This document shows positions 1 to 64,000 of a stretch of DNA of 64,000 nt, piece after piece. This DNA is from Amycolatopsis sp. DSM 110486 (lineage in GTDB: Bacteria; Actinomycetota; Actinomycetes; Mycobacteriales; Pseudonocardiaceae): positions 5,722,001 to 5,786,000 of the forward strand of contig NZ_CP080519.1 in NCBI RefSeq assembly GCF_019468465.1, in the 5' to 3' direction. The notes below the pieces were generated by a model, which searched no databases, was not told the DNA's origin, and worked only from the letters and a program-made list of their open reading frames with translations. The translations under genes were made by a program, and so were the position numbers. Position 1 is the stretch's first letter; each line of letters opens with the position of its first letter.

Positions 1-837
1 CTGCACGGCGACACGCAGTCCTCGCACAAGGGCATGGACACCTACGGCTCGCGTTCGCTGGTGGTCGGCGGCGTCGCCGTCATCAAGGCCGCCGAGAAGG
101 TGATCGCGAAGGCCAAGCCGATCGCCGCGCACATGCTCGAGTGCGCCGAGGACGACCTCGAGTTCGCGGGTGGCAAGTTCACCGTGAAGGGCACGGACTC
201 GTCGACGACGCTGCAGGACGTCGCGCTCGCTGTGTTCGCCGCGCACGACCTGCCGGATGGGATCGAGCCGTCACTCGACTCCGACGCCACGTTCGACCCG
301 GAGAACTTCTCGTTCCCGCACGGCACGCACCTGTGCGCGGCCGAAGTGGACACGGAGACGGGCAGCATCAAGCTGCGCTCGTACGTGTGCGTGGACGACG
401 TCGGTGTGGCGGTGAACCCGCTGATCGTCGAAGGCCAGGTGCACGGCGGGCTCGCGCAGGGCATTGCGCAGGCGCTGTTCGAGGAGGCCGTGCACGACGA
501 GAGCGGCACGCTCACCACAGGCACGTTCGCCGACTACCTGCTGCCGTCGGCGGCCGACCTGCCCTCGTTCACGACGGCGCGGACCGAAACGCCGTCGACC
601 ACGAACCCGTTGGGCGCCAAGGGCGTCGGCGAGGCGGGCACGATCGCCTCGACGCCGGCGGTGGTCAACGCGGTGATCGACGCCGTGCGCCACTTCGGCG
701 TGAACGACATCGAGATGCCGCTGACGCCGATGCGCGTGTGGCACGCCGTCCAGCACGGAACCACGGACGCCGGGGGAGCCGGCTCGGAGGCCGGTGGCGG
801 CCTCGGTTCGATCGACACCTCCGGAGGTGCCCAGTGA
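1..837 (+). CDS. Molybdenum hydroxylase large subunit (CoxL/xanthine dehydrogenase type), C-terminal part
   Basis: The frame is open from base 1, so the 5' end lies outside the window and 278 residues are visible. This is the C-terminal half of the molybdopterin-binding subunit of an aerobic CO dehydrogenase/xanthine dehydrogenase-type enzyme. Visible family features are the stretch VCVDDVGVAVNPLIVEGQVH, the segment GGLAQGIAQALFEEAVHDE and, near the end, KGVGEAG, which carries the glutamate that serves as catalytic base in this superfamily. A Gly/Ala-rich tail of about 30 residues follows the fold. The stop overlaps the next gene's GTG by 4 nt, so the FAD subunit is translationally coupled. 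The substrate cannot be decided: the active-site loop that separates true CO dehydrogenases from other members lies upstream of the window. Confidence 0.9.
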   Translation: MHGDTQSSHKGMDTYGSRSLVVGGVAVIKAAEKVIAKAKPIAAHMLECAEDDLEFAGGKFTVKGTDSSTTLQDVALAVFAAHDLPDGIEPSLDSDATFDPENFSFPHGTHLCAAEVDTETGSIKLRSYVCVDDVGVAVNPLIVEGQVHGGLAQGIAQALFEEAVHDESGTLTTGTFADYLLPSAADLPSFTTARTETPSTTNPLGAKGVGEAGTIASTPAVVNAVIDAVRHFGVNDIEMPLTPMRVWHAVQHGTTDAGGAGSEAGGGLGSIDTSGGAQ

Positions 838-1688
838 TCCCGGCCCCGTTCGAGTACGTGGCTCCGTCCAGTGTCGACGAAGCCGTGCAGGCGCTCGCGG
901 CGGCGGGCGAGGACGCCAAGGTGCTGGCGGGCGGGCAGAGCCTGCTGCCGGTGCTGCGGATGCGCCTCGCCGCGCCGAGCACGATCGTGGACCTCGGCAA
1001 GATCGCCGAGCTGCGCGGTGTGCGCGAGGACGGCGAAGCCCTCGTGATCGGCGCGATGACCACGCACTACGACGTGCAGCGCGACGCTTTGGTCGCCGAG
1101 CACGCTGCCCTGATCAAGGCGGCGACCGACACCGTGGCCGACCCGCAGGTGCGCCACCGGGGCACGTTCGGCGGCTCCATCGCGCACGCCGACCCGGCGG
1201 GCGATCTGCTGGCTCCGGTGCTCGCGCTCGACGCCTCGCTGGTGATCGCCGGGCCCAACGGGCGGCGCACGCTCGGCGCGGCGGAGTTCTTCCAGGACTT
1301 CTTCACCACCGCGCTGGCGCCCGACGAGCTGCTCGTCGAGGTGCGGCTGCCCAAGCACACGGGTTGGCGCGCGCACTACGAGAAGTTCAACCGGGTGGCG
1401 CAGGCGTGGTCGATGGTCGCCGTCGCGGCCACCGTCCGCACCGAGGGCGGTGTGATCGAGGAGGCCCGCGTGGCGCTCACGAACATGGGCTCGACGCCTG
1501 TGCGGGCCGTCGCCGTGGAGCAAGCGTTGGTGGGCGCTTCGGCGAACGCCGACGTGATCCGCGCGGCCGCCGCGCACGCCGCCGACGGCACGAACCCGGC
1601 AGCGGACGGCAACTCCGACGTCGAGTACCGGCAGCACCTCGCGCGGGTGCTCACGGGCCGTGCCCTGACGGCTGCTGTCGGAGCCTGA
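834..1688 (+). CDS. FAD-binding medium subunit of molybdenum hydroxylase (CoxM/CutM type)
   Basis: A 284-residue FAD subunit that passes electrons from the Mo and Fe-S centres to the acceptor. It opens with PAPFEYVAPSSVDEAVQALA and has the FAD-binding motifs AGGQSLLPVLRMRLA near residue 40 and VRHRGTFGGSIAHADPAGDL near residue 110, both diagnostic of the CO dehydrogenase flavoprotein family; a CODH C-terminal domain follows. The GTG at 834 was chosen because it overlaps the upstream stop as GTGA, is preceded by GGAGG, and gives the usual family length. The gene order large then medium subunit, with CoxG downstream, fits a cox-like operon. The [2Fe-2S] subunit is not in the window and is probably upstream. 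Confidence 0.93.
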   Translation: MIPAPFEYVAPSSVDEAVQALAAAGEDAKVLAGGQSLLPVLRMRLAAPSTIVDLGKIAELRGVREDGEALVIGAMTTHYDVQRDALVAEHAALIKAATDTVADPQVRHRGTFGGSIAHADPAGDLLAPVLALDASLVIAGPNGRRTLGAAEFFQDFFTTALAPDELLVEVRLPKHTGWRAHYEKFNRVAQAWSMVAVAATVRTEGGVIEEARVALTNMGSTPVRAVAVEQALVGASANADVIRAAAAHAADGTNPAADGNSDVEYRQHLARVLTGRALTAAVGA

Positions 1689-1693
1689 TGTCC

Positions 1694-1739
1694 ATGAGGC
1701 CCACCTTTCGACCGCCGACGGTCGTAAGGTGGGCCTCAT
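1694..1739. terminator. Long intergenic hairpin, probable terminator or processing stem
   Basis: The arms ATGAGGCCCACCTT (1694-1707) and AAGGTGGGCCTCAT (1726-1739) are perfect 14-bp complements. Inside them, after one T/T mismatch, CGACC pairs with GGTCG around a short loop. There is no U-tract, as is common in high-GC actinobacteria. It starts 5 nt after the FAD-subunit stop and ends 46 nt before the CoxG-like start, so it either terminates the cox-like transcript or separates expression of the two parts. Confidence 0.6.
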
Positions 1740-1785
1740 CGGCTTCGGCCGAGACCGGCTTTGATGAAGGAGAGGAGGTCGGCCC

Positions 1786-2568
1786 GTGCGGCTCGACCAC
1801 GAATTCACCGTCCCAGCACCCCTCGAGGAGGTCTGGCAGGCCGTCATCGACCCCGAGCGCGTCGCCCCGTGCATGCCGGGGGCAGCGCTCACGAAGGTGG
1901 AAGGCGACTCCTTCACAGGCACGGTGAAGGTCAAGCTGGGCCCGATCTCGTTGCTGTACAAGGGCTCCGGCGAGTTCCTCGAAAAGGACGAAGCGGCCAG
2001 GAAGGTCGTCATCAAGGCCTCCGGCAAGGACTCCCGCGGCGGCGGCACCGCGGCGGCCACCGTGACGGTGACCCTGAGCTCCGTCGACGGCGGCACCCAC
2101 GGCGCGGTGGCCAGCGACATCGCGATCACGGGCCGCCCGGCACAGTTCGGGCGCGGCCTGATCTCGGAGGTGGGCGGCAAACTGCTGGACACCTTCGCCG
2201 GCAACCTGGCCGACTCACTGCGAACGGACTCCGGAGCGAGTGCTGGTGCTCCTGGTTCAGCCGCGGCGTCGGCCGGCTCGGGCTCGGTTTCGACCGCGCA
2301 GGCGGCCGCGGCTGCCCCGGCCGCCGAAGCGGCCGCGAAGGGCGACCTCGCCGAACAATCCGCCGCCGACACCGCCGAAGCCGGCTCACCGGCCTCGAAG
2401 CCCCAGCTCCGCAGCGTCTCGTCCGGCGGCTCGACCGGCGAAACCGAACCCATCGACCTCCTGGACTACGCGGGCCAGTCCGTGGCCAAACGCCTCATCC
2501 CGGTCGCCGCGGGCGCCGCGGTGCTGTTCGTGGTCTTCATGATCATCCGGGCGCTGCGCCGCCGCTGA
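1786..2568 (+). CDS. CoxG-like SRPBCC protein with C-terminal membrane anchor
   Basis: A 260-residue protein. Residues 1-150 form a CoxG/SRPBCC (START-like) domain, opening with RLDHEFTVPAPLEEVWQAVI and containing CMPGAALTKVEGDSFTG, typical of carbon monoxide dehydrogenase subunit G. A low-complexity Ala/Ser/Gly linker (about 150-215) leads to a single C-terminal transmembrane helix (LIPVAAGAAVLFVVFMIIRA) followed by an RRR end. In Oligotropha carboxidovorans CoxG helps anchor CO dehydrogenase to the membrane; the C-terminal anchor here suits that role. The gene follows the molybdenum hydroxylase subunits on the same strand but is separated from them by a strong hairpin. GTG at 1786 follows GGAGAGGAGG about 10 nt upstream. 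Confidence 0.85.
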   Translation: MRLDHEFTVPAPLEEVWQAVIDPERVAPCMPGAALTKVEGDSFTGTVKVKLGPISLLYKGSGEFLEKDEAARKVVIKASGKDSRGGGTAAATVTVTLSSVDGGTHGAVASDIAITGRPAQFGRGLISEVGGKLLDTFAGNLADSLRTDSGASAGAPGSAAASAGSGSVSTAQAAAAAPAAEAAAKGDLAEQSAADTAEAGSPASKPQLRSVSSGGSTGETEPIDLLDYAGQSVAKRLIPVAAGAAVLFVVFMIIRALRRR

Positions 2569-2598
2569 CCGCCTGGCCTAGCTCGGCTGCTCAACTGG

Positions 2599-2615
2599 AC
2601 TCGGCACGGCCGAGT
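2599..2615. terminator. Short hairpin after coxG-like gene
   Basis: ACTCGGC (2599-2605), loop ACG, GCCGAGT (2609-2615): a perfect 7-bp stem 31 nt after the CoxG-like stop. The position fits a factor-independent terminator without a U-tract. Confidence 0.4.
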
Positions 2616-2708
2616 AGCGAGAAGCAGGAAGGTGTAGCCAGGCGCGAGCCGGCGCCGGCGAGGCACTCGGCGTGGCGCCCGGCCACGCAGCCAGGCATAA
2701 GCACTCGC

Positions 2709-2743
2709 GAGCCGAGCCGAGCCGAGCCGAGCCGAGCCGAGCC
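2709..2743. repeat. GAGCC pentanucleotide tandem repeat, 7 copies
   Basis: Seven uninterrupted copies of GAGCC lie in non-coding sequence upstream of the diguanylate cyclase gene. Because the unit is 5 bp, copy-number change shifts spacing by half a helical turn per copy. No protein is affected. Confidence 0.9.
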
Positions 2744-2896
2744 GGCCACGGCCTGACCCGACCTCAGACCTTGCCCACCCGCTCTACTCTCACCATGTCC
2801 GCAGGGCAGAGGACCTCCGGGAATTCCCCCGGTCCGGCGACGGCGGAGGGTTGACCGGCTACCCTGGGCCACCTCGTCGGCCGAAGGGGCGTCACG

Positions 2897-4192
2897 ATGC
2901 TGGGAGCGGGTCCCCGGGGCGTCCGGGGTGCGCTGGCGGCGTGGCGGGAGTGGGACGGCCTGCCGTCGCGGTGGGGGATGTGGGTGGTGGCGCGGCGGAG
3001 GTGGATCGCGTATGCCGTGGTTTGTGAGCTCGCCGCCGTGACGGCCGTGGTGGTCGGGTTCGCGACCGACTTCGGGGGCACAGTCCAGGTCGGGTGGTTC
3101 GCGACGCTCGTCGTGCTGGGTATCGCGCAGGCCGAGATGTCGCGCAGGATCGAGCGGTTGCGGCGGTGGATGAGCGGCCAGACGCACATCAACGTCACCT
3201 CCGTCTGGTACCTCGCGGGCGCCTTCCTGTTGCCGCCCGCGTGGGTGGCGTTGCTGGCGCTCGTCCTCTACCTGCACCTGTGGCTGAGGGTCTGGCGCAG
3301 CGTGCGTACGCGGCCCGCACACCGGTTCCTCGCCAGCACGGCGTGGGCGATGCTCAGCTGCTTCGCGGCGTCCTCCGTGCTCACCATCGACCACCTCAAC
3401 GACGCGACCCTCAACACGTGGCACGGCATGCTCGCCCTCGTCGCGGCGGCGGCCGTGTTCGAGGTGGTCAACATGGCGCTGGTCGCCGCCGGGATCTACC
3501 TCTACACGGGCAGCCGCCAGGCCGCGGACCTCCTCGGCACGTGGGAGGACAACGCGTTCGAGATCGCCACGCTGTGCCTCGGCGGCCTCGCCTCGCTTGC
3601 CCTCGTGGCGCAACCGGTGCTCGTCGTCTTCGTGGTGGCGCCGCTGCTTCTGCTGCACCGCTACCTGCTTCTGAAACAGCAACTGCAGGTCGCCGCCGTC
3701 ACGGACGAGAAGACCGGCCTGCTCAACACTGCCGGGTGGCACGACCTCGCCACGCGCGAGTTCACCCGGGCCCGAAGGCGAGGGCCGGGCAGTGAGTTCG
3801 CCGTCCTGATGATCGACCTCGACCATTTCAAGCGCATCAACGACACCTACGGCCACCTCACCGGCGACGAGGTCCTCGCCGCCGTCGCTGTGGCGATCGA
3901 GGACGCCGTGCGCCAGAGCGACACGGTCGGGCGGTTCGGGGGCGAGGAGTTCGTGGTGCTGCTGCCGGCCACCGGCGGCACGCCCGTGCTCGCCATCGCC
4001 GAGCGCGTGCGCGTCGCGGTGGGGGAGCTGGGTGTGGTGGTCGGCGGGACCGCGCAGGTCAGCGGCTTGTCGGTGTCCGTCGGCGTCGCCGGGTACCCCG
4101 ACGCGGGCGACACGCTCGACCAGGTGCTGCGCTCGGCCGACGCCGCCCTCTACCGAGCCAAGGACGCGGGGCGCAACCGCGTCGCCGTGTGA
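2897..4192 (+). CDS. Membrane-bound diguanylate cyclase (GGDEF domain)
   Basis: 431 residues. The N-terminal 250 residues hold about six hydrophobic helices (for example about 36-56, 64-78, 101-130, 140-162, 178-202 and 228-255), a membrane sensor or anchor region without a recognisable periplasmic domain. A GGDEF domain follows from TDEKTGLLNTAGW (residue 269 on). The catalytic motif is GGEEF (348-352), compatible with cyclase activity, and the inhibitory I-site RQSD (339-342) lies exactly five residues before it, so feedback inhibition by c-di-GMP is expected. The domain ends with the usual DAALYRAKDAGRNRV. No EAL domain is present. The gene stands alone, so its input signal is unknown. ATG at 2897 is the likely start. 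Confidence 0.93.
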   Translation: MLGAGPRGVRGALAAWREWDGLPSRWGMWVVARRRWIAYAVVCELAAVTAVVVGFATDFGGTVQVGWFATLVVLGIAQAEMSRRIERLRRWMSGQTHINVTSVWYLAGAFLLPPAWVALLALVLYLHLWLRVWRSVRTRPAHRFLASTAWAMLSCFAASSVLTIDHLNDATLNTWHGMLALVAAAAVFEVVNMALVAAGIYLYTGSRQAADLLGTWEDNAFEIATLCLGGLASLALVAQPVLVVFVVAPLLLLHRYLLLKQQLQVAAVTDEKTGLLNTAGWHDLATREFTRARRRGPGSEFAVLMIDLDHFKRINDTYGHLTGDEVLAAVAVAIEDAVRQSDTVGRFGGEEFVVLLPATGGTPVLAIAERVRVAVGELGVVVGGTAQVSGLSVSVGVAGYPDAGDTLDQVLRSADAALYRAKDAGRNRVAV

Positions 4193-4236
4193 GTCACCGC
4201 TCGAAATACGCGCTTTGCCAAGTTGTTGAACGTTGT

Positions 4237-5295
4237 ATGAGTGCGGATCACGAGACCGACGTCGTGGTGATCGGGGCGGGGCAGGCGGGGCTGTCGGCGG
4301 CGTACCACCTGCGCCGCGCGGGACTCGCCAACGAGAGCGGCTTCGTGGTCCTCGACCACGGCAAACGGCCCGGCGGCGCGTGGCAGTACCGCTGGCCTTC
4401 ACTGGTCGTCGGCAAGGTCCACGGCATCCACGACCTGCCCGGCATGGCCTTCGGCACGCCCGACACGACCAAGCCCGCCAGTGAGGTCGTGTCCGAGTAC
4501 TTCGGCCGCTTCGAGAAGACCTTTGACCTCCCCGTGCACCGCCCGGTCGACGTCACGGCCGTGCGCAAAACCGGCGACCGCCTGCTGGTCGAGACCCCCG
4601 CCGAGACGTGGGCCGCGCGCGCCGTGGTGAGTGCGACGGGCACGTGGGACCGCCCGTTCTGGCCGCACTACCCGGGGCAGGAGACGTTCGCCGGCCGCCA
4701 GCTGCACACCGCCGACTACACCGGCGCCGAGGAGTTCCGCGGCCGCCGCGTGGTCGTGGTCGGCGGCGGTACTTCGGCCGTGCAGCTGCTGATGGAGATC
4801 GGGCCCGTCGCGAGGTCGACCACCTGGGTCACCCGCCGGCCGCCGATTTGGCACGACCAGGACTTCAACGAGGACTGGGGTCGCCAAGCCGTCGCGAAGG
4901 TGGAGCGGCGGGTGGCGGAAGGGCTGCCACCGCAGAGCGTCGTGAGCGTCACCGACCTCGCCGTGACGCCCGAGGTGCGGGCCGCGGAGGCCGCCGGGTA
5001 CCTCGACCGCAAGCCGATGTTCGACCACCTCGTGCCCGAAGGCGTCGTCTGGGCCGACGGCACCTTCGAACCCGCGGACCTGATCCTCTGGGCCACCGGC
5101 TTCCGCGCCTCGATCGACCACCTCGCGCCCCTGCACCTGCGCGCTCCCGGCGGCGGCATCCGCATCGACGGCACGCGCGTGGTCGCCGAACCGCGCCTGC
5201 ACCTCGTGGGCTACGGGCCCTCGGCCAGCACCGTCGGCGCCAACCGCGCCGGGCGCGCCGCCGTGCAGGAGATCCGCCGGTACCTCGGCCTCTGA
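4237..5295 (+). CDS. FAD-dependent monooxygenase (flavin-containing/CzcO-like)
   Basis: A 352-residue flavoprotein. The N-terminal dinucleotide fold has VVVIGAGQAGLSAAYHLRRA (GxGxxG at 13-18) for FAD. A second Rossmann motif VVVVGGGTSAVQLL near residue 185 would bind NADPH. Just before it is FAGRQLHTADY, which matches the FxGxxxHxxxY fingerprint of class B flavin monooxygenases. LILWATGF near residue 290 is the typical ATG motif of this fold. ATG at 4237 is preferred over an upstream start at 4189 because the protein family begins shortly before the FAD motif. It may oxidise a small organic or sulfur/nitrogen compound; the substrate is not evident. Confidence 0.85.
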   Translation: MSADHETDVVVIGAGQAGLSAAYHLRRAGLANESGFVVLDHGKRPGGAWQYRWPSLVVGKVHGIHDLPGMAFGTPDTTKPASEVVSEYFGRFEKTFDLPVHRPVDVTAVRKTGDRLLVETPAETWAARAVVSATGTWDRPFWPHYPGQETFAGRQLHTADYTGAEEFRGRRVVVVGGGTSAVQLLMEIGPVARSTTWVTRRPPIWHDQDFNEDWGRQAVAKVERRVAEGLPPQSVVSVTDLAVTPEVRAAEAAGYLDRKPMFDHLVPEGVVWADGTFEPADLILWATGFRASIDHLAPLHLRAPGGGIRIDGTRVVAEPRLHLVGYGPSASTVGANRAGRAAVQEIRRYLGL

Positions 5296-5309
5296 ACTCG
5301 ACAACTCCA

Positions 5310-5353
5310 TACGACGTAAAGTATCGTCGGCTCCAATCGCTTACAACGTAAAG
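5310..5353. promoter_or_regulatory. Direct repeat and dyad upstream of the hydrolase gene
   Basis: Two near-identical 12-mers, TACGACGTAAAG (5310-5321) and TACAACGTAAAG (5342-5353), start 32 bp apart, about three helical turns. The first is part of a dyad CGACG-N8-CGTCG (5312-5329). The second abuts the ATG at 5356. This looks like a regulator-binding region; its regulator is unknown. Confidence 0.4.
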
Positions 5354-5355
5354 AG

Positions 5356-6177
5356 ATGGGGGCCGGCATGGTCACGCTGCCCGGCGGAACGACGATCGAC
5401 GTCGAGGTGCACGGCGACGGACCCGCGTTGCTGCTGCCTGTGAACCCGCGCCCGCTGGAAGGCGAGCAGGCCGAGTCCGTGCGCCAGTGGGGCGGCGACC
5501 CCGCGCTGGGCCGCTCGCTCATCGACGGTCTCGCGGGCTTCCGCGTGATCGCCTTCGACTACGAGGGCCACACCCTCACCCATCCCCGCCCGGAAACCCT
5601 TACGCCGGACGAAATCTCGGCCGACCTGCTGGCGATCGCGTCAGCCGTGAACGCCGAAAGCTTCGCCTACTACGGCTACTCCTGGCTGGCTCTCGCCGGT
5701 CTCCAGCTCGCCCTGCGCACCGACCGTCTCACGGCCCTGGTGATGGGCGGCTACCCGCCCCTCGACGGCCCGTGCGACGCGATGCTCGCCGTCACCCGGG
5801 CGACGCACGCGATGCCCCGCACGGAAGGCGGCGACGCGACACCGGGCGATTGGGACTCCGTCGACTTCACGATGTCCACGGCGCAGACCGGCCAGTTCGT
5901 CACGCTTTACGAGGCCCTGCAAGGCTTCGGCGACCACGCCGTCCACCTGACGTGTCCCCGCCTGTGCTTCACGGGCACCGAAGACCGCATCGAATACGGC
6001 GAACGCTGGGGTGGCGTCACGGTCGACATCGCGGGTCCTCTCGTCGCGAACCGCGCGGCCCTCGAAGAGGACGGCTGGACAGTCGAGCTCCTCGAGGGTC
6101 TCGACCACATGAGCGCCATGCAGGCCAAGGTTGTGCTCCCGATCCTGCGTCCCTGGCTTGACGAGCACGTGGCGTAG
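5356..6177 (+). CDS. Alpha/beta hydrolase
   Basis: A 273-residue single-domain alpha/beta hydrolase, apparently cytoplasmic (no signal peptide). The nucleophile elbow is GYSWLA with Ser109. Asp210 (in GTED) and His251 (in GLDHM) are the best candidates for the rest of the triad. The oxyanion region LLLPVNPRPLEGEQ near residue 27 departs from the usual HG motif. The substrate cannot be named. ATG 5356 and ATG 5368 are both possible starts; the second has the better G-rich site just upstream. It lies between a flavin monooxygenase and a MarR regulator on the same strand and may act with the former on the same compound, which is inference only. Confidence 0.82.
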   Translation: MGAGMVTLPGGTTIDVEVHGDGPALLLPVNPRPLEGEQAESVRQWGGDPALGRSLIDGLAGFRVIAFDYEGHTLTHPRPETLTPDEISADLLAIASAVNAESFAYYGYSWLALAGLQLALRTDRLTALVMGGYPPLDGPCDAMLAVTRATHAMPRTEGGDATPGDWDSVDFTMSTAQTGQFVTLYEALQGFGDHAVHLTCPRLCFTGTEDRIEYGERWGGVTVDIAGPLVANRAALEEDGWTVELLEGLDHMSAMQAKVVLPILRPWLDEHVA

Positions 6178-6186
6178 ATCAAGAAA

Positions 6187-6222
6187 ATAGACAGCCAAGG
6201 CTGATCAGTATAGGCTGTCTAT
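6187..6222. promoter_or_regulatory. Probable MarR operator overlapping promoter/start
   Basis: The perfect 10-bp inverted repeat ATAGACAGCC (6187-6196) / GGCTGTCTAT (6213-6222) has a 16-bp spacer that itself contains the palindrome CTGATCAG. The right arm ends one base before the GTG of the MarR gene. TATAGG (6211-6214 region) could be a -10, which would make the transcript nearly leaderless. Position and symmetry fit autorepression by the MarR protein. Confidence 0.7.
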
Positions 6223-6223
6223 C

Positions 6224-6658
6224 GTGAACGAACAGAGCTCTCCCGACGTCGTGGCCCAGCGGCTGCGGATCCTCGTCGGCCGGTTGCGGCGGCGGATGCA
6301 GGACGCGTCGTCCGTGCGTGGACTGAGTGCGCCGCAGGCGTCGGCGTTGGCGCGGCTGGCGATTTCCGAACCGTCGTCGGCCAGTCAGCTGGCGGGTGCG
6401 GAGCGGGTCCGGCCGCAGTCGATGGCCAAGACGGTCGCGGCGCTGCACGAGCAGGGCCTGATCCGGCGCGAGGCCGACGCCGAAGACGCGCGACGCCAGC
6501 TGCTCTTCCTGACCGACGAGGGGCGCGCCGTCGCCCAGGGGGCCCGCGCCAGCCGGGAAGAGTGGCTGGCCAACGCGTTCGAGCAGCGCTTCACCGAGGC
6601 CGAGCGCCAGGTCCTGGACCAGGCACTGACCTTGCTGGAGCGCGTGGTCGAAGAATGA
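6224..6658 (+). CDS. MarR-family transcriptional regulator
   Basis: 144 residues with a winged helix-turn-helix in the middle: SASQLAGAERVRPQSMAKTV is the recognition segment (about 52-72), and DAEDARRQLLFLTDEGR (about 86-102) is the wing signature of MarR proteins. Flanking helices would form the dimer interface. The stop overlaps the ATG of the downstream MFS gene as ATGA, so regulator and transporter form one operon, the standard arrangement for a repressor that senses the exported drug or phenolic compound. The 10-bp inverted repeat directly upstream is the likely operator. GTG at 6224 is supported by this layout. Confidence 0.9.
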   Translation: MNEQSSPDVVAQRLRILVGRLRRRMQDASSVRGLSAPQASALARLAISEPSSASQLAGAERVRPQSMAKTVAALHEQGLIRREADAEDARRQLLFLTDEGRAVAQGARASREEWLANAFEQRFTEAERQVLDQALTLLERVVEE

Positions 6659-8631
6659 GCGCGCCCGTGAAGCCCCGCGAGCGGTTCGGCGCGGGCGACG
6701 GGTTCAACCGCAAGCTCATCGCACCACTCGTCTCCGGCGCGATCCTGAACCCGATCAACTCCACGATCGTCTCGGTCGCTCTGGTGTCGATCGGCGTCGC
6801 GTTCGGCGCGCCACCCTCGCAGACGGCGTGGCTGATCTCCGCGCTCTACCTCGCGACGGCGGTCGGCCAGCCCGTGGTCGGGCGCCTCATCGACATCTAC
6901 GGTCCGCGCCGGCTGTTCCTCCCCGCGACGGCTCTGGTCGGGGTAGCGGGTGTGATCGGCGCGCTGGCGCCGAACCTGGCGGTGCTGATCGTCGCCCGCG
7001 TGATCCTCGGCTTCGGTACCTGCGCCGGCTACCCCGCGGCGATGCGGCTGATCCGTGACGAAGGCCGCCGCACGGGCAAGGACAGTCCCGCCGGTGTGCT
7101 CACCATCCTGGCGATCGCCACGCAGACCATCGCCGTGATCGGCCCGCCGCTGGGCGGGCTGCTGATCGGCCTCGGCGGCTGGCAGGCCACGCTGGCGATC
7201 AACATCCCCATCGCGATCGTGGCGTTCGTGCTCGGCCGGCTGCGTTTCCCGCGCGACGAACGCGCCCCGGGCAAGCTGAACCTCGACTTCCCCGGCATGG
7301 CCCTGTTCGCGACGACGCTGGTCGCGCTCCTGCTGTTCCTCATGAACCCGCACGCCGGCTCGTGGTACCTGCTCGTGATCACCGCGCTCGCCGCCGCGGG
7401 TTTCACGGTGCACGAGCTGCGCCACCCCCGCCCGTTCATCGACCTGCGGGTGCTCGGCGGCAACATCCCGCTGCTGCTCACCTACGGCCGTGCCCTGCTC
7501 GCGTACATCGTCTCCTACAGCTTCATCTACGGCTTCACCCAATGGCTCGAGGACGGCCGCGGCCTGTCGGCGAGCACCACGGGCCTGGTCACGCTGCCGA
7601 TGTTCGCCACCGGCATCGTCGTCTCGGCGATCACCGGACGCCGGCAGGGCCTGCGCGGCAAGCTGGTCGTCGCCGCTGTCGCGCAACTCGTCGCGTGTGT
7701 GCTCTTGCTGACGCTGGTGCCGACCAGTCCGTTGTGGACGATCGTCGGGATCGTGCTGATCTTCGGCATCCCGCAGGGCCTCAACAGCCTCGCGCTGCAG
7801 AACGCCGTGTACCGGCAGGCGAATCCCGACGACGTCGGCACGTCCGCGGGCCTGCTGCGCACCTTCGGCTACCTCGGCGCCATCGTCTCCTCCGCCGCAC
7901 AAGGCGGTTTCTACGGTCAACGGGCCGACACCGGCGGCCTCCATCACCTGGCGTGGTTCCTGGTGATCGCGAGCGTCGTCTTCCTGCTCGTCAACGTCCT
8001 CGACCGGACGCTGGCGCGATCCACCCATCCCGAAAGGCACCCGGAAATGACCGAACAGCTCGACCCGGCCCGCACTGCCCTGCTCGTCATGGACTACCAG
8101 GCCGGCATCGTGAGCCGCGTCGCCGACGACCAGGCGCTCCTCGATCGCGTCGGCACCGCGATCTCCGACGTCCGCGCCCACGGCGGGCACGTCGGCTGGG
8201 TCCGCGTCGGCTTCGACGACGCCGAGTTCGACGCCATCCCGTCCACCAGCGTGTTCGCCCGCATGGTGGCGCCCGAAAGCCGCGCGGTGATGCACGCCGA
8301 CGCCCCGGCCACCCAGATCGACGAGCGGCTCAGCCCGCAGCCGCAGGACGTCTCGGTGCGCAAGATCCGCGTCGGCGCGTTCACCACCACCGACCTCGAC
8401 ACCCAGCTGCGCGAGCGCGACGTCGACACCCTCGTGCTGGCCGGCATCAGCACCAGCGGCGTGGTGCTCAGCACCGTGCGCGAGGCGATGGACCGCGACT
8501 ACCGGATCCTCGTGCTCGACGACGCCAGCGCCGACCCGGAGCCCGGCACCCACGAGTTCCTCACCGGCACGATCTTCCCGAAGTTCGCCACCGTGCTCGA
8601 CGTCGACGCGCTGGCGAAGCTCTGGGCCTAG
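6655..8631 (+). CDS. MFS exporter fused in frame to an isochorismatase-like hydrolase domain
   Basis: One uninterrupted 658-residue frame. Residues 1-464 are a major facilitator transporter of drug:H+ antiporter type with about 12-14 hydrophobic helices (motifs INSTIVSVAL, VVGRLIDIYGPRRLF, RVILGFGTCAGYPAAMRLI). From about 465, MTEQLDPARTALLVMDYQAG begins a complete isochorismatase-like domain. In it the Asp (VMDYQ) and Lys (RKIRVGAF) positions are kept, but the usual catalytic Cys is absent: the loop reads AGISTSGVVLSTVREA, with Val at that position. An ATG at 8047 preceded by GAAAGG (8032-8037) could allow separate translation of the second domain. These are normally two genes, so either a stop codon was lost or the second product is also made alone. 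It converges with iolD with 4 nt of overlap. Confidence 0.85.
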   Translation: MSAPVKPRERFGAGDGFNRKLIAPLVSGAILNPINSTIVSVALVSIGVAFGAPPSQTAWLISALYLATAVGQPVVGRLIDIYGPRRLFLPATALVGVAGVIGALAPNLAVLIVARVILGFGTCAGYPAAMRLIRDEGRRTGKDSPAGVLTILAIATQTIAVIGPPLGGLLIGLGGWQATLAINIPIAIVAFVLGRLRFPRDERAPGKLNLDFPGMALFATTLVALLLFLMNPHAGSWYLLVITALAAAGFTVHELRHPRPFIDLRVLGGNIPLLLTYGRALLAYIVSYSFIYGFTQWLEDGRGLSASTTGLVTLPMFATGIVVSAITGRRQGLRGKLVVAAVAQLVACVLLLTLVPTSPLWTIVGIVLIFGIPQGLNSLALQNAVYRQANPDDVGTSAGLLRTFGYLGAIVSSAAQGGFYGQRADTGGLHHLAWFLVIASVVFLLVNVLDRTLARSTHPERHPEMTEQLDPARTALLVMDYQAGIVSRVADDQALLDRVGTAISDVRAHGGHVGWVRVGFDDAEFDAIPSTSVFARMVAPESRAVMHADAPATQIDERLSPQPQDVSVRKIRVGAFTTTDLDTQLRERDVDTLVLAGISTSGVVLSTVREAMDRDYRILVLDDASADPEPGTHEFLTGTIFPKFATVLDVDALAKLWA

Positions 8632-10466
8632 CGGCTCAGGTAGCGGACCTGCCCGGGCTTCGCGGCGTCGAAGTCCGGGCGGCCCGCGAGGTGCTCGGGC
8701 ACGCCGACCTCCCACCACGCGCCGGCTTCCGTCCACGCTGCGGGCAGCGTGCGCACCACGACCACCGCGGGCCGGCTCTCGGCGACGGCGGCCGTGCGCG
8801 CCTTGGCGTACGCGTCCCGGAGGTCGTCGACCGACGAAGCCGAGAACACCACGCAGCCCAGGGATTCCGCGTGGCGCGCGAAATCCACGCGGGGCGGCTC
8901 GGCGTGGGAGGTGCGGCAGTCAGCGTAGAAGTTGTTGAACGGCTTGCCACCCTGGCCCTGTTGCAGGCGCGCGATCACGGCGTACCCGCCGTTGTCGCAG
9001 ACCACCGCGACGAGCGGGTGGCCCGCGAAGGCGGCGGAGAACAGGTCGGAGTTGAGCATCAGGTACGAGCCGTCGCCCAGCAGGGTCGTCACGAGGCCGC
9101 TGTCGTGGGCCATCGCGGCGCCCCACGCGCCGGATAGCTCGTACCCCATGCACGAGAAGCCGTACTCCACGTCCATGCTCACCTCGCCGGACCCGCGCCA
9201 GCCGCCGATCAGCTCACCCGGCAGCCCGCCTGAGGCGGTCATCACGTAGTCGCGCGGCTCGGACAGGTCGTTGACCACACCGACAACCTGCGCGTAGCTG
9301 GGGATCTCCGAGGCAGCAGAACGCAGGGAGCCGATGTGCGCGTCCCACTTGACGCGCTCCTCGGCGGCCTGGGAAGTCCACTGTGGATCGACGCGCCAGC
9401 TTTCCAGCTGTGCGGCCAGATCGTCGAGCCCGGCGTAGGCGTCGCCCACGACGGCCAGCGCGCCGTGCTTCACTGCGTCGAACGCGGCCGCGTTGAGCGT
9501 GACCAGCCGCATGTCCGGCGAGAACACGGTCCACGACGCGGTGGTGAAGTCCTGCAGCCGGGTGCCGACGGCGAACACCACGTCGGCGGTCGCGGCCACG
9601 GCGTTCGCCGAAGACGACCCGGTGACACCCAGCGGCCCCGCGTACAGCGGATGCGTGTGCGGCACCAGCGTCCGCCCCGCCGTGGTCTCCGTGACCGGAA
9701 TCCCGTGCCGCTCGGCGAACTCCAGCGCGCGCTTACCCGCACCCGAGTAGCGCACGCCGCCACCCAGCACCAGCAGCGGACGCCGGGCCGCGCGCAGCAC
9801 CCCGGCCGCCTCGGTCACCGCGCGCCGGTCCGGGCGCGGGCGCGGCAGCCGGTGCGTCACGGGCTCGAAGAGCGTTGGCGGGAAGTCGAACGTCTCGGCC
9901 TGCACGTCCTGCGGCAGCGCCAGCGTCACCGGCCCGCAGTCGGCCGGGTCGGTGAGCACGCGCGCGACCTGCGGCAGCGTCGCGAGCAGCTGCTCCGGTC
10001 GCGTGATCCGGTCGAAGTAGCGGCTCACGGCGCGGAAGGCGTCGTTCACCGTCGCCGTGCCGTCGTGGAACGGCTCGATCTGCTGCAGCACCGGGTCGGG
10101 CGCGCGGCTGACGAACGTGTCGCCCGGCAGCAGCAACACCGGCAGCCGGTTGGCGTGCGCGACCCCCGCGGCCGTCACCATGTTGAGCGCGCCAGGACCG
10201 ATCGACGAGGTGACCACGCCGACCTGGCGCCGTTGCGTCGCCTTCGCGTAGCCGACGGCCGCGAGCGCCATGCCCTGCTCGGTGTGCCCGCGCCAGACGG
10301 GGATCTCGTCGCGGTGCTCTTCGAGGGCGGTGCCGAAGCCGAGGACGTTGCCGTGGCCGAAGATCGCGAAGACACCGGGGAACAGCGGCACCTCGCGGCC
10401 GTCGAGCGTCTCGGACCGCTGCGCGAGCAGCCAGCGCACCAACGCCTGCGCCGTCGTCAGCCTCAT
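8628..10466 (-). CDS. iolD: 3D-(3,5/4)-trihydroxycyclohexane-1,2-dione hydrolase (IolD)
   Basis: A 612-residue thiamine diphosphate enzyme of the acetolactate synthase superfamily that opens the inositol ring to 5-deoxyglucuronate. The N-terminal PYR domain has the catalytic glutamate in RGHTEQGMALAAVGYAKA (about residue 60). The central domain follows, and the C-terminal PP domain has GDGSYLMLNSDLFSA with the downstream Asn (CDNGGYAVI) of the ThDP/Mg motif. The length and the N-terminus (TTAQALVRWLLAQ) match IolD rather than acetolactate synthase. ATG at 10466 overlaps the iolB stop by 4 nt, so an upstream extension of the frame is rejected. It is the last gene of the inositol operon. Confidence 0.95.
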   Translation of the reverse strand: MRLTTAQALVRWLLAQRSETLDGREVPLFPGVFAIFGHGNVLGFGTALEEHRDEIPVWRGHTEQGMALAAVGYAKATQRRQVGVVTSSIGPGALNMVTAAGVAHANRLPVLLLPGDTFVSRAPDPVLQQIEPFHDGTATVNDAFRAVSRYFDRITRPEQLLATLPQVARVLTDPADCGPVTLALPQDVQAETFDFPPTLFEPVTHRLPRPRPDRRAVTEAAGVLRAARRPLLVLGGGVRYSGAGKRALEFAERHGIPVTETTAGRTLVPHTHPLYAGPLGVTGSSSANAVAATADVVFAVGTRLQDFTTASWTVFSPDMRLVTLNAAAFDAVKHGALAVVGDAYAGLDDLAAQLESWRVDPQWTSQAAEERVKWDAHIGSLRSAASEIPSYAQVVGVVNDLSEPRDYVMTASGGLPGELIGGWRGSGEVSMDVEYGFSCMGYELSGAWGAAMAHDSGLVTTLLGDGSYLMLNSDLFSAAFAGHPLVAVVCDNGGYAVIARLQQGQGGKPFNNFYADCRTSHAEPPRVDFARHAESLGCVVFSASSVDDLRDAYAKARTAAVAESRPAVVVVRTLPAAWTEAGAWWEVGVPEHLAGRPDFDAAKPGQVRYLSR

Positions 10467-11353
10467 CGAACCCGTCCTTCGTAATCGGTGACAGGACACC
10501 GAGGGTCCTGCTGCTGCGTGGCCCAGGTGTCGCGGACCCAGCCGTGCGCGGGGTCGTCGCAGAACGCCATCGAACGCTCTTCGGCGGGCCCGGCCAGCAC
10601 GTTCAAGTAGTACATCGGGTAACCCGGCGCCGCGACGCACGGGCCGTGGTAGCCACGCGGGATCACGAAAACGTCGCCGTCGCGCACCGCCACGTCTTCG
10701 TCGAGCGAACCGTCGGCCGTGTAGGTGCGGTGCAGGCCGAAGCCCTCACGGGAAGGCGTGATCCCATCGCGCCCGGCGATGCGGAAGTAGTAGATCTCCT
10801 CGTTCACGACCTCGCACTCGCTCGCCTCGTCGTGCTTGTGCGGCGGGTAGGAGGACCAGTTGCCGTCGGGCGTGATGAGTTCGCACGCGTTGAGCTTGTC
10901 CGCGTGGTCCCACACGCCGGGCACACCGAAGTTGGTGACCTGCCGCGTCGCCTGGCCCGAGCCGCGGACCTCCACGGGCACGTCCTCGGCCGCGCCGTAC
11001 CTCGGGTCCAGCCGGCGCTCGCAGCGGGCCATCGGCAGCGCGACCTCGGCGCCGGTGGGCGAGGTCAGCTCGACCTCGGCGTCGCGCGGCACGTAGACGA
11101 AGTCAGTGACACGCGAGAACACCGAATCGCGGCCTTCGAGCTCGAACTCTTCGTCGTCGACGCGCACGGTGAGCGAGCCGGACAGCGGCAGCACGAACGC
11201 CTCGAACTCGCCGGTCTCGATCATCCGGGGCAGCCGGCGGCCGACCTTGAGGACCCGCAGGCCGGTGTGCGACCAGCCGGCTCCCTCGGGCGTCAGCAGA
11301 ATCGGGTCGGAGTCGTCGGTCAGTGTCCCGTGTGGATGGTGCAGTGCGCTCAC
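10463..11353 (-). CDS. iolB: 5-deoxy-glucuronate isomerase (IolB)
   Basis: A 296-residue double-cupin enzyme converting 5-deoxy-D-glucuronate to 2-deoxy-5-keto-D-gluconate. The metal-binding cupin motif YPPHKHDE with the later glutamate in EVVNEEIYYF (about residues 165-185) is characteristic of KduI/IolB proteins, as is DGDVFVIPRGYHGPCVAAPG near the C-terminus. GTG at 11353 is chosen because it overlaps the upstream gene's TGA (GTGA); a longer in-frame extension would run into that gene. Both ends share 4 nt with neighbours, consistent with coupled translation. Confidence 0.95.
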   Translation of the reverse strand: MSALHHPHGTLTDDSDPILLTPEGAGWSHTGLRVLKVGRRLPRMIETGEFEAFVLPLSGSLTVRVDDEEFELEGRDSVFSRVTDFVYVPRDAEVELTSPTGAEVALPMARCERRLDPRYGAAEDVPVEVRGSGQATRQVTNFGVPGVWDHADKLNACELITPDGNWSSYPPHKHDEASECEVVNEEIYYFRIAGRDGITPSREGFGLHRTYTADGSLDEDVAVRDGDVFVIPRGYHGPCVAAPGYPMYYLNVLAGPAEERSMAFCDDPAHGWVRDTWATQQQDPRCPVTDYEGRVR

Positions 11354-12246
11354 TTCGCGGCCTCCAGGATCTTCGCGGCAGCTGCCACGGCGGACCCGAC
11401 GTCGCCGTCGGGCGGGTAGAGCAGGGTACGGCCCACGACGAGGCCGCGCACCACGTCGTGCCGCAGCGTGCGGCCCCACGACGCGAGGTCGGCGGCGGGG
11501 TCACCCGAGGGCACCCCGCCCAGGATCACCACCGGCAACGTCGTGGCGCCGAGCACGGCGGTGTCGTCGGTCGACGGCAGCTTGAGCCAGGTGTGCGCCG
11601 ACGTCACGCCGATGCCCGAGGCCACCGTGACGGCCCGGGCCAGCGCCGCGGCGTCCTTCTGCAGCACCAGCCGGCCTTCGGCACGGGCGTAGGGCAGGGG
11701 CTCGACCATGGCGACGAGGCCGTAGGAAGCGAGCTCTGTGACGGCGTCGGCGCAGGCTTGCAGGGTCGGGACCGTGCCGGGGTCGTCGTCGACGAGCCGC
11801 AGCAGCATCTTGCCGCCGTCGAGCCGGGAGTCGACGAGCGACGCGGCGTGGTAGCCGGTGAAGCGGTCGTCGATCTCCCAGTCGGCGCCGGCCAGGCCAC
11901 CGCGGTTCATCGAGCCGATCACGACCTTGTCGTGCAGCGCGTCGAGCAGCAGCAGCTCCTCGACGACGTCGGGGGTGGCGAGCAGCCCGTCGACGGCCGG
12001 GTTGGCCAGCGCCACCAGCAGCCGTTCGAGCAGCGACCTGCGGTCGGCCATCGCGAGCGGGTCGCCGCCCACGCCGAGGGCGCCGCGGGCCGGGTGGTCG
12101 GCGGCGACGAGGAACAGGGTTCCCTTGTCCGACAACAGGTTCTCGCGCCGCCGCCGCGCCGCGTACGCCCGCCGCACCGCGCCCGGGTCGGTGGCCCGCA
12201 CGCGCAGCAGCTCGCTCCAGCGTTCGTCGGTCAGCAACGGCGTCAC
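11350..12246 (-). CDS. Cgl0158-like (beta/alpha)8 aldolase of inositol catabolism
   Basis: A 298-residue protein of the Cgl0158/Cgl0159 type found in actinobacterial iol clusters, distantly related to class I aldolases of the deoxyribose-phosphate aldolase group. Recognisable stretches are LFLVAADHPARGALGVG near residue 50, KVVIGSMNRGGLAGADWEID, and GVTSAHTWLKLPSTDD in the C-terminal half, where the lysine is a candidate Schiff-base residue (inference). It probably does the job of IolJ, splitting 2-deoxy-5-keto-gluconate-6-phosphate into dihydroxyacetone phosphate and malonate semialdehyde. It sits directly between the kinase that makes this phosphate and iolB, overlapping each by 4 nt. Confidence 0.85.
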   Translation of the reverse strand: MTPLLTDERWSELLRVRATDPGAVRRAYAARRRRENLLSDKGTLFLVAADHPARGALGVGGDPLAMADRRSLLERLLVALANPAVDGLLATPDVVEELLLLDALHDKVVIGSMNRGGLAGADWEIDDRFTGYHAASLVDSRLDGGKMLLRLVDDDPGTVPTLQACADAVTELASYGLVAMVEPLPYARAEGRLVLQKDAAALARAVTVASGIGVTSAHTWLKLPSTDDTAVLGATTLPVVILGGVPSGDPAADLASWGRTLRHDVVRGLVVGRTLLYPPDGDVGSAVAAAAKILEAAK

Positions 12247-13172
12247 AGCAGCTCCTCGATCTCCGCGGCGGTCGGCATCGCGTCGGCGCACGCGAGCCGC
12301 GCCGCGACCAGCGCGCCGGCCGCGTTGGCGTACTCCGCGAGGCGCACCGGCTCCCAGCCCGACAGCAGCCCGTGCACGAGGGCACCGCCGAAGCCGTCGC
12401 CCGCGCCGAGGCCGCACACCACCTCGACACGCTGCGGTTTCACCGTCGCCCGGCCTTCGGGGGTCGCGACGAGCACGCCTTCCGCGCCCTTCTTGATCAC
12501 CGCGAGCCGCACGCCACGGGTGAGCATCCGGTCCGCGGCCTCCTCCGGGTCCGCCGTGCCCACGGCCACCTCGACTTCCGCGCGGTTGCCGACGGCCACC
12601 GTCACGTGGTCGAGCATCCAGCCGATCTCCTCGCGCGCGGTCTCGACGTCCGGCCAGAACATCGGCCGGTAGTCGAGGTCGACCACGGTGTGCTGCCGCC
12701 GGCCGCGCGCCTCGAGGATCTTGCGCTGCGTCTTGCGCGCCGGGTCCGTGGAGACGCCCGTGCCCGTGACCCACAGCAGCGGGACCTCGCGGACGACGTC
12801 CCACGGCACGTCGGCGTCGGTCAGCGTGAGATCGGGCGCGATGGGGGAGCGGTAGAACAGCAGCGGTGGGTCGGCCGGCGGGTTCAGCTCGCAGAACACC
12901 ACCGGCGTCTGCAGATCCGGCGAGGTGCCGACATGGTCCGGTGAGACGCCGAAGCGCGTGAGCGCCTGGCGCACGTAGTCGCCGAACCCGTCGGGCCCCA
13001 CCTTCGTGAGCACGGCGGTGCGCCGGCCGAGCCGCGCGGCGGCGACCGCGACGTTGGTCGCGGTGCCGCCGAGCGACTTGGCGAACGTGGCGACCTCGGC
13101 CAGCGGCACGCCGCTCTGCTCGGGGTAGAGGTCCACCCCGACCCGGCCGACGGTCAGCGCCTCGAGACTCAC
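12243..13172 (-). CDS. iolC: 5-dehydro-2-deoxygluconokinase (IolC), PfkB family
   Basis: A 309-residue ribokinase/PfkB-family sugar kinase. The N-terminal signature [20 protein letters not shown] (about 35-54) binds the sugar, and the C-terminal [17 protein letters not shown] carries the catalytic aspartate in GAGDGF. In the inositol pathway it phosphorylates 2-deoxy-5-keto-D-gluconate. GTG at 13172 gives [16 protein letters not shown] as the start, which fits the family, and overlaps the ABC ATPase stop by 4 nt. The context between an inositol-type ABC transporter and iolB/iolD makes the assignment firm. Confidence 0.94.
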
Positions 13173-13951
13173 GTCTCCACCGCGCGCAGCTCGTGTTCCA
13201 GGGCCTCCAGCTCGGCACCGCCCGCCATCTGCCGCGTGAGCTCCGCGATGCCGATCTCGGGCTTCTCGTACGAGCCGAGCGCGGCACCCCGCTTGAGCAG
13301 CAGGAACCGGTCGGCCACAGGGTAGGCGTGGTGCGGGTTGTGCGTGATCAGCACGACGCCGAGGCCGCGGTCGCGCGCCTGCGCCACGTACTTGAGCACC
13401 ACGCCGGCCTGCTTCACGCCCAGGGCCGCGGTGGGCTCGTCGAGGATCAGCACCTTCGCGCCGAAGTGCACGGCCCGCGCGATGGCGACGCACTGGCGTT
13501 CACCGCCCGACAGTGTGCCCACGGGTTGCTCGACGTCACGCAGGTCGATGCCCATGTCGGCCAGCGCCTGTTTGGTGGTCTCGCGGCCCTTCTTCCGGTC
13601 GAGCATCCGGAACGGCCCGAACCCGGTCGTCGGCTCGGAGCCGAGGAAGAAGTTGCGCCAGACGCTCATCAGCGGTACCACGGCGAGGTCCTGGTACACC
13701 GTGGCGATGCCGAGGTCCAGCGCCTCGCGCGGCGAGGTGAACCGCACGGGCTCGCCCTCGACCTGGAACTCGCCGCGGTCGTGCTGGTGCACGCCGGCGA
13801 GGATCTTGATGAGCGTGGACTTGCCGGCGCCGTTGTCGCCGAGCACGCAGGTGACCTCGCCCGCGTTGACCACTGTGGACACATCGCGCAGCGCCACGAC
13901 GCTGCCGTACATCTTGCCGACGTCCTTGACTTCGATCAGGGGAGCGTTCAT
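13169..13951 (-). CDS. Sugar ABC transporter ATP-binding protein (inositol type)
   Basis: A 260-residue cytoplasmic ATPase with Walker [10 protein letters not shown] (38-46), Q-loop VYQDLAV (85-91), signature LSGGE (147-151) and Walker B LILDEP (168-173). Carbohydrate CUT2 importers usually carry a tandem two-domain ATPase of about 500 residues; this one has a single domain and would have to dimerise, like the Frc-type importers. It is embedded in the inositol operon between the permease and iolC with 4-nt overlaps on both sides, so inositol or a close relative is the expected substrate. Confidence 0.92.
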
Positions 13952-14976
13952 CGCCGGACCCTTTCCGCGCGTCGCCGGAAGGCGTTGTTGACCAGGACCG
14001 CGGCCAGCAGCATGATCCCGAGGAACAGCATGAACCAGTCGCTGTCCCACCCGGCGAACACGATGCCCTGGCGCGCCATGCCGAAGATCAGGGCGCCGAT
14101 CGCCGCGCCCACGGCCGAGCCGTACCCGCCGGTGAGCAGGCAACCGCCGATCACCGCGGCGATGATGTACTGGAACTCCAGCCCGATGCCCTGGTTGGCC
14201 TGCACGCTGGCGAACCGCAGGATGTTGATCGAGCCGACGAGCCACGCCGCGAGCGCCGTACCCATGAACAGCAGGATCTTCGTGCGCACCACCGGTACGC
14301 CGACCGCGCGCGAGCTGGCCGCCGAGCCGCCGACGGCGAAGATCCAGTTGCCGAACCGCGTGCGCGAAAGCAGCCACGCGGCCACCGCCGTCACCCCGAT
14401 CCACCACACGATGGAGATCTGGAACGGCGTGCCCCCGATGTTCACCGTGGAGGCGAACACGAACCCGGCCGAGGCGTAGCCGTCGGTCGAGCGCATGCCC
14501 GAGACCTGCACAGTGCCGGTGACCAGCCGCGTCACGCCGAGGTTGAGGCCCTGCAGCGCCAGGAACGTGCCGAGGGTGACGATGAAGCTCGGCAGGCCCG
14601 TTTTCATCACGAGCCAGCCGTTGAACGCACCGACGACCAGCGCGAACACCAGCGAGGCCAGCAGCGCGAGCCACACGTTCCAGCCCGCCTCGGTCGCGAG
14701 GATCGCGGTGACCAGCGAGGTCGACGCCGTCATCACGCCCGCCGACAGGTCGAACTCACCGCCGATCATCAGCAGGGAGACGGCCACGGCCATGATGCCG
14801 AGCGTCGCCGCGTCGTCGAGCCAGGTGGCGGCGCCGCTGGCGCTGAAGAACTTCTCGGTGACGAGGCTGAAGAACAGAAAGACGACAGCTGCGCCGAGCA
14901 GCGCGCCGATCTCCGGCCGGACCACCAGCCGGTCCATGAGCGTCGGTTTCACGAGCCGCTCGTCGAGGGTCGTCAT
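13948..14976 (-). CDS. Sugar ABC transporter permease (RbsC-like)
   Basis: A 342-residue CUT2-family inner membrane permease with about 8-10 hydrophobic helices. The conserved loop [20 protein letters not shown] and the C-terminal [20 protein letters not shown] are typical of RbsC-type subunits. ATG at 14976 overlaps the binding-protein stop (ATGA). It should pair with the single-domain ATPase encoded next and the lipoprotein encoded before it. Confidence 0.93.
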
Positions 14977-15989
14977 CGGGTGCCCCTTTGCACGTACTGG
15001 CCGACCTTGTCCACAGTGGATTTGTCGACCAGGTCGGGGCCGGTGAGCACCGGCTTGCCGCCGCCGACGATGTTCGCGTTGTCGCGGTAGAGCTTGAGGA
15101 ACATGACCGGCAGGTAGCCCTGCTCGTACTGCTGCTGGTCGACGGCGAAGAGCACGTCGCCCGACTTGATGGCGGCCACCACGTCGGAGTTGAGGTCGAA
15201 CGTGCCGACCTGCGCCTTCGAGCCCACCGACTTGATCGCGCTCACGGCCCGCGCGGCGACCTGCGAGTTCAGGGTCAGCACGGCGTCGATCGACGGGTCG
15301 GTCTGCACGGCGCCGCGGATGCGCGACTCGGCGTCGGTGGGGTTGGAGATGTCCACCTGCAGCGTCTGCACGTCGCCGCCGAAGCCGGCCTTGGCGCCGT
15401 CACACCGTTGCGCCTGGCCGATGTTGCCGGCTTCGTGGATCACGCAGAGCAGCTTCTTCTTGCCGAGGTCCTTGAACTTCTTGCCGGCTTCCTGGCCCGC
15501 GATGGACTCGTTCTGGCCCACGTGGGTGAGCGCGCCGTAAGCCGCGCTCTTGTCCTCACCGGAGTTGATGGTGATGACCGGGATGCCGGCCCGCACCGCC
15601 GCCTCGATCGAGGGTTGCAGGGCTTCGGGGTTGGCCATCGAGACGACCAGGCCCCCGATCTGCTGGGCGACGGCGTTGTCGATCAGCTTGGCCTGCGCTC
15701 CCGGGTCACCGTCGGAGGCGTACTCGACCTGCACACCCAGATCCTTGCCCGCCTGCTCGGCGCCGTTCTTGACCACGTTCCAGAACGCGTCGCCCGCGGT
15801 GCCGTGGGTGATCACGGCGACCTTGAGCGGCCCGGACTCGACCGGTGCCGCGGCGGGGGCCGTGACCTTCGGCTCGGCCGCGGGCCCGGTGCACGCCGAC
15901 AGCAGCAGGCCGGTGGCCAGCAGCCCCGCCACGACCCGGGCGGCCCTCAAGCGCGGTTTCGGCACCCCGCGCCTCAAGCGATGGGACAT
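14973..15989 (-). CDS. Sugar-binding lipoprotein of ABC transporter
   Basis: A 338-residue periplasmic-binding-protein-like (type 1, ribose/inositol class) receptor, exported as a lipoprotein. The signal is MSHRLRRGVPKPRLR plus a hydrophobic core ending in the lipobox LLLSAC (Cys33). The mature part has VAVITHGTAGDAFWNVVKNG, IGGLVVSMANPEALQPSIEA and AVLTLNSQVAARAVSAI, all typical of the family. ATG 15989 is preferred over earlier in-frame codons because it gives a normal signal peptide. It is the second gene of the operon, 37 nt after iolE and overlapping the permease. Confidence 0.93.
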   Translation of the reverse strand: MSHRLRRGVPKPRLRAARVVAGLLATGLLLSACTGPAAEPKVTAPAAAPVESGPLKVAVITHGTAGDAFWNVVKNGAEQAGKDLGVQVEYASDGDPGAQAKLIDNAVAQQIGGLVVSMANPEALQPSIEAAVRAGIPVITINSGEDKSAAYGALTHVGQNESIAGQEAGKKFKDLGKKKLLCVIHEAGNIGQAQRCDGAKAGFGGDVQTLQVDISNPTDAESRIRGAVQTDPSIDAVLTLNSQVAARAVSAIKSVGSKAQVGTFDLNSDVVAAIKSGDVLFAVDQQQYEQGYLPVMFLKLYRDNANIVGGGKPVLTGPDLVDKSTVDKVGQYVQRGTR

Positions 15990-16026
15990 CGTCGTCTCTC
16001 CTCGCTGCGTTTTCCTCGTTGTCTTC

Positions 16027-16911
16027 TCAGCCGGCCAGGCGGCCGACGATCGCCCCGAGGCAGGCCAGACTCGTCGCCACGTCCCGCTTCGGCAGGTCCA
16101 CGGGGCTGCGCTCGTCGAGCGCCGTGTCCTGCTCCAGCACGTACCAGCCGTCGTAGCCCGCTTCGTGCACGAAGCGAACCATGGCTTCGATGTCCACGTC
16201 ACCCTCACCGAGCGGGACGTACAGACCATTGCCCACGGCCTCGGTGTACCCGACGGTGCCCTTGCGGACGGCTTCGGCCAGCTCACCGCGCACATCCTTG
16301 AGGTGCAGGTGCCCGATCCGGTCCGGGTACCGCCGCGCCAGCTCGACGGGATCGGTGCCGCCGATCAGCAGGTGACCGGTGTCGAGGCACAGCGCCACGT
16401 CGGAGTCGGCGAGGAACCGTTCGACCTCGGCTTGCGTCTCGGCGTGGGTGCCGACGTGGGGGTGCAGCACGGTATTGAGGCCATGGCCGGCCGCGACGTC
16501 GCGGATCCGGCCGGCGGTGGTGATCAGGGTGGTCCATTCGGCGTCGGTGAGGGCGGGCCGTTCGTCGTAGCCGTCGAGCCCGGTCGCGGCGGCGAGCACG
16601 AGCACCTCGGCCCCGCACGCGGCGAAGAGCGCGGCGGAGTCCTCGGCTTCGGCCAGCGCGGCTTCGGGGTTTTCGTGCAGCACCACGGCGAGGAAACCGC
16701 CGATGAGGTCGAGGCCGTGGCCGCCGAGGAGCTTTTTCAGCTCGGCCGGGTCGCGCGGCAGGTACCCGGGCGGTCCGAGCTCGGTGGCGGTGATGCCGAG
16801 CTCCGCCATCTCCCCGAGCACGGTCGGCGCGTCGAGGACGCGGCCCCAGCCCGGCACTTCGCACACCCCCCAGGAGATCGGTGCGGCGGCGATGCGGATG
16901 TTCGCGGTCAT
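16027..16911 (-). CDS. iolE: Inosose dehydratase-like TIM-barrel protein (IolE family)
   Basis: A 294-residue sugar phosphate isomerase/epimerase-fold (xylose isomerase-like) protein. The start IRIAAAPISWGVCEVPGWGR is the usual beginning of IolE (2-keto-myo-inositol dehydratase). Metal ligands are suggested by LHPHVGTHAET (about 140-150), LCLDTGHL, HLHLKDV and the C-terminal VLEQD. It is the first gene of the minus-strand inositol operon and lies directly behind the LacI-type operator. IolI (inosose isomerase) shares the fold and cannot be fully excluded, but the pathway needs IolE and no other candidate is present. Confidence 0.85.
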   Translation of the reverse strand: MTANIRIAAAPISWGVCEVPGWGRVLDAPTVLGEMAELGITATELGPPGYLPRDPAELKKLLGGHGLDLIGGFLAVVLHENPEAALAEAEDSAALFAACGAEVLVLAAATGLDGYDERPALTDAEWTTLITTAGRIRDVAAGHGLNTVLHPHVGTHAETQAEVERFLADSDVALCLDTGHLLIGGTDPVELARRYPDRIGHLHLKDVRGELAEAVRKGTVGYTEAVGNGLYVPLGEGDVDIEAMVRFVHEAGYDGWYVLEQDTALDERSPVDLPKRDVATSLACLGAIVGRLAG

Positions 16912-16959
16912 GGCTGCCCACTTCCGTGCGGTGACTGGCGTTGGCCCGTTCAGTGCGCG

Positions 16960-16990
16960 TTGGAGCGCTCTATTGATTAGAGCGCTCCAA
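16960..16990. promoter_or_regulatory. LacI-type operator between iolE and the LacI gene
   Basis: A perfect inverted repeat: TTGGAGCGCTCTA (16960-16972), spacer TTGAT, TAGAGCGCTCCAA (16978-16990). Each arm contains GAGCGCTC, itself a palindrome with the central CG step typical of LacI-family sites, so there are two adjacent 8-10 bp operators 18 bp apart. The site is 49 nt upstream of iolE and 71 nt upstream of the regulator start, placed to control both directions. Confidence 0.85.
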
Positions 16991-17061
16991 GCTTGTAGCG
17001 TCGGCCACACCCGAGTCAAGGGCCGGTTTCCGGCCGGTTCCGGCGGAGAGGCAAGCGAATC

Positions 17062-18057
17062 GTGAAGCCCACCATGGAGGACGTCGCCGCGCGGGCGGGG
17101 GTTTCGCGCGCGCTCGTGTCCCTCGTGATGCGGGGTGCGCCCAATGTTTCGGCGCTGCGGCGCGAAGCTGTGCTGAAGGCGGCCGACGAGCTGGGCTACT
17201 CGCCGCACGTGATGGCGCGCTCGCTCGCCAGCCGCACGTCGACCGTGCTCGGCGTGATGGTGAACGATCTGCGCAACGCGTTTTTCGCCGACGTGGTCGA
17301 GGGTCTCGACGCGGCGGCGCAGGCGGCCGGGTTCGACCTCATTCTCAACACCGGTGGGCGCGTGCCTTCGCGGGAGAGCGCCGCGTTGCGCAGCCTGTTG
17401 TCCTTTCGGCCGGCGGGGTTGATCCTGCTGTCGCCGGTGGTGCCCGCGTCGGCGATCGAGGCCGCGGCCCGCCAATGTCCGGTGGTGCTCGTGTCGCGGA
17501 CTTCGCGCGCGGCCGGGGTGGACACGGTGAACGACGACGGTGAGGCGGGGTCGGCGCTGGCCGTCGAGCACCTCGTGGGCCTGGGGCACCGCCGGATCGC
17601 GCACCTCGACGGTGGGGGAGCGGCCGGTGCCGCCGCGCGTCGGCGGGGGTTCCGGCGGGCGATGACGGTGCACGGGCTCGAACCGATCGTGGTGCGCAGC
17701 GAGCACACCGACACGGCGGGGGAGAAGGCCGTGCTGGAACTGCTGAGCACGTACGACGGGGCCGACCTGCCCACCGGGTTGGTGGCGGGCAACGACTTCA
17801 ACGCCGTGGGCGCGATCTCCGCGTTGGAGGACAACGGGTTGCGCGTGCCTGGTGGCGTGTCCGTGGTCGGCTACGACAACACGTCGCTGGCTTCGCTGCG
17901 GCACGTCTCACTGACCACTGTGGACCAGCCGCGCACCGAGATGGGCCGGCTGGCCTTCGAAACCCTGCTGGAGCGCGTGCGCGGCGAGCGCACGACGCCG
18001 GTCCGGCACCTGTTGCACCCCTCCCTGGTGGTCCGCTCGACCACCGGGCGCCGTTGA
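17062..18057 (+). CDS. LacI-family repressor, probable regulator of the inositol genes
   Basis: 331 residues. The N-terminal helix-turn-helix and hinge are TMEDVAARAGVSRALVSLVM (4-23) and GYSPHVMARSLASRTS, followed by a periplasmic-binding-like effector domain (VLGVMVNDLRNAFFADVVEG; DLPTGLVAGNDFNAVGAISA; VSVVGYDNTSLASLRHVSLT). It diverges from the iol operon across the perfect LacI-type palindrome at 16960-16990 and is followed 50 nt later by iolG, so it very likely represses the inositol regulon. The inducer is not visible. GTG 17062 is used; an internal ATG at 17074 would cut into the HTH. Confidence 0.92.
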   Translation: MKPTMEDVAARAGVSRALVSLVMRGAPNVSALRREAVLKAADELGYSPHVMARSLASRTSTVLGVMVNDLRNAFFADVVEGLDAAAQAAGFDLILNTGGRVPSRESAALRSLLSFRPAGLILLSPVVPASAIEAAARQCPVVLVSRTSRAAGVDTVNDDGEAGSALAVEHLVGLGHRRIAHLDGGGAAGAAARRRGFRRAMTVHGLEPIVVRSEHTDTAGEKAVLELLSTYDGADLPTGLVAGNDFNAVGAISALEDNGLRVPGGVSVVGYDNTSLASLRHVSLTTVDQPRTEMGRLAFETLLERVRGERTTPVRHLLHPSLVVRSTTGRR

Positions 18058-18107
18058 GCGTTTCGCCGCACGACGTTTCCCGTACGACAACGAGGAGGAC
18101 TGCCACG

Positions 18108-19109
18108 ATGAGGTTGGGACTTGCGGGCACCGGCCGGATCGGCACCGCCCACGCCGAAACTCTGAAGAGCTTCGCCGAGGTCTCCTCGGTGGTCGTCGCC
18201 GACGTCGACCCGGTCCGTGCGCGCTCGGCGGCCGCGAAGCTGGGCGTCGAGGTCGCCGACGGGATCGACGCGTTGTTCGCGGCCGGTCTCGACGCCCTCG
18301 TCGTCACCGCGGCGACGGACGCGCACCCGGAACTCATCGTCAAGGCCGTCGACGCCGGCCTGCCGGTGTTCTGCGAGAAGCCGGTGGCCGCGGACATCGC
18401 GGGCACGCTCGCGGTGATCGACCGCATCGTCGGCTCCGACGTGCCGGTGCAGATCGGCTTCCAGCGCCGATTCGACGCCGGTTACCGGGCCGCGCGCGCC
18501 GCCGTCGCGAGCGGCGAGCTCGGCTGGCTGCACACGATCCGTGCCACCACCCTCGACCCGGAACCCCCGCCCGCGGAGTACGTCCCCCACTCCGGCGGCC
18601 TCTTCCGCGACTGCGGCGTGCACGACTTCGACGTCGTCCGCTGGGTCACCGGCCGCGAGGTCACCGAGGTCTACGCCCTGGGCGCCAACCGCGGCGACCA
18701 GTTCTTCGCCGCCGCGGGCGACGTCGACACCGCGGCCGCCACCTTGACGCTGGACGACGGCACCCTCGCCACGGTTTCGCTCACCCGCTACAACGGCGCG
18801 GGTTACGACGTCCGCTTCGAGGCCCTCGGCTCCCTCGGCAACGCCATCGTGGGCCTCGACGACCGCGCCCCGCTGCACTCCGCCGAGCCCGGCTTCGCCC
18901 CGCTGCCCGGCCCCGCGTACCCGGGCTTCATGGAACGGTTCCGCCCCGCGTACGCGGCCGAGCTGAAGACGTTCCTCTCCGTCGCCGCCCGCCACCTCCC
19001 CAGCCCGGCGACGGCGGCGGATGCGTTGGAGGCGTTCTACATCGCCGAGGCGTGTGAGCTTTCCCGCCACGAGCGCCGACCGGTGTCCGTGGCCGACGTC
19101 CGTCGCTAG
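18108..19109 (+). CDS. iolG: Inositol 2-dehydrogenase-like oxidoreductase (IolG family)
   Basis: A 333-residue Gfo/Idh/MocA-family NAD(P)-dependent dehydrogenase. The nucleotide-binding motif GLAGTGRIGTAHAETL (residues 4-19) starts the Rossmann domain. The conserved lysine is in FCEKPVA (about residue 92), and the C-terminal domain has GGLFRDCGVHDFDVVRWVTG with the active-site Asp/His pair. In the inositol pathway IolG oxidises myo-inositol to 2-keto-myo-inositol. The ATG at 18108 has a strong GAGGAGGA site 8 nt upstream, so an earlier frame start at 18054 is rejected. It is on the opposite strand from the other iol genes, behind the LacI regulator. Confidence 0.88.
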   Translation: MRLGLAGTGRIGTAHAETLKSFAEVSSVVVADVDPVRARSAAAKLGVEVADGIDALFAAGLDALVVTAATDAHPELIVKAVDAGLPVFCEKPVAADIAGTLAVIDRIVGSDVPVQIGFQRRFDAGYRAARAAVASGELGWLHTIRATTLDPEPPPAEYVPHSGGLFRDCGVHDFDVVRWVTGREVTEVYALGANRGDQFFAAAGDVDTAAATLTLDDGTLATVSLTRYNGAGYDVRFEALGSLGNAIVGLDDRAPLHSAEPGFAPLPGPAYPGFMERFRPAYAAELKTFLSVAARHLPSPATAADALEAFYIAEACELSRHERRPVSVADVRR

Positions 19110-19155
19110 GCTGCGACGGCGAGGGTTTTCGGCGACACGACAGGAGTGGCCTTCG

Positions 19156-20133
19156 ATGGAGTACGTCCGGTTGGGATCGAGTGGCCTGCAGGTCTCGCGG
19201 GTGATCCTCGGGTGCATGAGTTACGGCGGCCCGGGCCGGGGAGGCCACGAGTGGTCGCTGGGGCTCGACGAGTCGCGGCCGTTCTTCCGGGAGGCGGTGG
19301 AGGCCGGGATCACCACGTTCGACACCGCCAACACCTACTCCGACGGTTCGAGCGAGGAGATCACCGGCAAGCTGCTCGGGGAGCTCGCCCGGCGCGAAGA
19401 GGTCGTGATCGCCACCAAGGTCTACAACCGGATGGGCGAGGGACCCAACGGGGCGGGCCTGTCGCGCGGCGCCATCATGACGCAGATCGACGCCAGCCTG
19501 CGTCGTCTCGGCACGGATTACGTGGACCTGTACCAGATCCACCGCTACGACGTGAACACCCCGATCGAGGAGACGATGGAGGCGCTGCACGACCTCGTGC
19601 GCGCCGGCAAGGTGCGGTACCTCGGCGCGTCGTCGATGTGGGCGTGGCAGTTCGCGCAGGCGCAGTACGTCGCCGACCTCGGGGGCTGGACGCGGTTTGT
19701 GTCCATGCAGGACCAGTACAACCTCATCCAGCGCGAGGAGGAGCGGGAGATGCACCCGTTCTGCCTCGACCAGGGCGTCGGCGTGCTGCCGTGGAGCCCG
19801 CTCGCGCGCGGCAAGCTCACGCGCGACTGGGACGAGTCGACGAAGCGCAGCGAAAGCGACCGATTCGCCCAGAAGCTCTACTCGCAGGCCGAGGAAGCCG
19901 ACCGCCTGGTGTCGGGGGCGGTGGCGGAGATCGCCGCGGAGCGCGGGGTGTCGCGGGCGCAGGTCGCGCTGGCGTGGATGCTGCACAAGCCCGCCGTGAC
20001 GGCCCCGATCTTCGGCGCCACCAAGCCGGGCCACGTCGCGGACGCGGTCGCCGCCGTGGACCTCGAGTTGAGTGACAAGGACCTGGAGCGGCTCGAGGAG
20101 AACTACGCGCCGCACCTGCCCGCGGGCTTCTGA
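19156..20133 (+). CDS. Aldo/keto reductase (YajO-like)
   Basis: A 325-residue NADPH-dependent (beta/alpha)8 reductase. The full catalytic tetrad is visible: Asp56 and Tyr61 in FDTANTYSDG, Lys88 in IATKVYN and His129 in YQIHRYD. The phosphate-binding end of the barrel, GATKPGHVADAV, is near residue 290. The sequence resembles the YajO/Tas branch. ATG 19156 gives the canonical EYVRLGSSGLQVSRV start. It follows iolG by 46 nt on the same strand and could be co-transcribed with the inositol genes, but no function in inositol breakdown can be asserted. Confidence 0.9.
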   Translation: MEYVRLGSSGLQVSRVILGCMSYGGPGRGGHEWSLGLDESRPFFREAVEAGITTFDTANTYSDGSSEEITGKLLGELARREEVVIATKVYNRMGEGPNGAGLSRGAIMTQIDASLRRLGTDYVDLYQIHRYDVNTPIEETMEALHDLVRAGKVRYLGASSMWAWQFAQAQYVADLGGWTRFVSMQDQYNLIQREEEREMHPFCLDQGVGVLPWSPLARGKLTRDWDESTKRSESDRFAQKLYSQAEEADRLVSGAVAEIAAERGVSRAQVALAWMLHKPAVTAPIFGATKPGHVADAVAAVDLELSDKDLERLEENYAPHLPAGF

Positions 20134-20206
20134 CCTCATCCCCTCAAACGGCCCCCTGAAACCGGCGCGGTGGGACGGCACACCTGCCGTGTCGTATGTT
20201 CGAACC

Positions 20207-21010
20207 ATGCCTGGTCGTGACGAGAACGAGGCCGGCCTCGCCGGTGGTGCGGGCGGCCATACACCGCTGCTCGTGCTCGGGAAGATCACCGAGATCCTCA
20301 ACGCATTCACCCTGCGGGAGCCGTCGCTGACGTTGCGGGACATCCAGCAAGCCACCGGGATCCCGTCCTCGACGGTCCAGCGGCTGGTGACGAACCTCGT
20401 CGCCCACGGGTTCCTCGACCGGGTCGACGACCGGTTCCGGATCGGCGTGAAGATGGCGTACTGGGCGGCCGCCGCCGCGCGGGAGGTCGACGTGCTCGCG
20501 GTGGTCAACCCGGTGCTGAAGGACCTGCGTGACGTCACCGGCGAGACCGCGTGTTTCTTCCGGGTGGAGGGTGAGCACCGGGTGTGCATCGCCGTCGCCG
20601 AGACCCGCCACGGGTTGCGCCGGGAGATGTCGGTCGGCCGGATCGCGCCCGTCTCGGTCGGTGCGTCGGGGCGCGTCCTGCTGGCGTGGAACCCGGACCT
20701 GACCGAGCAGGTGCTGGGCCACGAGCTGCCTCAGCTGACCGCCGGCACGGTCACCGACCGCGACGAGCTGCGCAAGCTCATCAAGCAGACCGCTGCCGAC
20801 CGGTACGCGATCACAGTGGGGGAGCGGGTCGACAGCGCGTCGGGTGTCGCGGCGCCCGTGTTCGACTCTGCCGCCGACCTGGTCGGCGCGGTCGTCGTGC
20901 AGGGCCCGACGCTACGGATGCCGTACGAGAAGTGCGTCGAGTGGGTCGACCTCGTCGTCGAGCACGCCGAGCGCATCACCCGTGCGCTCGGCGGCCGGAT
21001 GCCGGACTGA
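20207..21010 (+). CDS. IclR-family transcriptional regulator
   Basis: 267 residues. After a 25-residue flexible N-terminus comes the winged HTH (LVLGKITEILNAF; LRDIQQATGIPSSTVQRLVT, about 29-68) and a GAF-like effector domain (VAETRHGLRREMSVGRIAPV; VSVGASGRVLLAWNP). It converges with the HMG-CoA lyase-like/CoA-transferase/GntP operon, 6 nt between stops, and is its probable regulator. The ATG at 20207 partly follows the palindrome GTTCGAAC (20198-20205), which might be an autoregulatory site. Confidence 0.9.
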   Translation: MPGRDENEAGLAGGAGGHTPLLVLGKITEILNAFTLREPSLTLRDIQQATGIPSSTVQRLVTNLVAHGFLDRVDDRFRIGVKMAYWAAAAAREVDVLAVVNPVLKDLRDVTGETACFFRVEGEHRVCIAVAETRHGLRREMSVGRIAPVSVGASGRVLLAWNPDLTEQVLGHELPQLTAGTVTDRDELRKLIKQTAADRYAITVGERVDSASGVAAPVFDSAADLVGAVVVQGPTLRMPYEKCVEWVDLVVEHAERITRALGGRMPD

Positions 21011-21016
21011 CGCCGG

Positions 21017-21907
21017 TCAGAGCGCCCACGGGAAGGCCATGGCACTGGTGCGCGCGCCCTGGCCGGCGCGCGACCGGTTCGGTTCGCCCAGCTCGTCGAG
21101 CAGGTCACCGGCGAGGCGCACGAGGCGAGCGAACACGCACGGCGTGAGCCACTCGGGACGCAGCGCGAACAACAGGTCCTCGGTCGCGGCGTTGCCACTG
21201 GCGCCCGGCGCGAACGGGCAGCCGCCGAGGCCGCCGAGCGCGCCGTCGACCTCGTCGGCGCCGGCGGCCAGCGCCGCGAGCGAGTTCGCGACGCCGAGCC
21301 CCCAGGTGTCGTGGCCGTGGTACACGACGCGTCGGCCCCGCCGCGCGACTTCGCCGACCAGGCTCGTGACCTGCGCGGGCACGGCTTGCCCCAGCGTGTC
21401 GCACACGACGACGTCCACAGCGCCGGCTGTCCGCGGATCGTCGGCGATCGCGAGCACCCGCTCCGGGTGCACCTCGCCGCGGAACGGGCACGTGAACGAC
21501 GTGGCGATACACAGCTGCACCCGCCCGCCGCTCGCGTTCGCCACCGCCGCCGGCATGGCCGCCAGGCTGTCCTCGGTGGACCGGCCGAGGTTGGCCCGGT
21601 TGTGCGCGTCCGAAGCGGAAAGGCAGTACTGGAAGTTGACCGCGCCGGCGGCCGCTGCCTTCTCGACGTGCCGCGGCGTGGCGACCCACACCCAGCAGCG
21701 CGCGAGCTCCGCCGGAGTCAGCGCGGCCAGCACCTCGGGGGTGTCGGCCAGCGACGGCACGAGGTCGGGGCGGGCCATCGAGCCCACCTCGACGGCGGGT
21801 ACACCCAGCGCGAGAAGTTCGCGCACGAGGGCGATCTTGTGGTCGGTCGGGAGCGGCTTGCCCGTCAGCTGCAACCCGTCCCGCAGTGTCACGTCCCGGA
21901 GCGTCAT
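21017..21907 (-). CDS. HMG-CoA lyase-like pyruvate carboxyltransferase-domain protein
   Basis: A 296-residue DRE-TIM metallolyase. TLRDGLQL (7-14) is the metal and substrate motif at the start of the barrel, YHGHDTWGLGVANSLAAL carries the HxH metal ligands, and GLGGCPFAPGASGN is the HMG-CoA lyase active-site cysteine loop. It should cleave a 3-hydroxy-acyl-CoA, either HMG-CoA to acetoacetate plus acetyl-CoA or a related branched substrate. ATG at 21907 overlaps the CoA-transferase stop by 4 nt, so the activated substrate is likely supplied by that enzyme rather than by leucine catabolism; no leucine-degradation genes are nearby. Confidence 0.88.
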   Translation of the reverse strand: MTLRDVTLRDGLQLTGKPLPTDHKIALVRELLALGVPAVEVGSMARPDLVPSLADTPEVLAALTPAELARCWVWVATPRHVEKAAAAGAVNFQYCLSASDAHNRANLGRSTEDSLAAMPAAVANASGGRVQLCIATSFTCPFRGEVHPERVLAIADDPRTAGAVDVVVCDTLGQAVPAQVTSLVGEVARRGRRVVYHGHDTWGLGVANSLAALAAGADEVDGALGGLGGCPFAPGASGNAATEDLLFALRPEWLTPCVFARLVRLAGDLLDELGEPNRSRAGQGARTSAMAFPWAL

Positions 21908-23127
21908 GCCCGTCCTCCCGCGATGGCTTCGATCTCGTCGTCGCCCCGGCCGAGCACGTCGCGCAGCACCTCACGGGTGTGCGCGCCGAGATCCGGGCCC
22001 ACCGAGCGCACCGGCAGCGACCGTGCGCCCAGCACCGGCACGATCCCGGGGAACCCGACGTCGACCGGTTCGTCGCCGCCGACGTCGACCGGCAACGTCT
22101 GGATCATGGCGCGGGCGCGGTACTGCTCGTCGGCGCAGATGTCGGCGGCGGTGTAGATGGGACCCGCCGGGACCGCGGCCTCGTCGAGCGCCGTGAGCAC
22201 CTCCTCGCGGGTGCGTTCGGCGGTCCACTCCGAGATGGCGCGGTCCAGTTCGTCTCGCCGCGCCCACCGGCCGGCGTTGGTCGCGAGCCCCGGGTCGTCG
22301 GCGAGGTCGGGCCGGTCGATGGCCCGCATGTAGCGACCGAAGATCGAGTCGCCGTTGCCGGCGATCACCACGCTCGTGCCGTCGGCGCACCGGTAGGCGT
22401 TGCTGGGCGCGATGCCCTCCATCCGGCCACCGACCCGCTGCCGCTCCACGCCGTGGGCGAGGTGGTCGGGCACGAGCGACTCCATCATGGAGAACACCGC
22501 TTCGTGGAGGGCGACATCGACCACCCGGTCCCGTAGCGGGCCGCGCTTCCCCTTGCCCCGCACCGAGATCTCGCGCAACGCGACCAGCACACCGAACGCC
22601 GCGTACAGCCCGGCGATCGAGTCGCCGATCGACACCCCGACCCGCGACGGCGGCCGGTCTGCCTCTCCGACGAGCTCCCGCAACCCGCCGAAGGCCTCGG
22701 CCACCGCGGCGAATCCCGGCCGCTGCGCGAGCGGTCCGGTCTGCCCGAACGCGGAGATGCGCGCGAGCACGACGTCGGGGTTCGCCTCCTCGAGCCGGTC
22801 GGGGCCAAGGCCCCACGCTTCGAGCGTGCCCGGCCGGAAGTTCTCGATCACCACGTCGCAGTGCCCGACGAGGTCGAGCACGGCGGCGCGACCGTCCGGG
22901 GTCTTCAGGTCGAGTACCACGGACTTCTTGTTGCGGTTGATCGTGCGGAACAGCATCGAGGTGTCGCCCGCGTGCAGCCGCCAGTTCCGCAGCTCGTCGC
23001 CGCGGCCGGGCCGCTCGACCTTGATCACCTCGGCGCCGAAGTCCGCGAGCAGCCGTCCGGCGGTCGGCCCGGCGATGTAGTTGCCGAGTTCGAGCACTCG
23101 CACGCCCGCAAGCGGCAGCTGGGTCAT
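21904..23127 (-). CDS. Class III CoA-transferase (CaiB/BaiF family)
   Basis: A 407-residue family III acyl-CoA transferase. It begins LAGVRVLELGNYIAGPTAGR, has FGAEVIKVERPGRGD (about 30-44), NRNKKSVVLDLKTPDGR and NFRPGTLEAWGL, all family signatures. The catalytic aspartate is Asp169 in SIGDSIAGLYAAFGVL. It would load CoA onto a carboxylic acid before cleavage by the overlapping downstream lyase. ATG 23127 has GAGGA 9 nt upstream; the longer open frame is not used. A GntP permease lies 20 nt upstream. Confidence 0.92.
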   Translation of the reverse strand: MTQLPLAGVRVLELGNYIAGPTAGRLLADFGAEVIKVERPGRGDELRNWRLHAGDTSMLFRTINRNKKSVVLDLKTPDGRAAVLDLVGHCDVVIENFRPGTLEAWGLGPDRLEEANPDVVLARISAFGQTGPLAQRPGFAAVAEAFGGLRELVGEADRPPSRVGVSIGDSIAGLYAAFGVLVALREISVRGKGKRGPLRDRVVDVALHEAVFSMMESLVPDHLAHGVERQRVGGRMEGIAPSNAYRCADGTSVVIAGNGDSIFGRYMRAIDRPDLADDPGLATNAGRWARRDELDRAISEWTAERTREEVLTALDEAAVPAGPIYTAADICADEQYRARAMIQTLPVDVGGDEPVDVGFPGIVPVLGARSLPVRSVGPDLGAHTREVLRDVLGRGDDEIEAIAGGRA

Positions 23128-23147
23128 CGGGTCCTCTTTCGTTTCGG

Positions 23148-24566
23148 TCACAGCACCAGGCTCAGGGCGAGGATCGGGCCCAACGCGGTGACCGACGCGA
23201 TCGAGACGCCCACCGAGCAGGTCTTCAGCGTGCCCCGCGTCGTCTGGCCCATCAGTGCTTGCAGCAGCCAGAACGTGTTGCTGGTCAGGTGCACGAGGAA
23301 GAGCGAGCCGGCGCCCGCGGCGAGGGCGATGAGTACCGGGTTGATCCCGAGCGCCGGTGCCACCGGGGCGAGCAGGCCCGCGGCGGTGATCGCGGAGATC
23401 GTCACAGAGCCGACCGCGATGTGCAGCACCGCGGCGATCGCCCAGACCACGAGCAGCGGCGCCCACGCGCCGGCCGAGAGGTACTTGCCGAGGATGTCAC
23501 CGAGGCCGACGGCCTTGATGACGGCCGCGAGCGAGCCACCGACACCGCTCAGCAGCAGGATCTGCCCACTCTGGCGCAGTCCGGCCGCGAGCGCCTTCTC
23601 CACCCGGGGCTGGCCGGCGTACCAGCGGCCGACGAGACACGTCCCGACGAGCCCGATCAGCAGGGCCACCATCGGCGTGGACAACAGCGCGACGACCGGG
23701 TTCGACCAGTGCGCCATCTCGGCGATGGCTCCGGTGGCGACCAGCAGCAACGCGACGACGAGCGGGGCCAGGAGCACGAACAGCCGGGGCTCGGCCCGCT
23801 GCCGCGTCTCGACGAGGGTGGCTGTGGCGCCGCCACCCGCGACGGGCTCGGCGGCCGTCGGAGCCCGGTCATCGTCATCGTCATCGGCGAGTTCGGTCTT
23901 CGGGGTTTCCGAGGCGGTGACGTCCTGCTCGTCCATGGCCGGCTTCCACCAGCCGCGCGTGAGCAGGAAAGTGGACACGAAGATCGCGATGACGACCGTC
24001 GGGATGACCACGATCAGGCCGTACAGCAAGTAGGTGCCCAGGGGCACGTGCAGCAGCCCGGCGAGTGCGAGCGCGCCGACGCCCGGAACGGTGAAGATGA
24101 TGCCGCACTCCAGCCCGATCGCCAGTGCGGTGGCCATCCGCGCGGTGCCGAACTTGCCCAGCCGGGGCGCGATGCCCTTGGCGAGCGGCGCAGCGATCAC
24201 CAGCAGCACGTCCAGGTAGATCGACTGCAGGAAAGTGGAGATCGTCAGCGCCAGCGCGTACGGGATCCGTTTCGGCCCGACCGCGTGCATCAGGCGGTCC
24301 ACCAGCCGCTCGATCGCTCTGAGATCGCGCAGGATCGCGCCCATGAGCACGCCGAAGGCGATGAGCAGGCCGATCTCGGCCATGATGTCGCCGAAGCCCG
24401 AGCTGATGGCGTCGACGGTCTTCCCGACGCCCAGTCCGGTGGCGAGCCCCAGATAGCAGCAGCCGATCACCAGCGCGATCAGCGGGTTCAGCTTGAACCT
24501 GACGATCAGCACGGCGATCGCGATGATCGCGACCGCCGTGTTGATCAAGATTGCCGTGTCCGACAT
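23148..24566 (-). CDS. GntP-family organic acid permease
   Basis: A 472-residue inner-membrane transporter with about 12 hydrophobic helices, split by a charged cytoplasmic loop (residues about 215-260) that contains six consecutive aspartates. The N-terminal FKLNPLIALVIGCCYLGLATG and the segment STFLQSIYLDVLLVIAAPL match the GntP (gluconate/hydroxy-acid:H+ symporter) family, as does GAGSLFLVHLTSNTFWLLQA. It is the first gene of an operon with a CoA-transferase and an HMG-CoA lyase-like enzyme, so its substrate is more likely a hydroxy-dicarboxylate than gluconate; no gluconate kinase is present. Confidence 0.88.
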   Translation of the reverse strand: MSDTAILINTAVAIIAIAVLIVRFKLNPLIALVIGCCYLGLATGLGVGKTVDAISSGFGDIMAEIGLLIAFGVLMGAILRDLRAIERLVDRLMHAVGPKRIPYALALTISTFLQSIYLDVLLVIAAPLAKGIAPRLGKFGTARMATALAIGLECGIIFTVPGVGALALAGLLHVPLGTYLLYGLIVVIPTVVIAIFVSTFLLTRGWWKPAMDEQDVTASETPKTELADDDDDDRAPTAAEPVAGGGATATLVETRQRAEPRLFVLLAPLVVALLLVATGAIAEMAHWSNPVVALLSTPMVALLIGLVGTCLVGRWYAGQPRVEKALAAGLRQSGQILLLSGVGGSLAAVIKAVGLGDILGKYLSAGAWAPLLVVWAIAAVLHIAVGSVTISAITAAGLLAPVAPALGINPVLIALAAGAGSLFLVHLTSNTFWLLQALMGQTTRGTLKTCSVGVSIASVTALGPILALSLVL

Positions 24567-24630
24567 AAGAGTTTTGTCCGTCCGCTCGTGCGACGTTGCA
24601 CACTGTCCGCCCGGCTCCCCGGGTAAGTTG

Positions 24631-24645
24631 GCCCGAATTATGGGC
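24631..24645. promoter_or_regulatory. Short dyad upstream of the GntP operon
   Basis: GCCC-GAATTAT-GGGC is a 15-bp near-palindrome with an AT-rich centre, 65 nt upstream of the GntP start in a 204-bp intergenic region. It is a candidate regulator site; IclR and other dimeric regulators bind dyads of this size. Confidence 0.3.
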
Positions 24646-24770
24646 ACACGTTCACAATGTGGGTCAAGACGATGAGGGCAAAACGTCGTTACGGCTCAAA
24701 TAGGGGATAAATCTTCCTAAACCGGACGCGGCTGAGGTTCGGTGCGTTGGGCACCTGCGAGCGAGCGCGG

Positions 24771-25352
24771 TCAGGGACGGAGCAGCTTGCGGGCCGAGCG
24801 GGCCACCAGGTCGGCGGCCTTCGGCGGTGGCGTCCGGCCGCCGGAGAGGTAGCGGTGGACCACGGCGCGCGGCACCTCGACGAGCGCCAGCACCACGTCT
24901 TCCGCGGTGCAGCCGACGGAGGACGGCAGCGTCGCCGTGGCGTGTTTGATCGCGGCTTTCAGTTCGTTCTCGGCGCGCGCGAGGTCGGCGGTCGCGGAAG
25001 GGGACCAGTCGGCCGGGGAGAACGCCTGCTTCCCCGCGTCCAGCACGTGCGCGCCGGCCGGGTGGCGGCGGCACCAGTGGACGACGCTGGCGGCGGCGGC
25101 GATGGCGTCGTCCACTGAGGGGGCCGGACCCAGCAGGGCAATGAAGTCGTCCTGGAAGTCGCGCAGTGTCGTGATCCACAGGGCGGCCAGGAGTTCCGGG
25201 CGGTCGGCGAAGCGGTGATAGATCGAGCCGTTCGGGGCGCCCGCGGCTTTCGCCGTGGCGGCCATCGTCACGGCGCGTGCGCCGCCCCCGGCGAACAGTG
25301 CGGTGGCCGCGTCGAGGAACTGTGCGGTCGTGTAAGCCGGAGGCCTGCCCAT
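24771..25352 (-). CDS. TetR-family transcriptional regulator
   Basis: 193 residues. The N-terminal HTH is RAVTMAATAKAAGAPNGSIY followed by HRFADRPELLAALW (about 26-59), the standard TetR DNA-binding domain; the remaining helices form the ligand domain and match no named subgroup I can identify. It diverges from a SRPBCC gene across a 59-bp gap containing the dyad 25359-25394 and may control it. ATG 25352 is the only sensible start. Confidence 0.9.
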   Translation of the reverse strand: MGRPPAYTTAQFLDAATALFAGGGARAVTMAATAKAAGAPNGSIYHRFADRPELLAALWITTLRDFQDDFIALLGPAPSVDDAIAAAASVVHWCRRHPAGAHVLDAGKQAFSPADWSPSATADLARAENELKAAIKHATATLPSSVGCTAEDVVLALVEVPRAVVHRYLSGGRTPPPKAADLVARSARKLLRP

Positions 25353-25358
25353 GTTGTG

Positions 25359-25394
25359 GAGACTATGCTCTAATACGTTATGGAGGAAAGTCTC
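25359..25394. promoter_or_regulatory. Dyad in the tetR/SRPBCC divergent promoter
   Basis: GAGACT (25359-25364) and AGTCTC (25389-25394) are perfect inverted arms around an AT-rich core containing TAATACGTTA, which is itself TAA-N4-TTA. Placed in the short divergent gap, this is the likely TetR operator overlapping both promoters. Confidence 0.45.
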
Positions 25395-25411
25395 TAGAAC
25401 GGAGCGGTCCC

Positions 25412-25951
25412 ATGGCTGTGCTCAACGTTCACGCTCGCGAGTTCCCCGTGTCCGCCGCCGAGGCGGGTGCCCTGCTCGACACGCTCGGCGCGCCCGGCGA
25501 TCGGCTGTGGCCGGTCGAGCTGTGGCCGCCGATGCGGTTCGCCGGCCCGGTCGCGCCCGGTGTCCCGGGTGGCCACGGGCCCGTGCACTACGTCGTGGAA
25601 AGCTTCCATGAAGGACGGTCATTCCGTTGCAGATTCACGGCGCCGCAAGGGATCGACGGTTTCCACGAGTTCCTCGTGCAGGACACTTCGGACGGTTGTG
25701 AACTGCGGCACGTGCTCGCGGCGCACCTGCACGGTGCCGCGCGGATCACCTGGCCGCTGTTCTGGCGGCCGCTGCACGACGCGCTGATCGAGGACTGCCT
25801 CGACCAGGCGGAACGGGTGCTGACCGGCGGTGTCGTGGCCCCGGCGCGGTGGTCGCCGTACGTCCGGTTGCTCCGCGAGGCCGGGAAGACGTTGGTAAGC
25901 CGTATTACCAGGTCGCGCGACCAAGATCCTCGTGCCAAGCTCCGTGCGTGA
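25412..25951 (+). CDS. SRPBCC-like protein
   Basis: A 179-residue soluble protein that looks like a member of the SRPBCC (START/polyketide cyclase-like) ligand-binding superfamily: an N-terminal FPVSAAEAGALLDTLG helix-loop, a central strand-rich part (GPVHYVVESFHEGRSFRCRF; DGFHEFLVQDT; CELRHVLAAHLHG) and a C-terminal amphipathic helix (DALIEDCLDQAERVL). No catalytic residues can be assigned. ATG 25412 is used. It overlaps the following GNAT gene by 4 nt and diverges from the TetR gene, suggesting a small TetR-controlled operon of two genes. Confidence 0.75.
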   Translation: MAVLNVHAREFPVSAAEAGALLDTLGAPGDRLWPVELWPPMRFAGPVAPGVPGGHGPVHYVVESFHEGRSFRCRFTAPQGIDGFHEFLVQDTSDGCELRHVLAAHLHGAARITWPLFWRPLHDALIEDCLDQAERVLTGGVVAPARWSPYVRLLREAGKTLVSRITRSRDQDPRAKLRA

Positions 25952-26451
25952 CCGGAGCCTTCGATTCCGAGATCGTGCTGACCCCCCTCGACGAGCCGGC
26001 CCTGCACCGGCTGCTCGAGGCCGCGGTCGCCGACGCCGACCCCCTCGAGGTGATGCCTCCGGTGGAGGGCCCGCCGGGCTGGACGCCCGAGCGGCGCCAG
26101 GCGTTTCTCACGTTCCACCGGCGGCGCTGCCTCGACCCGGACACCGCGATCGAAACCACGTGGCTCGTGGAGGTCGGCGGCCGGGCGGCCGGGGCTGCGC
26201 GGCTGCAACCGGTGCACGGGCCCTCGGCCGTCGCGGTGGAGGCCGGTGTGTGGCTGGGCCGCTCGGTGCGCGGGCGCGGCATCGGCAAGCGCGTGACGGA
26301 AGTGCTGCTCGAAGCCGCGCGCGACGGTGGCGCGGCGAGGTTCATCGCCTCGACCACCGTGGACAACGCCGCCGCCCGCCGCCTGCTCACCGGCACCGGC
26401 GCGGACCTCGACGTGCACGGCGCCGACGTGGACGCCAGCCTCGGACTCTGA
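25948..26451 (+). CDS. GNAT-family N-acetyltransferase
   Basis: 167 residues with a GNAT fold. The acetyl-CoA pyrophosphate loop is VRGRGIGKRV (motif A, about residue 105), preceded by the beta-4 strand AVEAGVWLGRS and followed by VDNAAARRLLTGTGA (motif B). The first 60 residues (EPALHRLLEAAVADADPLEV) are variable and would bind the acceptor, which cannot be named. The GTG start overlaps the upstream stop as GTGA. Confidence 0.85.
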   Translation: MTGAFDSEIVLTPLDEPALHRLLEAAVADADPLEVMPPVEGPPGWTPERRQAFLTFHRRRCLDPDTAIETTWLVEVGGRAAGAARLQPVHGPSAVAVEAGVWLGRSVRGRGIGKRVTEVLLEAARDGGAARFIASTTVDNAAARRLLTGTGADLDVHGADVDASLGL

Positions 26452-26472
26452 CCCGCCGACCCGAGAAGACGA

Positions 26473-26514
26473 GCCGTGGCTCGCCTCCCGGACGCGGGGG
26501 AGGCGGGCCACGGC
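26473..26514. terminator. Bidirectional terminator between GNAT gene and asnB
   Basis: 17-bp arms with a single mismatch: GCCGTGGCTCGCCTCCC (26473-26489) and GGGAGGCGGGCCACGGC (26498-26514) around an 8-nt loop. It lies in the 78-bp gap between two convergent genes and would serve both. Confidence 0.85.
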
Positions 26515-26529
26515 GTCAAGCAAGGGAAC

Positions 26530-28368
26530 TCAGTCCAGCTGCAGCTCGGGCGAGTACATGTCGAACCAGTGGTAGAGGTCCAGCGCGCGGTCCATCCCCA
26601 CCCGCTGCGTCGGCTCGATCGTCACCGGGTCCACTTCGGACACCTTCGTGAGCCACTCGCGGCTCACGAGCTGGAACACCGGGTTGTCGCGCTCCGCCAG
26701 CACTTCCTTCACCTGCTGCTGCAACGCGGCGGGGTAGCCGGGGTCCTGGGTGGACGGGTACGGGCTCTTCACGCGGTCGCGCACCGAGTCCGGCAGCACG
26801 TGCTTGGTCGCGTGCCGCAGGAGGCTCTTCTCGCGGCCGTCGAAGGTCTTGAGTGACCACGGCGTGTTGTACACGTACTCCACGAGCCGGTGGTCGCAGA
26901 ACGGCACGCGCACCTCCAGGCCCACGGCCATCGACGCGCGGTCCTTGCGGTCGAGCAGCATCCGCACGAACCGGCTCAGGTGGAGGTTGCAGATGGTGCG
27001 CATGCGCGCGTCCTGCTCCGACTCGCCGTCGAGGTGCTCGACCTTGTCCACGGCGGTGCGGTACTGGTCGGCCACGTAGTCGCCGAGGCTCAGGTGCGTG
27101 GCGACTTCGGGGCGCAGCAACGCTTCCCGCTCCGTCATCAGGCCCGAGCGGAAGGCCAGCCACGGGAACGTGTCGGCGTGCACCGACTCGTCGTGGAACC
27201 AGCGGTACCCGCCGAACACCTCGTCGGCCGACTCACCCGACAGGGCCACTGTGGACTCGCCGCGGATCGCCTTGAACAGCAGGTACAGCGACGTGTCCAT
27301 GTCACCGAGGCCGGCGGGGATGTCGCGCGCCCGCAGCACGGTGCGGCGCACCTCCGGGTCGGACAGCTCGCCCGGGTTGAGCACCACGTCCTGGTGCGCC
27401 GAGCCGACGAGCTTCGCGACGTCGCGGATGAACGGCGAGTCCGGGGTGTCGCGCATCTCGTCCGGCTGGAAGTTCTCCTCCTGGCCTGTGAAGTCGACCG
27501 AGAACGTGCGCAGCTGCTCACCCTGCTCGGCCAGCCGCACGGCCGCGAGACCCGTGACGGCGCTGGAGTCGAGCCCGCCCGAGAGCAGCACGCAACGCGG
27601 CACGTCGGCCACGAGCTGGCGGTTGACGATGTCGGTCATCAGCTCGCGCACGCGCGCGACGGTGGTCTCCTGGTCGTCCGTGTGCTGCTTCGCGTCGAGC
27701 TTCCAGTACGTGCGGGAGCGGATGCCTTCCTTCGACACCGTGACGACGGTGCCCGGCTCGACCTCGGCCATGCCCTTCCACAGCGACCAGCCGGGGCGCT
27801 TGGTGAACGCCAACAGCTCGCGCAGGCCGTCGCTGTCCACGACGCGCTTCGCCAGCGGGTTGGCCAGGATCGCCTTGGGTTCCGAGCCGAACAGCACGCC
27901 GTCGCGCGTCGGGTAGTAGTAGAACGGCTTGATCCCCATGCGGTCGCGGATCATCACGAGCTTCTGGTCGCGCTCGTCCCAGATCGCGAACGCGTACATG
28001 CCGTTCAGGTGGTCGACGACCGCGTCGCCCCACTGCAGGTACCCGTGGAGCACGACCTCGGTGTCGCTGTCGGTCTCCCACGTGTGCCCGAGCTTCGTGA
28101 GTTCTTCACGAAGTTCGGTGAAGTTGTAGGCCTCGCCGCTGTAGACCATGGAAATCTCGCCGTTGGGCGTGCGCACACTCATGGGCTGGCGGCCGCCCGG
28201 CAGGTCGATGATCGCGAGCCTGCGGTGCCCGAGCGCGACGTTGCGGCGCACCCACGTGCCACGGTCGTCCGGGCCGCGGCACGCCATCGTCTCCGTCATC
28301 GCGTCGACGATCTCCTGCCGTTGTGACAGGTCAGAGTCGTAGGAAACCCAGCCGGCGATTCCGCACAT
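26530..28368 (-). CDS. asnB: Asparagine synthetase (glutamine-hydrolysing)
   Basis: 612 residues. It starts MCGIAGWVS, placing the nucleophilic Cys2 of the class II glutaminase domain (about 1-210), with GHRRLAIIDLPGGRQPM and YSGEAYNFTELREEL as further family motifs. The synthetase domain carries the ATP pyrophosphatase loop LLSGGLDSSAV near residue 262 and SGESADEVFGGYRWFHDES further on. It makes asparagine from aspartate, glutamine and ATP. The start is fixed by the need for Cys2; an upstream in-frame ATG at 28404 would bury the nucleophile. The gene is monocistronic, with a plausible promoter at 28396-28425. AsnB-like enzymes can also modify cell-wall peptides or secondary metabolites, but the isolated context favours asparagine synthesis. 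Confidence 0.93.
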   Translation of the reverse strand: MCGIAGWVSYDSDLSQRQEIVDAMTETMACRGPDDRGTWVRRNVALGHRRLAIIDLPGGRQPMSVRTPNGEISMVYSGEAYNFTELREELTKLGHTWETDSDTEVVLHGYLQWGDAVVDHLNGMYAFAIWDERDQKLVMIRDRMGIKPFYYYPTRDGVLFGSEPKAILANPLAKRVVDSDGLRELLAFTKRPGWSLWKGMAEVEPGTVVTVSKEGIRSRTYWKLDAKQHTDDQETTVARVRELMTDIVNRQLVADVPRCVLLSGGLDSSAVTGLAAVRLAEQGEQLRTFSVDFTGQEENFQPDEMRDTPDSPFIRDVAKLVGSAHQDVVLNPGELSDPEVRRTVLRARDIPAGLGDMDTSLYLLFKAIRGESTVALSGESADEVFGGYRWFHDESVHADTFPWLAFRSGLMTEREALLRPEVATHLSLGDYVADQYRTAVDKVEHLDGESEQDARMRTICNLHLSRFVRMLLDRKDRASMAVGLEVRVPFCDHRLVEYVYNTPWSLKTFDGREKSLLRHATKHVLPDSVRDRVKSPYPSTQDPGYPAALQQQVKEVLAERDNPVFQLVSREWLTKVSEVDPVTIEPTQRVGMDRALDLYHWFDMYSPELQLD

Positions 28369-28395
28369 CCGCGTGCCTCCGTGATTTTTGCTTAG

Positions 28396-28425
28396 GTAAT
28401 ACAACTATTCGAAACACTGGTGTAA
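28396..28425 (-). promoter_or_regulatory. Probable asnB promoter
   Basis: On the minus strand TTACAC (28425-28420) and TATTAC (28401-28396) are separated by 18 bp, a reasonable -35/-10 pair for the housekeeping sigma factor, 28 nt upstream of the asnB ATG. The -35 overlaps the palindrome GTGTAACAC (28420-28428), which could bind a regulator. Confidence 0.5.
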
Positions 28426-28680
28426 CACAGACCGGCGGGCCATGTCTGCCCGAATTGCACGCTCCGTCGTAGATCCACTACGTTTTGTGATGCCAGTCAC
28501 TAACCAACTACGTCGAGTTACCACCCAAGATCAACCGAACGTCCTCGAGTACCAGGCGAACGGCGGTGGCGGGGGTCACCCGGCGTCAAGAACGCGTAAA
28601 TGGCCAAGGAGACCGCGTCAAGGAGGCGTCAGACCGTCTCCATCACGCAGCGCTACAACCGCACAGTTGCGACGTCCAAC

Positions 28681-28701
28681 GGTCACCCGCCCTGGGTGAC
28701 C
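28681..28701 (+). promoter_or_regulatory. Leader hairpin before the kdp genes
   Basis: GGTCACCC (28681-28688), loop GCCCT, GGGTGACC (28694-28701): a perfect 8-bp GC-rich stem ending 18 nt before the first kdp start codon. It could be an attenuator, an mRNA-stabilising stem or a protein-binding dyad. Confidence 0.5.
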
Positions 28702-28719
28702 TGTCTTGAGAGGTGCCTT

Positions 28720-28803
28720 GTGGCCGACTTGTTGTACGTCTTGCTGACGATCGGCGTGTTTGTGGTCCTAGCCCTGACGCTGCGCGGGATGGAGAAGCTG
28801 TGA
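28720..28803 (+). CDS. 27-residue single-helix membrane peptide upstream of kdpF
   Basis: GTG-initiated ORF encoding ADLLYVLLTIGVFVVLALTL plus a short RGMEKL tail: one transmembrane helix and a basic/acidic cytoplasmic end. Its TGA overlaps the kdpF GTG by 4 nt, which argues strongly that it is a real, translationally coupled gene. Small ORFs of this kind before kdpF occur in other actinobacteria, but I know of no assigned function. It may be a second KdpF-like stabiliser or a regulator of the KdpFABC complex. It is short enough to be missed by standard gene callers. Confidence 0.75.
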   Translation: MADLLYVLLTIGVFVVLALTLRGMEKL

Positions 28804-28901
28804 GCGGCGCCGGCACCGTGGCCAACATCGTCGGCGGACTGCTGGCGCTGGGCCTGATCGTCTACCTGTTCATCGCACTGGTGAGGCCGGAGAAGTTCTG
28901 A
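28800..28901 (+). CDS. kdpF: KdpF subunit of potassium-transporting ATPase
   Basis: 33 residues with one transmembrane helix and the typical KdpF ending VYLFIALVRPEKF. KdpF stabilises the KdpABC complex in the membrane. The GTG start overlaps the preceding small ORF (GTGA) and the TGA shares one base with the kdpA ATG (TGATG), so all three are coupled. Confidence 0.9.
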   Translation: MSGAGTVANIVGGLLALGLIVYLFIALVRPEKF

Positions 28902-30562
28902 TGAGTGATGTCGGCGCCGGCCTCCTCCAGGTCGGTCTACTGCTCGTCGCCCTGGCGGTGGTCTACAAACCGCTCGGCGACTACATGGCCCGGGTCTTCT
29001 CGAACGAGAAGCACTGGCGGGTCGAGAAGGTCTTCTACAAGATCGTCCGCGTCAACCCCGACTCCGAGCAGCACTGGAAGACCTACGCGTCCGGGGTGCT
29101 CGGGTTCTCCTTCGCGTCGATCATCCTGCTGTACCTGCTGCAGCGCCTGCAGTCGGTGCTGCCGTTGAGCCTCGGTCGCGGCGCGGTGTCGCCCTCGGTC
29201 GCGTTCAACACGGCGGCGAGCTTCGTGGCGAACACGAACTGGCAGTCCTACGTCCCCGAGACGACGATGGGCCACTTCGTGCAGATGACGGGCCTCACCG
29301 TGCAGAACTTCGTGTCGGCGGGTGTTGGCCTGGCCGTCGCGATCGCGGTGACGCGCGGGTTCATCCGCTCGAAGACCGACCGCCTCGGCAACTTCTGGGT
29401 GGACCTCACGCGCGGCACGATCCGCGTGCTGCTGCCGATGGCGTTCGTCTTCGCCATCGTGCTCATCGGGCTGGGCGTGGTGCAGAGCCTGCACTCCGGC
29501 GTCGCGGTGACGAACCCCGACGGCAGCCAGAGCACCATCGCGCTGGCGCCGGCGGCGAGCCAGGAGACGATCAAGGAGCTCGGCACCAACGGCGGCGGGA
29601 TCCTGAACGCGAACTCCTCGCACCCGTTCGAGAACCCGAACGCGTGGACCAACCTGATCGAGCTGTTCCTGATCCTCGTGATCCCTGTGAGCCTCACCCG
29701 CACCTTCGGGCAGCTGGTCGGGAACAAGAAGCAGGGCTACGTCCTGCTGTCGGTGATGGGCGCGCTCTGGGGCGCCATGCTGGTCCTGATCTGGACCGCG
29801 GAGTCCTTCACCAACAGCCCGGCCGCGCTGGCCGCCGGGGCCAACATGGAGGGCAAGGAACAACGCTTCGGGCTGAGCCTCACGTCGATCTTCGCCGATA
29901 CGACAACGGGTACGTCCACGGGCGCGGTCAACGGCGCGCACGACAGCCTTTCGGGTCTGGGCGGCGGCGGGCCGTTGCTGAACATGCTCTTCGGCGAGAT
30001 CTCGCCGGGCGGCGTCGGCACCGGTCTCTACGGCATCCTCGTGATGGCCGTGATCGCGATGTTCCTCGCGGGCCTCATGGTCGGGCGCACGCCGGAGTAC
30101 CTGGGAAAGAAGCTCGGCAAGCGGGAAGTCACCGCCGCGGCGATCTCGATGCTCGCGATGCCGACGCTCGTGCTCGTCGGCGCCGGGATCGCCCTGGCGA
30201 TGCCCGACACGCAGAGCGCGCTGGGCAACCCGGGCGCCCACGGCCTGTCGGAGATCCTCTACGGCTACGCCTCGACCGCCAACAACAACGGCAGCGCCTT
30301 CGGCGGCCTGACCGCCACGAGCAACTGGTTCCAGTCCTCGTTCGGCGTCGCCATGCTGCTCGGCCGGTTCATCCCGATCATCGCGGTCCTCTGCCTCGCC
30401 GGTTCGCTGGCCAAGCAGAAGAAGGTTCCCGAGACCGCCGGCACCCTGCCCACCACCGGGCCGCTGTTCGCCACGATGCTCACCGGAACCATCGTCCTCG
30501 TCGCGGCCCTCACTTTCGTCCCGGCGCTCGCGCTCGGGCCCATTGCGGAGGCGATGGCATGA
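28901..30562 (+). CDS. kdpA: Potassium-transporting ATPase subunit KdpA
   Basis: A 553-residue polytopic membrane protein that forms the K+ channel-like pathway of the KdpFABC pump. Family landmarks are [19 protein letters not shown] near residue 30, the first selectivity-filter-like region [36 protein letters not shown] (about residue 228) and the C-terminal [15 protein letters not shown]. About ten hydrophobic helices are apparent. The stop overlaps kdpB by 4 nt (ATGA). Confidence 0.97.
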
Positions 30563-32655
30563 CAGTCACCGAAACCCCTCGAAGTCCCCTGGAAGACCAG
30601 CAGCACCACGCGGAGAACGCGGGCCGGGTCGGGGCGGGCGCGTTCAACGCGCGTCAGCTCTGGCTCTCGCTGCCCGAGGCGCTGCGCAAGCTCAACCCCA
30701 AGCACCAGCTGAAGAACCCCGTGATGTTCGTGGTGTGGGCCGGTTCGGCGCTCACCACGGTGTTCGCGATCGTGGAGCCGAGCGTGTTCGCGATCCTCGT
30801 CGCGATCTGGCTGTGGCTGACCGTGCTGTTCGCGAACCTCGCCGAGGCCGTCGCCGAAGGGCGCGGCAAGGCGCAAGCCGAGTCGCTGCGCAGGTCCAAG
30901 AAGGAGACGGTCGCGCGGCGGCTGACCGAGGACGGCTCCGAGGAGAGTGTGCCCGGTGTCGACCTGCGCGTCGGCGACCTGGTGGTCGTCGAGGCCGGTC
31001 AGATCATCCCCGGCGACGGTGACGTCGTCGAGGGCATCGCGACCGTCGACGAGTCGGCCATCACGGGCGAGTCGGCGCCGGTCATCCGCGAGTCGGGCGG
31101 CGACCGCTCGGCCGTGACGGGTGGCACCACGGTGCTGTCCGACCGGATCGTCGTGAAGATCACCACCAAGCCCGGTGAGTCCTTCGTGGACCGCATGATC
31201 GCGTTGGTGGAAGGCGCTTCCCGGCAGAAGACGCCCAACGAGATCGCGCTGACGATCCTGCTCTCGACCCTGACCATCATCTTCCTGCTCGCCGTGGTGG
31301 CGCTGCAGCCGATGGCCGGGTACTCGGGCAAGGAACAGTCGGTGATCGTGCTGACGGCACTGCTCGTCTGCCTGATCCCGACCACGATCGGCGCGCTGCT
31401 GAGCGCCATCGGCATCGCGGGCATGGACCGGCTGGTGCAGCGCAACGTGCTGGCCACCTCCGGGCGCGCGGTGGAAGCCGCGGGCGACGTCTCGACGCTG
31501 CTGCTCGACAAGACGGGCACGATCACCTTCGGCAACCGCAAGGCCACCGAGCTGATCCCCGTCGTCGGGTCCACAATGGACGATCTGGCCCGCGCGGCCC
31601 GGCTGTCCAGCCTCGCCGACGGCACGCCCGAGGGTCGCAGCATCATCGAGCTGATCACGGCGAACCACGGCCTGCCCGACAAGGCCGGCGACAGCGAGAA
31701 GCTCGCCGAGTTCGTGCCCTTCACGGCGCAGACGCGGATGAGCGGTGTCGACCTCGGCGACCGTGAGGTCCGCAAGGGCGCCACCTCGGCCGTGCGCCAG
31801 TGGGTGCGCGAGCGCGGCGGCGCGATGCCGGACGAGACCGAGCGCGTCGTCGACGAGATCAGCCAGCAGGGCGGCACGCCGCTGGTGGTGGCGGAGTCGG
31901 CCGGCGGACGCGCGTTCGTGCGCGGCGTGATCCGCCTGTCCGACGTGGTCAAGCCGGGCATGAAGGAACGGTTCCAGGAACTGCGTTCGATGGGCATCAA
32001 GACGGTGATGATCACGGGTGACAACCCGCTCACCGCCAAGGCCATCGCCGAGGACGCGGGCGTCGACGACTACCTCGCCGAGGCCAAGCCCGAGGACAAG
32101 ATGGCGCTCATCAAGAAGGAGCAGGAGGGCGGGCGGCTCGTCGCGATGACGGGTGACGGCACGAACGACGCGCCCGCGCTGGCGCAGTCCGACGTCGGCG
32201 TCGCGATGAACACGGGCACGTCGGCCGCGAAGGAGGCCGGCAACATGGTCGACCTCGACTCGAACCCGACCAAGCTCATCGAGATCGTGGAGATCGGCAA
32301 GCAGCTGCTCATCACGCGCGGCGCGCTCACGACCTTCAGTGTCGCCAACGACCTCGCGAAATACTTCGCCATCCTGCCCGCGATGTTCACGTCCATCTTC
32401 GCCCAGCTGGGCGCGCTGAACATCATGCACCTGGCGACACCCCAGTCGGCCATCCTCTCGGCCGTCATCTTCAACGCACTGATCATCGTCGCCCTGATCC
32501 CGCTGGCCCTGCGGGGCGTGCGGTACCGGCCGTCGTCGGCTTCCGCGCTGCTGCGCCGGAACCTGCTGATCTACGGCCTCGGCGGCATCGTGAGCCCGTT
32601 CCTCGGTATCTGGGTGATCGACTTGATCGTGCGCCACATCCCTGGAATCGGGTGA
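30559..32655 (+). CDS. kdpB: Potassium-transporting P-type ATPase subunit KdpB
   Basis: The 698-residue catalytic subunit of the high-affinity K+ pump. The phosphorylation site is Asp317 in [13 protein letters not shown], the actuator loop is AITGESAPV, and the hinge is [20 protein letters not shown]. The N-terminus has a 50-residue hydrophilic extension rich in His/Glu before the first helices. The ATG overlaps the kdpA stop. A frame extending far upstream inside kdpA is a shadow. Confidence 0.97.
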
Positions 32656-32660
32656 ATCTG

Positions 32661-33272
32661 ATGAACTCATTGGTCAAGCAGACCTGGGCGGGCCTGCGCG
32701 TCATCATCGCGATGACGGTGCTGCTCGGGCTGATCTACCCGTTCGCCGTGTGGGCGATCGGGCGGATCCCGGGCCTGGAGTCGAACGCGGAAGGCTCGGT
32801 CGTCACGCAGAACGGGCAGGCCGTGGGGTCGTCGCTGATCGGGATCGACCCGGTCGCGGCCGACCCGGCGCACGACCCCTGGTTCCACAACCGGCCCTCG
32901 GCGTTGTCGAAGGACGCGCTCGGCCCCGGTGACCCGTCCACCTCGGGCGCGTCGAACAAGGGCCCGTTCAACGAGGACCTCGTGAAGACCATCACCGAGC
33001 GCAAGGACGCCATCGCGAAGCGGGAGAACGTCGCCCCGGCCCAGGTGCCGGCGGACGCCGTGACCGCTTCCGGTTCCGGCCTCGACCCGTCGATCAGCGT
33101 CGCGTACGCCGACCTCCAGATCCCGCGTGTCGCGAAGAACACGGGGCTGAGCGAGGACAAGGTGCGCGAGCTGGTCGAGGCGAACACCACGGGCGCCGGG
33201 ATCGGCGTGCCGGGCGTGAACGTGCTGCTGCTCAACTTGGCCGTGCATTCCGCTGCGCCAGGAGCACACTGA
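32661..33272 (+). CDS. kdpC: Potassium-transporting ATPase subunit KdpC
   Basis: 203 residues with one N-terminal transmembrane helix (LRVIIAMTVLLGLIYPFAVW) and an extracytoplasmic domain containing GSSLIGIDPVAADPAHDPWF, SGSGLDPSISVAYADLQIPR and a C-terminal NVLLLNLAV, all KdpC signatures. ATG 32661 is used; a GTG at 32652 overlapping the kdpB stop (GTGA) would add three residues and is also plausible. Confidence 0.95.
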   Translation: MNSLVKQTWAGLRVIIAMTVLLGLIYPFAVWAIGRIPGLESNAEGSVVTQNGQAVGSSLIGIDPVAADPAHDPWFHNRPSALSKDALGPGDPSTSGASNKGPFNEDLVKTITERKDAIAKRENVAPAQVPADAVTASGSGLDPSISVAYADLQIPRVAKNTGLSEDKVRELVEANTTGAGIGVPGVNVLLLNLAVHSAAPGAH

Positions 33273-33276
33273 CAGC

Positions 33277-35871
33277 GTGAGCACACCGAGTACGACCCCG
33301 AAGCCGCGCCGAGGAGAACTGCGGATCTACCTCGGCGCGGCTCCGGGCGTGGGCAAGACTTTCGCGATGCTGGGCGAGGCCCGCCGCCGGCTGGAGCGCG
33401 GGACCGACGTCGTGGTGGGCCTCGTGGAGACCCACGGCCGTCAGAAGACCGCAGACCTGCTCGACGGCCTCGAGATCGTGCCACGGCGCACGGTCAGCCA
33501 CCGCGGGCACGAGTTCGCGGAGATGGACCTCGAAGCGATCCTGAAGCGCGCTCCCGAGGTCGTCATCATCGACGAGCTCGCGCACACCAACGTGCCCGGC
33601 GCGCGCCACGACAAGCGCTGGCAGGACGTCGAGGAGCTGCTCGAGTCCGGGATCGACGTGCTGTCCACGGTCAACGTGCAGCACCTGCAGAGCCTCAACG
33701 ACGTCGTCGAGCGCATCACCGGCGTCACGCAGCAGGAGACCGTGCCCGACGAGGTCGTGCGCAAGGCCGAGCAGCTGGAGCTCGTGGACATCACGCCGGA
33801 GGCGCTGCGGCGCCGGCTCGCGCACGGCAACGTCTACCCGGCCGAGCGCATCGACGCCGCGCTGGGCAACTACTTCCGTCCCGGCAACCTCACCGCGCTG
33901 CGCGAGCTGGCGCTGCTGTGGGTCGCCGACCAGGTCGACGTCGCCCTGCAGCGCTACCGCGCCGAGCAGAAGATCACCGACACGTGGGAGGCGCGTGAAC
34001 GCGTTGTCGTGTCCATCACCGGCGGCCCCGAGAGCGAGACGCTCATCCGGCGCGCGAGCCGCATCGCCACGCGCGCGGGTGCGGAGCTGCAGGTGGTGCA
34101 CATCCTGCGCGGCGACGGGCTGTCCGGGCTCGGGCCCACGGCCATGGCGCGCAGCCGCACGCTGGCCGAGGAAGTCGGGGCCACGTTCCACGCCGTCGTC
34201 GGCGACGACGTGCCCACAGCGTTGCTGGACTTCGCACGCGGGGTCAACGCCACGCAGCTCGTGATCGGCACCTCGCGCCGGTCGCGGGTGGCGCGGCTGT
34301 TCGACGAGGGCATCGGCGCGGCCGTGGTGCAGCAGTCCGGCTCGATCGACGTGCACATGGTCACGCACTCCTACGCCGGCGGCCGGCTGCGGGCGCGCCT
34401 CGGCGCGAGCCCGCTGGCGCCGTCGAGGCTCGTGGTGGGCTGGGTGCTGAGCCTGGCGCTGCCGATCCTCGCGACCGGCTTGGGCGTGCTGCTGCGCGAC
34501 ACCGTCGAGTTCTCCACCGACGTGATCCTCTACGTGCTCGCGACGGTGATCGTCGCGCTCGTCGGCGGGCTCGGCCCGGCGGTGATCGCGGCCGTGTTCG
34601 GCGCGGGCCTGCTCAACTTCTTCTTCACGCCACCGCTGTACACGCTCAACGTGCACAGCCCGCAGAACGTGGTCACGCTCGTGGCGATGATCGTGGTCGC
34701 CGTGCTGGTGGCCCTCGTCGTCGCCTCGGCGGCCCGGCGCGGCAGCCAGGCCGCGCGGGCGCGCACGGAAGCGGCGCTGCTGGCGTCGTACGCGCGCACG
34801 GTTTTGACGAACCCGAACCCAATCGAGCGGCTGCTGGAGAAGGTGAAGGAAAACTTCGGCCTGACATCGGTCACGTTGCTGGAGAAGAAGAACGGCGCGT
34901 GGCAGAAGGTCGCGATCGCAGGGCAGTTCCCGTGCGCCGACCCGGACGAGGCCGACGTGGACATCGCGGTGACGGCCGACGTCCACCTGACCCTGCGCGG
35001 CCGGGCACTGCCCGCGGCCGACCGGCGAGTGCTGGACGCCGTGGCCGGGCAGGCGCTGCTCGCGCTGCGCCAGCAGCGGATGGCCGCGGCCGCGGCGGCG
35101 GCCGAGCGCAAGGCCGAGGCGACGGAGCTGCGCACCACGCTGCTTTCGGCCGTCGGCCACGACCTGCGCACGCCGTTGACGTCCATCAAGGCGGCGATCG
35201 GCAGCCTGCGCGCGCCGGACCTGTCACTGTCCGAGGAGGACACCGCGGAGCTGCAGGAGACCATCGAGCTCTCGGCCGACCGGCTCGCCGGGCTCATCGA
35301 CAACCTGCTCGACTCCTCCCGCCTGGCCACCGGCGCGGTCACGCCGCACCTGCGGCCGGTGGGCTACGACGAGGTGGTGGCCCACGCACTGTCCAACGTG
35401 GACAATTCGCAGGACGTGAAGGTGGGCGTGGACGTGAGCCTGCCTTCGGTGCTGGCTGACCCCGGCTTGCTCGAACGGGTGATCGCCAACGTCCTGGACA
35501 ACGCCTTGCGCCACGGCGGTGGCGTGGTGTCGGCGCGGGCGAGCGCGCACTCCGAGTACGTGGAGCTGCGGATCGTGGACCACGGCCGCGGCCTGAAGAA
35601 GGGCACGGCGGATTCGGCGTTCGCGCCGTTCCAGCGGCTGGGCGGCGACCGCGACTCGACCCCCGGCGTGGGGCTCGGGCTGTCGGTCGCGAAGGGCTTC
35701 ATCGAGGCGATGGGCGGCAGCATCCGGGCCGAGGACACGCCGGGCGGCGGTCTCACCGTGGTGATCTCGCTGCCCGCCTACACCGGGCAGAATCCGGACA
35801 AAGACCTCCTCAAGATCGACGAGGCCGCCGGCTCAGTCGCTGACGAGGCTGTGGAGGGAGTGGGCTCGTGA
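33277..35871 (+). CDS. kdpD: Osmosensitive K+ channel histidine kinase KdpD
   Basis: An 864-residue sensor kinase of full KdpD architecture. It has an N-terminal KdpD domain with the Walker-like GAAPGVGKTFAMLGEARRR (about 18-36), a universal-stress-protein-like domain (about 235-360), four closely spaced membrane helices (about 385-490), a GAF-like region, and a kinase core with His628 in SAVGHDLRTPLTSIKAA. The ATPase domain has NVLDNALRHGGG and GVGLGLSVAKGF. It senses low K+ or ionic stress and phosphorylates KdpE. GTG 33277 starts 4 nt after kdpC, so sensor and pump share a transcript. Confidence 0.96.
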   Translation: MSTPSTTPKPRRGELRIYLGAAPGVGKTFAMLGEARRRLERGTDVVVGLVETHGRQKTADLLDGLEIVPRRTVSHRGHEFAEMDLEAILKRAPEVVIIDELAHTNVPGARHDKRWQDVEELLESGIDVLSTVNVQHLQSLNDVVERITGVTQQETVPDEVVRKAEQLELVDITPEALRRRLAHGNVYPAERIDAALGNYFRPGNLTALRELALLWVADQVDVALQRYRAEQKITDTWEARERVVVSITGGPESETLIRRASRIATRAGAELQVVHILRGDGLSGLGPTAMARSRTLAEEVGATFHAVVGDDVPTALLDFARGVNATQLVIGTSRRSRVARLFDEGIGAAVVQQSGSIDVHMVTHSYAGGRLRARLGASPLAPSRLVVGWVLSLALPILATGLGVLLRDTVEFSTDVILYVLATVIVALVGGLGPAVIAAVFGAGLLNFFFTPPLYTLNVHSPQNVVTLVAMIVVAVLVALVVASAARRGSQAARARTEAALLASYARTVLTNPNPIERLLEKVKENFGLTSVTLLEKKNGAWQKVAIAGQFPCADPDEADVDIAVTADVHLTLRGRALPAADRRVLDAVAGQALLALRQQRMAAAAAAAERKAEATELRTTLLSAVGHDLRTPLTSIKAAIGSLRAPDLSLSEEDTAELQETIELSADRLAGLIDNLLDSSRLATGAVTPHLRPVGYDEVVAHALSNVDNSQDVKVGVDVSLPSVLADPGLLERVIANVLDNALRHGGGVVSARASAHSEYVELRIVDHGRGLKKGTADSAFAPFQRLGGDRDSTPGVGLGLSVAKGFIEAMGGSIRAEDTPGGGLTVVISLPAYTGQNPDKDLLKIDEAAGSVADEAVEGVGS

Positions 35872-36566
35872 GTCCCGACAAGGCGGCCACCGTGCTGGTG
35901 GTCGACGACGAACCGCAGATCGTGCGCGCGCTGCGGATCAACCTCAACGCCCGCGGGTACAAGGTGATCACGGCGCACGACGGCACCGCGGCGCTCAAGG
36001 CCGTGGCCGAGACCAAACCCGACGTGGTGGTGCTCGACCTCGGGCTGCCCGACCTCGACGGCACCGAGGTGATCGCCGGCCTGCGCGGCTGGACCACGGT
36101 GCCGATCATCGTGCTCTCGGCGCGCGGCGACTCGGCCGACAAGGTCCAGGCGCTCGACGCGGGCGCTGACGACTACGTGACGAAACCGTTCGGCATGGAC
36201 GAGCTGCTCGCCCGGCTGCGGGCCGCCGTGCGGCGCTCGACCGTGGCCGGCTCCGACGGTGCGGAAGCCGTGGTGGACACGGGTTCCTTCACGATCGACC
36301 TGGCGGCGAAGAAGGTCCGTCGCGACGGCAAAGAGGTGCACCTGACCAAGACCGAGTGGGGCGTGCTGGAGCTGCTGGTGCGCAACCGCGGCCGGTTGGT
36401 GGCCCAGAAGCAGCTGCTGCACGAGGTGTGGGGGCCGTCGTACGAGACGGAGTCGCACTACCTGCGCGTGTACCTGGCGCAGCTGCGGCGGAAGCTGGAG
36501 CCGGAGCCCTCACGTCCGCGGCACCTGCTCACGGAACCCGGGATGGGGTACCGCTTCGAGGTCTGA
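35868..36566 (+). CDS. kdpE: KDP operon response regulator KdpE
   Basis: A 232-residue OmpR/PhoB-type regulator. The receiver domain has the acidic pair in VVDDEP, the phosphorylation site Asp57 in VVVLDLGLPD and the Lys in YVTKPFGMDELLARL; the C-terminal winged helix has LTKTEWGVLELLVRNRGRLV and YLAQLRRKLEPEP. It activates kdpFABC transcription. The GTG overlaps the kdpD stop (GTGA). The stop lies inside a 16-bp tandem duplication. Confidence 0.97.
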   Translation: MSPDKAATVLVVDDEPQIVRALRINLNARGYKVITAHDGTAALKAVAETKPDVVVLDLGLPDLDGTEVIAGLRGWTTVPIIVLSARGDSADKVQALDAGADDYVTKPFGMDELLARLRAAVRRSTVAGSDGAEAVVDTGSFTIDLAAKKVRRDGKEVHLTKTEWGVLELLVRNRGRLVAQKQLLHEVWGPSYETESHYLRVYLAQLRRKLEPEPSRPRHLLTEPGMGYRFEV

Positions 36567-36592
36567 ACACGACGATGTCTGAACACGACGAT
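36561..36592. repeat. 16-bp perfect tandem duplication at the kdpE stop
   Basis: GTCTGAACACGACGAT occurs twice back to back (36561-36576 and 36577-36592). The first copy contains the kdpE stop codon; the second runs into the terminator stem. A local duplication of the gene end is the simplest explanation. Confidence 0.9.
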
Positions 36593-36617
36593 GGCCGCCC
36601 CGCGGGGCGGCCATCGT
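36588..36617. terminator. Terminator between kdpE and the convergent membrane-protein gene
   Basis: ACGATGGCCGCCCC (36588-36601) pairs perfectly with GGGGCGGCCATCGT (36604-36617); the tight loop would open to CGCG. It lies 22 nt after kdpE and 18 nt before the end of the minus-strand gene, so it is probably bidirectional. Confidence 0.85.
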
Positions 36618-36635
36618 GTTGTGCGGCTTGTGTTT

Positions 36636-37313
36636 TCAGCTGGTGGGGCCGGTCGGGTCGGTCGTGCGAACGTCCGTGGAGGACGACACCGGCGGAGAGC
36701 TCGGCGGCTCCCCACTGCTGCTCGAACCTCCGCCACCGCTGCTGCTCGGCGGCGGGTCCGATCGAGACGAGGTCGGCGGGTTGCCAGACGACGATGACGA
36801 GGGGCTGCCAGTCGACGTCGGCGGGGTGTCGCTCGACGACGGCGGCGGCGGCTTCACGGTGTTGCTGCTACCGGGCGGGTTGCCACCCGTGGGGTGCTGG
36901 CCCGGGTTGCCCGGCTGGCCGGGTGGGTTATTCGGCGGCGGGATGACCACGGTGGTGGTCGGCACGCCGTTGGCGCCCGTGGAGACCACGGTCGTGGGGC
37001 TCGAGGGGACCGACGTCGGGTCGCCCGGGGTCGGCTCGCCGGTCACGGTCATCGGGGCGCCCGGCACGGCGTTGCCCGGAACGACCTGCGAGCTGCCCGG
37101 CAGGGTGCCCTGGCCGCCGCCGGGGATGGTGGTGGACGTGGCGGTGGTGGTGCCAGGGCCCGCCAGTTCGGCGACCGCGGCGAAGGCGGTGGCGACCACG
37201 AGGCCGCTCACACCGAGGATGGCGTAGCCGGCCCGGTTCATGAGGCCGCTCGCGGCCTTCGGTGGCGCGACGGAGATGCGTGAGCTCGGATCCGGCCCGT
37301 CGGGACGGGACAT
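36636..37313 (-). CDS. Single-pass membrane protein with Pro/Ser/Thr-rich tail
   Basis: 225 residues. A 25-residue cytoplasmic N-terminus is followed by one transmembrane helix (YAILGVSGLVVATAFAAVAE, about 29-48). The remaining 175 residues are almost wholly Pro, Ser, Thr, Gly and Asn, low complexity and without cysteine. Such tails are typical of extracytoplasmic, often O-glycosylated, cell-wall-spanning segments in actinobacteria. No enzyme domain is present and I do not recognise the family. It stands alone, convergent with kdpE and divergent from acyP. The strong codon-position GC bias of the minus-strand frame supports it as coding. Confidence 0.7.
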   Translation of the reverse strand: MSRPDGPDPSSRISVAPPKAASGLMNRAGYAILGVSGLVVATAFAAVAELAGPGTTTATSTTIPGGGQGTLPGSSQVVPGNAVPGAPMTVTGEPTPGDPTSVPSSPTTVVSTGANGVPTTTVVIPPPNNPPGQPGNPGQHPTGGNPPGSSNTVKPPPPSSSDTPPTSTGSPSSSSSGNPPTSSRSDPPPSSSGGGGSSSSGEPPSSPPVSSSTDVRTTDPTGPTS

Positions 37314-37603
37314 GCAGGCTCCTTACATACATGCGGTTCAACGCTGTACGGGTCGAGGCAGTCGGGTCGTCGCCGGTTTTCGGCGTCGTCGGGTGCGGCA
37401 GTCTTTTGACGGACGAGTCGGCACCCGGGTCGACGCCGGAAGTCGTGGCGCGGTTCGGTCCGGCTCCCCGGAGTGGTTCGGGGGATCGGGGCGCCGGACG
37501 CGGACCCCGGCCGGGAGGTTATCACCGCCTGTGACCCATTCGCGCAGGTACGGGGCCTGTCCCGTCACTGTCCGCAGCGAGTGGCGTGGGGCAGGATGGA
37601 CGC

Positions 37604-37891
37604 GTGAGTGAGGAAGAAACACACATCCGGCTGGCGGCGTGGGTCCACGGGCGAGTCCAGGGGGTCGGTTTCCGCTGGTGGACCCGGAGCCGCGCGCTGG
37701 AGCTCGGCCTGGTCGGCTTCGCCCGCAACCTGCCCGACGGCCGTGTCGAGGTGGTAGCGGAGGGTGGTCGCGACCACTGTGAGCGGTTGTTGGCCACCCT
37801 GAGGTCGGGAGAATCACCCGGAAGTGTGGATCACGTCGTCGAGCGCTGGAGCCCGGCGAAGGGTGGTCTGACGGGCTTCGCCGAGCGCTGA
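37604..37891 (+). CDS. acyP: Acylphosphatase
   Basis: A 95-residue acylphosphatase. The phosphate-binding loop and catalytic arginine are in [13 protein letters not shown] (Arg24), and the catalytic asparagine is Asn42 in [12 protein letters not shown]. It hydrolyses carboxyl-phosphate bonds. GTG 37604 has AGGA 9 nt upstream and gives the normal length. It precedes smc, a linkage seen across actinobacteria. Confidence 0.93.
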
Positions 37892-38080
37892 GCGGCAGCG
37901 CCGGGGGCACTGCGCCGCCCGGGTGACCGCTGTGACGGGTGGGACACAAGGGGTTGCCGGTGCGCTGCGTTCTGTGCTAGGCGCGCCGGGAGAAGGCGGC
38001 CTCCCGCGATCACGGCGGGTGCCCAGGTAGCCTTGGCCGACTGTAGAGCCAGTACCCGCGGCCGGAAGGGTCAGCACCAC

Positions 38081-41000
38081 GTGCACCTGAAAAGCTTGAC
38101 GCTGAAGGGTTTCAAGTCCTTCGCCTCGGCCACCACGCTGCGGTTCGAACCAGGGATCACGTGCGTGGTCGGGCCCAATGGTTCGGGCAAGTCCAACGTC
38201 CTCGACGCGCTGCGCTGGGTCATGGGTACTCAGGGCGCGAAAGACCTGCGCGGCGGCAAGATGGAAGACGTCATCTTCGCCGGCACCGCGGGCCGCGCCC
38301 CCCTCGGCCGCGCCGAGGTCACGCTCACCATCGACAATGCCGACGGCGCGCTGCCCATCGAGTACACCGAGGTCTCCATCACGCGCCGCATGTTCCGCGA
38401 CGGCGCGAGCGAGTACGAGATCAACGGCGACCGCTGTCGTCTGATGGATGTGCAGGAACTGCTGTCGGACTCCGGTATCGGCCGCGAGATGCACGTCATC
38501 GTCGGGCAGGGCCAGCTGGCGGCGATCCTCGAGTCGAAGCCCGAAGAGCGCCGCGCCTTCATCGAAGAGGCCGCGGGCGTCCTCAAGCACCGCAAGCGCA
38601 AGGAACAGACCTTGCGCAAGCTCGCGAACATGCAGGGCAACCTCGACCGCCTCGGCGACCTCACCACCGAGCTGCGCCGCCAGCTCAAGCCGCTGGGCAA
38701 GCAGGCCGAGATCGCGCGCAAGGCCCAGTCGGTGCAGTCCGAGCTGCGCGACTCCCGTCTGCGCCTGCTGGCCGACGACCTGGTGACCCAGCGAGGCGCC
38801 ATCGCCCGCGAAGAGGCCGACGAGCGCACCGCGCGTCAGCGCCGCACCGAGGTGGAACAGGCCCTGGAGGTCGTGGCCGCCGAGGAGACGGAGCTGGAGG
38901 CCTCGCTCGCCGAGGACGCGCCGAAGCTGCAGACCGCGCAGGAGACCTGGTACAAGCTCTCCGCGCTGGCCGAGCGCCTGCGCGGCACTGTCCGGCTCGC
39001 CGTGGAGCGCCAGCGCCACCTGTCCTCCGACGTCTCGGCCCCAACGGGCGGGCGCGACCCCGAGGAGCTGCTGGCCGAGGCCGAGCAGGTCGCCGAGCGC
39101 GAGCAGGAGCTCAACGAGGCCGTGATGGAGGCCCGGGAGCTGCTGGCCGAGACCGTGCTGCGGCGCGAGGACCTCGAACAGCGCGTGCAGGCCGCCGAAC
39201 GCGCCCACTGGGCCGCGGTGCGCGCCATCGCCGACCGCCGCGAGGGCATGGCGAAGCTGACCGGCCAGGTCGAGGCGCTGCGCAGCAAGAACGGCGCCAC
39301 CGCCGACGAGATCGACCGCCTGTCGGTGTCGCTGCAGGAATCCGCCGAGCGCGCGGAGATCGCGCTGGAGGAGCTCGAAGAGGCCAAGGCCGAGGGCGGC
39401 GTCGAGGAGTCCGACGACGCCGACCTCATGCAGCGCCACGACCGCGCGGTCGAGGCCAACAACGCCGCCAAGGCCCGCGTCGAAGAGCTGGTGAAGGCCG
39501 AGCGCTCCGCCGAACGCGAGATCGCGTCGGAGCGGGCACGTGTCGAGGCGCTGTCGATGGGTCTCAAGCGCAAGGACGGCGCCGGCGCGCTGCTGGGCGC
39601 GTCGCACGAGCTGCCGGGCCTGCTGGGGTCGGTCGCCGCGCTGCTCACGGTGGAGCCGGGCCACGAGGTGGCGCTGGCCGCCGCGCTCGGGCCGGTCGCA
39701 GACGCCGTGGCCGTGGCCGGCGGCGAGCAGGCGCTGACCGCGCTGAAGTACTTGAAGGACACCGATTCCGGCCGTGCCGGCATCGTGCTGGGCAGCTACG
39801 GATCCACTGTGGATATTCAAAGCGTGGACACGTCGTCGTGGCCAGTGCTTCCCTACGGCGCCCGCTGGGCCCGTGAGGTCGTGACCGCGCCGGAGCAGCT
39901 GCGCCCGGCCGTCGAGCAGGCGCTGGACAAGCTGGCGCTGGTCAACGACTTGGAAGTGGCACGGCAGCTCGTCGCGAGCCACCCGGACGTCCGCGCGGTC
40001 ACCGGCGAAGGTGACGTGTTCGGCGCCCGCTGGGTCGCCGGCGGCTCGGCCGCGCGCGAGAGCGTGATCGAGGTCCAGGCCGCCGTCGACGAGGCGGGCG
40101 AGCGGCTGCGCACGGCCGAGCGCGCGCTGGAGCGCCACACCGCCGAGCTGGAAGGCGCCCGCGCCGAGCAGCAGGCCCGGCGCGAAGAGGTCGGCCAGGC
40201 CAAGGATGCCCTCGGTGACGCGAAGGTCCGCAAGGCGCGGTCGTCGGAGCGGCTGAACCGGATGCAGCAGGCCGCGCGTTCGGCGCAGGCCGAGGTCGAG
40301 CGCCTCGCCGGGCAGCGCGCGAAGGTGGAGCAGAGCCGCGAGCAGGCGCTGGAGCAGCTGGCCGAGTTCGAGGAGCGGCTCGCCGCAGTCGCCGAGCAGC
40401 CGGTGGAGGACGATCCCGACACGGCCGAGCGCGACGAGGCCGTGGCCCAGCTGACCGTGGTCCGCCAGGAGGAGATGGAGGCGCGGCTCGCGCAGCGCAC
40501 CTCCGAGGAGCGGGCGCGCAGCATCGCCGGGCGGGCCGAGTCGCTGCGCCGCGCGGCGCTCGCCGAGCAGCAGGCCCGGGAACGCGCCGCCAAGGCCCGC
40601 GAGGCGCGGGAGCGCGGCGCCGCGATCGCCAACGCCGTGGTCAACGCCGGTGAGCTCGCGCTGGAACGCATCGAGCACTCCGTGCAGCGCGCGGCCGCCG
40701 AGCGCGACGAAGCCCAGGCACAGCGCCAGACCCGCGAGACCGCGCTCACCGCGGTGCGCGCCAAGGTCCGCGAGCTGTCCGGCGAGCTCGAGAAGCTCAC
40801 CGACGCCGTGCACCGCGACGAGGTGCTCCGTGCCGAGCAGCGGCTGCGGCTGGAGACGCTCGAGGCCAAGATCGCCGAGGACTTCGGCATCGGCCTCGCG
40901 GACCTGGTCCAGGAGTACGGCCCCGACGTGCCAGTGCCGCCGAGCGCGGGCGAGATGGCCGAGTACGAGGCGGCCAAGGAGCGCGGCGAGGACGTGACCA

Positions 41001-41698
41001 TGCCGCCGCCCATGCCGTACGACCGCGACACGCAGGCCCGCCGCGCCAAGCGCGCGGAGAAGGACCTGACGCTGCTGGGCAAGGTCAACCCGCTGGCGCT
41101 GGAGGAGTTCGCGGCGCTGGAGGAGCGCTACAAGTTCCTTTCGACCCAGCTCGAGGACCTCAAGGACACGCGCAAGGACCTCGAAGCCGTGATCCGGCAG
41201 GTCGACGAGAAGATCCTGGAGGTCTTCGCCTCGGCCTACGCCGACGTCGCGCGCGAGTTCGAAACCGTGTTCAGCGTGCTGTTCCCTGGCGGCGAGGGCC
41301 GCATGGTCCTCACCCAGCCCAACGACCTGCTCGCCACCGGCGTCGATGTCGAGGCGCGTCCGCCGGGCAAGAAGGTGAAGCGGCTGTCGCTCCTGTCGGG
41401 TGGCGAGAAGTCGCTGGTGGCCGTGGGCATGCTGGTGGCCATCTTCCGCGCCCGCCCTTCACCCTTCTACGTGATGGACGAGGTCGAGGCGGCGCTCGAC
41501 GACACCAACATGCGCCGGCTGATCGGGCTGCTGGAGCAGCTGCGCGACTCGTCGCAGCTGATCATCATCACCCACCAGAAGCCGACCATGGAGATCGCCG
41601 ACGCGCTCTACGGCGTGAGCATGCAGGGCGACGGCATCACGAAGGTGATCTCGCAGCGCCTGCGCGCCGAAGACGAGGAGCCGGTGCCCGCGGGCTGA
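38081..41698 (+). CDS. smc: Chromosome segregation protein SMC
   Basis: 1205 residues with the complete SMC layout. The N-terminal ATPase half has Walker A GPNGSGKSN (31-39). A long coiled coil (about 165-500) is interrupted by the hinge (about 500-660, with LPGLLGSVAALLTVEPGHEV). A second coiled coil (about 665-1000) leads to the C-terminal ATPase half with signature LSLLSGGEKSLVAVG and Walker B FYVMDEVEAALDD. It condenses and segregates the chromosome with ScpA/ScpB. The GTG at 38081 gives the canonical HLKSLTLKGFKSF start; an in-frame extension to 38033 has no support. Confidence 0.97.
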   Translation: MHLKSLTLKGFKSFASATTLRFEPGITCVVGPNGSGKSNVLDALRWVMGTQGAKDLRGGKMEDVIFAGTAGRAPLGRAEVTLTIDNADGALPIEYTEVSITRRMFRDGASEYEINGDRCRLMDVQELLSDSGIGREMHVIVGQGQLAAILESKPEERRAFIEEAAGVLKHRKRKEQTLRKLANMQGNLDRLGDLTTELRRQLKPLGKQAEIARKAQSVQSELRDSRLRLLADDLVTQRGAIAREEADERTARQRRTEVEQALEVVAAEETELEASLAEDAPKLQTAQETWYKLSALAERLRGTVRLAVERQRHLSSDVSAPTGGRDPEELLAEAEQVAEREQELNEAVMEARELLAETVLRREDLEQRVQAAERAHWAAVRAIADRREGMAKLTGQVEALRSKNGATADEIDRLSVSLQESAERAEIALEELEEAKAEGGVEESDDADLMQRHDRAVEANNAAKARVEELVKAERSAEREIASERARVEALSMGLKRKDGAGALLGASHELPGLLGSVAALLTVEPGHEVALAAALGPVADAVAVAGGEQALTALKYLKDTDSGRAGIVLGSYGSTVDIQSVDTSSWPVLPYGARWAREVVTAPEQLRPAVEQALDKLALVNDLEVARQLVASHPDVRAVTGEGDVFGARWVAGGSAARESVIEVQAAVDEAGERLRTAERALERHTAELEGARAEQQARREEVGQAKDALGDAKVRKARSSERLNRMQQAARSAQAEVERLAGQRAKVEQSREQALEQLAEFEERLAAVAEQPVEDDPDTAERDEAVAQLTVVRQEEMEARLAQRTSEERARSIAGRAESLRRAALAEQQARERAAKAREARERGAAIANAVVNAGELALERIEHSVQRAAAERDEAQAQRQTRETALTAVRAKVRELSGELEKLTDAVHRDEVLRAEQRLRLETLEAKIAEDFGIGLADLVQEYGPDVPVPPSAGEMAEYEAAKERGEDVTMPPPMPYDRDTQARRAKRAEKDLTLLGKVNPLALEEFAALEERYKFLSTQLEDLKDTRKDLEAVIRQVDEKILEVFASAYADVAREFETVFSVLFPGGEGRMVLTQPNDLLATGVDVEARPPGKKVKRLSLLSGGEKSLVAVGMLVAIFRARPSPFYVMDEVEAALDDTNMRRLIGLLEQLRDSSQLIIITHQKPTMEIADALYGVSMQGDGITKVISQRLRAEDEEPVPAG

Positions 41699-41711
41699 GT
41701 GCGGACGTGCG

Positions 41712-41748
41712 AAAAGGGGCTTCCCGGGGTGCCCGGGAAGCCCCTTTT
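41712..41748. terminator. Strong bidirectional terminator after smc
   Basis: AAAAGGGGCTTCCCGGG (41712-41728) and CCCGGGAAGCCCCTTTT (41732-41748) form a perfect 17-bp stem with a 3-nt loop. The A/T ends give a U-run on both strands, so it can end smc and the convergent lipoprotein gene. Confidence 0.93.
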
Positions 41749-41760
41749 CCGTTGTTGCTT

Positions 41761-42369
41761 TTAGTTCGCGGCCCAGAACGCATACTCGGCCGAGTACGGC
41801 GTGGAGGTCTGCTGGCCCGTGGTGCACGCGCCCTTCGGGGCGAGGCCGCCCTTGGTGGCCAGCCGCTGCACGTAGGTGACGGTGCCGAACACGCCCTTGC
41901 CGGTGTCCTGGTCGGACTTGAGCAGGATCTCGGGGATCGCGTCGGTGTGCTGCACGGCCTTGCCGGGCACGGCGGTGGCGGCGACCGTGCTGCCGTCCAC
42001 AGTGGACGTCCACACCGGTCCCTTGCTGTGCAGGGCCACGGCCTTGCCGTTGTCGGACATGATGGCCGCGGGCTGGATCAGGGTCCACGCGCCGTCGGTG
42101 CAGCCGTAGATCTGCACACCCTCGCCGTGGAAGGTGGCCACGCGCTTGTTGCCCGGCGGCACCTGCACCTGCGCGGGGGCCGCGATCACCTCGGGGGTGC
42201 CATCCTGGGTGCCGGCCTGCGACTGCGCCGGCGCTCCGGCCTGGGCCCCGGCCGCCGCCTTCGCCGCGCCCGGGTCGGCCGCCGCGGCCCCGGAGGCCGA
42301 CGAACACGCCGTCGCACCGCCCAGGAGGATCATCGAACCAGCCGCCAGTGCCAGAGAAATCCGCTTCAT
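41761..42369 (-). CDS. DUF3455-type secreted lipoprotein
   Basis: 202 residues. The signal peptide MKRISLALAAGSMILLGGAT ends at a probable lipid-modified Cys22 (ATAC). A Ala/Gly/Gln-rich linker (about 25-60) separates it from a domain matching DUF3455: FHGEGVQIYGCTDGAWTLIQ, ALHSKGPVWTSTVDGSTV and the C-terminal TPYSAEYAFWAAN. The function of DUF3455 is unknown. ATG 42369 is the start that leaves a normal signal peptide. It is a single gene between the smc terminator and the symporter. Confidence 0.85.
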   Translation of the reverse strand: MKRISLALAAGSMILLGGATACSSASGAAAADPGAAKAAAGAQAGAPAQSQAGTQDGTPEVIAAPAQVQVPPGNKRVATFHGEGVQIYGCTDGAWTLIQPAAIMSDNGKAVALHSKGPVWTSTVDGSTVAATAVPGKAVQHTDAIPEILLKSDQDTGKGVFGTVTYVQRLATKGGLAPKGACTTGQQTSTPYSAEYAFWAAN

Positions 42370-42476
42370 CGTCCCCGCCTGATCCGGGCCCGCCATCCGG
42401 TGGCGGGCGCTCGTCAGGTGCACGAGCGCCCACCCCGGGACGGTTCACCCGATCGGGGAAAATCTCGCAGCGGTGA

Positions 42477-44045
42477 TCAGACGGTGACTTCCTCCTTCGG
42501 GAGGTCGACTTCGGTGGCGTTCGGGTCGACGTCGCGGTGGCGCAGCGCGAGCAGCCCGCCGACGACCATCGTGATCACCACGCCGACGAACGTGTACCAG
42601 TACGTGGCCAACGGCACCAGCGTCTTGGTGGCCGCGCCGAACTGGATGTGCACGGCCGTGGTCGCCTTGTCGAACTTGACGAACAGGATCAGGAACGCCA
42701 TGCACACCACCGAGCAGGCGAACGCGACGATCGCGTCGGGCTGGCGCGCCTTCTTCACGATCAGGCCGAGGAAGAACGAGCCCAGCAGCGCGCCGTAGGT
42801 GTAGCCGACGATGCCGAGGCCCTGCTGGATCACCGGGTCCTTCGAGTTGGTGAACAGCGACGCGAAGATCGCGAACACGACCGCCCAGATCAGCGTCCAC
42901 ATGCGACCGTGGCGCAGCAGCTTCGAGTCCTCGACCGACCGGTTCGTGAAGCGCTGGTAGAGGTCGGCGATGGTCGAAGTGGACAGTGCGTTGAGCGCCG
43001 AGGCCAGCGCGCCCATCGTGGACGCGAGGATGCCGGCGATGAGCAGGCCCGCCAGGCCCACGGGCAGGTCGTTGACGATGAAATTGGAGAACACGTCGTC
43101 GCCGGACATCTTCCCGGCCGCGACCGCGGTGGCCGTCGCGCCCGTCTTGCCGCCGGTGTAGACCCACAGCATCGCGCCGACCACCAGGAACAGCCCGAAC
43201 TGCACGAACACCACGAACGACGAGCCGATCAGCGCGCGCTGGCCGTCGCGCAGGCTCTTGGTCGACAGCAGCCGCCCGACGATCAACTGGTCCGCGCCGT
43301 GCGAGGCCATCGACAGGAAGGCGCCACCGACCACGGCGCCGATGAACGCGTACGGGCTGGTGATGATGTTGGACGTGAAGTCGGTGAGCTGGAAGCGGCC
43401 CTGGCTCGCGGCGATCGACGTCCAGCCGTCCGGCAGCTTGGTCGAGAGGAACACGACCGCGCCGATCGCGCCGAGGACGTAGAGCGACCACTGGATCACG
43501 TCGACCCAGATCACCGACTTGATGCCACCGACGAACGCGTAGATGAGCGTGAGCGCGGTCAGCAGCACCACGATGTGCCAGTACGACGTGTGGATGCCGT
43601 AGTGGTCGAGGATCGCCTTGATCGGGATGGCGCCGGCGAACAGCCGCAGGCCTTCGGCGAGCAGGCGCGTGACGACGAACGTGACCGACGCCGTGCCCTG
43701 CAGCCCGCGCCCGAAGCGGCGCCCGAGGAACTCGTACGCGCTCACGTAGTTGCCGCGGAAGTAGCGGGGCAGTAGCACGAACGCGGCGACGATGCGGCCG
43801 AGGATGTAGCCGAACGCCACCTCGAGGAAGAGGAACTCGCTGCCGAAGACCAGGCCCGGCGTCGAGATCACGGTGAGCGTGGAGGTCTCGGTGGCCACGA
43901 CCGAGAGCGTGACGGCCCACCAGGGCATGCTGCGTTCGCCGACGAAGTAGTCGTTCGCGGACTTCTGTCTGCGGCCGACCAGCACGCCGATGATCGGCAT
44001 CGCCGCCAGGTACACGATGACGATCACCAGATCGACTGGGTTCAT
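42477..44045 (-). CDS. Sodium:solute symporter (SSS/SLC5 family)
   Basis: A 522-residue transporter with about 13-14 hydrophobic helices. Family features are the N-terminal VGRRQKSANDYFVGERSMPW, the Na+-site region SVVATETSTLTVISTPG, the GYILGRIVAAFVLLPRYF segment and IAGILASTMGALASALNALS in the middle. The gene begins 10 nt after the anmK stop, so the two are almost certainly one operon. By this context the substrate may be a cell-wall amino sugar such as anhydro-N-acetylmuramate, but this is inference; SSS members carry many solutes. ATG 44045 (NPVDLVIVIVYLAAM) is the likely start. Confidence 0.9.
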   Translation of the reverse strand: MNPVDLVIVIVYLAAMPIIGVLVGRRQKSANDYFVGERSMPWWAVTLSVVATETSTLTVISTPGLVFGSEFLFLEVAFGYILGRIVAAFVLLPRYFRGNYVSAYEFLGRRFGRGLQGTASVTFVVTRLLAEGLRLFAGAIPIKAILDHYGIHTSYWHIVVLLTALTLIYAFVGGIKSVIWVDVIQWSLYVLGAIGAVVFLSTKLPDGWTSIAASQGRFQLTDFTSNIITSPYAFIGAVVGGAFLSMASHGADQLIVGRLLSTKSLRDGQRALIGSSFVVFVQFGLFLVVGAMLWVYTGGKTGATATAVAAGKMSGDDVFSNFIVNDLPVGLAGLLIAGILASTMGALASALNALSTSTIADLYQRFTNRSVEDSKLLRHGRMWTLIWAVVFAIFASLFTNSKDPVIQQGLGIVGYTYGALLGSFFLGLIVKKARQPDAIVAFACSVVCMAFLILFVKFDKATTAVHIQFGAATKTLVPLATYWYTFVGVVITMVVGGLLALRHRDVDPNATEVDLPKEEVTV

Positions 44046-44055
44046 GGGGTTTCTC

Positions 44056-45261
44056 CTACCGTCGTGCGCCAACTTCCGTGACCCGCAAGCGGTTCACGGT
44101 GCCCCCCAGTGGGGCCGGAAGGTTCAGGGGGTGTGCGCCCGGGGTGAGCGCGCCGAGCAGCCGGGGCCCGCGCGCGCCCGTCGCGGACGGCAGCGTGGCC
44201 GGCACGCCGCACCAGCTCAGCCAGCCGAGCAACGCGGTCAGGTACGCCTCTTTGCCCGCGCCGGGCAGGCCGAGGTCGTCGCTGGTGCGCAGGGTGACGC
44301 CCGGGAGGTTACCCGCCAGCGCCGCCATCACGGCGGGGTTGCGCATGCCGCCGCCGGACACGACGAGCGTCGCCGCGAGGTGGCGCCGGCATTCGGCGGC
44401 GACGGTCGCGGCGGTGAGCTCGGTGAGCGTCGCCAGGAGGTCTTCGGGCGTGAGCGGCGCCACGCCGGCGAGGGCGGCGTCGAGGTAGTCACCGTGGAAG
44501 TGCTCCTTGCCGGTGGACTTCGGTGGTGCGGCGGCGAAGTACGGGTCGGCGAGCAGCCGGTCGAGCAGATCGCGGCGGACGGTCCCGGCGAGCGCGAGCT
44601 TCCCGTCGACGTCGGCGTGCTGCTCGCCGCCGGTCACGCGGGCGGCGGCGAGGTCGAGCAACGCGTTGGCGGGGCCGGTGTCGTAGGCGAGCACGGTGTC
44701 GCTGCCGCTGACGACGGTGATGTTGGCGATGCCGCCGAGGTTCAGCGCGGCCACGGGTTTGCCCGTCTCCTCGGCGAGGCCACGCAGCCACAATGCGTCG
44801 AGCGTGCTGGCGAGCGGTGCGCCCTGGCCGCCCGCGGTGATGTCGCGGATGCGCAGGTCGGCGACGACGGGGGTGCCGGTGCGTTCGGCGATCCACGCGG
44901 GCTGGCCCAGCTGGAGCGTGCCGAGCGCCACGCCGTTCTCCACCCAGTGGTAGACGGTCTGGCCGAGCGAGGCGATCACGTCCACGGGCCCGTGCTCGGC
45001 GATGGCCTGTGCGGCGGCTTCGGCGAAGGCCTGGCCGACGCGAGTGTCGAGCACGGTGAGCGCTTCGGCGCTGCTCGGGTTGGGCGGCAGTGCGGCCAGC
45101 ACGGCTTCGCGGGTTTCCGCCGTGAAGGGCACGTCGAGCTCGCCGAGCGGGGTGAGGACCACGGTGCCGTCTTCGGCGTGCAGTTCGGCGACGGCGACGT
45201 CGATGCCGTCGACCGAAGTCCCCGAAAGGAGGCCGAGGACGCGGAAGCCGTGGGTTTTCAT
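44056..45261 (-). CDS. anmK: Anhydro-N-acetylmuramic acid kinase
   Basis: A 401-residue sugar kinase of the ASKHA fold. It begins VLGLLSGTSVDGIDVAVAEL, the AnmK ATP-binding start, and carries DVIASLGQTVYHW, NLGGIANITVVSG, AYDTGPANALLDLAA and LVVSGGGMRNPAVM. It hydrolyses the 1,6-anhydro ring of anhMurNAc and phosphorylates it to MurNAc-6-P for peptidoglycan recycling. No murQ etherase is in the window. ATG 45261 is the start; a much longer open frame upstream runs across ftsY and is a shadow. Confidence 0.95.
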   Translation of the reverse strand: MKTHGFRVLGLLSGTSVDGIDVAVAELHAEDGTVVLTPLGELDVPFTAETREAVLAALPPNPSSAEALTVLDTRVGQAFAEAAAQAIAEHGPVDVIASLGQTVYHWVENGVALGTLQLGQPAWIAERTGTPVVADLRIRDITAGGQGAPLASTLDALWLRGLAEETGKPVAALNLGGIANITVVSGSDTVLAYDTGPANALLDLAAARVTGGEQHADVDGKLALAGTVRRDLLDRLLADPYFAAAPPKSTGKEHFHGDYLDAALAGVAPLTPEDLLATLTELTAATVAAECRRHLAATLVVSGGGMRNPAVMAALAGNLPGVTLRTSDDLGLPGAGKEAYLTALLGWLSWCGVPATLPSATGARGPRLLGALTPGAHPLNLPAPLGGTVNRLRVTEVGARR

Positions 45262-45411
45262 CCGGAGTGGTTTAGCCGGGGTGAAGCGGTGACGCAACCC
45301 ACGTCGTGAAGTCTTGGCCGAATCGGAACTCTGCGTGTGATCCGTTGGCCTGAAGGGTGCAGCGCGGTGGGGTGTCCGGGGGAGCCTCGGAGCAGATGAC
45401 AGGATGGGTGC

Positions 45412-46761
45412 GTGTCGAGTACCTGGTTCTGGATCGTCATCGTCGCCGTCGTCGTCTTGGTCGCCGTGCTGGTGTCCGGGCTGCTCATCGCACGTCGGCG
45501 GCGGATCAGCCTCGAACAGACGCGCAAGGTCGAGGAGAAGCCGAAGGGTGGCGGGTACACCGCGTCCGGCGGCATCACCTTCGCGCCCGGAGGTGAGGCC
45601 GAGGCTGCCCCTCAGGCGGAACCGGTGCCGGCCGAGCACCCCGTCGAGGACCGCCCGGAGGTCGACGGCCAGCCCGCCGTGGGCGACGACGCCGCGGTGC
45701 CGCGCGACTCCGACCAGCGCACGATGCGCGACGTCAAGCTGCCCGAGCCGGAGTCGGAAGGCCCCGCGGCTGCGCCGGTCGCCGGCACCGTCGAACCGAT
45801 CGAGCCGGTCCTCCCGATCGAGGAGATCGACCCCGCGGCAGGCCGCCTGGATCGCCTGCGCGGCCGGCTGTCGAAGTCGCGCTCGATGTTCGGCCAGAGC
45901 CTGCTGGGCCTGCTCGGCGCCGGCGACCTCGACGAGGACTCCTGGCAGGACGTCGAGGACTCGCTGCTCATCGCCGACCTCGGCGCGGCCACCACGACCC
46001 AGATCGTCGAACGCCTGCGTGACGAGCTGTCGCGCCGCGCGGTGCGCACGCCCGCCGAAGCGCGCGAAGTGCTGCGCGAGGTCCTGACCGCTTCGCTGTC
46101 CACGGACGGCATCCGCGCCGTGCGCGCGCTGCCGCACGAGGTCGACGGCCAGAAGCAGCCCGCCGTCGTGCTCGTCGCCGGCGTGAACGGCACCGGCAAG
46201 ACCACCACTACCGGCAAACTCGCGCGCGTGCTCGTCTCGCAGGGATCCACCGTGGTGCTCGGCGCGGCCGACACCTTCCGCGCCGCGGCCGCCGACCAGC
46301 TCCAGACCTGGGGCGACCGGGTCGGCGCGTCGGTCGTGCGCGGCAAGGAAGGCGCCGACCCCGCGGCCGTCGCGTTCGACGCGGTGAAGCGCGGCATCGA
46401 CGAAGGCGCCGACGCGGTCCTCGTCGACACCGCAGGCCGCCTGCACACCAAAACCGGCCTCATGGACGAGCTCGGCAAGGTCAAGCGCGTGGTCGAGAAG
46501 CAGGCGAAGGTCGACGAGGTCCTGCTGGTGCTCGACGCCACTACGGGCCAGAACGGCCTCGCCCAGGCCCGCGTGTTCTCCGAAGTCATCGACGTCACGG
46601 GCATCGTGCTGACCAAGCTCGACGGCACGGCCAAGGGCGGCATCGTCTTCCAGGTCCAGAAGGAGCTCGGAGTGCCGGTGAAGCTGGTCGGCCTCGGTGA
46701 GGGCCCGGACGACCTGGCACCGTTCGAGCCCGGCGCGTTCGTGGACGCCCTGCTCGGCTGA
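45412..46761 (+). CDS. ftsY: Signal recognition particle receptor FtsY
   Basis: 449 residues. An N-terminal transmembrane helix (FWIVIVAVVVLVAVLVSGLL) and an acidic, disordered A-domain (about 30-140) precede the NG GTPase domain. G motifs are GVNGTGKTTTTGKLA (about 257), DTFRAAAADQL, DTAGRLHTK and TKLDGTAKGG, ending with LGEGPDDLAPFEPGAFVDAL. It docks SRP-ribosome complexes at the membrane. The GTG at 45412 follows GACAGGATGG. In most actinobacteria it lies directly after smc; here three minus-strand genes intervene. Confidence 0.96.
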   Translation: MSSTWFWIVIVAVVVLVAVLVSGLLIARRRRISLEQTRKVEEKPKGGGYTASGGITFAPGGEAEAAPQAEPVPAEHPVEDRPEVDGQPAVGDDAAVPRDSDQRTMRDVKLPEPESEGPAAAPVAGTVEPIEPVLPIEEIDPAAGRLDRLRGRLSKSRSMFGQSLLGLLGAGDLDEDSWQDVEDSLLIADLGAATTTQIVERLRDELSRRAVRTPAEAREVLREVLTASLSTDGIRAVRALPHEVDGQKQPAVVLVAGVNGTGKTTTTGKLARVLVSQGSTVVLGAADTFRAAAADQLQTWGDRVGASVVRGKEGADPAAVAFDAVKRGIDEGADAVLVDTAGRLHTKTGLMDELGKVKRVVEKQAKVDEVLLVLDATTGQNGLAQARVFSEVIDVTGIVLTKLDGTAKGGIVFQVQKELGVPVKLVGLGEGPDDLAPFEPGAFVDALLG

Positions 46762-46869
46762 GACAGGATTCGCCCGTTGAGGTGATCAACCGGCGAAGCG
46801 GGCGGAACCCTCGTGGGTTTCTGCCACGGTGGACTCGTCGCTGCAGGCCGGACGAGGGGTTCACGGGGG

Positions 46870-47424
46870 ATGACGGGCGGGTTCGACGCCGTAACGGAGG
46901 AGCTCGAACGCGCCGCCGACACCATCGGCGACGTCGTCGGGGGCGCCGCGGGCCTGCTGTGGCAGGGCCCGAGCGGCGACTACGGGCACCCCGGCGTGCA
47001 GGCGGGCTGGGGCAGCTTCATCGCGGACATCGAGTCCGTCGTCGAAGGACTCACCGGTAAGGCCCACGGCCACGGCGAGGACCTGCGCACGGCGGCGGTC
47101 CGCTACGCGGGCGCCGACGACACCGCGAGCGACTCGATCGTGAAGACCGCGGCGAAGGCGTTCGGCGGCTCTTCCGGCGGCGGCATCTTCGGCCCACTCG
47201 GCGAGATCCTGCACACCTCCGTTGACCCGAAGCCGGGCGACGGCGAGAAGCTCGGTCCCGCGTGGACCGGCGGCGCGACCGGCCGCATCAGCGGGTCGAT
47301 CGACGAACTCCCGCCGGACGTGATGAGTCCCGAGCGCTCCCGGGAGCTGTTCCCCCGTCCGAAGTCCGAGGTGGAGGGCCCTGACCCCGTAACAGAGGCG
47401 GACGGCGAAGGACCGGTGTTCTGA
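46870..47424 (+). CDS. WXG/ESX-associated-like small protein, first gene of a secretion-type cassette
   Basis: 184 residues, not assigned to a named family with certainty. Residues 1-90 are predicted mostly helical (VTEELERAADTIGDVVGGAA; IADIESVVEGLTGKA; LRTAAVRYAGADD) with LLWQG at 30-33, resembling ESX-1 secretion-associated/WXG-type proteins of actinobacteria, where such helical hairpins end in a YxxxD-like segment (here RYAGADD). The C-terminal half is Gly/Pro-rich and probably disordered. No signal peptide is present. The stop shares one base with the next gene (TGATG), indicating coupling. GGGGG lies directly before the ATG at 46870. Confidence 0.6.
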   Translation: MTGGFDAVTEELERAADTIGDVVGGAAGLLWQGPSGDYGHPGVQAGWGSFIADIESVVEGLTGKAHGHGEDLRTAAVRYAGADDTASDSIVKTAAKAFGGSSGGGIFGPLGEILHTSVDPKPGDGEKLGPAWTGGATGRISGSIDELPPDVMSPERSRELFPRPKSEVEGPDPVTEADGEGPVF

Positions 47425-48839
47425 TGGCCGCCGAAATGGGGGAGACGACCGACCCGAAGGACCTCGTCCCCGGCGAGCCGCGCTTCATCTCGGGCGACCT
47501 GAAGGATCTCGTCCGCAACATCCAGAAGATGGCCGCGATCTCCGACGGCCTCTCGGGCGTCGACGCGAAGCAGTGGTCCGGCGTAGCGAGCGACCGGTTC
47601 CGCGAGACCTTCGGCCGGGAGCCGAAGAAGTGGTTCGACACCATCGGCGTCCTGGGCACCGGCGCCAACGCCCTCGCCGATTACGGCGACGCCCTGACGC
47701 GCAGCCAGTCCGAAGCCCAGCGGGCGATCGAGCTGTACACGCAGGGCCAGGCCGCCACGCGGGCCGCGTCCGCGCAGTGGATTGTGGACGCCTACAAGGC
47801 CCTCACCGGCGGGTACTCGGTCCCGGCCTTCGCCGACCCCGGTCAGGGCGCGACGCAGGAGGCCGAGCGGATCCTGAGGGCCGCCCGCGCCGCTCTGGAA
47901 GAGGCCGGCGGTTCCACGGCGGAAAAGCTGGGCTTCGAGAAGAAGGCCGACGGTACGTACAAAAAGGATCTCGGGGATTCCCACGAGTTCGGCGCTGCGC
48001 ACCGCGACAAAGAGACGAAGACGGAGTGGGACCCCGACAAGAAGAAGTGGGTCAAGGTCGAGGAGGACCCCGGCGGCTGGCAGGACCACAAGGGCGGCAA
48101 GAACTATTCCCGCGAATTCGGTTCGCAGTCCGACGGCATGCTCACCGACAAACTCGGCGGCCTCCTCGAAAAGTTCGGCATCGACACCTCCGAAAGCACG
48201 GTGTCGGCGTCGGCGAGTGTCGACCTCGTCGACGGCTCGCTGGAGGGGAAGTTCGGCGACGGAACCTTCGGCGGCAGCGGCAAAATCGAGGGCGCGGCCC
48301 TCGGCGCCGGCGCCGAGGCGCACGCCGGTGCGGGCCCGCTGGGTCTCACGGCGGGCGCGTCGGCCGAGGCGTACCTGGCTAAGGGCAGTGCCCAGGGTGA
48401 GGTCCACTACGGCGACCACGTCTCGGTCAAGGGCGATGCCTCGGCCGAGGTCGGAGCCAAGGCGTCCGCCCAGGGATCGCTCGGCTGGTCCGGGATGCAG
48501 GGCAGCGTCGAAGGATTCGCGGGCGGCCGCATCGAGGCCAACGCGAGCGCCGAGGTCGCCGGTGTCACCGCCGGTGCGCACGGCGAGGCGTGGGCCGGCG
48601 TCGGGGCCGAGGCGAGCGCCCAGTTCGGCATGGGCGACGACGGGAAGTTCCACGTCGGCGCTTCGCTCGGCGTGGCCCTGGGTATCGGTGGCAAGGTCGG
48701 GTTCGACCTCAGCATCGATCCGGGTGAGGTCGTCGACACCGTGCAGGACGTGGCCGGTGACGTCGCCGACGTGGCCTCCGACGTCGGGCACGGCATCGCG
48801 AACGCCGCGGGCGCGGTGGGCGACTTCCTCGGCTTCTGA
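47424..48839 (+). CDS. Putative T7SS-secreted protein with WxG N-terminus and Gly/Ala strand repeats
   Basis: 471 residues. The N-terminal 150 residues form an alpha-helical WXG100-like region with WSG at 51-53 followed by FRETFGREPKKWF and a long helix (SQSEAQRAIELYTQGQAATR). A charged linker (about 180-240, DKETKTEWDPDKKKW) leads to about 190 residues of alternating small/polar pattern such as GAGAEAHAGAG, VKGDASAEVGAKASAQGSLG and VTAGAHGEAWAGVGAEASA, which resembles repetitive beta-strand or beta-helix structure. It ends in an amphipathic helix (VVDTVQDVAGDVADVASDVG). There is no recognisable toxin domain, signal peptide or transmembrane helix. Proteins annotated as putative T7SS-secreted have this plan; the role is unknown. 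Confidence 0.65.
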   Translation: MAAEMGETTDPKDLVPGEPRFISGDLKDLVRNIQKMAAISDGLSGVDAKQWSGVASDRFRETFGREPKKWFDTIGVLGTGANALADYGDALTRSQSEAQRAIELYTQGQAATRAASAQWIVDAYKALTGGYSVPAFADPGQGATQEAERILRAARAALEEAGGSTAEKLGFEKKADGTYKKDLGDSHEFGAAHRDKETKTEWDPDKKKWVKVEEDPGGWQDHKGGKNYSREFGSQSDGMLTDKLGGLLEKFGIDTSESTVSASASVDLVDGSLEGKFGDGTFGGSGKIEGAALGAGAEAHAGAGPLGLTAGASAEAYLAKGSAQGEVHYGDHVSVKGDASAEVGAKASAQGSLGWSGMQGSVEGFAGGRIEANASAEVAGVTAGAHGEAWAGVGAEASAQFGMGDDGKFHVGASLGVALGIGGKVGFDLSIDPGEVVDTVQDVAGDVADVASDVGHGIANAAGAVGDFLGF

Positions 48840-48864
48840 CCACCAGAGATTCGGAGCAGACACA

Positions 48865-49365
48865 GTGGCAGGCACTCTCCCCGTCCCGATCGTCTTCGAG
48901 CTGCCGGACGGATGGCGATCCGTTCCGCCCGACGAAGTCGGCACGCCGGACGCCGCGTTCGTCGCGCTCAACACCGGCAGTTCGCGCGAGGGCTTCACGG
49001 CGAACATCACGATCACCGGCGAGCTCCGCGAGGACGACGCGCCGCTCACGGCCATCGGTGACGAGGCCGTCGAGCGGTTGCGGAGCGCGGGCGCACAGGG
49101 CGTGCAGCTCGGGCGGCGCAACGAGGTCGGCTCGGCGGAGAACCCGGGTCTCACGCAGGCGGTGAAGTTGACCGTCGGCCTCAAGGGCAAGCAGGTTGAC
49201 CTCGTGCAGTTCCAGGTGTTCATGGTCATGCGAGACCAGCAAAACCCGGAGCGGCGCGCGGTCTTGCACATCGTGCTGTCCGCGCTGCTGGAAAACCAGT
49301 TCGAGCACGTCATCGACGACTTCCAGAAGTTCCTCACCACCGTCAAACCGGAGCAGGCGGCATGA
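48865..49365 (+). CDS. LpqN/DUF1795-like small protein of the cassette
   Basis: 166 residues. FELPDGWRSVPPDEVGTPDA at the start, the middle FTANITITGELRE and the C-terminal helix FEHVIDDFQKFLTTV suggest the PsbP/LpqN/DUF1795-like alpha-beta fold seen in mycobacterial lipoproteins and T7SS-linked proteins. No signal peptide is present, so this copy would be cytoplasmic or carried out by another route. GTG 48865 starts 25 nt after the previous stop and follows GGAGCAGA. The stop overlaps the YbaB-like gene by 4 nt. Confidence 0.6.
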   Translation: MAGTLPVPIVFELPDGWRSVPPDEVGTPDAAFVALNTGSSREGFTANITITGELREDDAPLTAIGDEAVERLRSAGAQGVQLGRRNEVGSAENPGLTQAVKLTVGLKGKQVDLVQFQVFMVMRDQQNPERRAVLHIVLSALLENQFEHVIDDFQKFLTTVKPEQAA

Positions 49366-49832
49366 ACGACACCGCACGGCAGCTGCTGGCCCGCATCGAG
49401 GCGATCGACACGGCCGCGGCGGACAACCGCTTGCGGGCCGAGGCATACAAGCGCGTGGCCGACGAACTGAAAGACGCGATGGGCAGCGCCACCTCACCGG
49501 ACGGCGTGGTCGCCGTAGTCGCTGGTCCCGGCGGTGCGATCGCGTCGGTCACCTTCAGCGAACGGGCCCGGGAAACGGATCCCGCTGTGCTGTCGTCGGA
49601 CGTCATGCGCGCGATCGGCGAAGCGCAGGCTGCGGCGGCGCGGATGCAGGCCGACGTGGTGCGCCGCGGACTCGGCAGTACCGAGTTCCTCAACCGCGTG
49701 CTCGACTCCGACGAGCAGCTCTTCGGCGCTCCTCGCCCGGCAGCGCCGGCCCCGCCGAAGCCGACTCGAGCAGCGCCCGCGGACGACGAGTTCGACGACT
49801 TCAGCGTCTACGACCAAGAGCCGACCCGGTGA
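49362..49832 (+). CDS. YbaB/EbfC-family-like protein
   Basis: 156 residues. A helical N-terminus (ARQLLARIEAIDTAAADNRL) is followed by the YbaB-type strand region SPDGVVAVVAGPGGAIASVT and the helix DPAVLSSDVMRAIGEAQAAA, the core of the YbaB/EbfC DNA-binding fold. The C-terminal 35 residues are Pro/Ala/Asp-rich. Divergent YbaB-like proteins are repeatedly found beside WXG/T7SS-type genes in actinobacteria, where their role is unknown. Overlaps of 4 nt on both sides tie it to the cassette. Confidence 0.75.
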   Translation: MNDTARQLLARIEAIDTAAADNRLRAEAYKRVADELKDAMGSATSPDGVVAVVAGPGGAIASVTFSERARETDPAVLSSDVMRAIGEAQAAAARMQADVVRRGLGSTEFLNRVLDSDEQLFGAPRPAAPAPPKPTRAAPADDEFDDFSVYDQEPTR

Positions 49833-50569
49833 GCACAGCGCTCATCCTCGTGATCGTCATCGGCGGCACGCTCCTGATCGCGGCCGCGGTGACGTGGTTC
49901 GTGGTGTGGAACAACCGCGGTATGCAGCGCGCCGAAGCCGGGGTGTTGCAGCGGCTGAGCCAGGAATCGCCGCGGCGGGGCTGGCAGTACGAGGAGCGCA
50001 ACGACTCCTACTGCGCCTTCTACAACGAAGGCGACCACTATCTGCAGCGTTCCTTCGCGGACGAGCTGTTCTCACCGAGCGATCCGTTCGCGCGGCTGCC
50101 CGAGGCGTTCGAGGCGCACGAGATCGTGAGCGGGACGCACCGGGGACGCCCCTTCCTCGGCGCCAGGTTCAAGGTGCGCCAACGCGGCGTGGCCATCCAC
50201 TACACGCGGGCCGTGTGGGTGCGCACTCCGAAACTCGGCCCTGCCCTGCAGGTGGGCCCGGCGGTGGCGCTCGAGAGCCGCGTGAACGACTCGATCGGAC
50301 GCGGCGACCTTCGAGTGGGCGACCCCGAGTTCGACGAGCGCTACGAGGTGCTCACCGGCGACGATCGCTTCGCCCGTGCGGTGCTCGTACCGCAGGTCAC
50401 CCAGTTCTTGAAGACCGACCCTCGCGAATTCCGCGGGTTCACCTTGTTCGGCGCGAACTTCGTGGTCCTCGACCGCCTCGTCGATCACCGTGATCCCGAA
50501 AAACTCGTCGCCGCATTGGACTTGCGGTGCGACCTGCTGGATTTGGTTCCGCGTTCCGTCTGGGCCTAG
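49829..50569 (+). CDS. Membrane-anchored protein of the cassette, unknown function
   Basis: 246 residues. One N-terminal transmembrane helix (ALILVIVIGGTLLIAAAVTWFVVW, residues about 4-27) is followed by a 215-residue cytoplasmic-looking alpha/beta domain: RRGWQYEERNDSYCAFYN, SGTHRGRPFLGARFKVRQRG, IHYTRAVWVRTPKLGPALQV and FRGFTLFGANFVVLDRLVDH. I do not recognise the family beyond its occurrence in such actinobacterial clusters. GTG 49829 overlaps the YbaB-like stop (GTGA). It could anchor the other products at the membrane; that is inference. Confidence 0.6.
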   Translation: MSTALILVIVIGGTLLIAAAVTWFVVWNNRGMQRAEAGVLQRLSQESPRRGWQYEERNDSYCAFYNEGDHYLQRSFADELFSPSDPFARLPEAFEAHEIVSGTHRGRPFLGARFKVRQRGVAIHYTRAVWVRTPKLGPALQVGPAVALESRVNDSIGRGDLRVGDPEFDERYEVLTGDDRFARAVLVPQVTQFLKTDPREFRGFTLFGANFVVLDRLVDHRDPEKLVAALDLRCDLLDLVPRSVWA

Positions 50570-50581
50570 AGGAGGCTGGCT

Positions 50582-50896
50582 GTGGTGCGTCGTTTGTTGG
50601 TCGCGGTGTGTGGCATCGCTTTGGTGGCCGGGTGTTCCGCGCACGTGGAGGTGACGCGGCGGGTGGCGAAGGCCGATCTGGAGAAGGGGATCGCCGACGC
50701 GCTGCAGAGCTCGATCGGGCAGCGGCCGGACACGGTGACGTGCCCAGGGCCGATCGACGCGAAAGTCGGGCAGCAGATGCGCTGCGAGCTGAGCGCCGGC
50801 ACGACCAGGGCGGGCCTCACAGCGACCATCAACACCGTCAACGGCAGCGACGTCCGCTACTCGGTGAAGGTGGACGACCACGTCATCAGCAATTGA
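50582..50896 (+). CDS. DUF4333-type lipoprotein
   Basis: 104 residues. The signal peptide MVRRLLVAVCGIALVAGC ends in a clear lipobox (LVAGC, Cys18). The remainder matches the DUF4333 pattern: VAKADLEKGIADALQ, a conserved cysteine pair in DTVTCPGPIDAKVGQQMRCE (a likely disulfide) and VNGSDVRYSVKVDD. The function of DUF4333 is unknown; it is common in actinobacterial lipoproteins. GTG 50582 has GGAGG close upstream, and the gene starts 12 nt after the previous one, so it probably belongs to the same transcript. Confidence 0.8.
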   Translation: MVRRLLVAVCGIALVAGCSAHVEVTRRVAKADLEKGIADALQSSIGQRPDTVTCPGPIDAKVGQQMRCELSAGTTRAGLTATINTVNGSDVRYSVKVDDHVISN

Positions 50897-51007
50897 GGTG
50901 ACACACCGGTCCCCACCGGCGCACACTCGCGGTGTGTATTGACGCCCGCGTGGACCGCCCGTTTCCCCTCGTCACCCGAACACCCCCCGACGAGAGGAAA
51001 CCCGGTG

Positions 51008-51505
51008 ATGATCATCGAAGGCCCGCGCGTCCGCCTGCGTCCGCTCACGCGTGACGATCGGCAGCGCGCCCAGGAAATCCTGTCCACACCCGAAGTCGCC
51101 CGATGGTGGGGCGAAGCCGAGCCCGAGGTCGAAACCCTCCTCGAGGAGGAAGCCGGCTACTCCAGCTACGCCATCGAACTCGACGGGGACGTCATCGGGC
51201 TCATCCAGAGCTCCGAAGAACTCGACCCGCAGTACCGCCACGCCGGCATCGACATCGCCGTCGACCCGGCCCACCATGGCCACGGCAACGGCCCCGAGGC
51301 GATCCGCGTGCTCGCGCAGCACCTGTTCGCCCAGGGCCACCACCGGCTCACGATCGACCCGGCCGCCGCGAACGAGAAGGCCGTGCACGTGTACACCAAG
51401 CTCGGCTTCCGGCCCGTCGGCCTGCTGCGCCAGTACGAACGCGGCCCCGACGGCACCTTCCACGACGGCCTGCTGATGGACCTCCTGGCGGGCGAGCTCA
51501 GGTGA
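51008..51505 (+). CDS. GNAT N-acetyltransferase, AAC(6')-like
   Basis: 165 residues with a GNAT fold: MIIEGPRVRLRPLTRDD start, EVARWWGEAEPEVETLLEEE near residue 40, GIDIAVDPAHHGHGNGPEAI (motif A with a diverged acetyl-CoA loop HGHGNG) and NEKAVHVYTKLGFRPVG (motif B). The overall pattern resembles bacterial AAC(6')-type and RimL-like acetyltransferases, so an aminoglycoside or a protein N-terminus could be the acceptor; the sequence does not decide. ATG 51008 or GTG 51005 may start it, with GAGAGGA just upstream. It converges with the IclR gene with an 8-nt overlap. Confidence 0.8.
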   Translation: MIIEGPRVRLRPLTRDDRQRAQEILSTPEVARWWGEAEPEVETLLEEEAGYSSYAIELDGDVIGLIQSSEELDPQYRHAGIDIAVDPAHHGHGNGPEAIRVLAQHLFAQGHHRLTIDPAAANEKAVHVYTKLGFRPVGLLRQYERGPDGTFHDGLLMDLLAGELR

Positions 51506-52262
51506 CCGGCAGCTGCTGCGAAAGCCGGTCGGCGATCTTCTGCACCACCGGCGCGATGCTCGCCACCGCGTCCGCGGTCAGCCGGCCGGACGGACCGGAC
51601 ACGGACACCGCCGCGGGTACCGGCATGCCGGGCACCGCGACGGCGATGCACCGGACCCCGAGCTCCTGCTCGGCCTCGTCCAGCGCGTAACCCTGCGACG
51701 CGATGCGCGTGAGCTCGTCGGCGAGCGAAGAAGGGTCGGTGAAGGTGTGTTCGGTGTACGCGGGCATGCCCGTGCGCGCCAGAAGCGCCGCGACGTCGTC
51801 GGCGGGCAGCTGCGCGAGCATCGCCTTGCCGACCCCGGTGCCGTGGGGCAGCAGGCGCCGGCCGACTTCGGTGAACATGCGCATGGAGTGCTTGGAGGGC
51901 ACCTGGGCCACGTACACGACCTCGTCGCGCTCCAGCACGGCGAGGTTGGCCGTCTCGCCGACCTCCTCCACGAGTTCGACCAGCAACGGCCGCGCCCACG
52001 AGCCGAACTGCATGCTCGCGTTCTCGCCGAGGCGGATGAGCCGCGCGCCGAGGGCGTAGCGGCGGTTGGTGTTCTGCCGGACGTACCCGAGGTCCACGAG
52101 GGTGCGGATCAGCCGGTGAATGGTCGGCATCGGCAGCCCCGACAGGGTCGCGAGCTCCGACAGGCTGGCCTCCCCACCCGTGTCCGCGAGGTGCTCCAGC
52201 AGCTCGAACGCGCGCTGCAGGGACTGGACGCCGCCGTCCCGTCCGCCTTTCTCAGCTGCCAC
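51498..52262 (-). CDS. IclR-family regulator (AllR-like), probable regulator of aceB
   Basis: 254 residues. The winged HTH is SLSELATLSGLPMPTIHRLI (about 33-52) with QSLQRAFELLEHLADTG before it. The effector domain has ETANLAVLERDEVVYVAQVP, RLLPHGTGVGKAMLAQLP and the C-terminal GVRCIAVAVPGMPVPAAVSV, close to AllR/glyoxylate-type IclR proteins. It diverges from malate synthase over a 121-bp gap containing the dyad TTCCGCTATGCAGAA, so glyoxylate- or allantoate-responsive control of aceB is likely by analogy with AllR of Streptomyces and Escherichia coli. Confidence 0.9.
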   Translation of the reverse strand: MAAEKGGRDGGVQSLQRAFELLEHLADTGGEASLSELATLSGLPMPTIHRLIRTLVDLGYVRQNTNRRYALGARLIRLGENASMQFGSWARPLLVELVEEVGETANLAVLERDEVVYVAQVPSKHSMRMFTEVGRRLLPHGTGVGKAMLAQLPADDVAALLARTGMPAYTEHTFTDPSSLADELTRIASQGYALDEAEQELGVRCIAVAVPGMPVPAAVSVSGPSGRLTADAVASIAPVVQKIADRLSQQLPVT

Positions 52263-52305
52263 CGGTGGTCCTCCTCACAGGTCCTCTTCTTCCGAGCGTT
52301 TGAGC

Positions 52306-52320
52306 TTCCGCTATGCAGAA
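52306..52320. promoter_or_regulatory. IclR-type operator upstream of aceB
   Basis: TTCCGC-TAT-GCAGAA is a 15-bp dyad with one mismatch between arms (TTCyGC/GCrGAA), the size and form expected for IclR-family sites. It lies 63 nt before the aceB ATG and 43 nt before the regulator start, in the divergent promoter. CTATAG follows directly (52320s) and may be part of the aceB -10. Confidence 0.65.
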
Positions 52321-52383
52321 ACTATAGTCCGTCAGGTAAAAACCGTAGGGACGTTATCCAAAGTACGACTCGGGGTGTTTCGC

Positions 52384-53958
52384 ATGTCTGAAGTCCAGGT
52401 CCTCGGCGGCTCGGTGGAGCGCGGCGAAGAGATCCTGACGCCGGAAGCCCTCGCCTTCCTGGCGGGGCTCCACGACGCCTTCGCGGCGCGCCGGGACGAG
52501 CTGCTCGCGGCCCGCGGCAAGCGCCGCGAAGAGGCCCGCACGACCGGCCGGCTCGACTTCCTGCCGGAGACGAAGGAAATCCGCGAGGGCGACTGGAAGG
52601 TCGCCGAGGCGCCGCCGGCGCTGCGCGACCGCCGCGTGGAGATCACCGGTCCCACCGACCGCAAGATGACCATCAACGCCCTCAACTCCGGCGCCAAGGT
52701 GTGGCTCGCCGACTTCGAGGACGCCAACACGCCGCACTGGGCCAACGTCGTGTCCGGCCAGGTCAACCTGTCCGACGCCATCCGCGAGACCATCACGCTG
52801 GAGAGCGGCGGCAAGAGCTACGCGCTCAAGGACGACGTCGAGCACGCCACCATCGTGGTCCGCCCGCGCGGCTGGCACCTCGACGAGCGCAACCTCACCT
52901 TCGGCGGCCGCCAGGGCGTCGGCGCGCTGGTCGACTTCGGCCTGTACTTCTTCCACAACGCTGCCGAGCTGCTCAAGCGCGGCAAGGGCCCGTACTTCTA
53001 CCTGCCGAAGATGGAAAGCCACCTCGAGGCGCGGCTGTGGAACGACGTGTTCACCCACGCCGAGAAGACCCTCGGCATCGAGCACGGCACCGTCCGCGCC
53101 ACCGTGCTGATCGAGACGATCCCGGCCGCGTTCGAGATGGAGGAGATCCTCTACGAGCTGCGTGAGCACGCCTCGGGCCTCAACGCGGGCCGCTGGGACT
53201 ACCTGTTCAGCGTGATCAAGTACTTCCGCGACGCCGGTGAGAAGTTCGTGCTGCCGGACCGCAACTCGGTGACCATGACCGCGCCGTTCATGCGCGCCTA
53301 CACCGAGCTGCTCGTGGCCACCTGCCACCAGCGCGGCGCGTTCGCGATCGGCGGCATGGCGGCGTTCATCCCGAGCAAGGACCCGAAGGTCAACGAGGGC
53401 GCGTTCGAGAAGGTCCACGCCGACAAGGCGCGCGAGGCGGCCGACGGCTTCGACGGTTCCTGGGTCGCGCACCCCGGCATGGTCGCCCTCTGCAAGGAGG
53501 AGTTCGACAAGGTTCTCGGCGACCGGCCGAACCAGCTCGAGCGCACCCGTGACGAGGTCAGCGTCACCGCCGACCAGCTCCTCGACGTCGCCTCGACGCC
53601 GGGCAGCGCCACCGCGGCCGGCCTGCGCGCCGCCGTCGAGGTCGGCATCCGCTACATCGCCTCCTGGCTGAGCGGCAACGGCGCGGCGGCCATCCACAAC
53701 CTCATGGAGGACGCGGCCACCGCCGAGATCTCGCGGTCGCAGATCTGGCAGTGGGTCAAGAACGGCACCCAGCTCGACACCGGCGACACCGTTACGGCGG
53801 AGTTGGTGCGCGGCGTGCTGGCCGAGGTCCGCGGCGAGCTCTCGGCCGAGGTCAAGGAAGACGTGCTCACCCCGGCCGTCGAGCTGTTCGAGCAGGTCGC
53901 GCTCGCCGACGAGTTCCCGGACTTCCTCACGCTGCCGGCCTACGAGCACATCAAGTAA
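52384..53958 (+). CDS. aceB: Malate synthase A
   Basis: A 524-residue glyoxylate cycle enzyme condensing glyoxylate with acetyl-CoA to malate. The family signature is EHASGLNAGRWDYLFS. Other landmarks are LADFEDANTPHWANVVSGQ, VRPRGWHLDERNLTF, VLIETIPAAFEMEEILYEL (catalytic region) and the C-terminal NGAAAIHNLMEDAATAEISR. The length is normal for isoform A. ATG 52384 is used; the open frame extends upstream through the operator and is not coding there. The stop overlaps the next gene by one base (TAATG). Confidence 0.96.
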   Translation: MSEVQVLGGSVERGEEILTPEALAFLAGLHDAFAARRDELLAARGKRREEARTTGRLDFLPETKEIREGDWKVAEAPPALRDRRVEITGPTDRKMTINALNSGAKVWLADFEDANTPHWANVVSGQVNLSDAIRETITLESGGKSYALKDDVEHATIVVRPRGWHLDERNLTFGGRQGVGALVDFGLYFFHNAAELLKRGKGPYFYLPKMESHLEARLWNDVFTHAEKTLGIEHGTVRATVLIETIPAAFEMEEILYELREHASGLNAGRWDYLFSVIKYFRDAGEKFVLPDRNSVTMTAPFMRAYTELLVATCHQRGAFAIGGMAAFIPSKDPKVNEGAFEKVHADKAREAADGFDGSWVAHPGMVALCKEEFDKVLGDRPNQLERTRDEVSVTADQLLDVASTPGSATAAGLRAAVEVGIRYIASWLSGNGAAAIHNLMEDAATAEISRSQIWQWVKNGTQLDTGDTVTAELVRGVLAEVRGELSAEVKEDVLTPAVELFEQVALADEFPDFLTLPAYEHIK

Positions 53959-55154
53959 TGCGGGACGGCAGGCTCACCGAGGACGTCTACACCGCCGCCG
54001 ACGCGCGCCTGGCCGAGGCCGACGCGCGCGTCGCGGCGCTGTACCCCGGTGAGCCGCCGGGCCGCCGCCCCGTGCACACCGTGTACGTGCCGGCGTCGGA
54101 GTACCGCACGCGCCTGGTCGCCGACTGGGGCAAGCAGGCCATGCGGGTGTTCGTCGAGCGCGGCGACGTGCTCGGCCTCGACGCGGACGTCGCCGAGCGC
54201 GTGCGGACGAAACTGCTCACCGAGCCGATCGAGGACCTCCGAATCGACTTCGAGGACGGCTACGGCAACCCGGGCGACGAAGCCGAGGACGCCGCCGCCC
54301 TGGCCGCCGGGCAGACCCTGGCGACCACAGGCGGCACGCCGTTCGTCGGCATCCGCTTCAAGAGCTTCGAAGCCGCCACGCGCCGGCGCGGCATCCGCAC
54401 ACTGGACCTGTTTCTGACCGGTTTGCTCAGCAACGGCGACCTCCCCAACGGCTTCGTGGTCACGCTGCCGAAGGTCACTGCCGTCGAGCAGGTCTCGGTG
54501 GCGGCCGACGTACTCGGACAGCTCGAGGTCGCCTACGGCCTGGCGGAAGGCGCGCTGCGCTTCGAGGTACAGATCGAGACCGCGCAATCGATCCTCGCCC
54601 ACGACGGCACGGTCGCAGTGGCCCGCATCATCCAGGCCGCCGCCGGCCGTTGCTCGGGCCTGCACTACGGCACCTACGACTACAGCGCGGGCCTCGGCAT
54701 CGGCGCCGCCTACCAGAGCATGGCCCACCCGGCCGCCGACTTCGCGAAGCACCTCATGCAGGTCGCGGCCGCCGGCACCGGCGTACGCCTCTCCGACGGC
54801 TCCACCAACCGCCTGCCGATCGGCGACGACCTGCCCGGCGCCTGGGCCGAACACCTGCGCCTGGTCCGCCGCTCCCTGGAAAACGGCTTCTACCAGGGCT
54901 GGGACCTGCACCCGAACCAGCTGCCGACGCGCTTCGCCGCCACCTACGCCTTCTACCGCGAAGGCTTCCCCACCGCGGCAAAACGCCTCAGCGACTACGC
55001 CTCCCAAACGTCGTCCGGCGTCCTCGACGAACCCGCCACCGCCGCCGCCCTCGCCCACTACCTCCTCGGCGGCCTCCACTGCGGCGCCCTGGAAGCGGCC
55101 GAACTCCCCTTCGACGCCGCGACCCTCGACCGCTACGCCCGCCGCCTCACCTGA
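53958..55154 (+). CDS. CitE/HpcH-like aldolase (DUF6986 type) coupled to aceB
   Basis: A 398-residue TIM-barrel protein related to HpcH/HpaI aldolases and citrate/malyl-CoA lyases. The metal-binding acidic motif is DLRIDFEDGYGNPGDEAEDA (about 95-115), the glutamate strand is FEVQIETAQSIL, and GTYDYSAGLGIGAAYQSMAH is typical of the group. NGFYQGWDLHPNQLPTRFA near residue 315 is a further conserved part. Proteins of this type (DUF6986) often follow malate synthase in actinobacteria; the exact reaction is unproven, but the fold and context suggest making or removing glyoxylate or a malyl/ureido intermediate. The ATG shares a base with the aceB stop. Confidence 0.85.
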   Translation: MRDGRLTEDVYTAADARLAEADARVAALYPGEPPGRRPVHTVYVPASEYRTRLVADWGKQAMRVFVERGDVLGLDADVAERVRTKLLTEPIEDLRIDFEDGYGNPGDEAEDAAALAAGQTLATTGGTPFVGIRFKSFEAATRRRGIRTLDLFLTGLLSNGDLPNGFVVTLPKVTAVEQVSVAADVLGQLEVAYGLAEGALRFEVQIETAQSILAHDGTVAVARIIQAAAGRCSGLHYGTYDYSAGLGIGAAYQSMAHPAADFAKHLMQVAAAGTGVRLSDGSTNRLPIGDDLPGAWAEHLRLVRRSLENGFYQGWDLHPNQLPTRFAATYAFYREGFPTAAKRLSDYASQTSSGVLDEPATAAALAHYLLGGLHCGALEAAELPFDAATLDRYARRLT

Positions 55155-55569
55155 CGCCCCTCTGAACGCACCCCAACGCGGCGTTCGTTGCGCTCACCGC
55201 GCCCAATGCGGCGTTCGTTGCGCCCAACGCACCGAACGCCACAATTGAAGTGCTTTGACGCCCCACTCACCGCCGCCCGCCTGCCAAATCGGCCCCCACC
55301 CAGGCCGCGTTCACCCTCATGACCGCCGCCCAATCACGCGACGGAACCCTGCACCCAGACCCGCCCCGGCACCCCGATCCGAAGCCTTCTTGCGGACGGC
55401 TCACCGGCGGTCAACACAATCCAGCTTCGGGGTGCACACCCCACGCAACACGCCCTGCGAGGACCAGAAACCACACAGAGCTGACTGCACCCGCAACCCA
55501 TCCAACCCACCCCAGGTAGGCTCGCTGCCGTCTTTCTGGTGTGGGGTGGGAAAGGAAAAACGCGACACC
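55155..55569. other. Intergenic region before htpG
   Basis: 415 bases without a credible gene. It holds a 30-bp tandem repeat (55171-55230). The last 120 bases should hold the htpG promoter and a ribosome site (GGGAAAGGAAA, about 55548-55558). I see no CIRCE-type GCACTC-N9-GAGTGC or HAIR heat-shock element. Confidence 0.5.
55171..55230. repeat. 30-bp imperfect tandem repeat
   Basis: Two consecutive 30-bp units starting at 55171 and 55201 share the core GCGGCGTTCGTTGCGC (55179/55209) and AAnGCGG before it. Degenerate pieces (GAACGC) flank both sides. The core contains the dyad-like GCGTTCG/CGAACGC words that also occur just outside the array. Confidence 0.75.
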
Positions 55570-57513
<1,944 letters not shown>

Positions 57514-57521
57514 CCACCGGT

Positions 57522-57564
57522 CCGTGAAGGGCACCTTGCGGGAAACCCAAGGTGCCCTTCACGG
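57522..57564. terminator. Bidirectional terminator between htpG and pucR-type gene
   Basis: CCGTGAAGGGCACCTTG (57522-57538) and CAAGGTGCCCTTCACGG (57548-57564) form a perfect 17-bp stem with a 9-nt loop in the 55-bp gap between convergent genes. Stems built on the GTGAAGGGCACCTT word are frequent terminators in related actinomycetes, as far as I recall. Confidence 0.9.
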
Positions 57565-57568
57565 CGTT

Positions 57569-58963
57569 TCAGGACTCCGAGGTCAGCGCCAGGTAGACGT
57601 CGACCTGCGCGACGAAGTCCGTGAGGTCCACGCCGAGCAGCTCGGCGGCGCGGCCGATGCGGTAACGCAGGGTGTTCACGTGGATGTGCAGGGTTTTCGC
57701 CGCGCGCGTGGGGGAGCCGGAGCACTCGAGGAACACGCGCACGGTGCGCACGAGGTCCGAGTGCTGCTCGGCGTCGTAGTCGAGCAGTGGCCCGAGCAGG
57801 CGCCGGCGCAACGCGGCGCGCAGGTCGGTGGACGCGCCGGCGAGCAGGAGCTGGTGCACGCCGAGCGCGGCGGCGGGCACGACCACCACGTCGCCTTCCC
57901 GGTCGGCCGCAAGGGAAAGCGCGTGGCGCGCGACTTCGAACGCGCCGCGTGACTCCGCCGCGGGCACGGCATCGCTGACGCCGGCGAGGATCCGCGTCGC
58001 GCGCAGCAGGGGTTCCACTGTGGACAGAGCGGTCACCGCGTCGTCGGCCCAACCGGCGGGCCACGAACCGTCGTCGGCGACGAGGGCGAGCGCCTCCGTG
58101 TGGTCGCGGCTGCCGGTCGGGGTGACGGCTCTCCCGGTGGTGGCCAGGAGTTCGGCGAGGACGTCGTCGGCCTCTGCGCTGTCCTCGGTCCGCAGGGCGA
58201 CCGCGCGGACGTTCCCGCCGAGCGGCGCCGGCGACGGACGCGACCGTGCGCGAGCCAAACCGACCAGCCCGGCCAGCTCCTCGGCGAGCTCGGTCTGCGC
58301 GGTGCTCAGCGGTCCGTCCACGGCGAGCAGCCACGGCACCGCGTGGCGGCTCTCCACCGGCAGCACGGTCAGGCCGCCCGCCGCCGTCGGGCGGGCGCGG
58401 GCGGCGGCGAACTGGCGCACGGGCTCGGCCGCCGATACCGGCAGCGCCGCCGTGCCGGCCACCACGCGGGGCACGCCCGAGAGGACCCAGCACGCCGTGC
58501 CGAGCTCCTTGGCTGCGCGGGCCAGCAGGTCTTCCAGCGGCGCGTCCTCCGCGGCGGCGGTGAGCAAGCGTTTGCGCGCTCCGTCGGCGGCGGCCGCGAG
58601 TGCGAGCACCACGCGCTCGGTGACCACGGCGAACGACAGGTCCGGTGGCACTTCCAGCAGCGGGACGCGGTGGCGCGCGCACGTGTCGATGACGTCTTCG
58701 GGAATGCTGCCGGCGTCGGCGCCCGACGCGGCCAACGCGGCGGCGCCCCCGGCCGCGAGCGCCGCCACGAACGGCTCGGCGTCGCCCGGCGCGCGCCACC
58801 ACAGCAGCCCGGACAGCACGAGCTCACCCGCCGTCAGGTAGCGGCCCGGGTCGGGCAGCTCGGTCACGTAGATCCGCGTGACGGCGCGGTCGAGCAGGTC
58901 CTCGGCGGTGCTCGGGTGCGGGCGCAGGCCGGGCAGGCCCAGCAGGGTTCTCACGGTCGTCAT
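57569..58963 (-). CDS. PucR-family purine catabolism regulator
   Basis: 464 residues. The N-terminal PucR domain (about 1-125) has VRTLLGLPGLRP, YVTELPDPGRYLTAGELVLS and RHRVPLLEVPPDLSFAVVTE. A GAF/GGDEF-like middle follows, and the C-terminal HTH is SPTRAAKTLHIHVNTLRYRI GRAAELLGVDL-like, the PucR-specific DNA-binding region. Its divergence from the xanthine dehydrogenase/8-oxoguanine deaminase genes points to control of purine breakdown. ATG 58963 is preferred; an ATG seven codons upstream (58984) is less likely. Confidence 0.9.
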   Translation of the reverse strand: MTTVRTLLGLPGLRPHPSTAEDLLDRAVTRIYVTELPDPGRYLTAGELVLSGLLWWRAPGDAEPFVAALAAGGAAALAASGADAGSIPEDVIDTCARHRVPLLEVPPDLSFAVVTERVVLALAAAADGARKRLLTAAAEDAPLEDLLARAAKELGTACWVLSGVPRVVAGTAALPVSAAEPVRQFAAARARPTAAGGLTVLPVESRHAVPWLLAVDGPLSTAQTELAEELAGLVGLARARSRPSPAPLGGNVRAVALRTEDSAEADDVLAELLATTGRAVTPTGSRDHTEALALVADDGSWPAGWADDAVTALSTVEPLLRATRILAGVSDAVPAAESRGAFEVARHALSLAADREGDVVVVPAAALGVHQLLLAGASTDLRAALRRRLLGPLLDYDAEQHSDLVRTVRVFLECSGSPTRAAKTLHIHVNTLRYRIGRAAELLGVDLTDFVAQVDVYLALTSES

Positions 58964-58968
58964 CAGGC

Positions 58969-58984
58969 TTGTAGGAAAGCACAA
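58969..58984. promoter_or_regulatory. Candidate regulator dyad in the pucR/xdh divergent region
   Basis: TTGT-N8-ACAA (58969-58984) lies 6 nt upstream of the pucR-type ATG in the 124-bp gap to the xanthine dehydrogenase genes. It is a short dyad, so the evidence is weak. Confidence 0.3.
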
Positions 58985-59087
58985 ACGGGTGGTCTTCCGC
59001 TGGGACGGCTTTCATGGCGGGGCACCGTTGCCGCGCGGGCGCGTTCGGCGTGTACTGGGACATCAGCCCGTGGGGAGGAGCTCGAGC

Positions 59088-60002
59088 GTGGATTTCCTGC
59101 GACCCGCCAACCTGGCCGAGGCGCTGGCCGTGAAGGCCGAACGCCCCGACGCGGTGCCGATCGCCGGTGGCACGGACGTGATGGTGGAGCTGAACTTCGA
59201 CCACCGCCGCCCGGCCGCGCTGCTCGATCTCACCGGCGTCGCGGAGCTGGCGGAGTGGTCCACTTCGGACGGCACTCTTTCGGACGGCGCTCTTGAGGGC
59301 AGCACTCTTTCAGACAGAACTGTGCGGCTCGGCGCGGCCGTGTCTTATTCGCGCGTGATCACGGAGTTGGGTGAACCTTTGCCCGCGTTGGCGATGGCCT
59401 CGCGCACGGTCGGTTCGCCGCAGATCCGCAACCGCGGCACGGTCGGCGGCAACCTCGGCGCCGCGTCACCGGCGGGCGACACGCATCCGGTGCTGCTCGC
59501 GCTCGGCGCGCGCGTGGAGGTGGCGTCCGTCCGGGGCACGCGCGTGCTGCCGGCGGAGGAGTTCTACCTCGGCGTGAAGCGCAACGCGCTGGAGCCAGAC
59601 GAGCTGATCACCGCCGTCCACCTGCCCGCGCACGCGGGTCCGCAGCAGTTCGCGAAGGTCGGCACGCGCAACGCGATGGTGATCGCGGTCTGCTCCTTCG
59701 CGGTGAACCTGCGGCCTTCGCAGCGCCAGGTGGGCGCCTCCGTCGGGTCCGCCGCGCCCACCCCGCGCCGAGCCCGCGCGGCCGAGGAGTTCCTCGCCGC
59801 CGAACTGCCGTGGGACGCGCCCACGGCGTTGGCGGACTCGCTCAAACGGCGCTTCGGCGAGCTCGTCGCCGAGGCCGCCGCACCGATCGACGACGTCCGC
59901 GGCAGCGCGGACTACCGCAGACACGCCCTGGCCGTGCTCGCTCGGCGCACGCTGACCTGGGCCTGGGACGAACACCGGGGGAGTGAGCGCACGTGCGCGT
60001 GA
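59088..60002 (+). CDS. Xanthine dehydrogenase FAD-binding subunit
   Basis: 304 residues. It begins DFLRPANLAEALAVKAERPD and has the FAD motifs PIAGGTDVMVEL (about 25-36) and VGSPQIRNRGTVGGNLGAAS PAGD-type sequence (about 105-125), followed by the CODH C-terminal domain (FAKVGTRNAMVIAVCSFAV). It passes electrons from the Mo/Fe-S subunits to NAD+ or another acceptor. GTG 59088 has GGGGAGGAG 9-15 nt upstream. A small serine/leucine-rich insertion (SDGTLSDGALEGSTLSD, about 60-76) looks like an expanded internal repeat. It overlaps the Fe-S subunit gene by 10 nt. Confidence 0.92.
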   Translation: MDFLRPANLAEALAVKAERPDAVPIAGGTDVMVELNFDHRRPAALLDLTGVAELAEWSTSDGTLSDGALEGSTLSDRTVRLGAAVSYSRVITELGEPLPALAMASRTVGSPQIRNRGTVGGNLGAASPAGDTHPVLLALGARVEVASVRGTRVLPAEEFYLGVKRNALEPDELITAVHLPAHAGPQQFAKVGTRNAMVIAVCSFAVNLRPSQRQVGASVGSAAPTPRRARAAEEFLAAELPWDAPTALADSLKRRFGELVAEAAAPIDDVRGSADYRRHALAVLARRTLTWAWDEHRGSERTCA

Positions 60003-60481
60003 ACGTGAACGTCAACGGCGAGGCCCGCGAGGCCGACGACGTGTGGGAAGGCGAGAGCCTGCTTTACGTGCTGCGCGAGCGGCTCGGCCTGCCGGGCTCG
60101 AAAAACGCCTGTGAACAGGGCGAATGCGGGTCCTGCACGGTGTACCTCGACGACGTGCCGGTGTGCTCGTGCCTCGTGGCGGCCGGCCAGGTCGAGGGCC
60201 ACTCGGTCCGGACCGTCGAGGGTTTGGCCGACGGCGACAAGCTGGATCCCGTGCAGCAGTCCTTCGTGGACAACGGCGCCGTGCAGTGCGGTTTCTGCAC
60301 GCCCGGTCTCGTCGTCGCGGCTCACGACCTGCTCAACCGCGTGGCGCAGCCCAGCGACGAGGAGATCCGCGAGGCGCTGGCCGGGAACCTGTGCCGGTGC
60401 ACGGGGTACGAGAAGATCCTCGACGCCGTCCGCGCCGCCGCTGTCCTGAAGGGCGACGCCGTGAAGGGTGGTGTCGCATGA
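59993..60481 (+). CDS. Xanthine dehydrogenase [2Fe-2S] subunit
   Basis: 162 residues with two [2Fe-2S] clusters. The plant-ferredoxin-like N-terminal cluster uses Cys40, Cys45, Cys48 and Cys60 (KNACEQGECGSC; VCSCL), and the C-terminal alpha-helical cluster uses Cys99, Cys102, Cys134 and Cys136 (QCGFCTPG; LCRCTGYE). This is the standard small subunit of molybdenum hydroxylases. GTG 59993 gives RVNVNVNGEA, the expected start, and overlaps the FAD gene; the stop overlaps the next ATG by 4 nt. Confidence 0.96.
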   Translation: MRVNVNVNGEAREADDVWEGESLLYVLRERLGLPGSKNACEQGECGSCTVYLDDVPVCSCLVAAGQVEGHSVRTVEGLADGDKLDPVQQSFVDNGAVQCGFCTPGLVVAAHDLLNRVAQPSDEEIREALAGNLCRCTGYEKILDAVRAAAVLKGDAVKGGVA

Positions 60482-61818
60482 GGACGGTCATCGAGAACGC
60501 CGCGATCGCCACCGTCAGCGGCCCCGAGTACGGCTCGGGGTACGTGCTCGTGGACAACGGCGTGATCGCCGAAGTCGGCGAAGGCACCTTCACCGGCGAC
60601 GCCGAGGAGCACGTCGACGCGTCCGGCTGCCTCGTGACACCCGGCCTGGTCAACACCCACCACCACCTCTACCAGTGGGCCACGCGCGGGATGGCGGCCG
60701 ACCACACGCTGTTCGAGTGGCTCGTCGCGCTCTACCCCGTGTGGGGTCGCCTCGACGCGGAGATCACGCACGCCGCCGGCACCGCCGGGCTGGCGCGGCT
60801 CGCGCTGACCGGCTGCACGACCGTGGCCGACCACCACTACGTCTTCCCGCGCGACGGCGGCGACCAGGTCGAGGCGCTCGTCGCGGCCCGCCAGCGCGTC
60901 GGCGTGCGGATGCACCTCGTGCGCGGATCGATGGACCGCGGCGAGTCCGACGGCGGGCTGCCGCCGGACAACCTCGTCGAGGGCACCGACGCCGCGCTGC
61001 TCGGCACGGAGGCGGTCATCGACCGGTTCCACGACTCGTCGCCCGACGCGCACCTGCGGATCGCGGTCGGCCCGTGCTCACCGTTCTCCGTCACCGAGCG
61101 GCTGATGACCGGCGCGGCGGACCTGGCGCGCCGCAAGGGCGTGCGGCTCCACACGCACCTGGCCGAGACGCTCGACGAGGAACGCCAGTGCCTCGCCGAG
61201 GTCGGCTGCACGCCGGCCGAGTACGCGGACAAGCTCGGCTGGCTGGCGGGTGACGTCTGGCTCGCGCACACCATCCACCTCTCGCCCGACGCGATCCGCC
61301 GCTTCGGCGCCACCGGCACGGGCTCGGCGCACTGCCCGACGTCCAACGGCCGGCTCGGCGCGGGCATCGCCCCCGTGCGGGACCTGCTGGACGCCGGCGC
61401 GCCCGTGGGCCTCGGGGTCGACGGCGCCGCGTCCAACGAGTCAGGCGGCCTCGGCGAGGAGCTGCACCAGGCGCTGCTGCAGGCTCGGCAACGCGGCGGG
61501 CCGACCGCGCTGACCACGCGGGAAGCGCTGTGGCTCGGCACAATGGGCGGCGCGCGCTGCCTAGGCCGCGACGCCGAACTGGGCTCGATCGAGGCCGGCA
61601 AGCTCGGTGACCTCGCCGTGTGGGACCTGTCGGGGCTCGAGTACGCGGGCATCACCGACCCGGTCGCCGCGCTCGTGCTGGGCGCGACCCCACCGTTGGC
61701 GCGGCTGCTCGTGGGCGGCCGGACCGTGGTGGAGCACGGCACGCTGCGTGAGGAGGACGAGTCCGCGATCGCCCGCGACTTGGCCGCCGCGAGCGCCCGG
61801 CTGCGGGAGGACCGATGA
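60478..61818 (+). CDS. 8-oxoguanine deaminase-like amidohydrolase
   Basis: A 446-residue metal-dependent amidohydrolase. The HxH metal motif is His61/His63 in GLVNTHHHLYQW; further ligands are in RLHTHLAETLDEE (about 225), LAHTIHLSPDA and the Asp in LGVDGAASNESG. Motifs TLFEWLVALYPVWGRLD and GVDGAASNESGGLGEE match 8-oxoguanine deaminase (TrzC/AtzB-related) enzymes, which turn 8-oxoguanine into urate. Placed within the xanthine dehydrogenase operon with 4-nt overlaps both sides, the purine role is well supported; guanine deaminase is the main alternative. Confidence 0.88.
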   Translation: MRTVIENAAIATVSGPEYGSGYVLVDNGVIAEVGEGTFTGDAEEHVDASGCLVTPGLVNTHHHLYQWATRGMAADHTLFEWLVALYPVWGRLDAEITHAAGTAGLARLALTGCTTVADHHYVFPRDGGDQVEALVAARQRVGVRMHLVRGSMDRGESDGGLPPDNLVEGTDAALLGTEAVIDRFHDSSPDAHLRIAVGPCSPFSVTERLMTGAADLARRKGVRLHTHLAETLDEERQCLAEVGCTPAEYADKLGWLAGDVWLAHTIHLSPDAIRRFGATGTGSAHCPTSNGRLGAGIAPVRDLLDAGAPVGLGVDGAASNESGGLGEELHQALLQARQRGGPTALTTREALWLGTMGGARCLGRDAELGSIEAGKLGDLAVWDLSGLEYAGITDPVAALVLGATPPLARLLVGGRTVVEHGTLREEDESAIARDLAAASARLREDR

Positions 61819-64000
61819 CGACGACCACCACCACTTGGAAGGCCACCGGCACCACCAACGGCGTCGGGGCCGACGCGCCGAGGCCTGACGGCACGGTGAA
61901 GGTGCGCGGCGAGTTCGCGTACTCCTCGGACCTGTGGCACGAGGACATGCTGTGGGGCGCGACCCTGCGCAGCCCCCACCCGTACGCGCGGATCACCGGG
62001 ATCGACCTCACGGAAGCCCTTGCGGTGCAAGGGGTTTACGCCGTGCTGACCCACGAGGACGTGCCCGGCGTCAACCGCTACGGGCTGGAGCACGCCGACC
62101 AGCCGGTGCTGGCCGACGAGGTCGTGCGCTACCAGGGGGAGCCGGTGGCGCTCGTCGCCGCCGACCACCCGGAGACGGCGCGGCGGGCGATGAAGCGGAT
62201 CAAGGTGGCGTACGAACAGCTGTCGCCCGTCACCAGTTCCGAGGCGGCGGTACGGGGCGACGGGCCTTTGTTGCACGACGGTGGCAACGTGGTCCGGCAC
62301 GTGCGGATCCGGCGTGGCTCCGAGGACGTGCGGGCCGACATTGTGGTGTCCGGCGTGTACGAGGTCGGCATGCAGGACCAGGCGTTCCTGGGGCCGGAGT
62401 CGGGGCTCGCGGTGCCCGACACCGTCGGTGGCGTGGACCTGTACGTCGCGACGCAGTGGCTGCACGTCGACCAGCAGCAGATCGTCGCCGCGCTCGGCCT
62501 GCCGGTCGAGAAGGTGCGGCTGACGCTGGGCGGCGTCGGTGGCGCGTTCGGCGGCCGCGAGGACCTGTCGATGCAGGTGCACGCGTGCCTGCTCGCGCTG
62601 CACACCGGCAAGCCGGTGAAGATGGTCTACAACCGCGAGGAATCCTTCTACGGCCACGTGCACCGGCATCCGGCGAAGATGTACTACGAGCACGGCGCCA
62701 CCTCCGACGGCCGGCTCGTGTACGTCCGCGCGCGCCTGTTCCTCGACGGCGGCGCGTACGCGTCGTCCACCGGCGCCGTGGTGGCCAACGCGGCGACGCT
62801 CGGCGTCGGACCGTACACAGTGGACAATGTGGCGGTGGACTGCTGGGGCGCCTACACGAACAACCCGCCGTGCGGCGCGATGCGTGGCTTCGGCGCGGTG
62901 CAGGCGGCGTTCGGGTACGAGTCGCAGATGGACAAGCTGGCCGCCGCGTGCGGCCTCGACCCAGTCGAGCTGCGCATCCGCAACGCGATGACCGAGGGCG
63001 CCGTGATGCCGACGGGCCAGGTCGTGGACTCGGCCGCGCCCGTCGCCGAGCTGCTGGAACGCTTGCGCGCCAAGCCGTTGCCCGCTTCGCGCTCGTTCGA
63101 CCTGCGCCACCTGCCTGGCGGTGTCTCCAACACGACGCACGGCGAAGGCGTGGTGCGTGGTGTCGGGTATGCCGTGGGGATCAAGAACGTCTGCTTCTCC
63201 GAGGGCTTCGACGACTACTCCACCGCGCGCGTGCGCCTGCAGCTCGTCGGCGGCGAACCCGCGGCCACCGTGCACACCGCGGCGTGCGAGGTCGGGCAGG
63301 GGCTCGTGACGATCATGCAGCAGATCGTGCGCACGGAGCTCGGCGTGGAGCAGGTGACCGTGCTGCCCATGGACACCTCCATCGGCAACGGCGGCTCGAC
63401 GTCGGCGTCCCGCCAGAGCTACGTGACCGGCGGCGCTGTGCAGGCCGCTTCCGCTGCCGTGCGCTCCCGCTTGCTATCCCAGGCCGGGCTTTCTGCGTCG
63501 ACGCGTGTGGCCGGCGGCAAACTCGTCGCGTCCGACGGTGTGGTGCTGACGGACCTCGCGTCGGTGCTGGGGTCCTCGACGTTCGACGAAACGGTCGAAT
63601 GGCGCCACCGCCCCACTTACCCGCTCGACCCTGTTACCGGCCAGGGGATCGCCCACGTGCAATACGGCTTCGCCGCCCACCGCGCCGTGGTCGACGTGGA
63701 CGTGGAGCTGGGCCTGGTGAAGGTCGTCGCGCTCGACTGCGCCCAAGACGTCGGCCGCGCCCTCAACCCGCAAGCCGTCCTCGGCCAAATCCAGGGCGGC
63801 TCCGCCCAGGGCCTCGGCCTCGCCGTCATGGAGGAAATCCAGGTCGACGCCGGCCGCGTCCGCAACCCCTCCTTCACCGACTACCTCATCCCCACCGTCC
63901 TCGACGTGCCCCCGATGTCCATCGACGTCCTCGAACGCCCCGACCCCCACGCCCCCTACGGCCTCCGCGGCGTCGGCGAACCCCCCACCATCTCCTCCAC
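61815..64000 (+). CDS. Xanthine dehydrogenase molybdopterin-binding subunit, 3' end beyond window
   Basis: The first 728 residues of a large subunit of about 760. After a Thr-rich start, the aldehyde-oxidase N-terminal domain runs VKVRGEFAYSSDLWHEDMLW to about residue 130. Molybdopterin motifs follow: VGMQDQAFLGPESGL, LGGVGGAFGGREDLSMQVHA (about 235-255), NPPCGAMRGFGAVQAAFGYE (about 350) and ASRQSYVTGGAVQAA. The frame reaches the window end in YGLRGVGEPP, which includes the catalytic-base glutamate. It oxidises hypoxanthine/xanthine to urate. ATG 61815 overlaps the deaminase stop by 4 nt. The operon order FAD, Fe-S, deaminase, Mo subunit is intact. Confidence 0.94.
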   Translation, partial: MTTTTTTWKATGTTNGVGADAPRPDGTVKVRGEFAYSSDLWHEDMLWGATLRSPHPYARITGIDLTEALAVQGVYAVLTHEDVPGVNRYGLEHADQPVLADEVVRYQGEPVALVAADHPETARRAMKRIKVAYEQLSPVTSSEAAVRGDGPLLHDGGNVVRHVRIRRGSEDVRADIVVSGVYEVGMQDQAFLGPESGLAVPDTVGGVDLYVATQWLHVDQQQIVAALGLPVEKVRLTLGGVGGAFGGREDLSMQVHACLLALHTGKPVKMVYNREESFYGHVHRHPAKMYYEHGATSDGRLVYVRARLFLDGGAYASSTGAVVANAATLGVGPYTVDNVAVDCWGAYTNNPPCGAMRGFGAVQAAFGYESQMDKLAAACGLDPVELRIRNAMTEGAVMPTGQVVDSAAPVAELLERLRAKPLPASRSFDLRHLPGGVSNTTHGEGVVRGVGYAVGIKNVCFSEGFDDYSTARVRLQLVGGEPAATVHTAACEVGQGLVTIMQQIVRTELGVEQVTVLPMDTSIGNGGSTSASRQSYVTGGAVQAASAAVRSRLLSQAGLSASTRVAGGKLVASDGVVLTDLASVLGSSTFDETVEWRHRPTYPLDPVTGQGIAHVQYGFAAHRAVVDVDVELGLVKVVALDCAQDVGRALNPQAVLGQIQGGSAQGLGLAVMEEIQVDAGRVRNPSFTDYLIPTVLDVPPMSIDVLERPDPHAPYGLRGVGEPPTISS

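Follow-up and report, generated by a model that had tools for sequence, protein, structure and literature searches.

A six-gene block with T7SS substrate signatures in Amycolatopsis sp. DSM 110486 pairs a strand-repeat protein with a predicted Mog1/PsbP-fold partner

Among described T7SS loci, the closest counterparts of the block analyzed here are the espACD and espE-espF-espH sets of ESX-1, in which the available descriptions place together an EspC-like partner with a YxxxD/E motif, a large cargo protein and a YbaB-like chaperone, espACD being located more than 260 kb from its ESX-1 machine (PMC6107294, PMC6319747). M. abscessus prophage cassettes of the prophiGD54-2 type have been described, in the accessible portion of the report, as a toxin with an LpqN-like immunity lipoprotein, and the prophage protein was remarked there to be distantly related to AvrE (PMC8092301). 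In T6SS, the Eag (DUF1795) chaperones are presented, in the parts of the literature available, as cytosolic Mog1/PsbP-fold proteins which bind the N-terminal membrane helices of PAAR effectors and are encoded upstream of the effector gene (PMC7773334, PMC3482391).

The 64,000-nt stretch of DNA that we analyzed (the window; GCF_019468465.1, NZ_CP080519.1 positions 5,722,001-5,786,000) contains the block at positions 46870-50896. A sequence-only reading had proposed six same-strand genes there, and the ORF listing confirmed all of them together with their tight spacing (Table 1). The ORF on the left flank we take, from its sequence, to be ftsY. There is no EccB-E set with a mycosin beside g1-g6; EccB and EccC are found elsewhere in the genome, at C1:3.29, 4.52 and 6.02-6.04 Mb, while the window spans C1:5.72-5.79 Mb. 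The block and the host ESX locus are separated by about 240-260 kb. In this respect it resembles espACD, as far as the published accounts describe the latter.

Table 1. Positions of the six genes, of the g2 domains and of the left flank within the 64,000-nt window
Feature	Window position	Strand	Start, length or layout	Assignment or basis
ftsY (presumed), left flank of block	45412..46761	+		ORF listing; present in 40/40 same-genus genomes
g1	46870..47424	+	ATG start, 184 aa	Putative export partner, EspC/WXG100-like (motifs WxG, YxxxD)
g2	47424..48839	+	ATG start, 471 aa, 1-nt overlap with g1	Predicted T7SS cargo protein with strand-repeat domain
T7SS_signal domain of g2	47433..47930	+	residues 4-169	Pfam
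Strand-repeat domain of g2	48189..48722	+	residues 256-433	alternation statistic and low-confidence model
C-terminal amphipathic helix region of g2	48723..48836	+	residues 434-471	helical moment
g3	48865..49365	+	GTG start, 166 aa, 25-nt gap after g2	Mog1/PsbP fold (predicted), without export signal
g4	49362..49832	+	ATG start, 156 aa, 4-nt overlap with g3	YbaB-like, PF02575
g5	49829..50569	+	GTG start, 246 aa, 4-nt overlap with g4	DUF3137-like, N-terminal hydrophobic segment
g6	50582..50896	+	GTG start, 104 aa, 12-nt gap after g5	DUF4333 lipoprotein

Judged by sequence, g1 and g2 fit a T7SS (ESX) substrate pair, i.e. a cargo with a known export domain and a helical partner carrying YxxxD/E, and EccC-dependent secretion is predicted for them. 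The motif YxxxD/E is present in all 29 g1 proteins and WxG in 21 of them; the WXG-type assignment made earlier is borne out by Pfam matches of the relatives to EspC (25/29, best E 9.3e-6) and WXG100 (23/29, best E 1.8e-4), host g1 alone giving EspC at E 0.011, below the cut-off. The g2 protein matches PF21725 (T7SS_signal) at E 3.3e-29, with 102.9 bits versus a cut-off of 27, and the WxG noted at its N-terminus corresponds to W51 and G53, which are invariant in 27/27 orthologues. It differs from the espACD cargo in carrying T7SS_signal and no EspA_EspE by Pfam, and in the addition of the strand-repeat domain. In a PDB sequence search, the g2 alignment touched EsxA at E 0.017.

The C-terminal half of g2 contains an undescribed domain composed of long amphipathic strands. 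The strand repeats noted in the sequence-only reading are evident as hydrophobic/polar alternation in 27/27 orthologues (z 7.6-10.5 versus 300 shuffles; 9.2 in the host protein). The structural model of g2 shows seven strands of 20-23 residues at low confidence (pLDDT 53) and, with the strand ends taken from this model, only the last four strands have two clearly different faces. In the host protein, the C-terminal helix (residues 433-471) is amphipathic, as had been noted, with a helical moment z of 5.4, in a region modelled at pLDDT <50. With the g2 model as query, no Foldseek match reached E 0.001 or better; the entries listed, among them outer-membrane barrels and PE/PPE/EspG complexes, all had E >0.01 and were not relied on at pLDDT 53. 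PDB sequence searches with g2, g3, alignments of both, and g4 returned weak or unrelated matches only. Mean pairwise identity is 0.59 in the strand domain, 0.73 in the last 49 residues and 0.55 in the N-terminus, so that the C-terminal tip, expected to be the most variable part of a polymorphic toxin, is more conserved than the N-terminus. Channel formation by the strand domain is a guess, and the pore-forming or surface function proposed in the sequence-only reading is likewise hypothetical.

For g3, a confident model (pLDDT 89) predicts a Mog1/PsbP fold, and Foldseek and VIA-align matched it to LpqN, MTC28, EagT6, SciW and DcrB, as well as to the T6SS immunity proteins TplEi and Tsi3, families missing from this list being still possible relatives. 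Pfam gave no match for host g3, DcrB/DUF1795 included, and touched DcrB (best E 0.016) and LpqN (best E 0.039) in six of 30 relatives each; since these matches are weak, the earlier “LpqN/DUF1795-like” label stands by virtue of the predicted fold. None of the 30 g3 proteins has a hydrophobic N-terminus, and the signal peptide and lipobox of LpqN were not found, by which a lipoprotein assignment was rejected. A search of phages with g3 gave no match. The shared fold by itself says nothing about g3 function. The likeness to Eag chaperones, as these are described in the available text, extends to the cytosolic location and a gene adjacent to the effector; unlike them, g3 lies downstream of g2 and would bind strands near the C-terminal end of its T7SS cargo rather than N-terminal membrane helices (PMC7773334, PMC3482391).

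The other three assignments also held. YbaB-like g4 matches PF02575 above cut-off (E 4.1e-9), which at the sequence level gives, with g1, the EspC-like and YbaB-like combination of an espACD-type set. The membrane-anchored g5 has a hydrophobic N-terminal segment in 26/26 proteins and matches DUF3137 in 26/26 relatives (best E 1.5e-6), the host protein itself falling below cut-off (E 0.023). The lipoprotein g6 matches PF14230 (DUF4333) above cut-off at E 2.2e-14 and has the lipobox VAGC; the NCBIfam name “anti-apoptotic protein” was rejected for it, at 66 bits versus a cut-off of 250. Counterparts of g3, g5 and g6 are unnamed in the consulted parts of the espACD and espE-espF-espH descriptions (PMC6107294, PMC6319747).

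Conserved synteny was found for g1-g4, which occur together in 26/27 relatives and in identical order in 24, and conservation of the set across genera indicates that the block is not due to chance. It follows ftsY in many Amycolatopsis, and is kept at the 16/27 loci where no ftsY was seen upstream; two relatives devoid of the set (L087, L093) have an acetyltransferase gene within 20 bp after ftsY, and in two others (L012, L030) the whole block is duplicated. The idea that these are unrelated housekeeping genes in chance proximity, for which the recurrent position after ftsY might speak, is thus rejected by the conserved set, the ftsY-acetyltransferase junctions and the duplication, and we consider it very improbable.

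Among relatives, the strand domain is a travelling module preceded by T7SS export domains of five different kinds, and L079 joins it to EspA_EspE. The gene after the strand protein is directly observed to be of Mog1/PsbP or LpqN type in 64 of 66 relatives (56 rows minus the duplicates L042=L021, L044=L026, L045=L033 and L082=L072, plus 15 fetched minus L123=L028), the two exceptions, L121 and L122, being the weakest strand matches. The partner in L119 passes the DcrB/DUF1795 family cut-off, and that in L118 (genome G191) is an LpqN lipoprotein (LpqN E 3.6e-41 by Pfam) with an apparent signal and lipobox, which therefore cannot be solely a cytosolic chaperone; the L118 strand protein has no Pfam export domain. 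The set occupies a patchy, accessory site, and three-gene small versions reside on Streptomyces plasmids; flanks of relatives often span 1.5 kb, so that a missing g1, g4 or g5 there means little.

The host ESX locus has a parallel trio, seen directly between eccC and eccD: a strand protein, a g3 and a YbaB (Pfam E 6.3e-18). The g4 profile was trained with this YbaB included; retrained without it, it still matches the trio loci at E 9e-7 to 6e-6. Scoring the best few candidates per genome, which makes absences soft, we found the strand domain in 7/296 genomes of the class and 24/199 of the order (the latter counted by hand), and an EccB match in 114 and 135 of them, respectively. EccB being far more common, most T7SS machines apparently do without the strand domain. 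EccB went unmatched by its profile in three of the seven class genomes with the domain (G342, G403, G410) and in three of the 24 order genomes (G003, G017, G068; hand count). In all six, an EccC-like gene lies 1.4-18.4 kb from the strand-domain gene, all six matches being below the family cut-off and obtained with a profile that also matches in 8/14 control genomes; the one in G403 has FtsK domains and is followed by a WXG100-like gene, below cut-off. The earlier statement that the locus is neither ESX nor a polymorphic toxin system thus stands in that the cassette contains no EccC or mycosin, but is qualified by the trio in the ESX locus and by the distant prophage-toxin kinship considered below.

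Our preferred reading, to which we give about an even chance, is that of a T7SS cargo cassette with an espACD-like layout, encoded away from its machine, in which g3 is the chaperone of the strand domain. The g1 protein and the N-terminal domain of g2 would associate with each other and bring the export signal to the host ESX machine; g3, probably the dedicated partner of the strand domain, would bind it in the cytosol and keep it fit for export, as Eag does for T6SS effectors, a role suggested by the constant pairing, the fold and the missing export signal; and g4 would serve, like EspD and EspH, as a chaperone of YbaB type. The chaperone role previously offered for the helper proteins suits g3 and g4 better than g1. 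Possibly g5 and g6 act at the envelope in anchoring, reception or protection, and outside the cell the amphipathic hairpins might assemble at the envelope or a target membrane, with a channel as the leading guess. Speaking against the cargo cassette are the lipoprotein partner and the missing Pfam export domain in L118, the partnerless L121 and L122, the toxin/immunity description of the prophages, the fold shared with TplEi and Tsi3, the poor strand model and the lack of linkage to a machine.

Several of these points feed the main rival reading of g3, as an immunity protein. The block would then be an antibacterial effector-immunity cassette, its strand domain a membrane-active T7SS toxin neutralized by g3 (or g5/g6). 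Five phage records contain M. abscessus prophage genes with 32-50% identity to the strand domain over 22-56% of the query, a distant likeness, annotated “polymorphic toxin protein”; the cassettes share with our block a related strand domain, a WXG N-terminus and, in the portion of the report available, an LpqN-like next protein named as immunity protein (PMC8092301). The constant next gene, the patchy accessory site and the small plasmid versions also fit, and the L118 lipoprotein shifted weight toward immunity from both the cargo-cassette and the broader class reading given below. Our block differs from the prophage cassettes in being chromosomal and conserved, with YbaB, membrane and DUF4333 genes and a g3 without signal. 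Against immunity, the missing signal (30/30) is odd in a guard against a pore from outside; Pfam, NCBIfam and PADLOC detect no known toxin domain, and the strand domain, with the tip behind it, is the most conserved part of g2, the reverse of variable toxin tips. We regard immunity as rather unlikely. Less probable still is a non-toxic structural product, a surface or conduit part of the T7SS apparatus, our cassette being a spare copy of the one encoded in the ESX locus: the ESX-locus copy, the EccC-like neighbors in the six EccB-negative genomes and the strong conservation of the domain favor it, but the domain is too patchy relative to EccB. A known defence system was rejected, PADLOC reporting none.

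In our view, T7SS handling of cargo other than small helical pairs is poorly understood. The occurrence of the strand domain on five export domains, with a near-constant Mog1/PsbP- or LpqN-type partner, suggests that T7SS cargo of the non-helical sort follows a partner rule, for which g2 and g3 offer a pair testable in innocuous soil bacteria. It also connects the YbaB-like chaperones of ESX-1, the prophage “polymorphic toxins” and their LpqN-like partners, and the T6SS Eag chaperones. We tentatively raise, as possible though doubtful, an undescribed actinobacterial T7SS cargo class, whose members would be exported channels or conduits of strand hairpins, borne by many different export domains and sometimes encoded beside the machine, with a near-constant Mog1/PsbP-fold partner that would be the T7SS counterpart of T6SS Eag. 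AvrE/DspE channels, T3SS cargo of plant pathogens, are secreted and strand-rich in the available account (PMC10511319), a likeness of description linked to our domain solely by the published AvrE remark on the prophage relative (PMC8092301). Finally, the proteins of one relative labelled Rhodococcus rhodnii (L022) closely resemble their counterparts in Kibdelosporangium L020, and the label may be wrong.

The sequence-only reading had described six same-strand genes joined in a cassette, and these ORFs were borne out, most being coupled by 1- or 4-nt overlaps. They are here called g1 (EspC/WXG100-like), g2 (cargo protein with a T7SS_signal domain and a C-terminal strand-repeat domain), g3 (predicted Mog1/PsbP fold), g4 (YbaB-like), g5 (DUF3137-like membrane protein) and g6 (DUF4333 lipoprotein). 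Synteny held in relatives as well: a g2 scan of genome contigs yielded 27 loci, among which tblastn of the six proteins and ORF reconstruction revealed co-occurrence of g1-g4 in 26, with the order g1-g2-g3-g4 kept in 24, while L013 and L018 display the order g1-g2-g3-g5-g6-g3-g4. Gene g5 was found in 24/27 loci, and a g6 match in 10/27. The exception, L035 from Streptomyces palmae, carries the strand domain alone behind a different N-terminus, followed by g3. The closest named relatives among these loci are from Amycolatopsis. The cassette forms a tandem double copy at L012:7363-16338 and L030:5645-12685, the first copy in L030 being without g5 and g6. Locus L022, labelled Rhodococcus rhodnii, has a cassette close to that of Kibdelosporangium L020, and may be mislabelled.

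In the 10.98-Mb, two-contig host genome, the cassette is flanked by a putative ftsY on one side and a putative acetyltransferase gene on the other. ftsY lies ≤5 kb upstream in 11 of the 27 loci and is present in 40/40 same-genus genomes, of which 30 had their loci examined. The block is accessory at this site, since g1 and g2 follow ftsY in only six of the 30, the window's own included, and the site is empty in L087 and L093, where the acetyltransferase gene comes within 20 bp of the end of ftsY. L090 has a piece of g1 only.

We surveyed the gene that follows each of 66 unique strand-domain genes, leaving out the window's own (52, from 56 rows minus 4 duplicates, plus 14, from 15 places minus 1 duplicate). 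The g3 profile matches this following gene in 56 cases (47 + 9), and in eight more it belongs elsewhere in the wider family. Five of the latter (L059, L066, L078, L080, L081) are mutually related and akin to g3 (HMM E-values reaching 4e-8; hhalign probability 95.8), only L080 passing the Pfam LpqN cut-off; the L120 partner matches their profile (2e-35), that of L119 is DcrB (1.7e-6, over cut-off), and that of L118 is LpqN (3.6e-41). No such partner follows the remaining two: L121 lies at the edge of a contig, and L122 is a strand match of low score in a 1218-aa frame. In contrast, among 12 T7SS_signal-type proteins that do not carry the strand domain, none has g3 next to it, and a genome-wide g3 search also found none there; for three of the 12 (L060, L064, L069) the DNA is short or the frame is cut. 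Thus, with 64/66 against 0/12, the g3-type partner tracks the strand domain, not the export domain. The L118 strand-domain protein (L118:1049-3164) has no Pfam export domain.

The g2-g3-g4 arrangement is mirrored within the host genome's ESX locus, which encodes type VII secretion machinery, as a second strand-domain protein, a g3 paralogue and a YbaB protein lie there ahead of EccD. EccC is upstream of the trio on the opposite strand, and the region also holds EccE and EccB, together with an S8 protease and a pair of WXG100-type genes, of which one falls short of the cut-off. The nearest machine genes are ~240-260 kb from the window's block.

Strand-domain trio in the host ESX locus (C1, host genome contig)
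Feature	Coordinates	Remarks
Strand-domain protein	C1:6027695-6029047	450 aa; WXG100-type N-terminus, 23.9 bits, over cut-off by genome search
g3 paralogue	C1:6029055-6029561	directly after the 450-aa strand-domain gene
YbaB protein	C1:6029558-6029881	4-nt overlap with g3 paralogue; Pfam 6.3e-18

Six genomes without an EccB match have, at 1.4-18.4 kb from a strand-domain gene, an EccC-like gene that scores below the family cut-off. In genome G403, one of them, the EccC-like gene, which has FtsK domains, is followed by a pair of WXG100-like genes, then by the strand protein and lastly by a g3-type protein. At L117, two WXG100-like ORFs with identical printed ends (6513-6812 and 7163-7462) adjoin an EccC-like and a strand-domain gene.

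Judging from their families, ESX would export g1 and g2 as a pair. The pairing, fold and missing signal of g3 suggest a cytosolic helper, as g4 may also be, while g5 and g6 may act at the envelope. Mog1/PsbP-like genes next to T6SS toxins were pointed out in 2012 (PMC3482391), and Eag chaperones are described as DUF1795 proteins (PMC7773334); PMC6107294 and PMC6319747 have EspE bound by EspH, and EspH, EspD and EspL proposed as YbaB-like or chaperone proteins. Apart from the prophiGD54-2 note, we recognised no paper linking a Mog1/PsbP-fold partner with T7SS cargo among the open-licence literature listed. The strands would assemble outside the cell, and their amphipathic character and distant kin are consistent with a possible channel: each of the five phage records matching the strand domain is an M. 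abscessus prophage gene with the annotation “polymorphic toxin protein”, the C-terminus of the prophiGD54-2 toxin is described as distantly related to AvrE (PMC8092301), and AvrE-family proteins are porin-like channels (PMC10511319).

The main rival to a helper role is that g3 confers immunity. PMC8092301 favours it, naming an LpqN-like lipoprotein as the prophiGD54-2 immunity protein, as does the L118 partner, a lipoprotein by sequence, unlike g3. Against it count the conserved C-terminus of g2 and the missing signal of g3.

The strand domain is joined to varied N-termini. Among ten diverse strand-domain proteins, T7SS_signal, WXG100, WXG100_2, EspA_EspE and PPE (27.1 bits, cut-off 26) each exceed the Pfam cut-off once; of the other five proteins, four match WXG100-type families weakly and the last shows no match. 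The 199 order genomes gave matches to the g2 profile in 39, g3 in 23 and EccB in 135, and the 296 class genomes to the strand domain in 7, g3 in 4 and EccB in 114. A shortened version, consisting of a small ORF, a strand-domain protein, g3 and another ORF, is found on linear plasmids of Streptomyces (L083:3711-6498, L084:3783-6639). A second T7SS_signal match in the host genome (C1:8674004-8674259; L037, L073), broken across short frames, looks like a remnant, and an ORF judged by eye to be transposase-like lies a few kb away.
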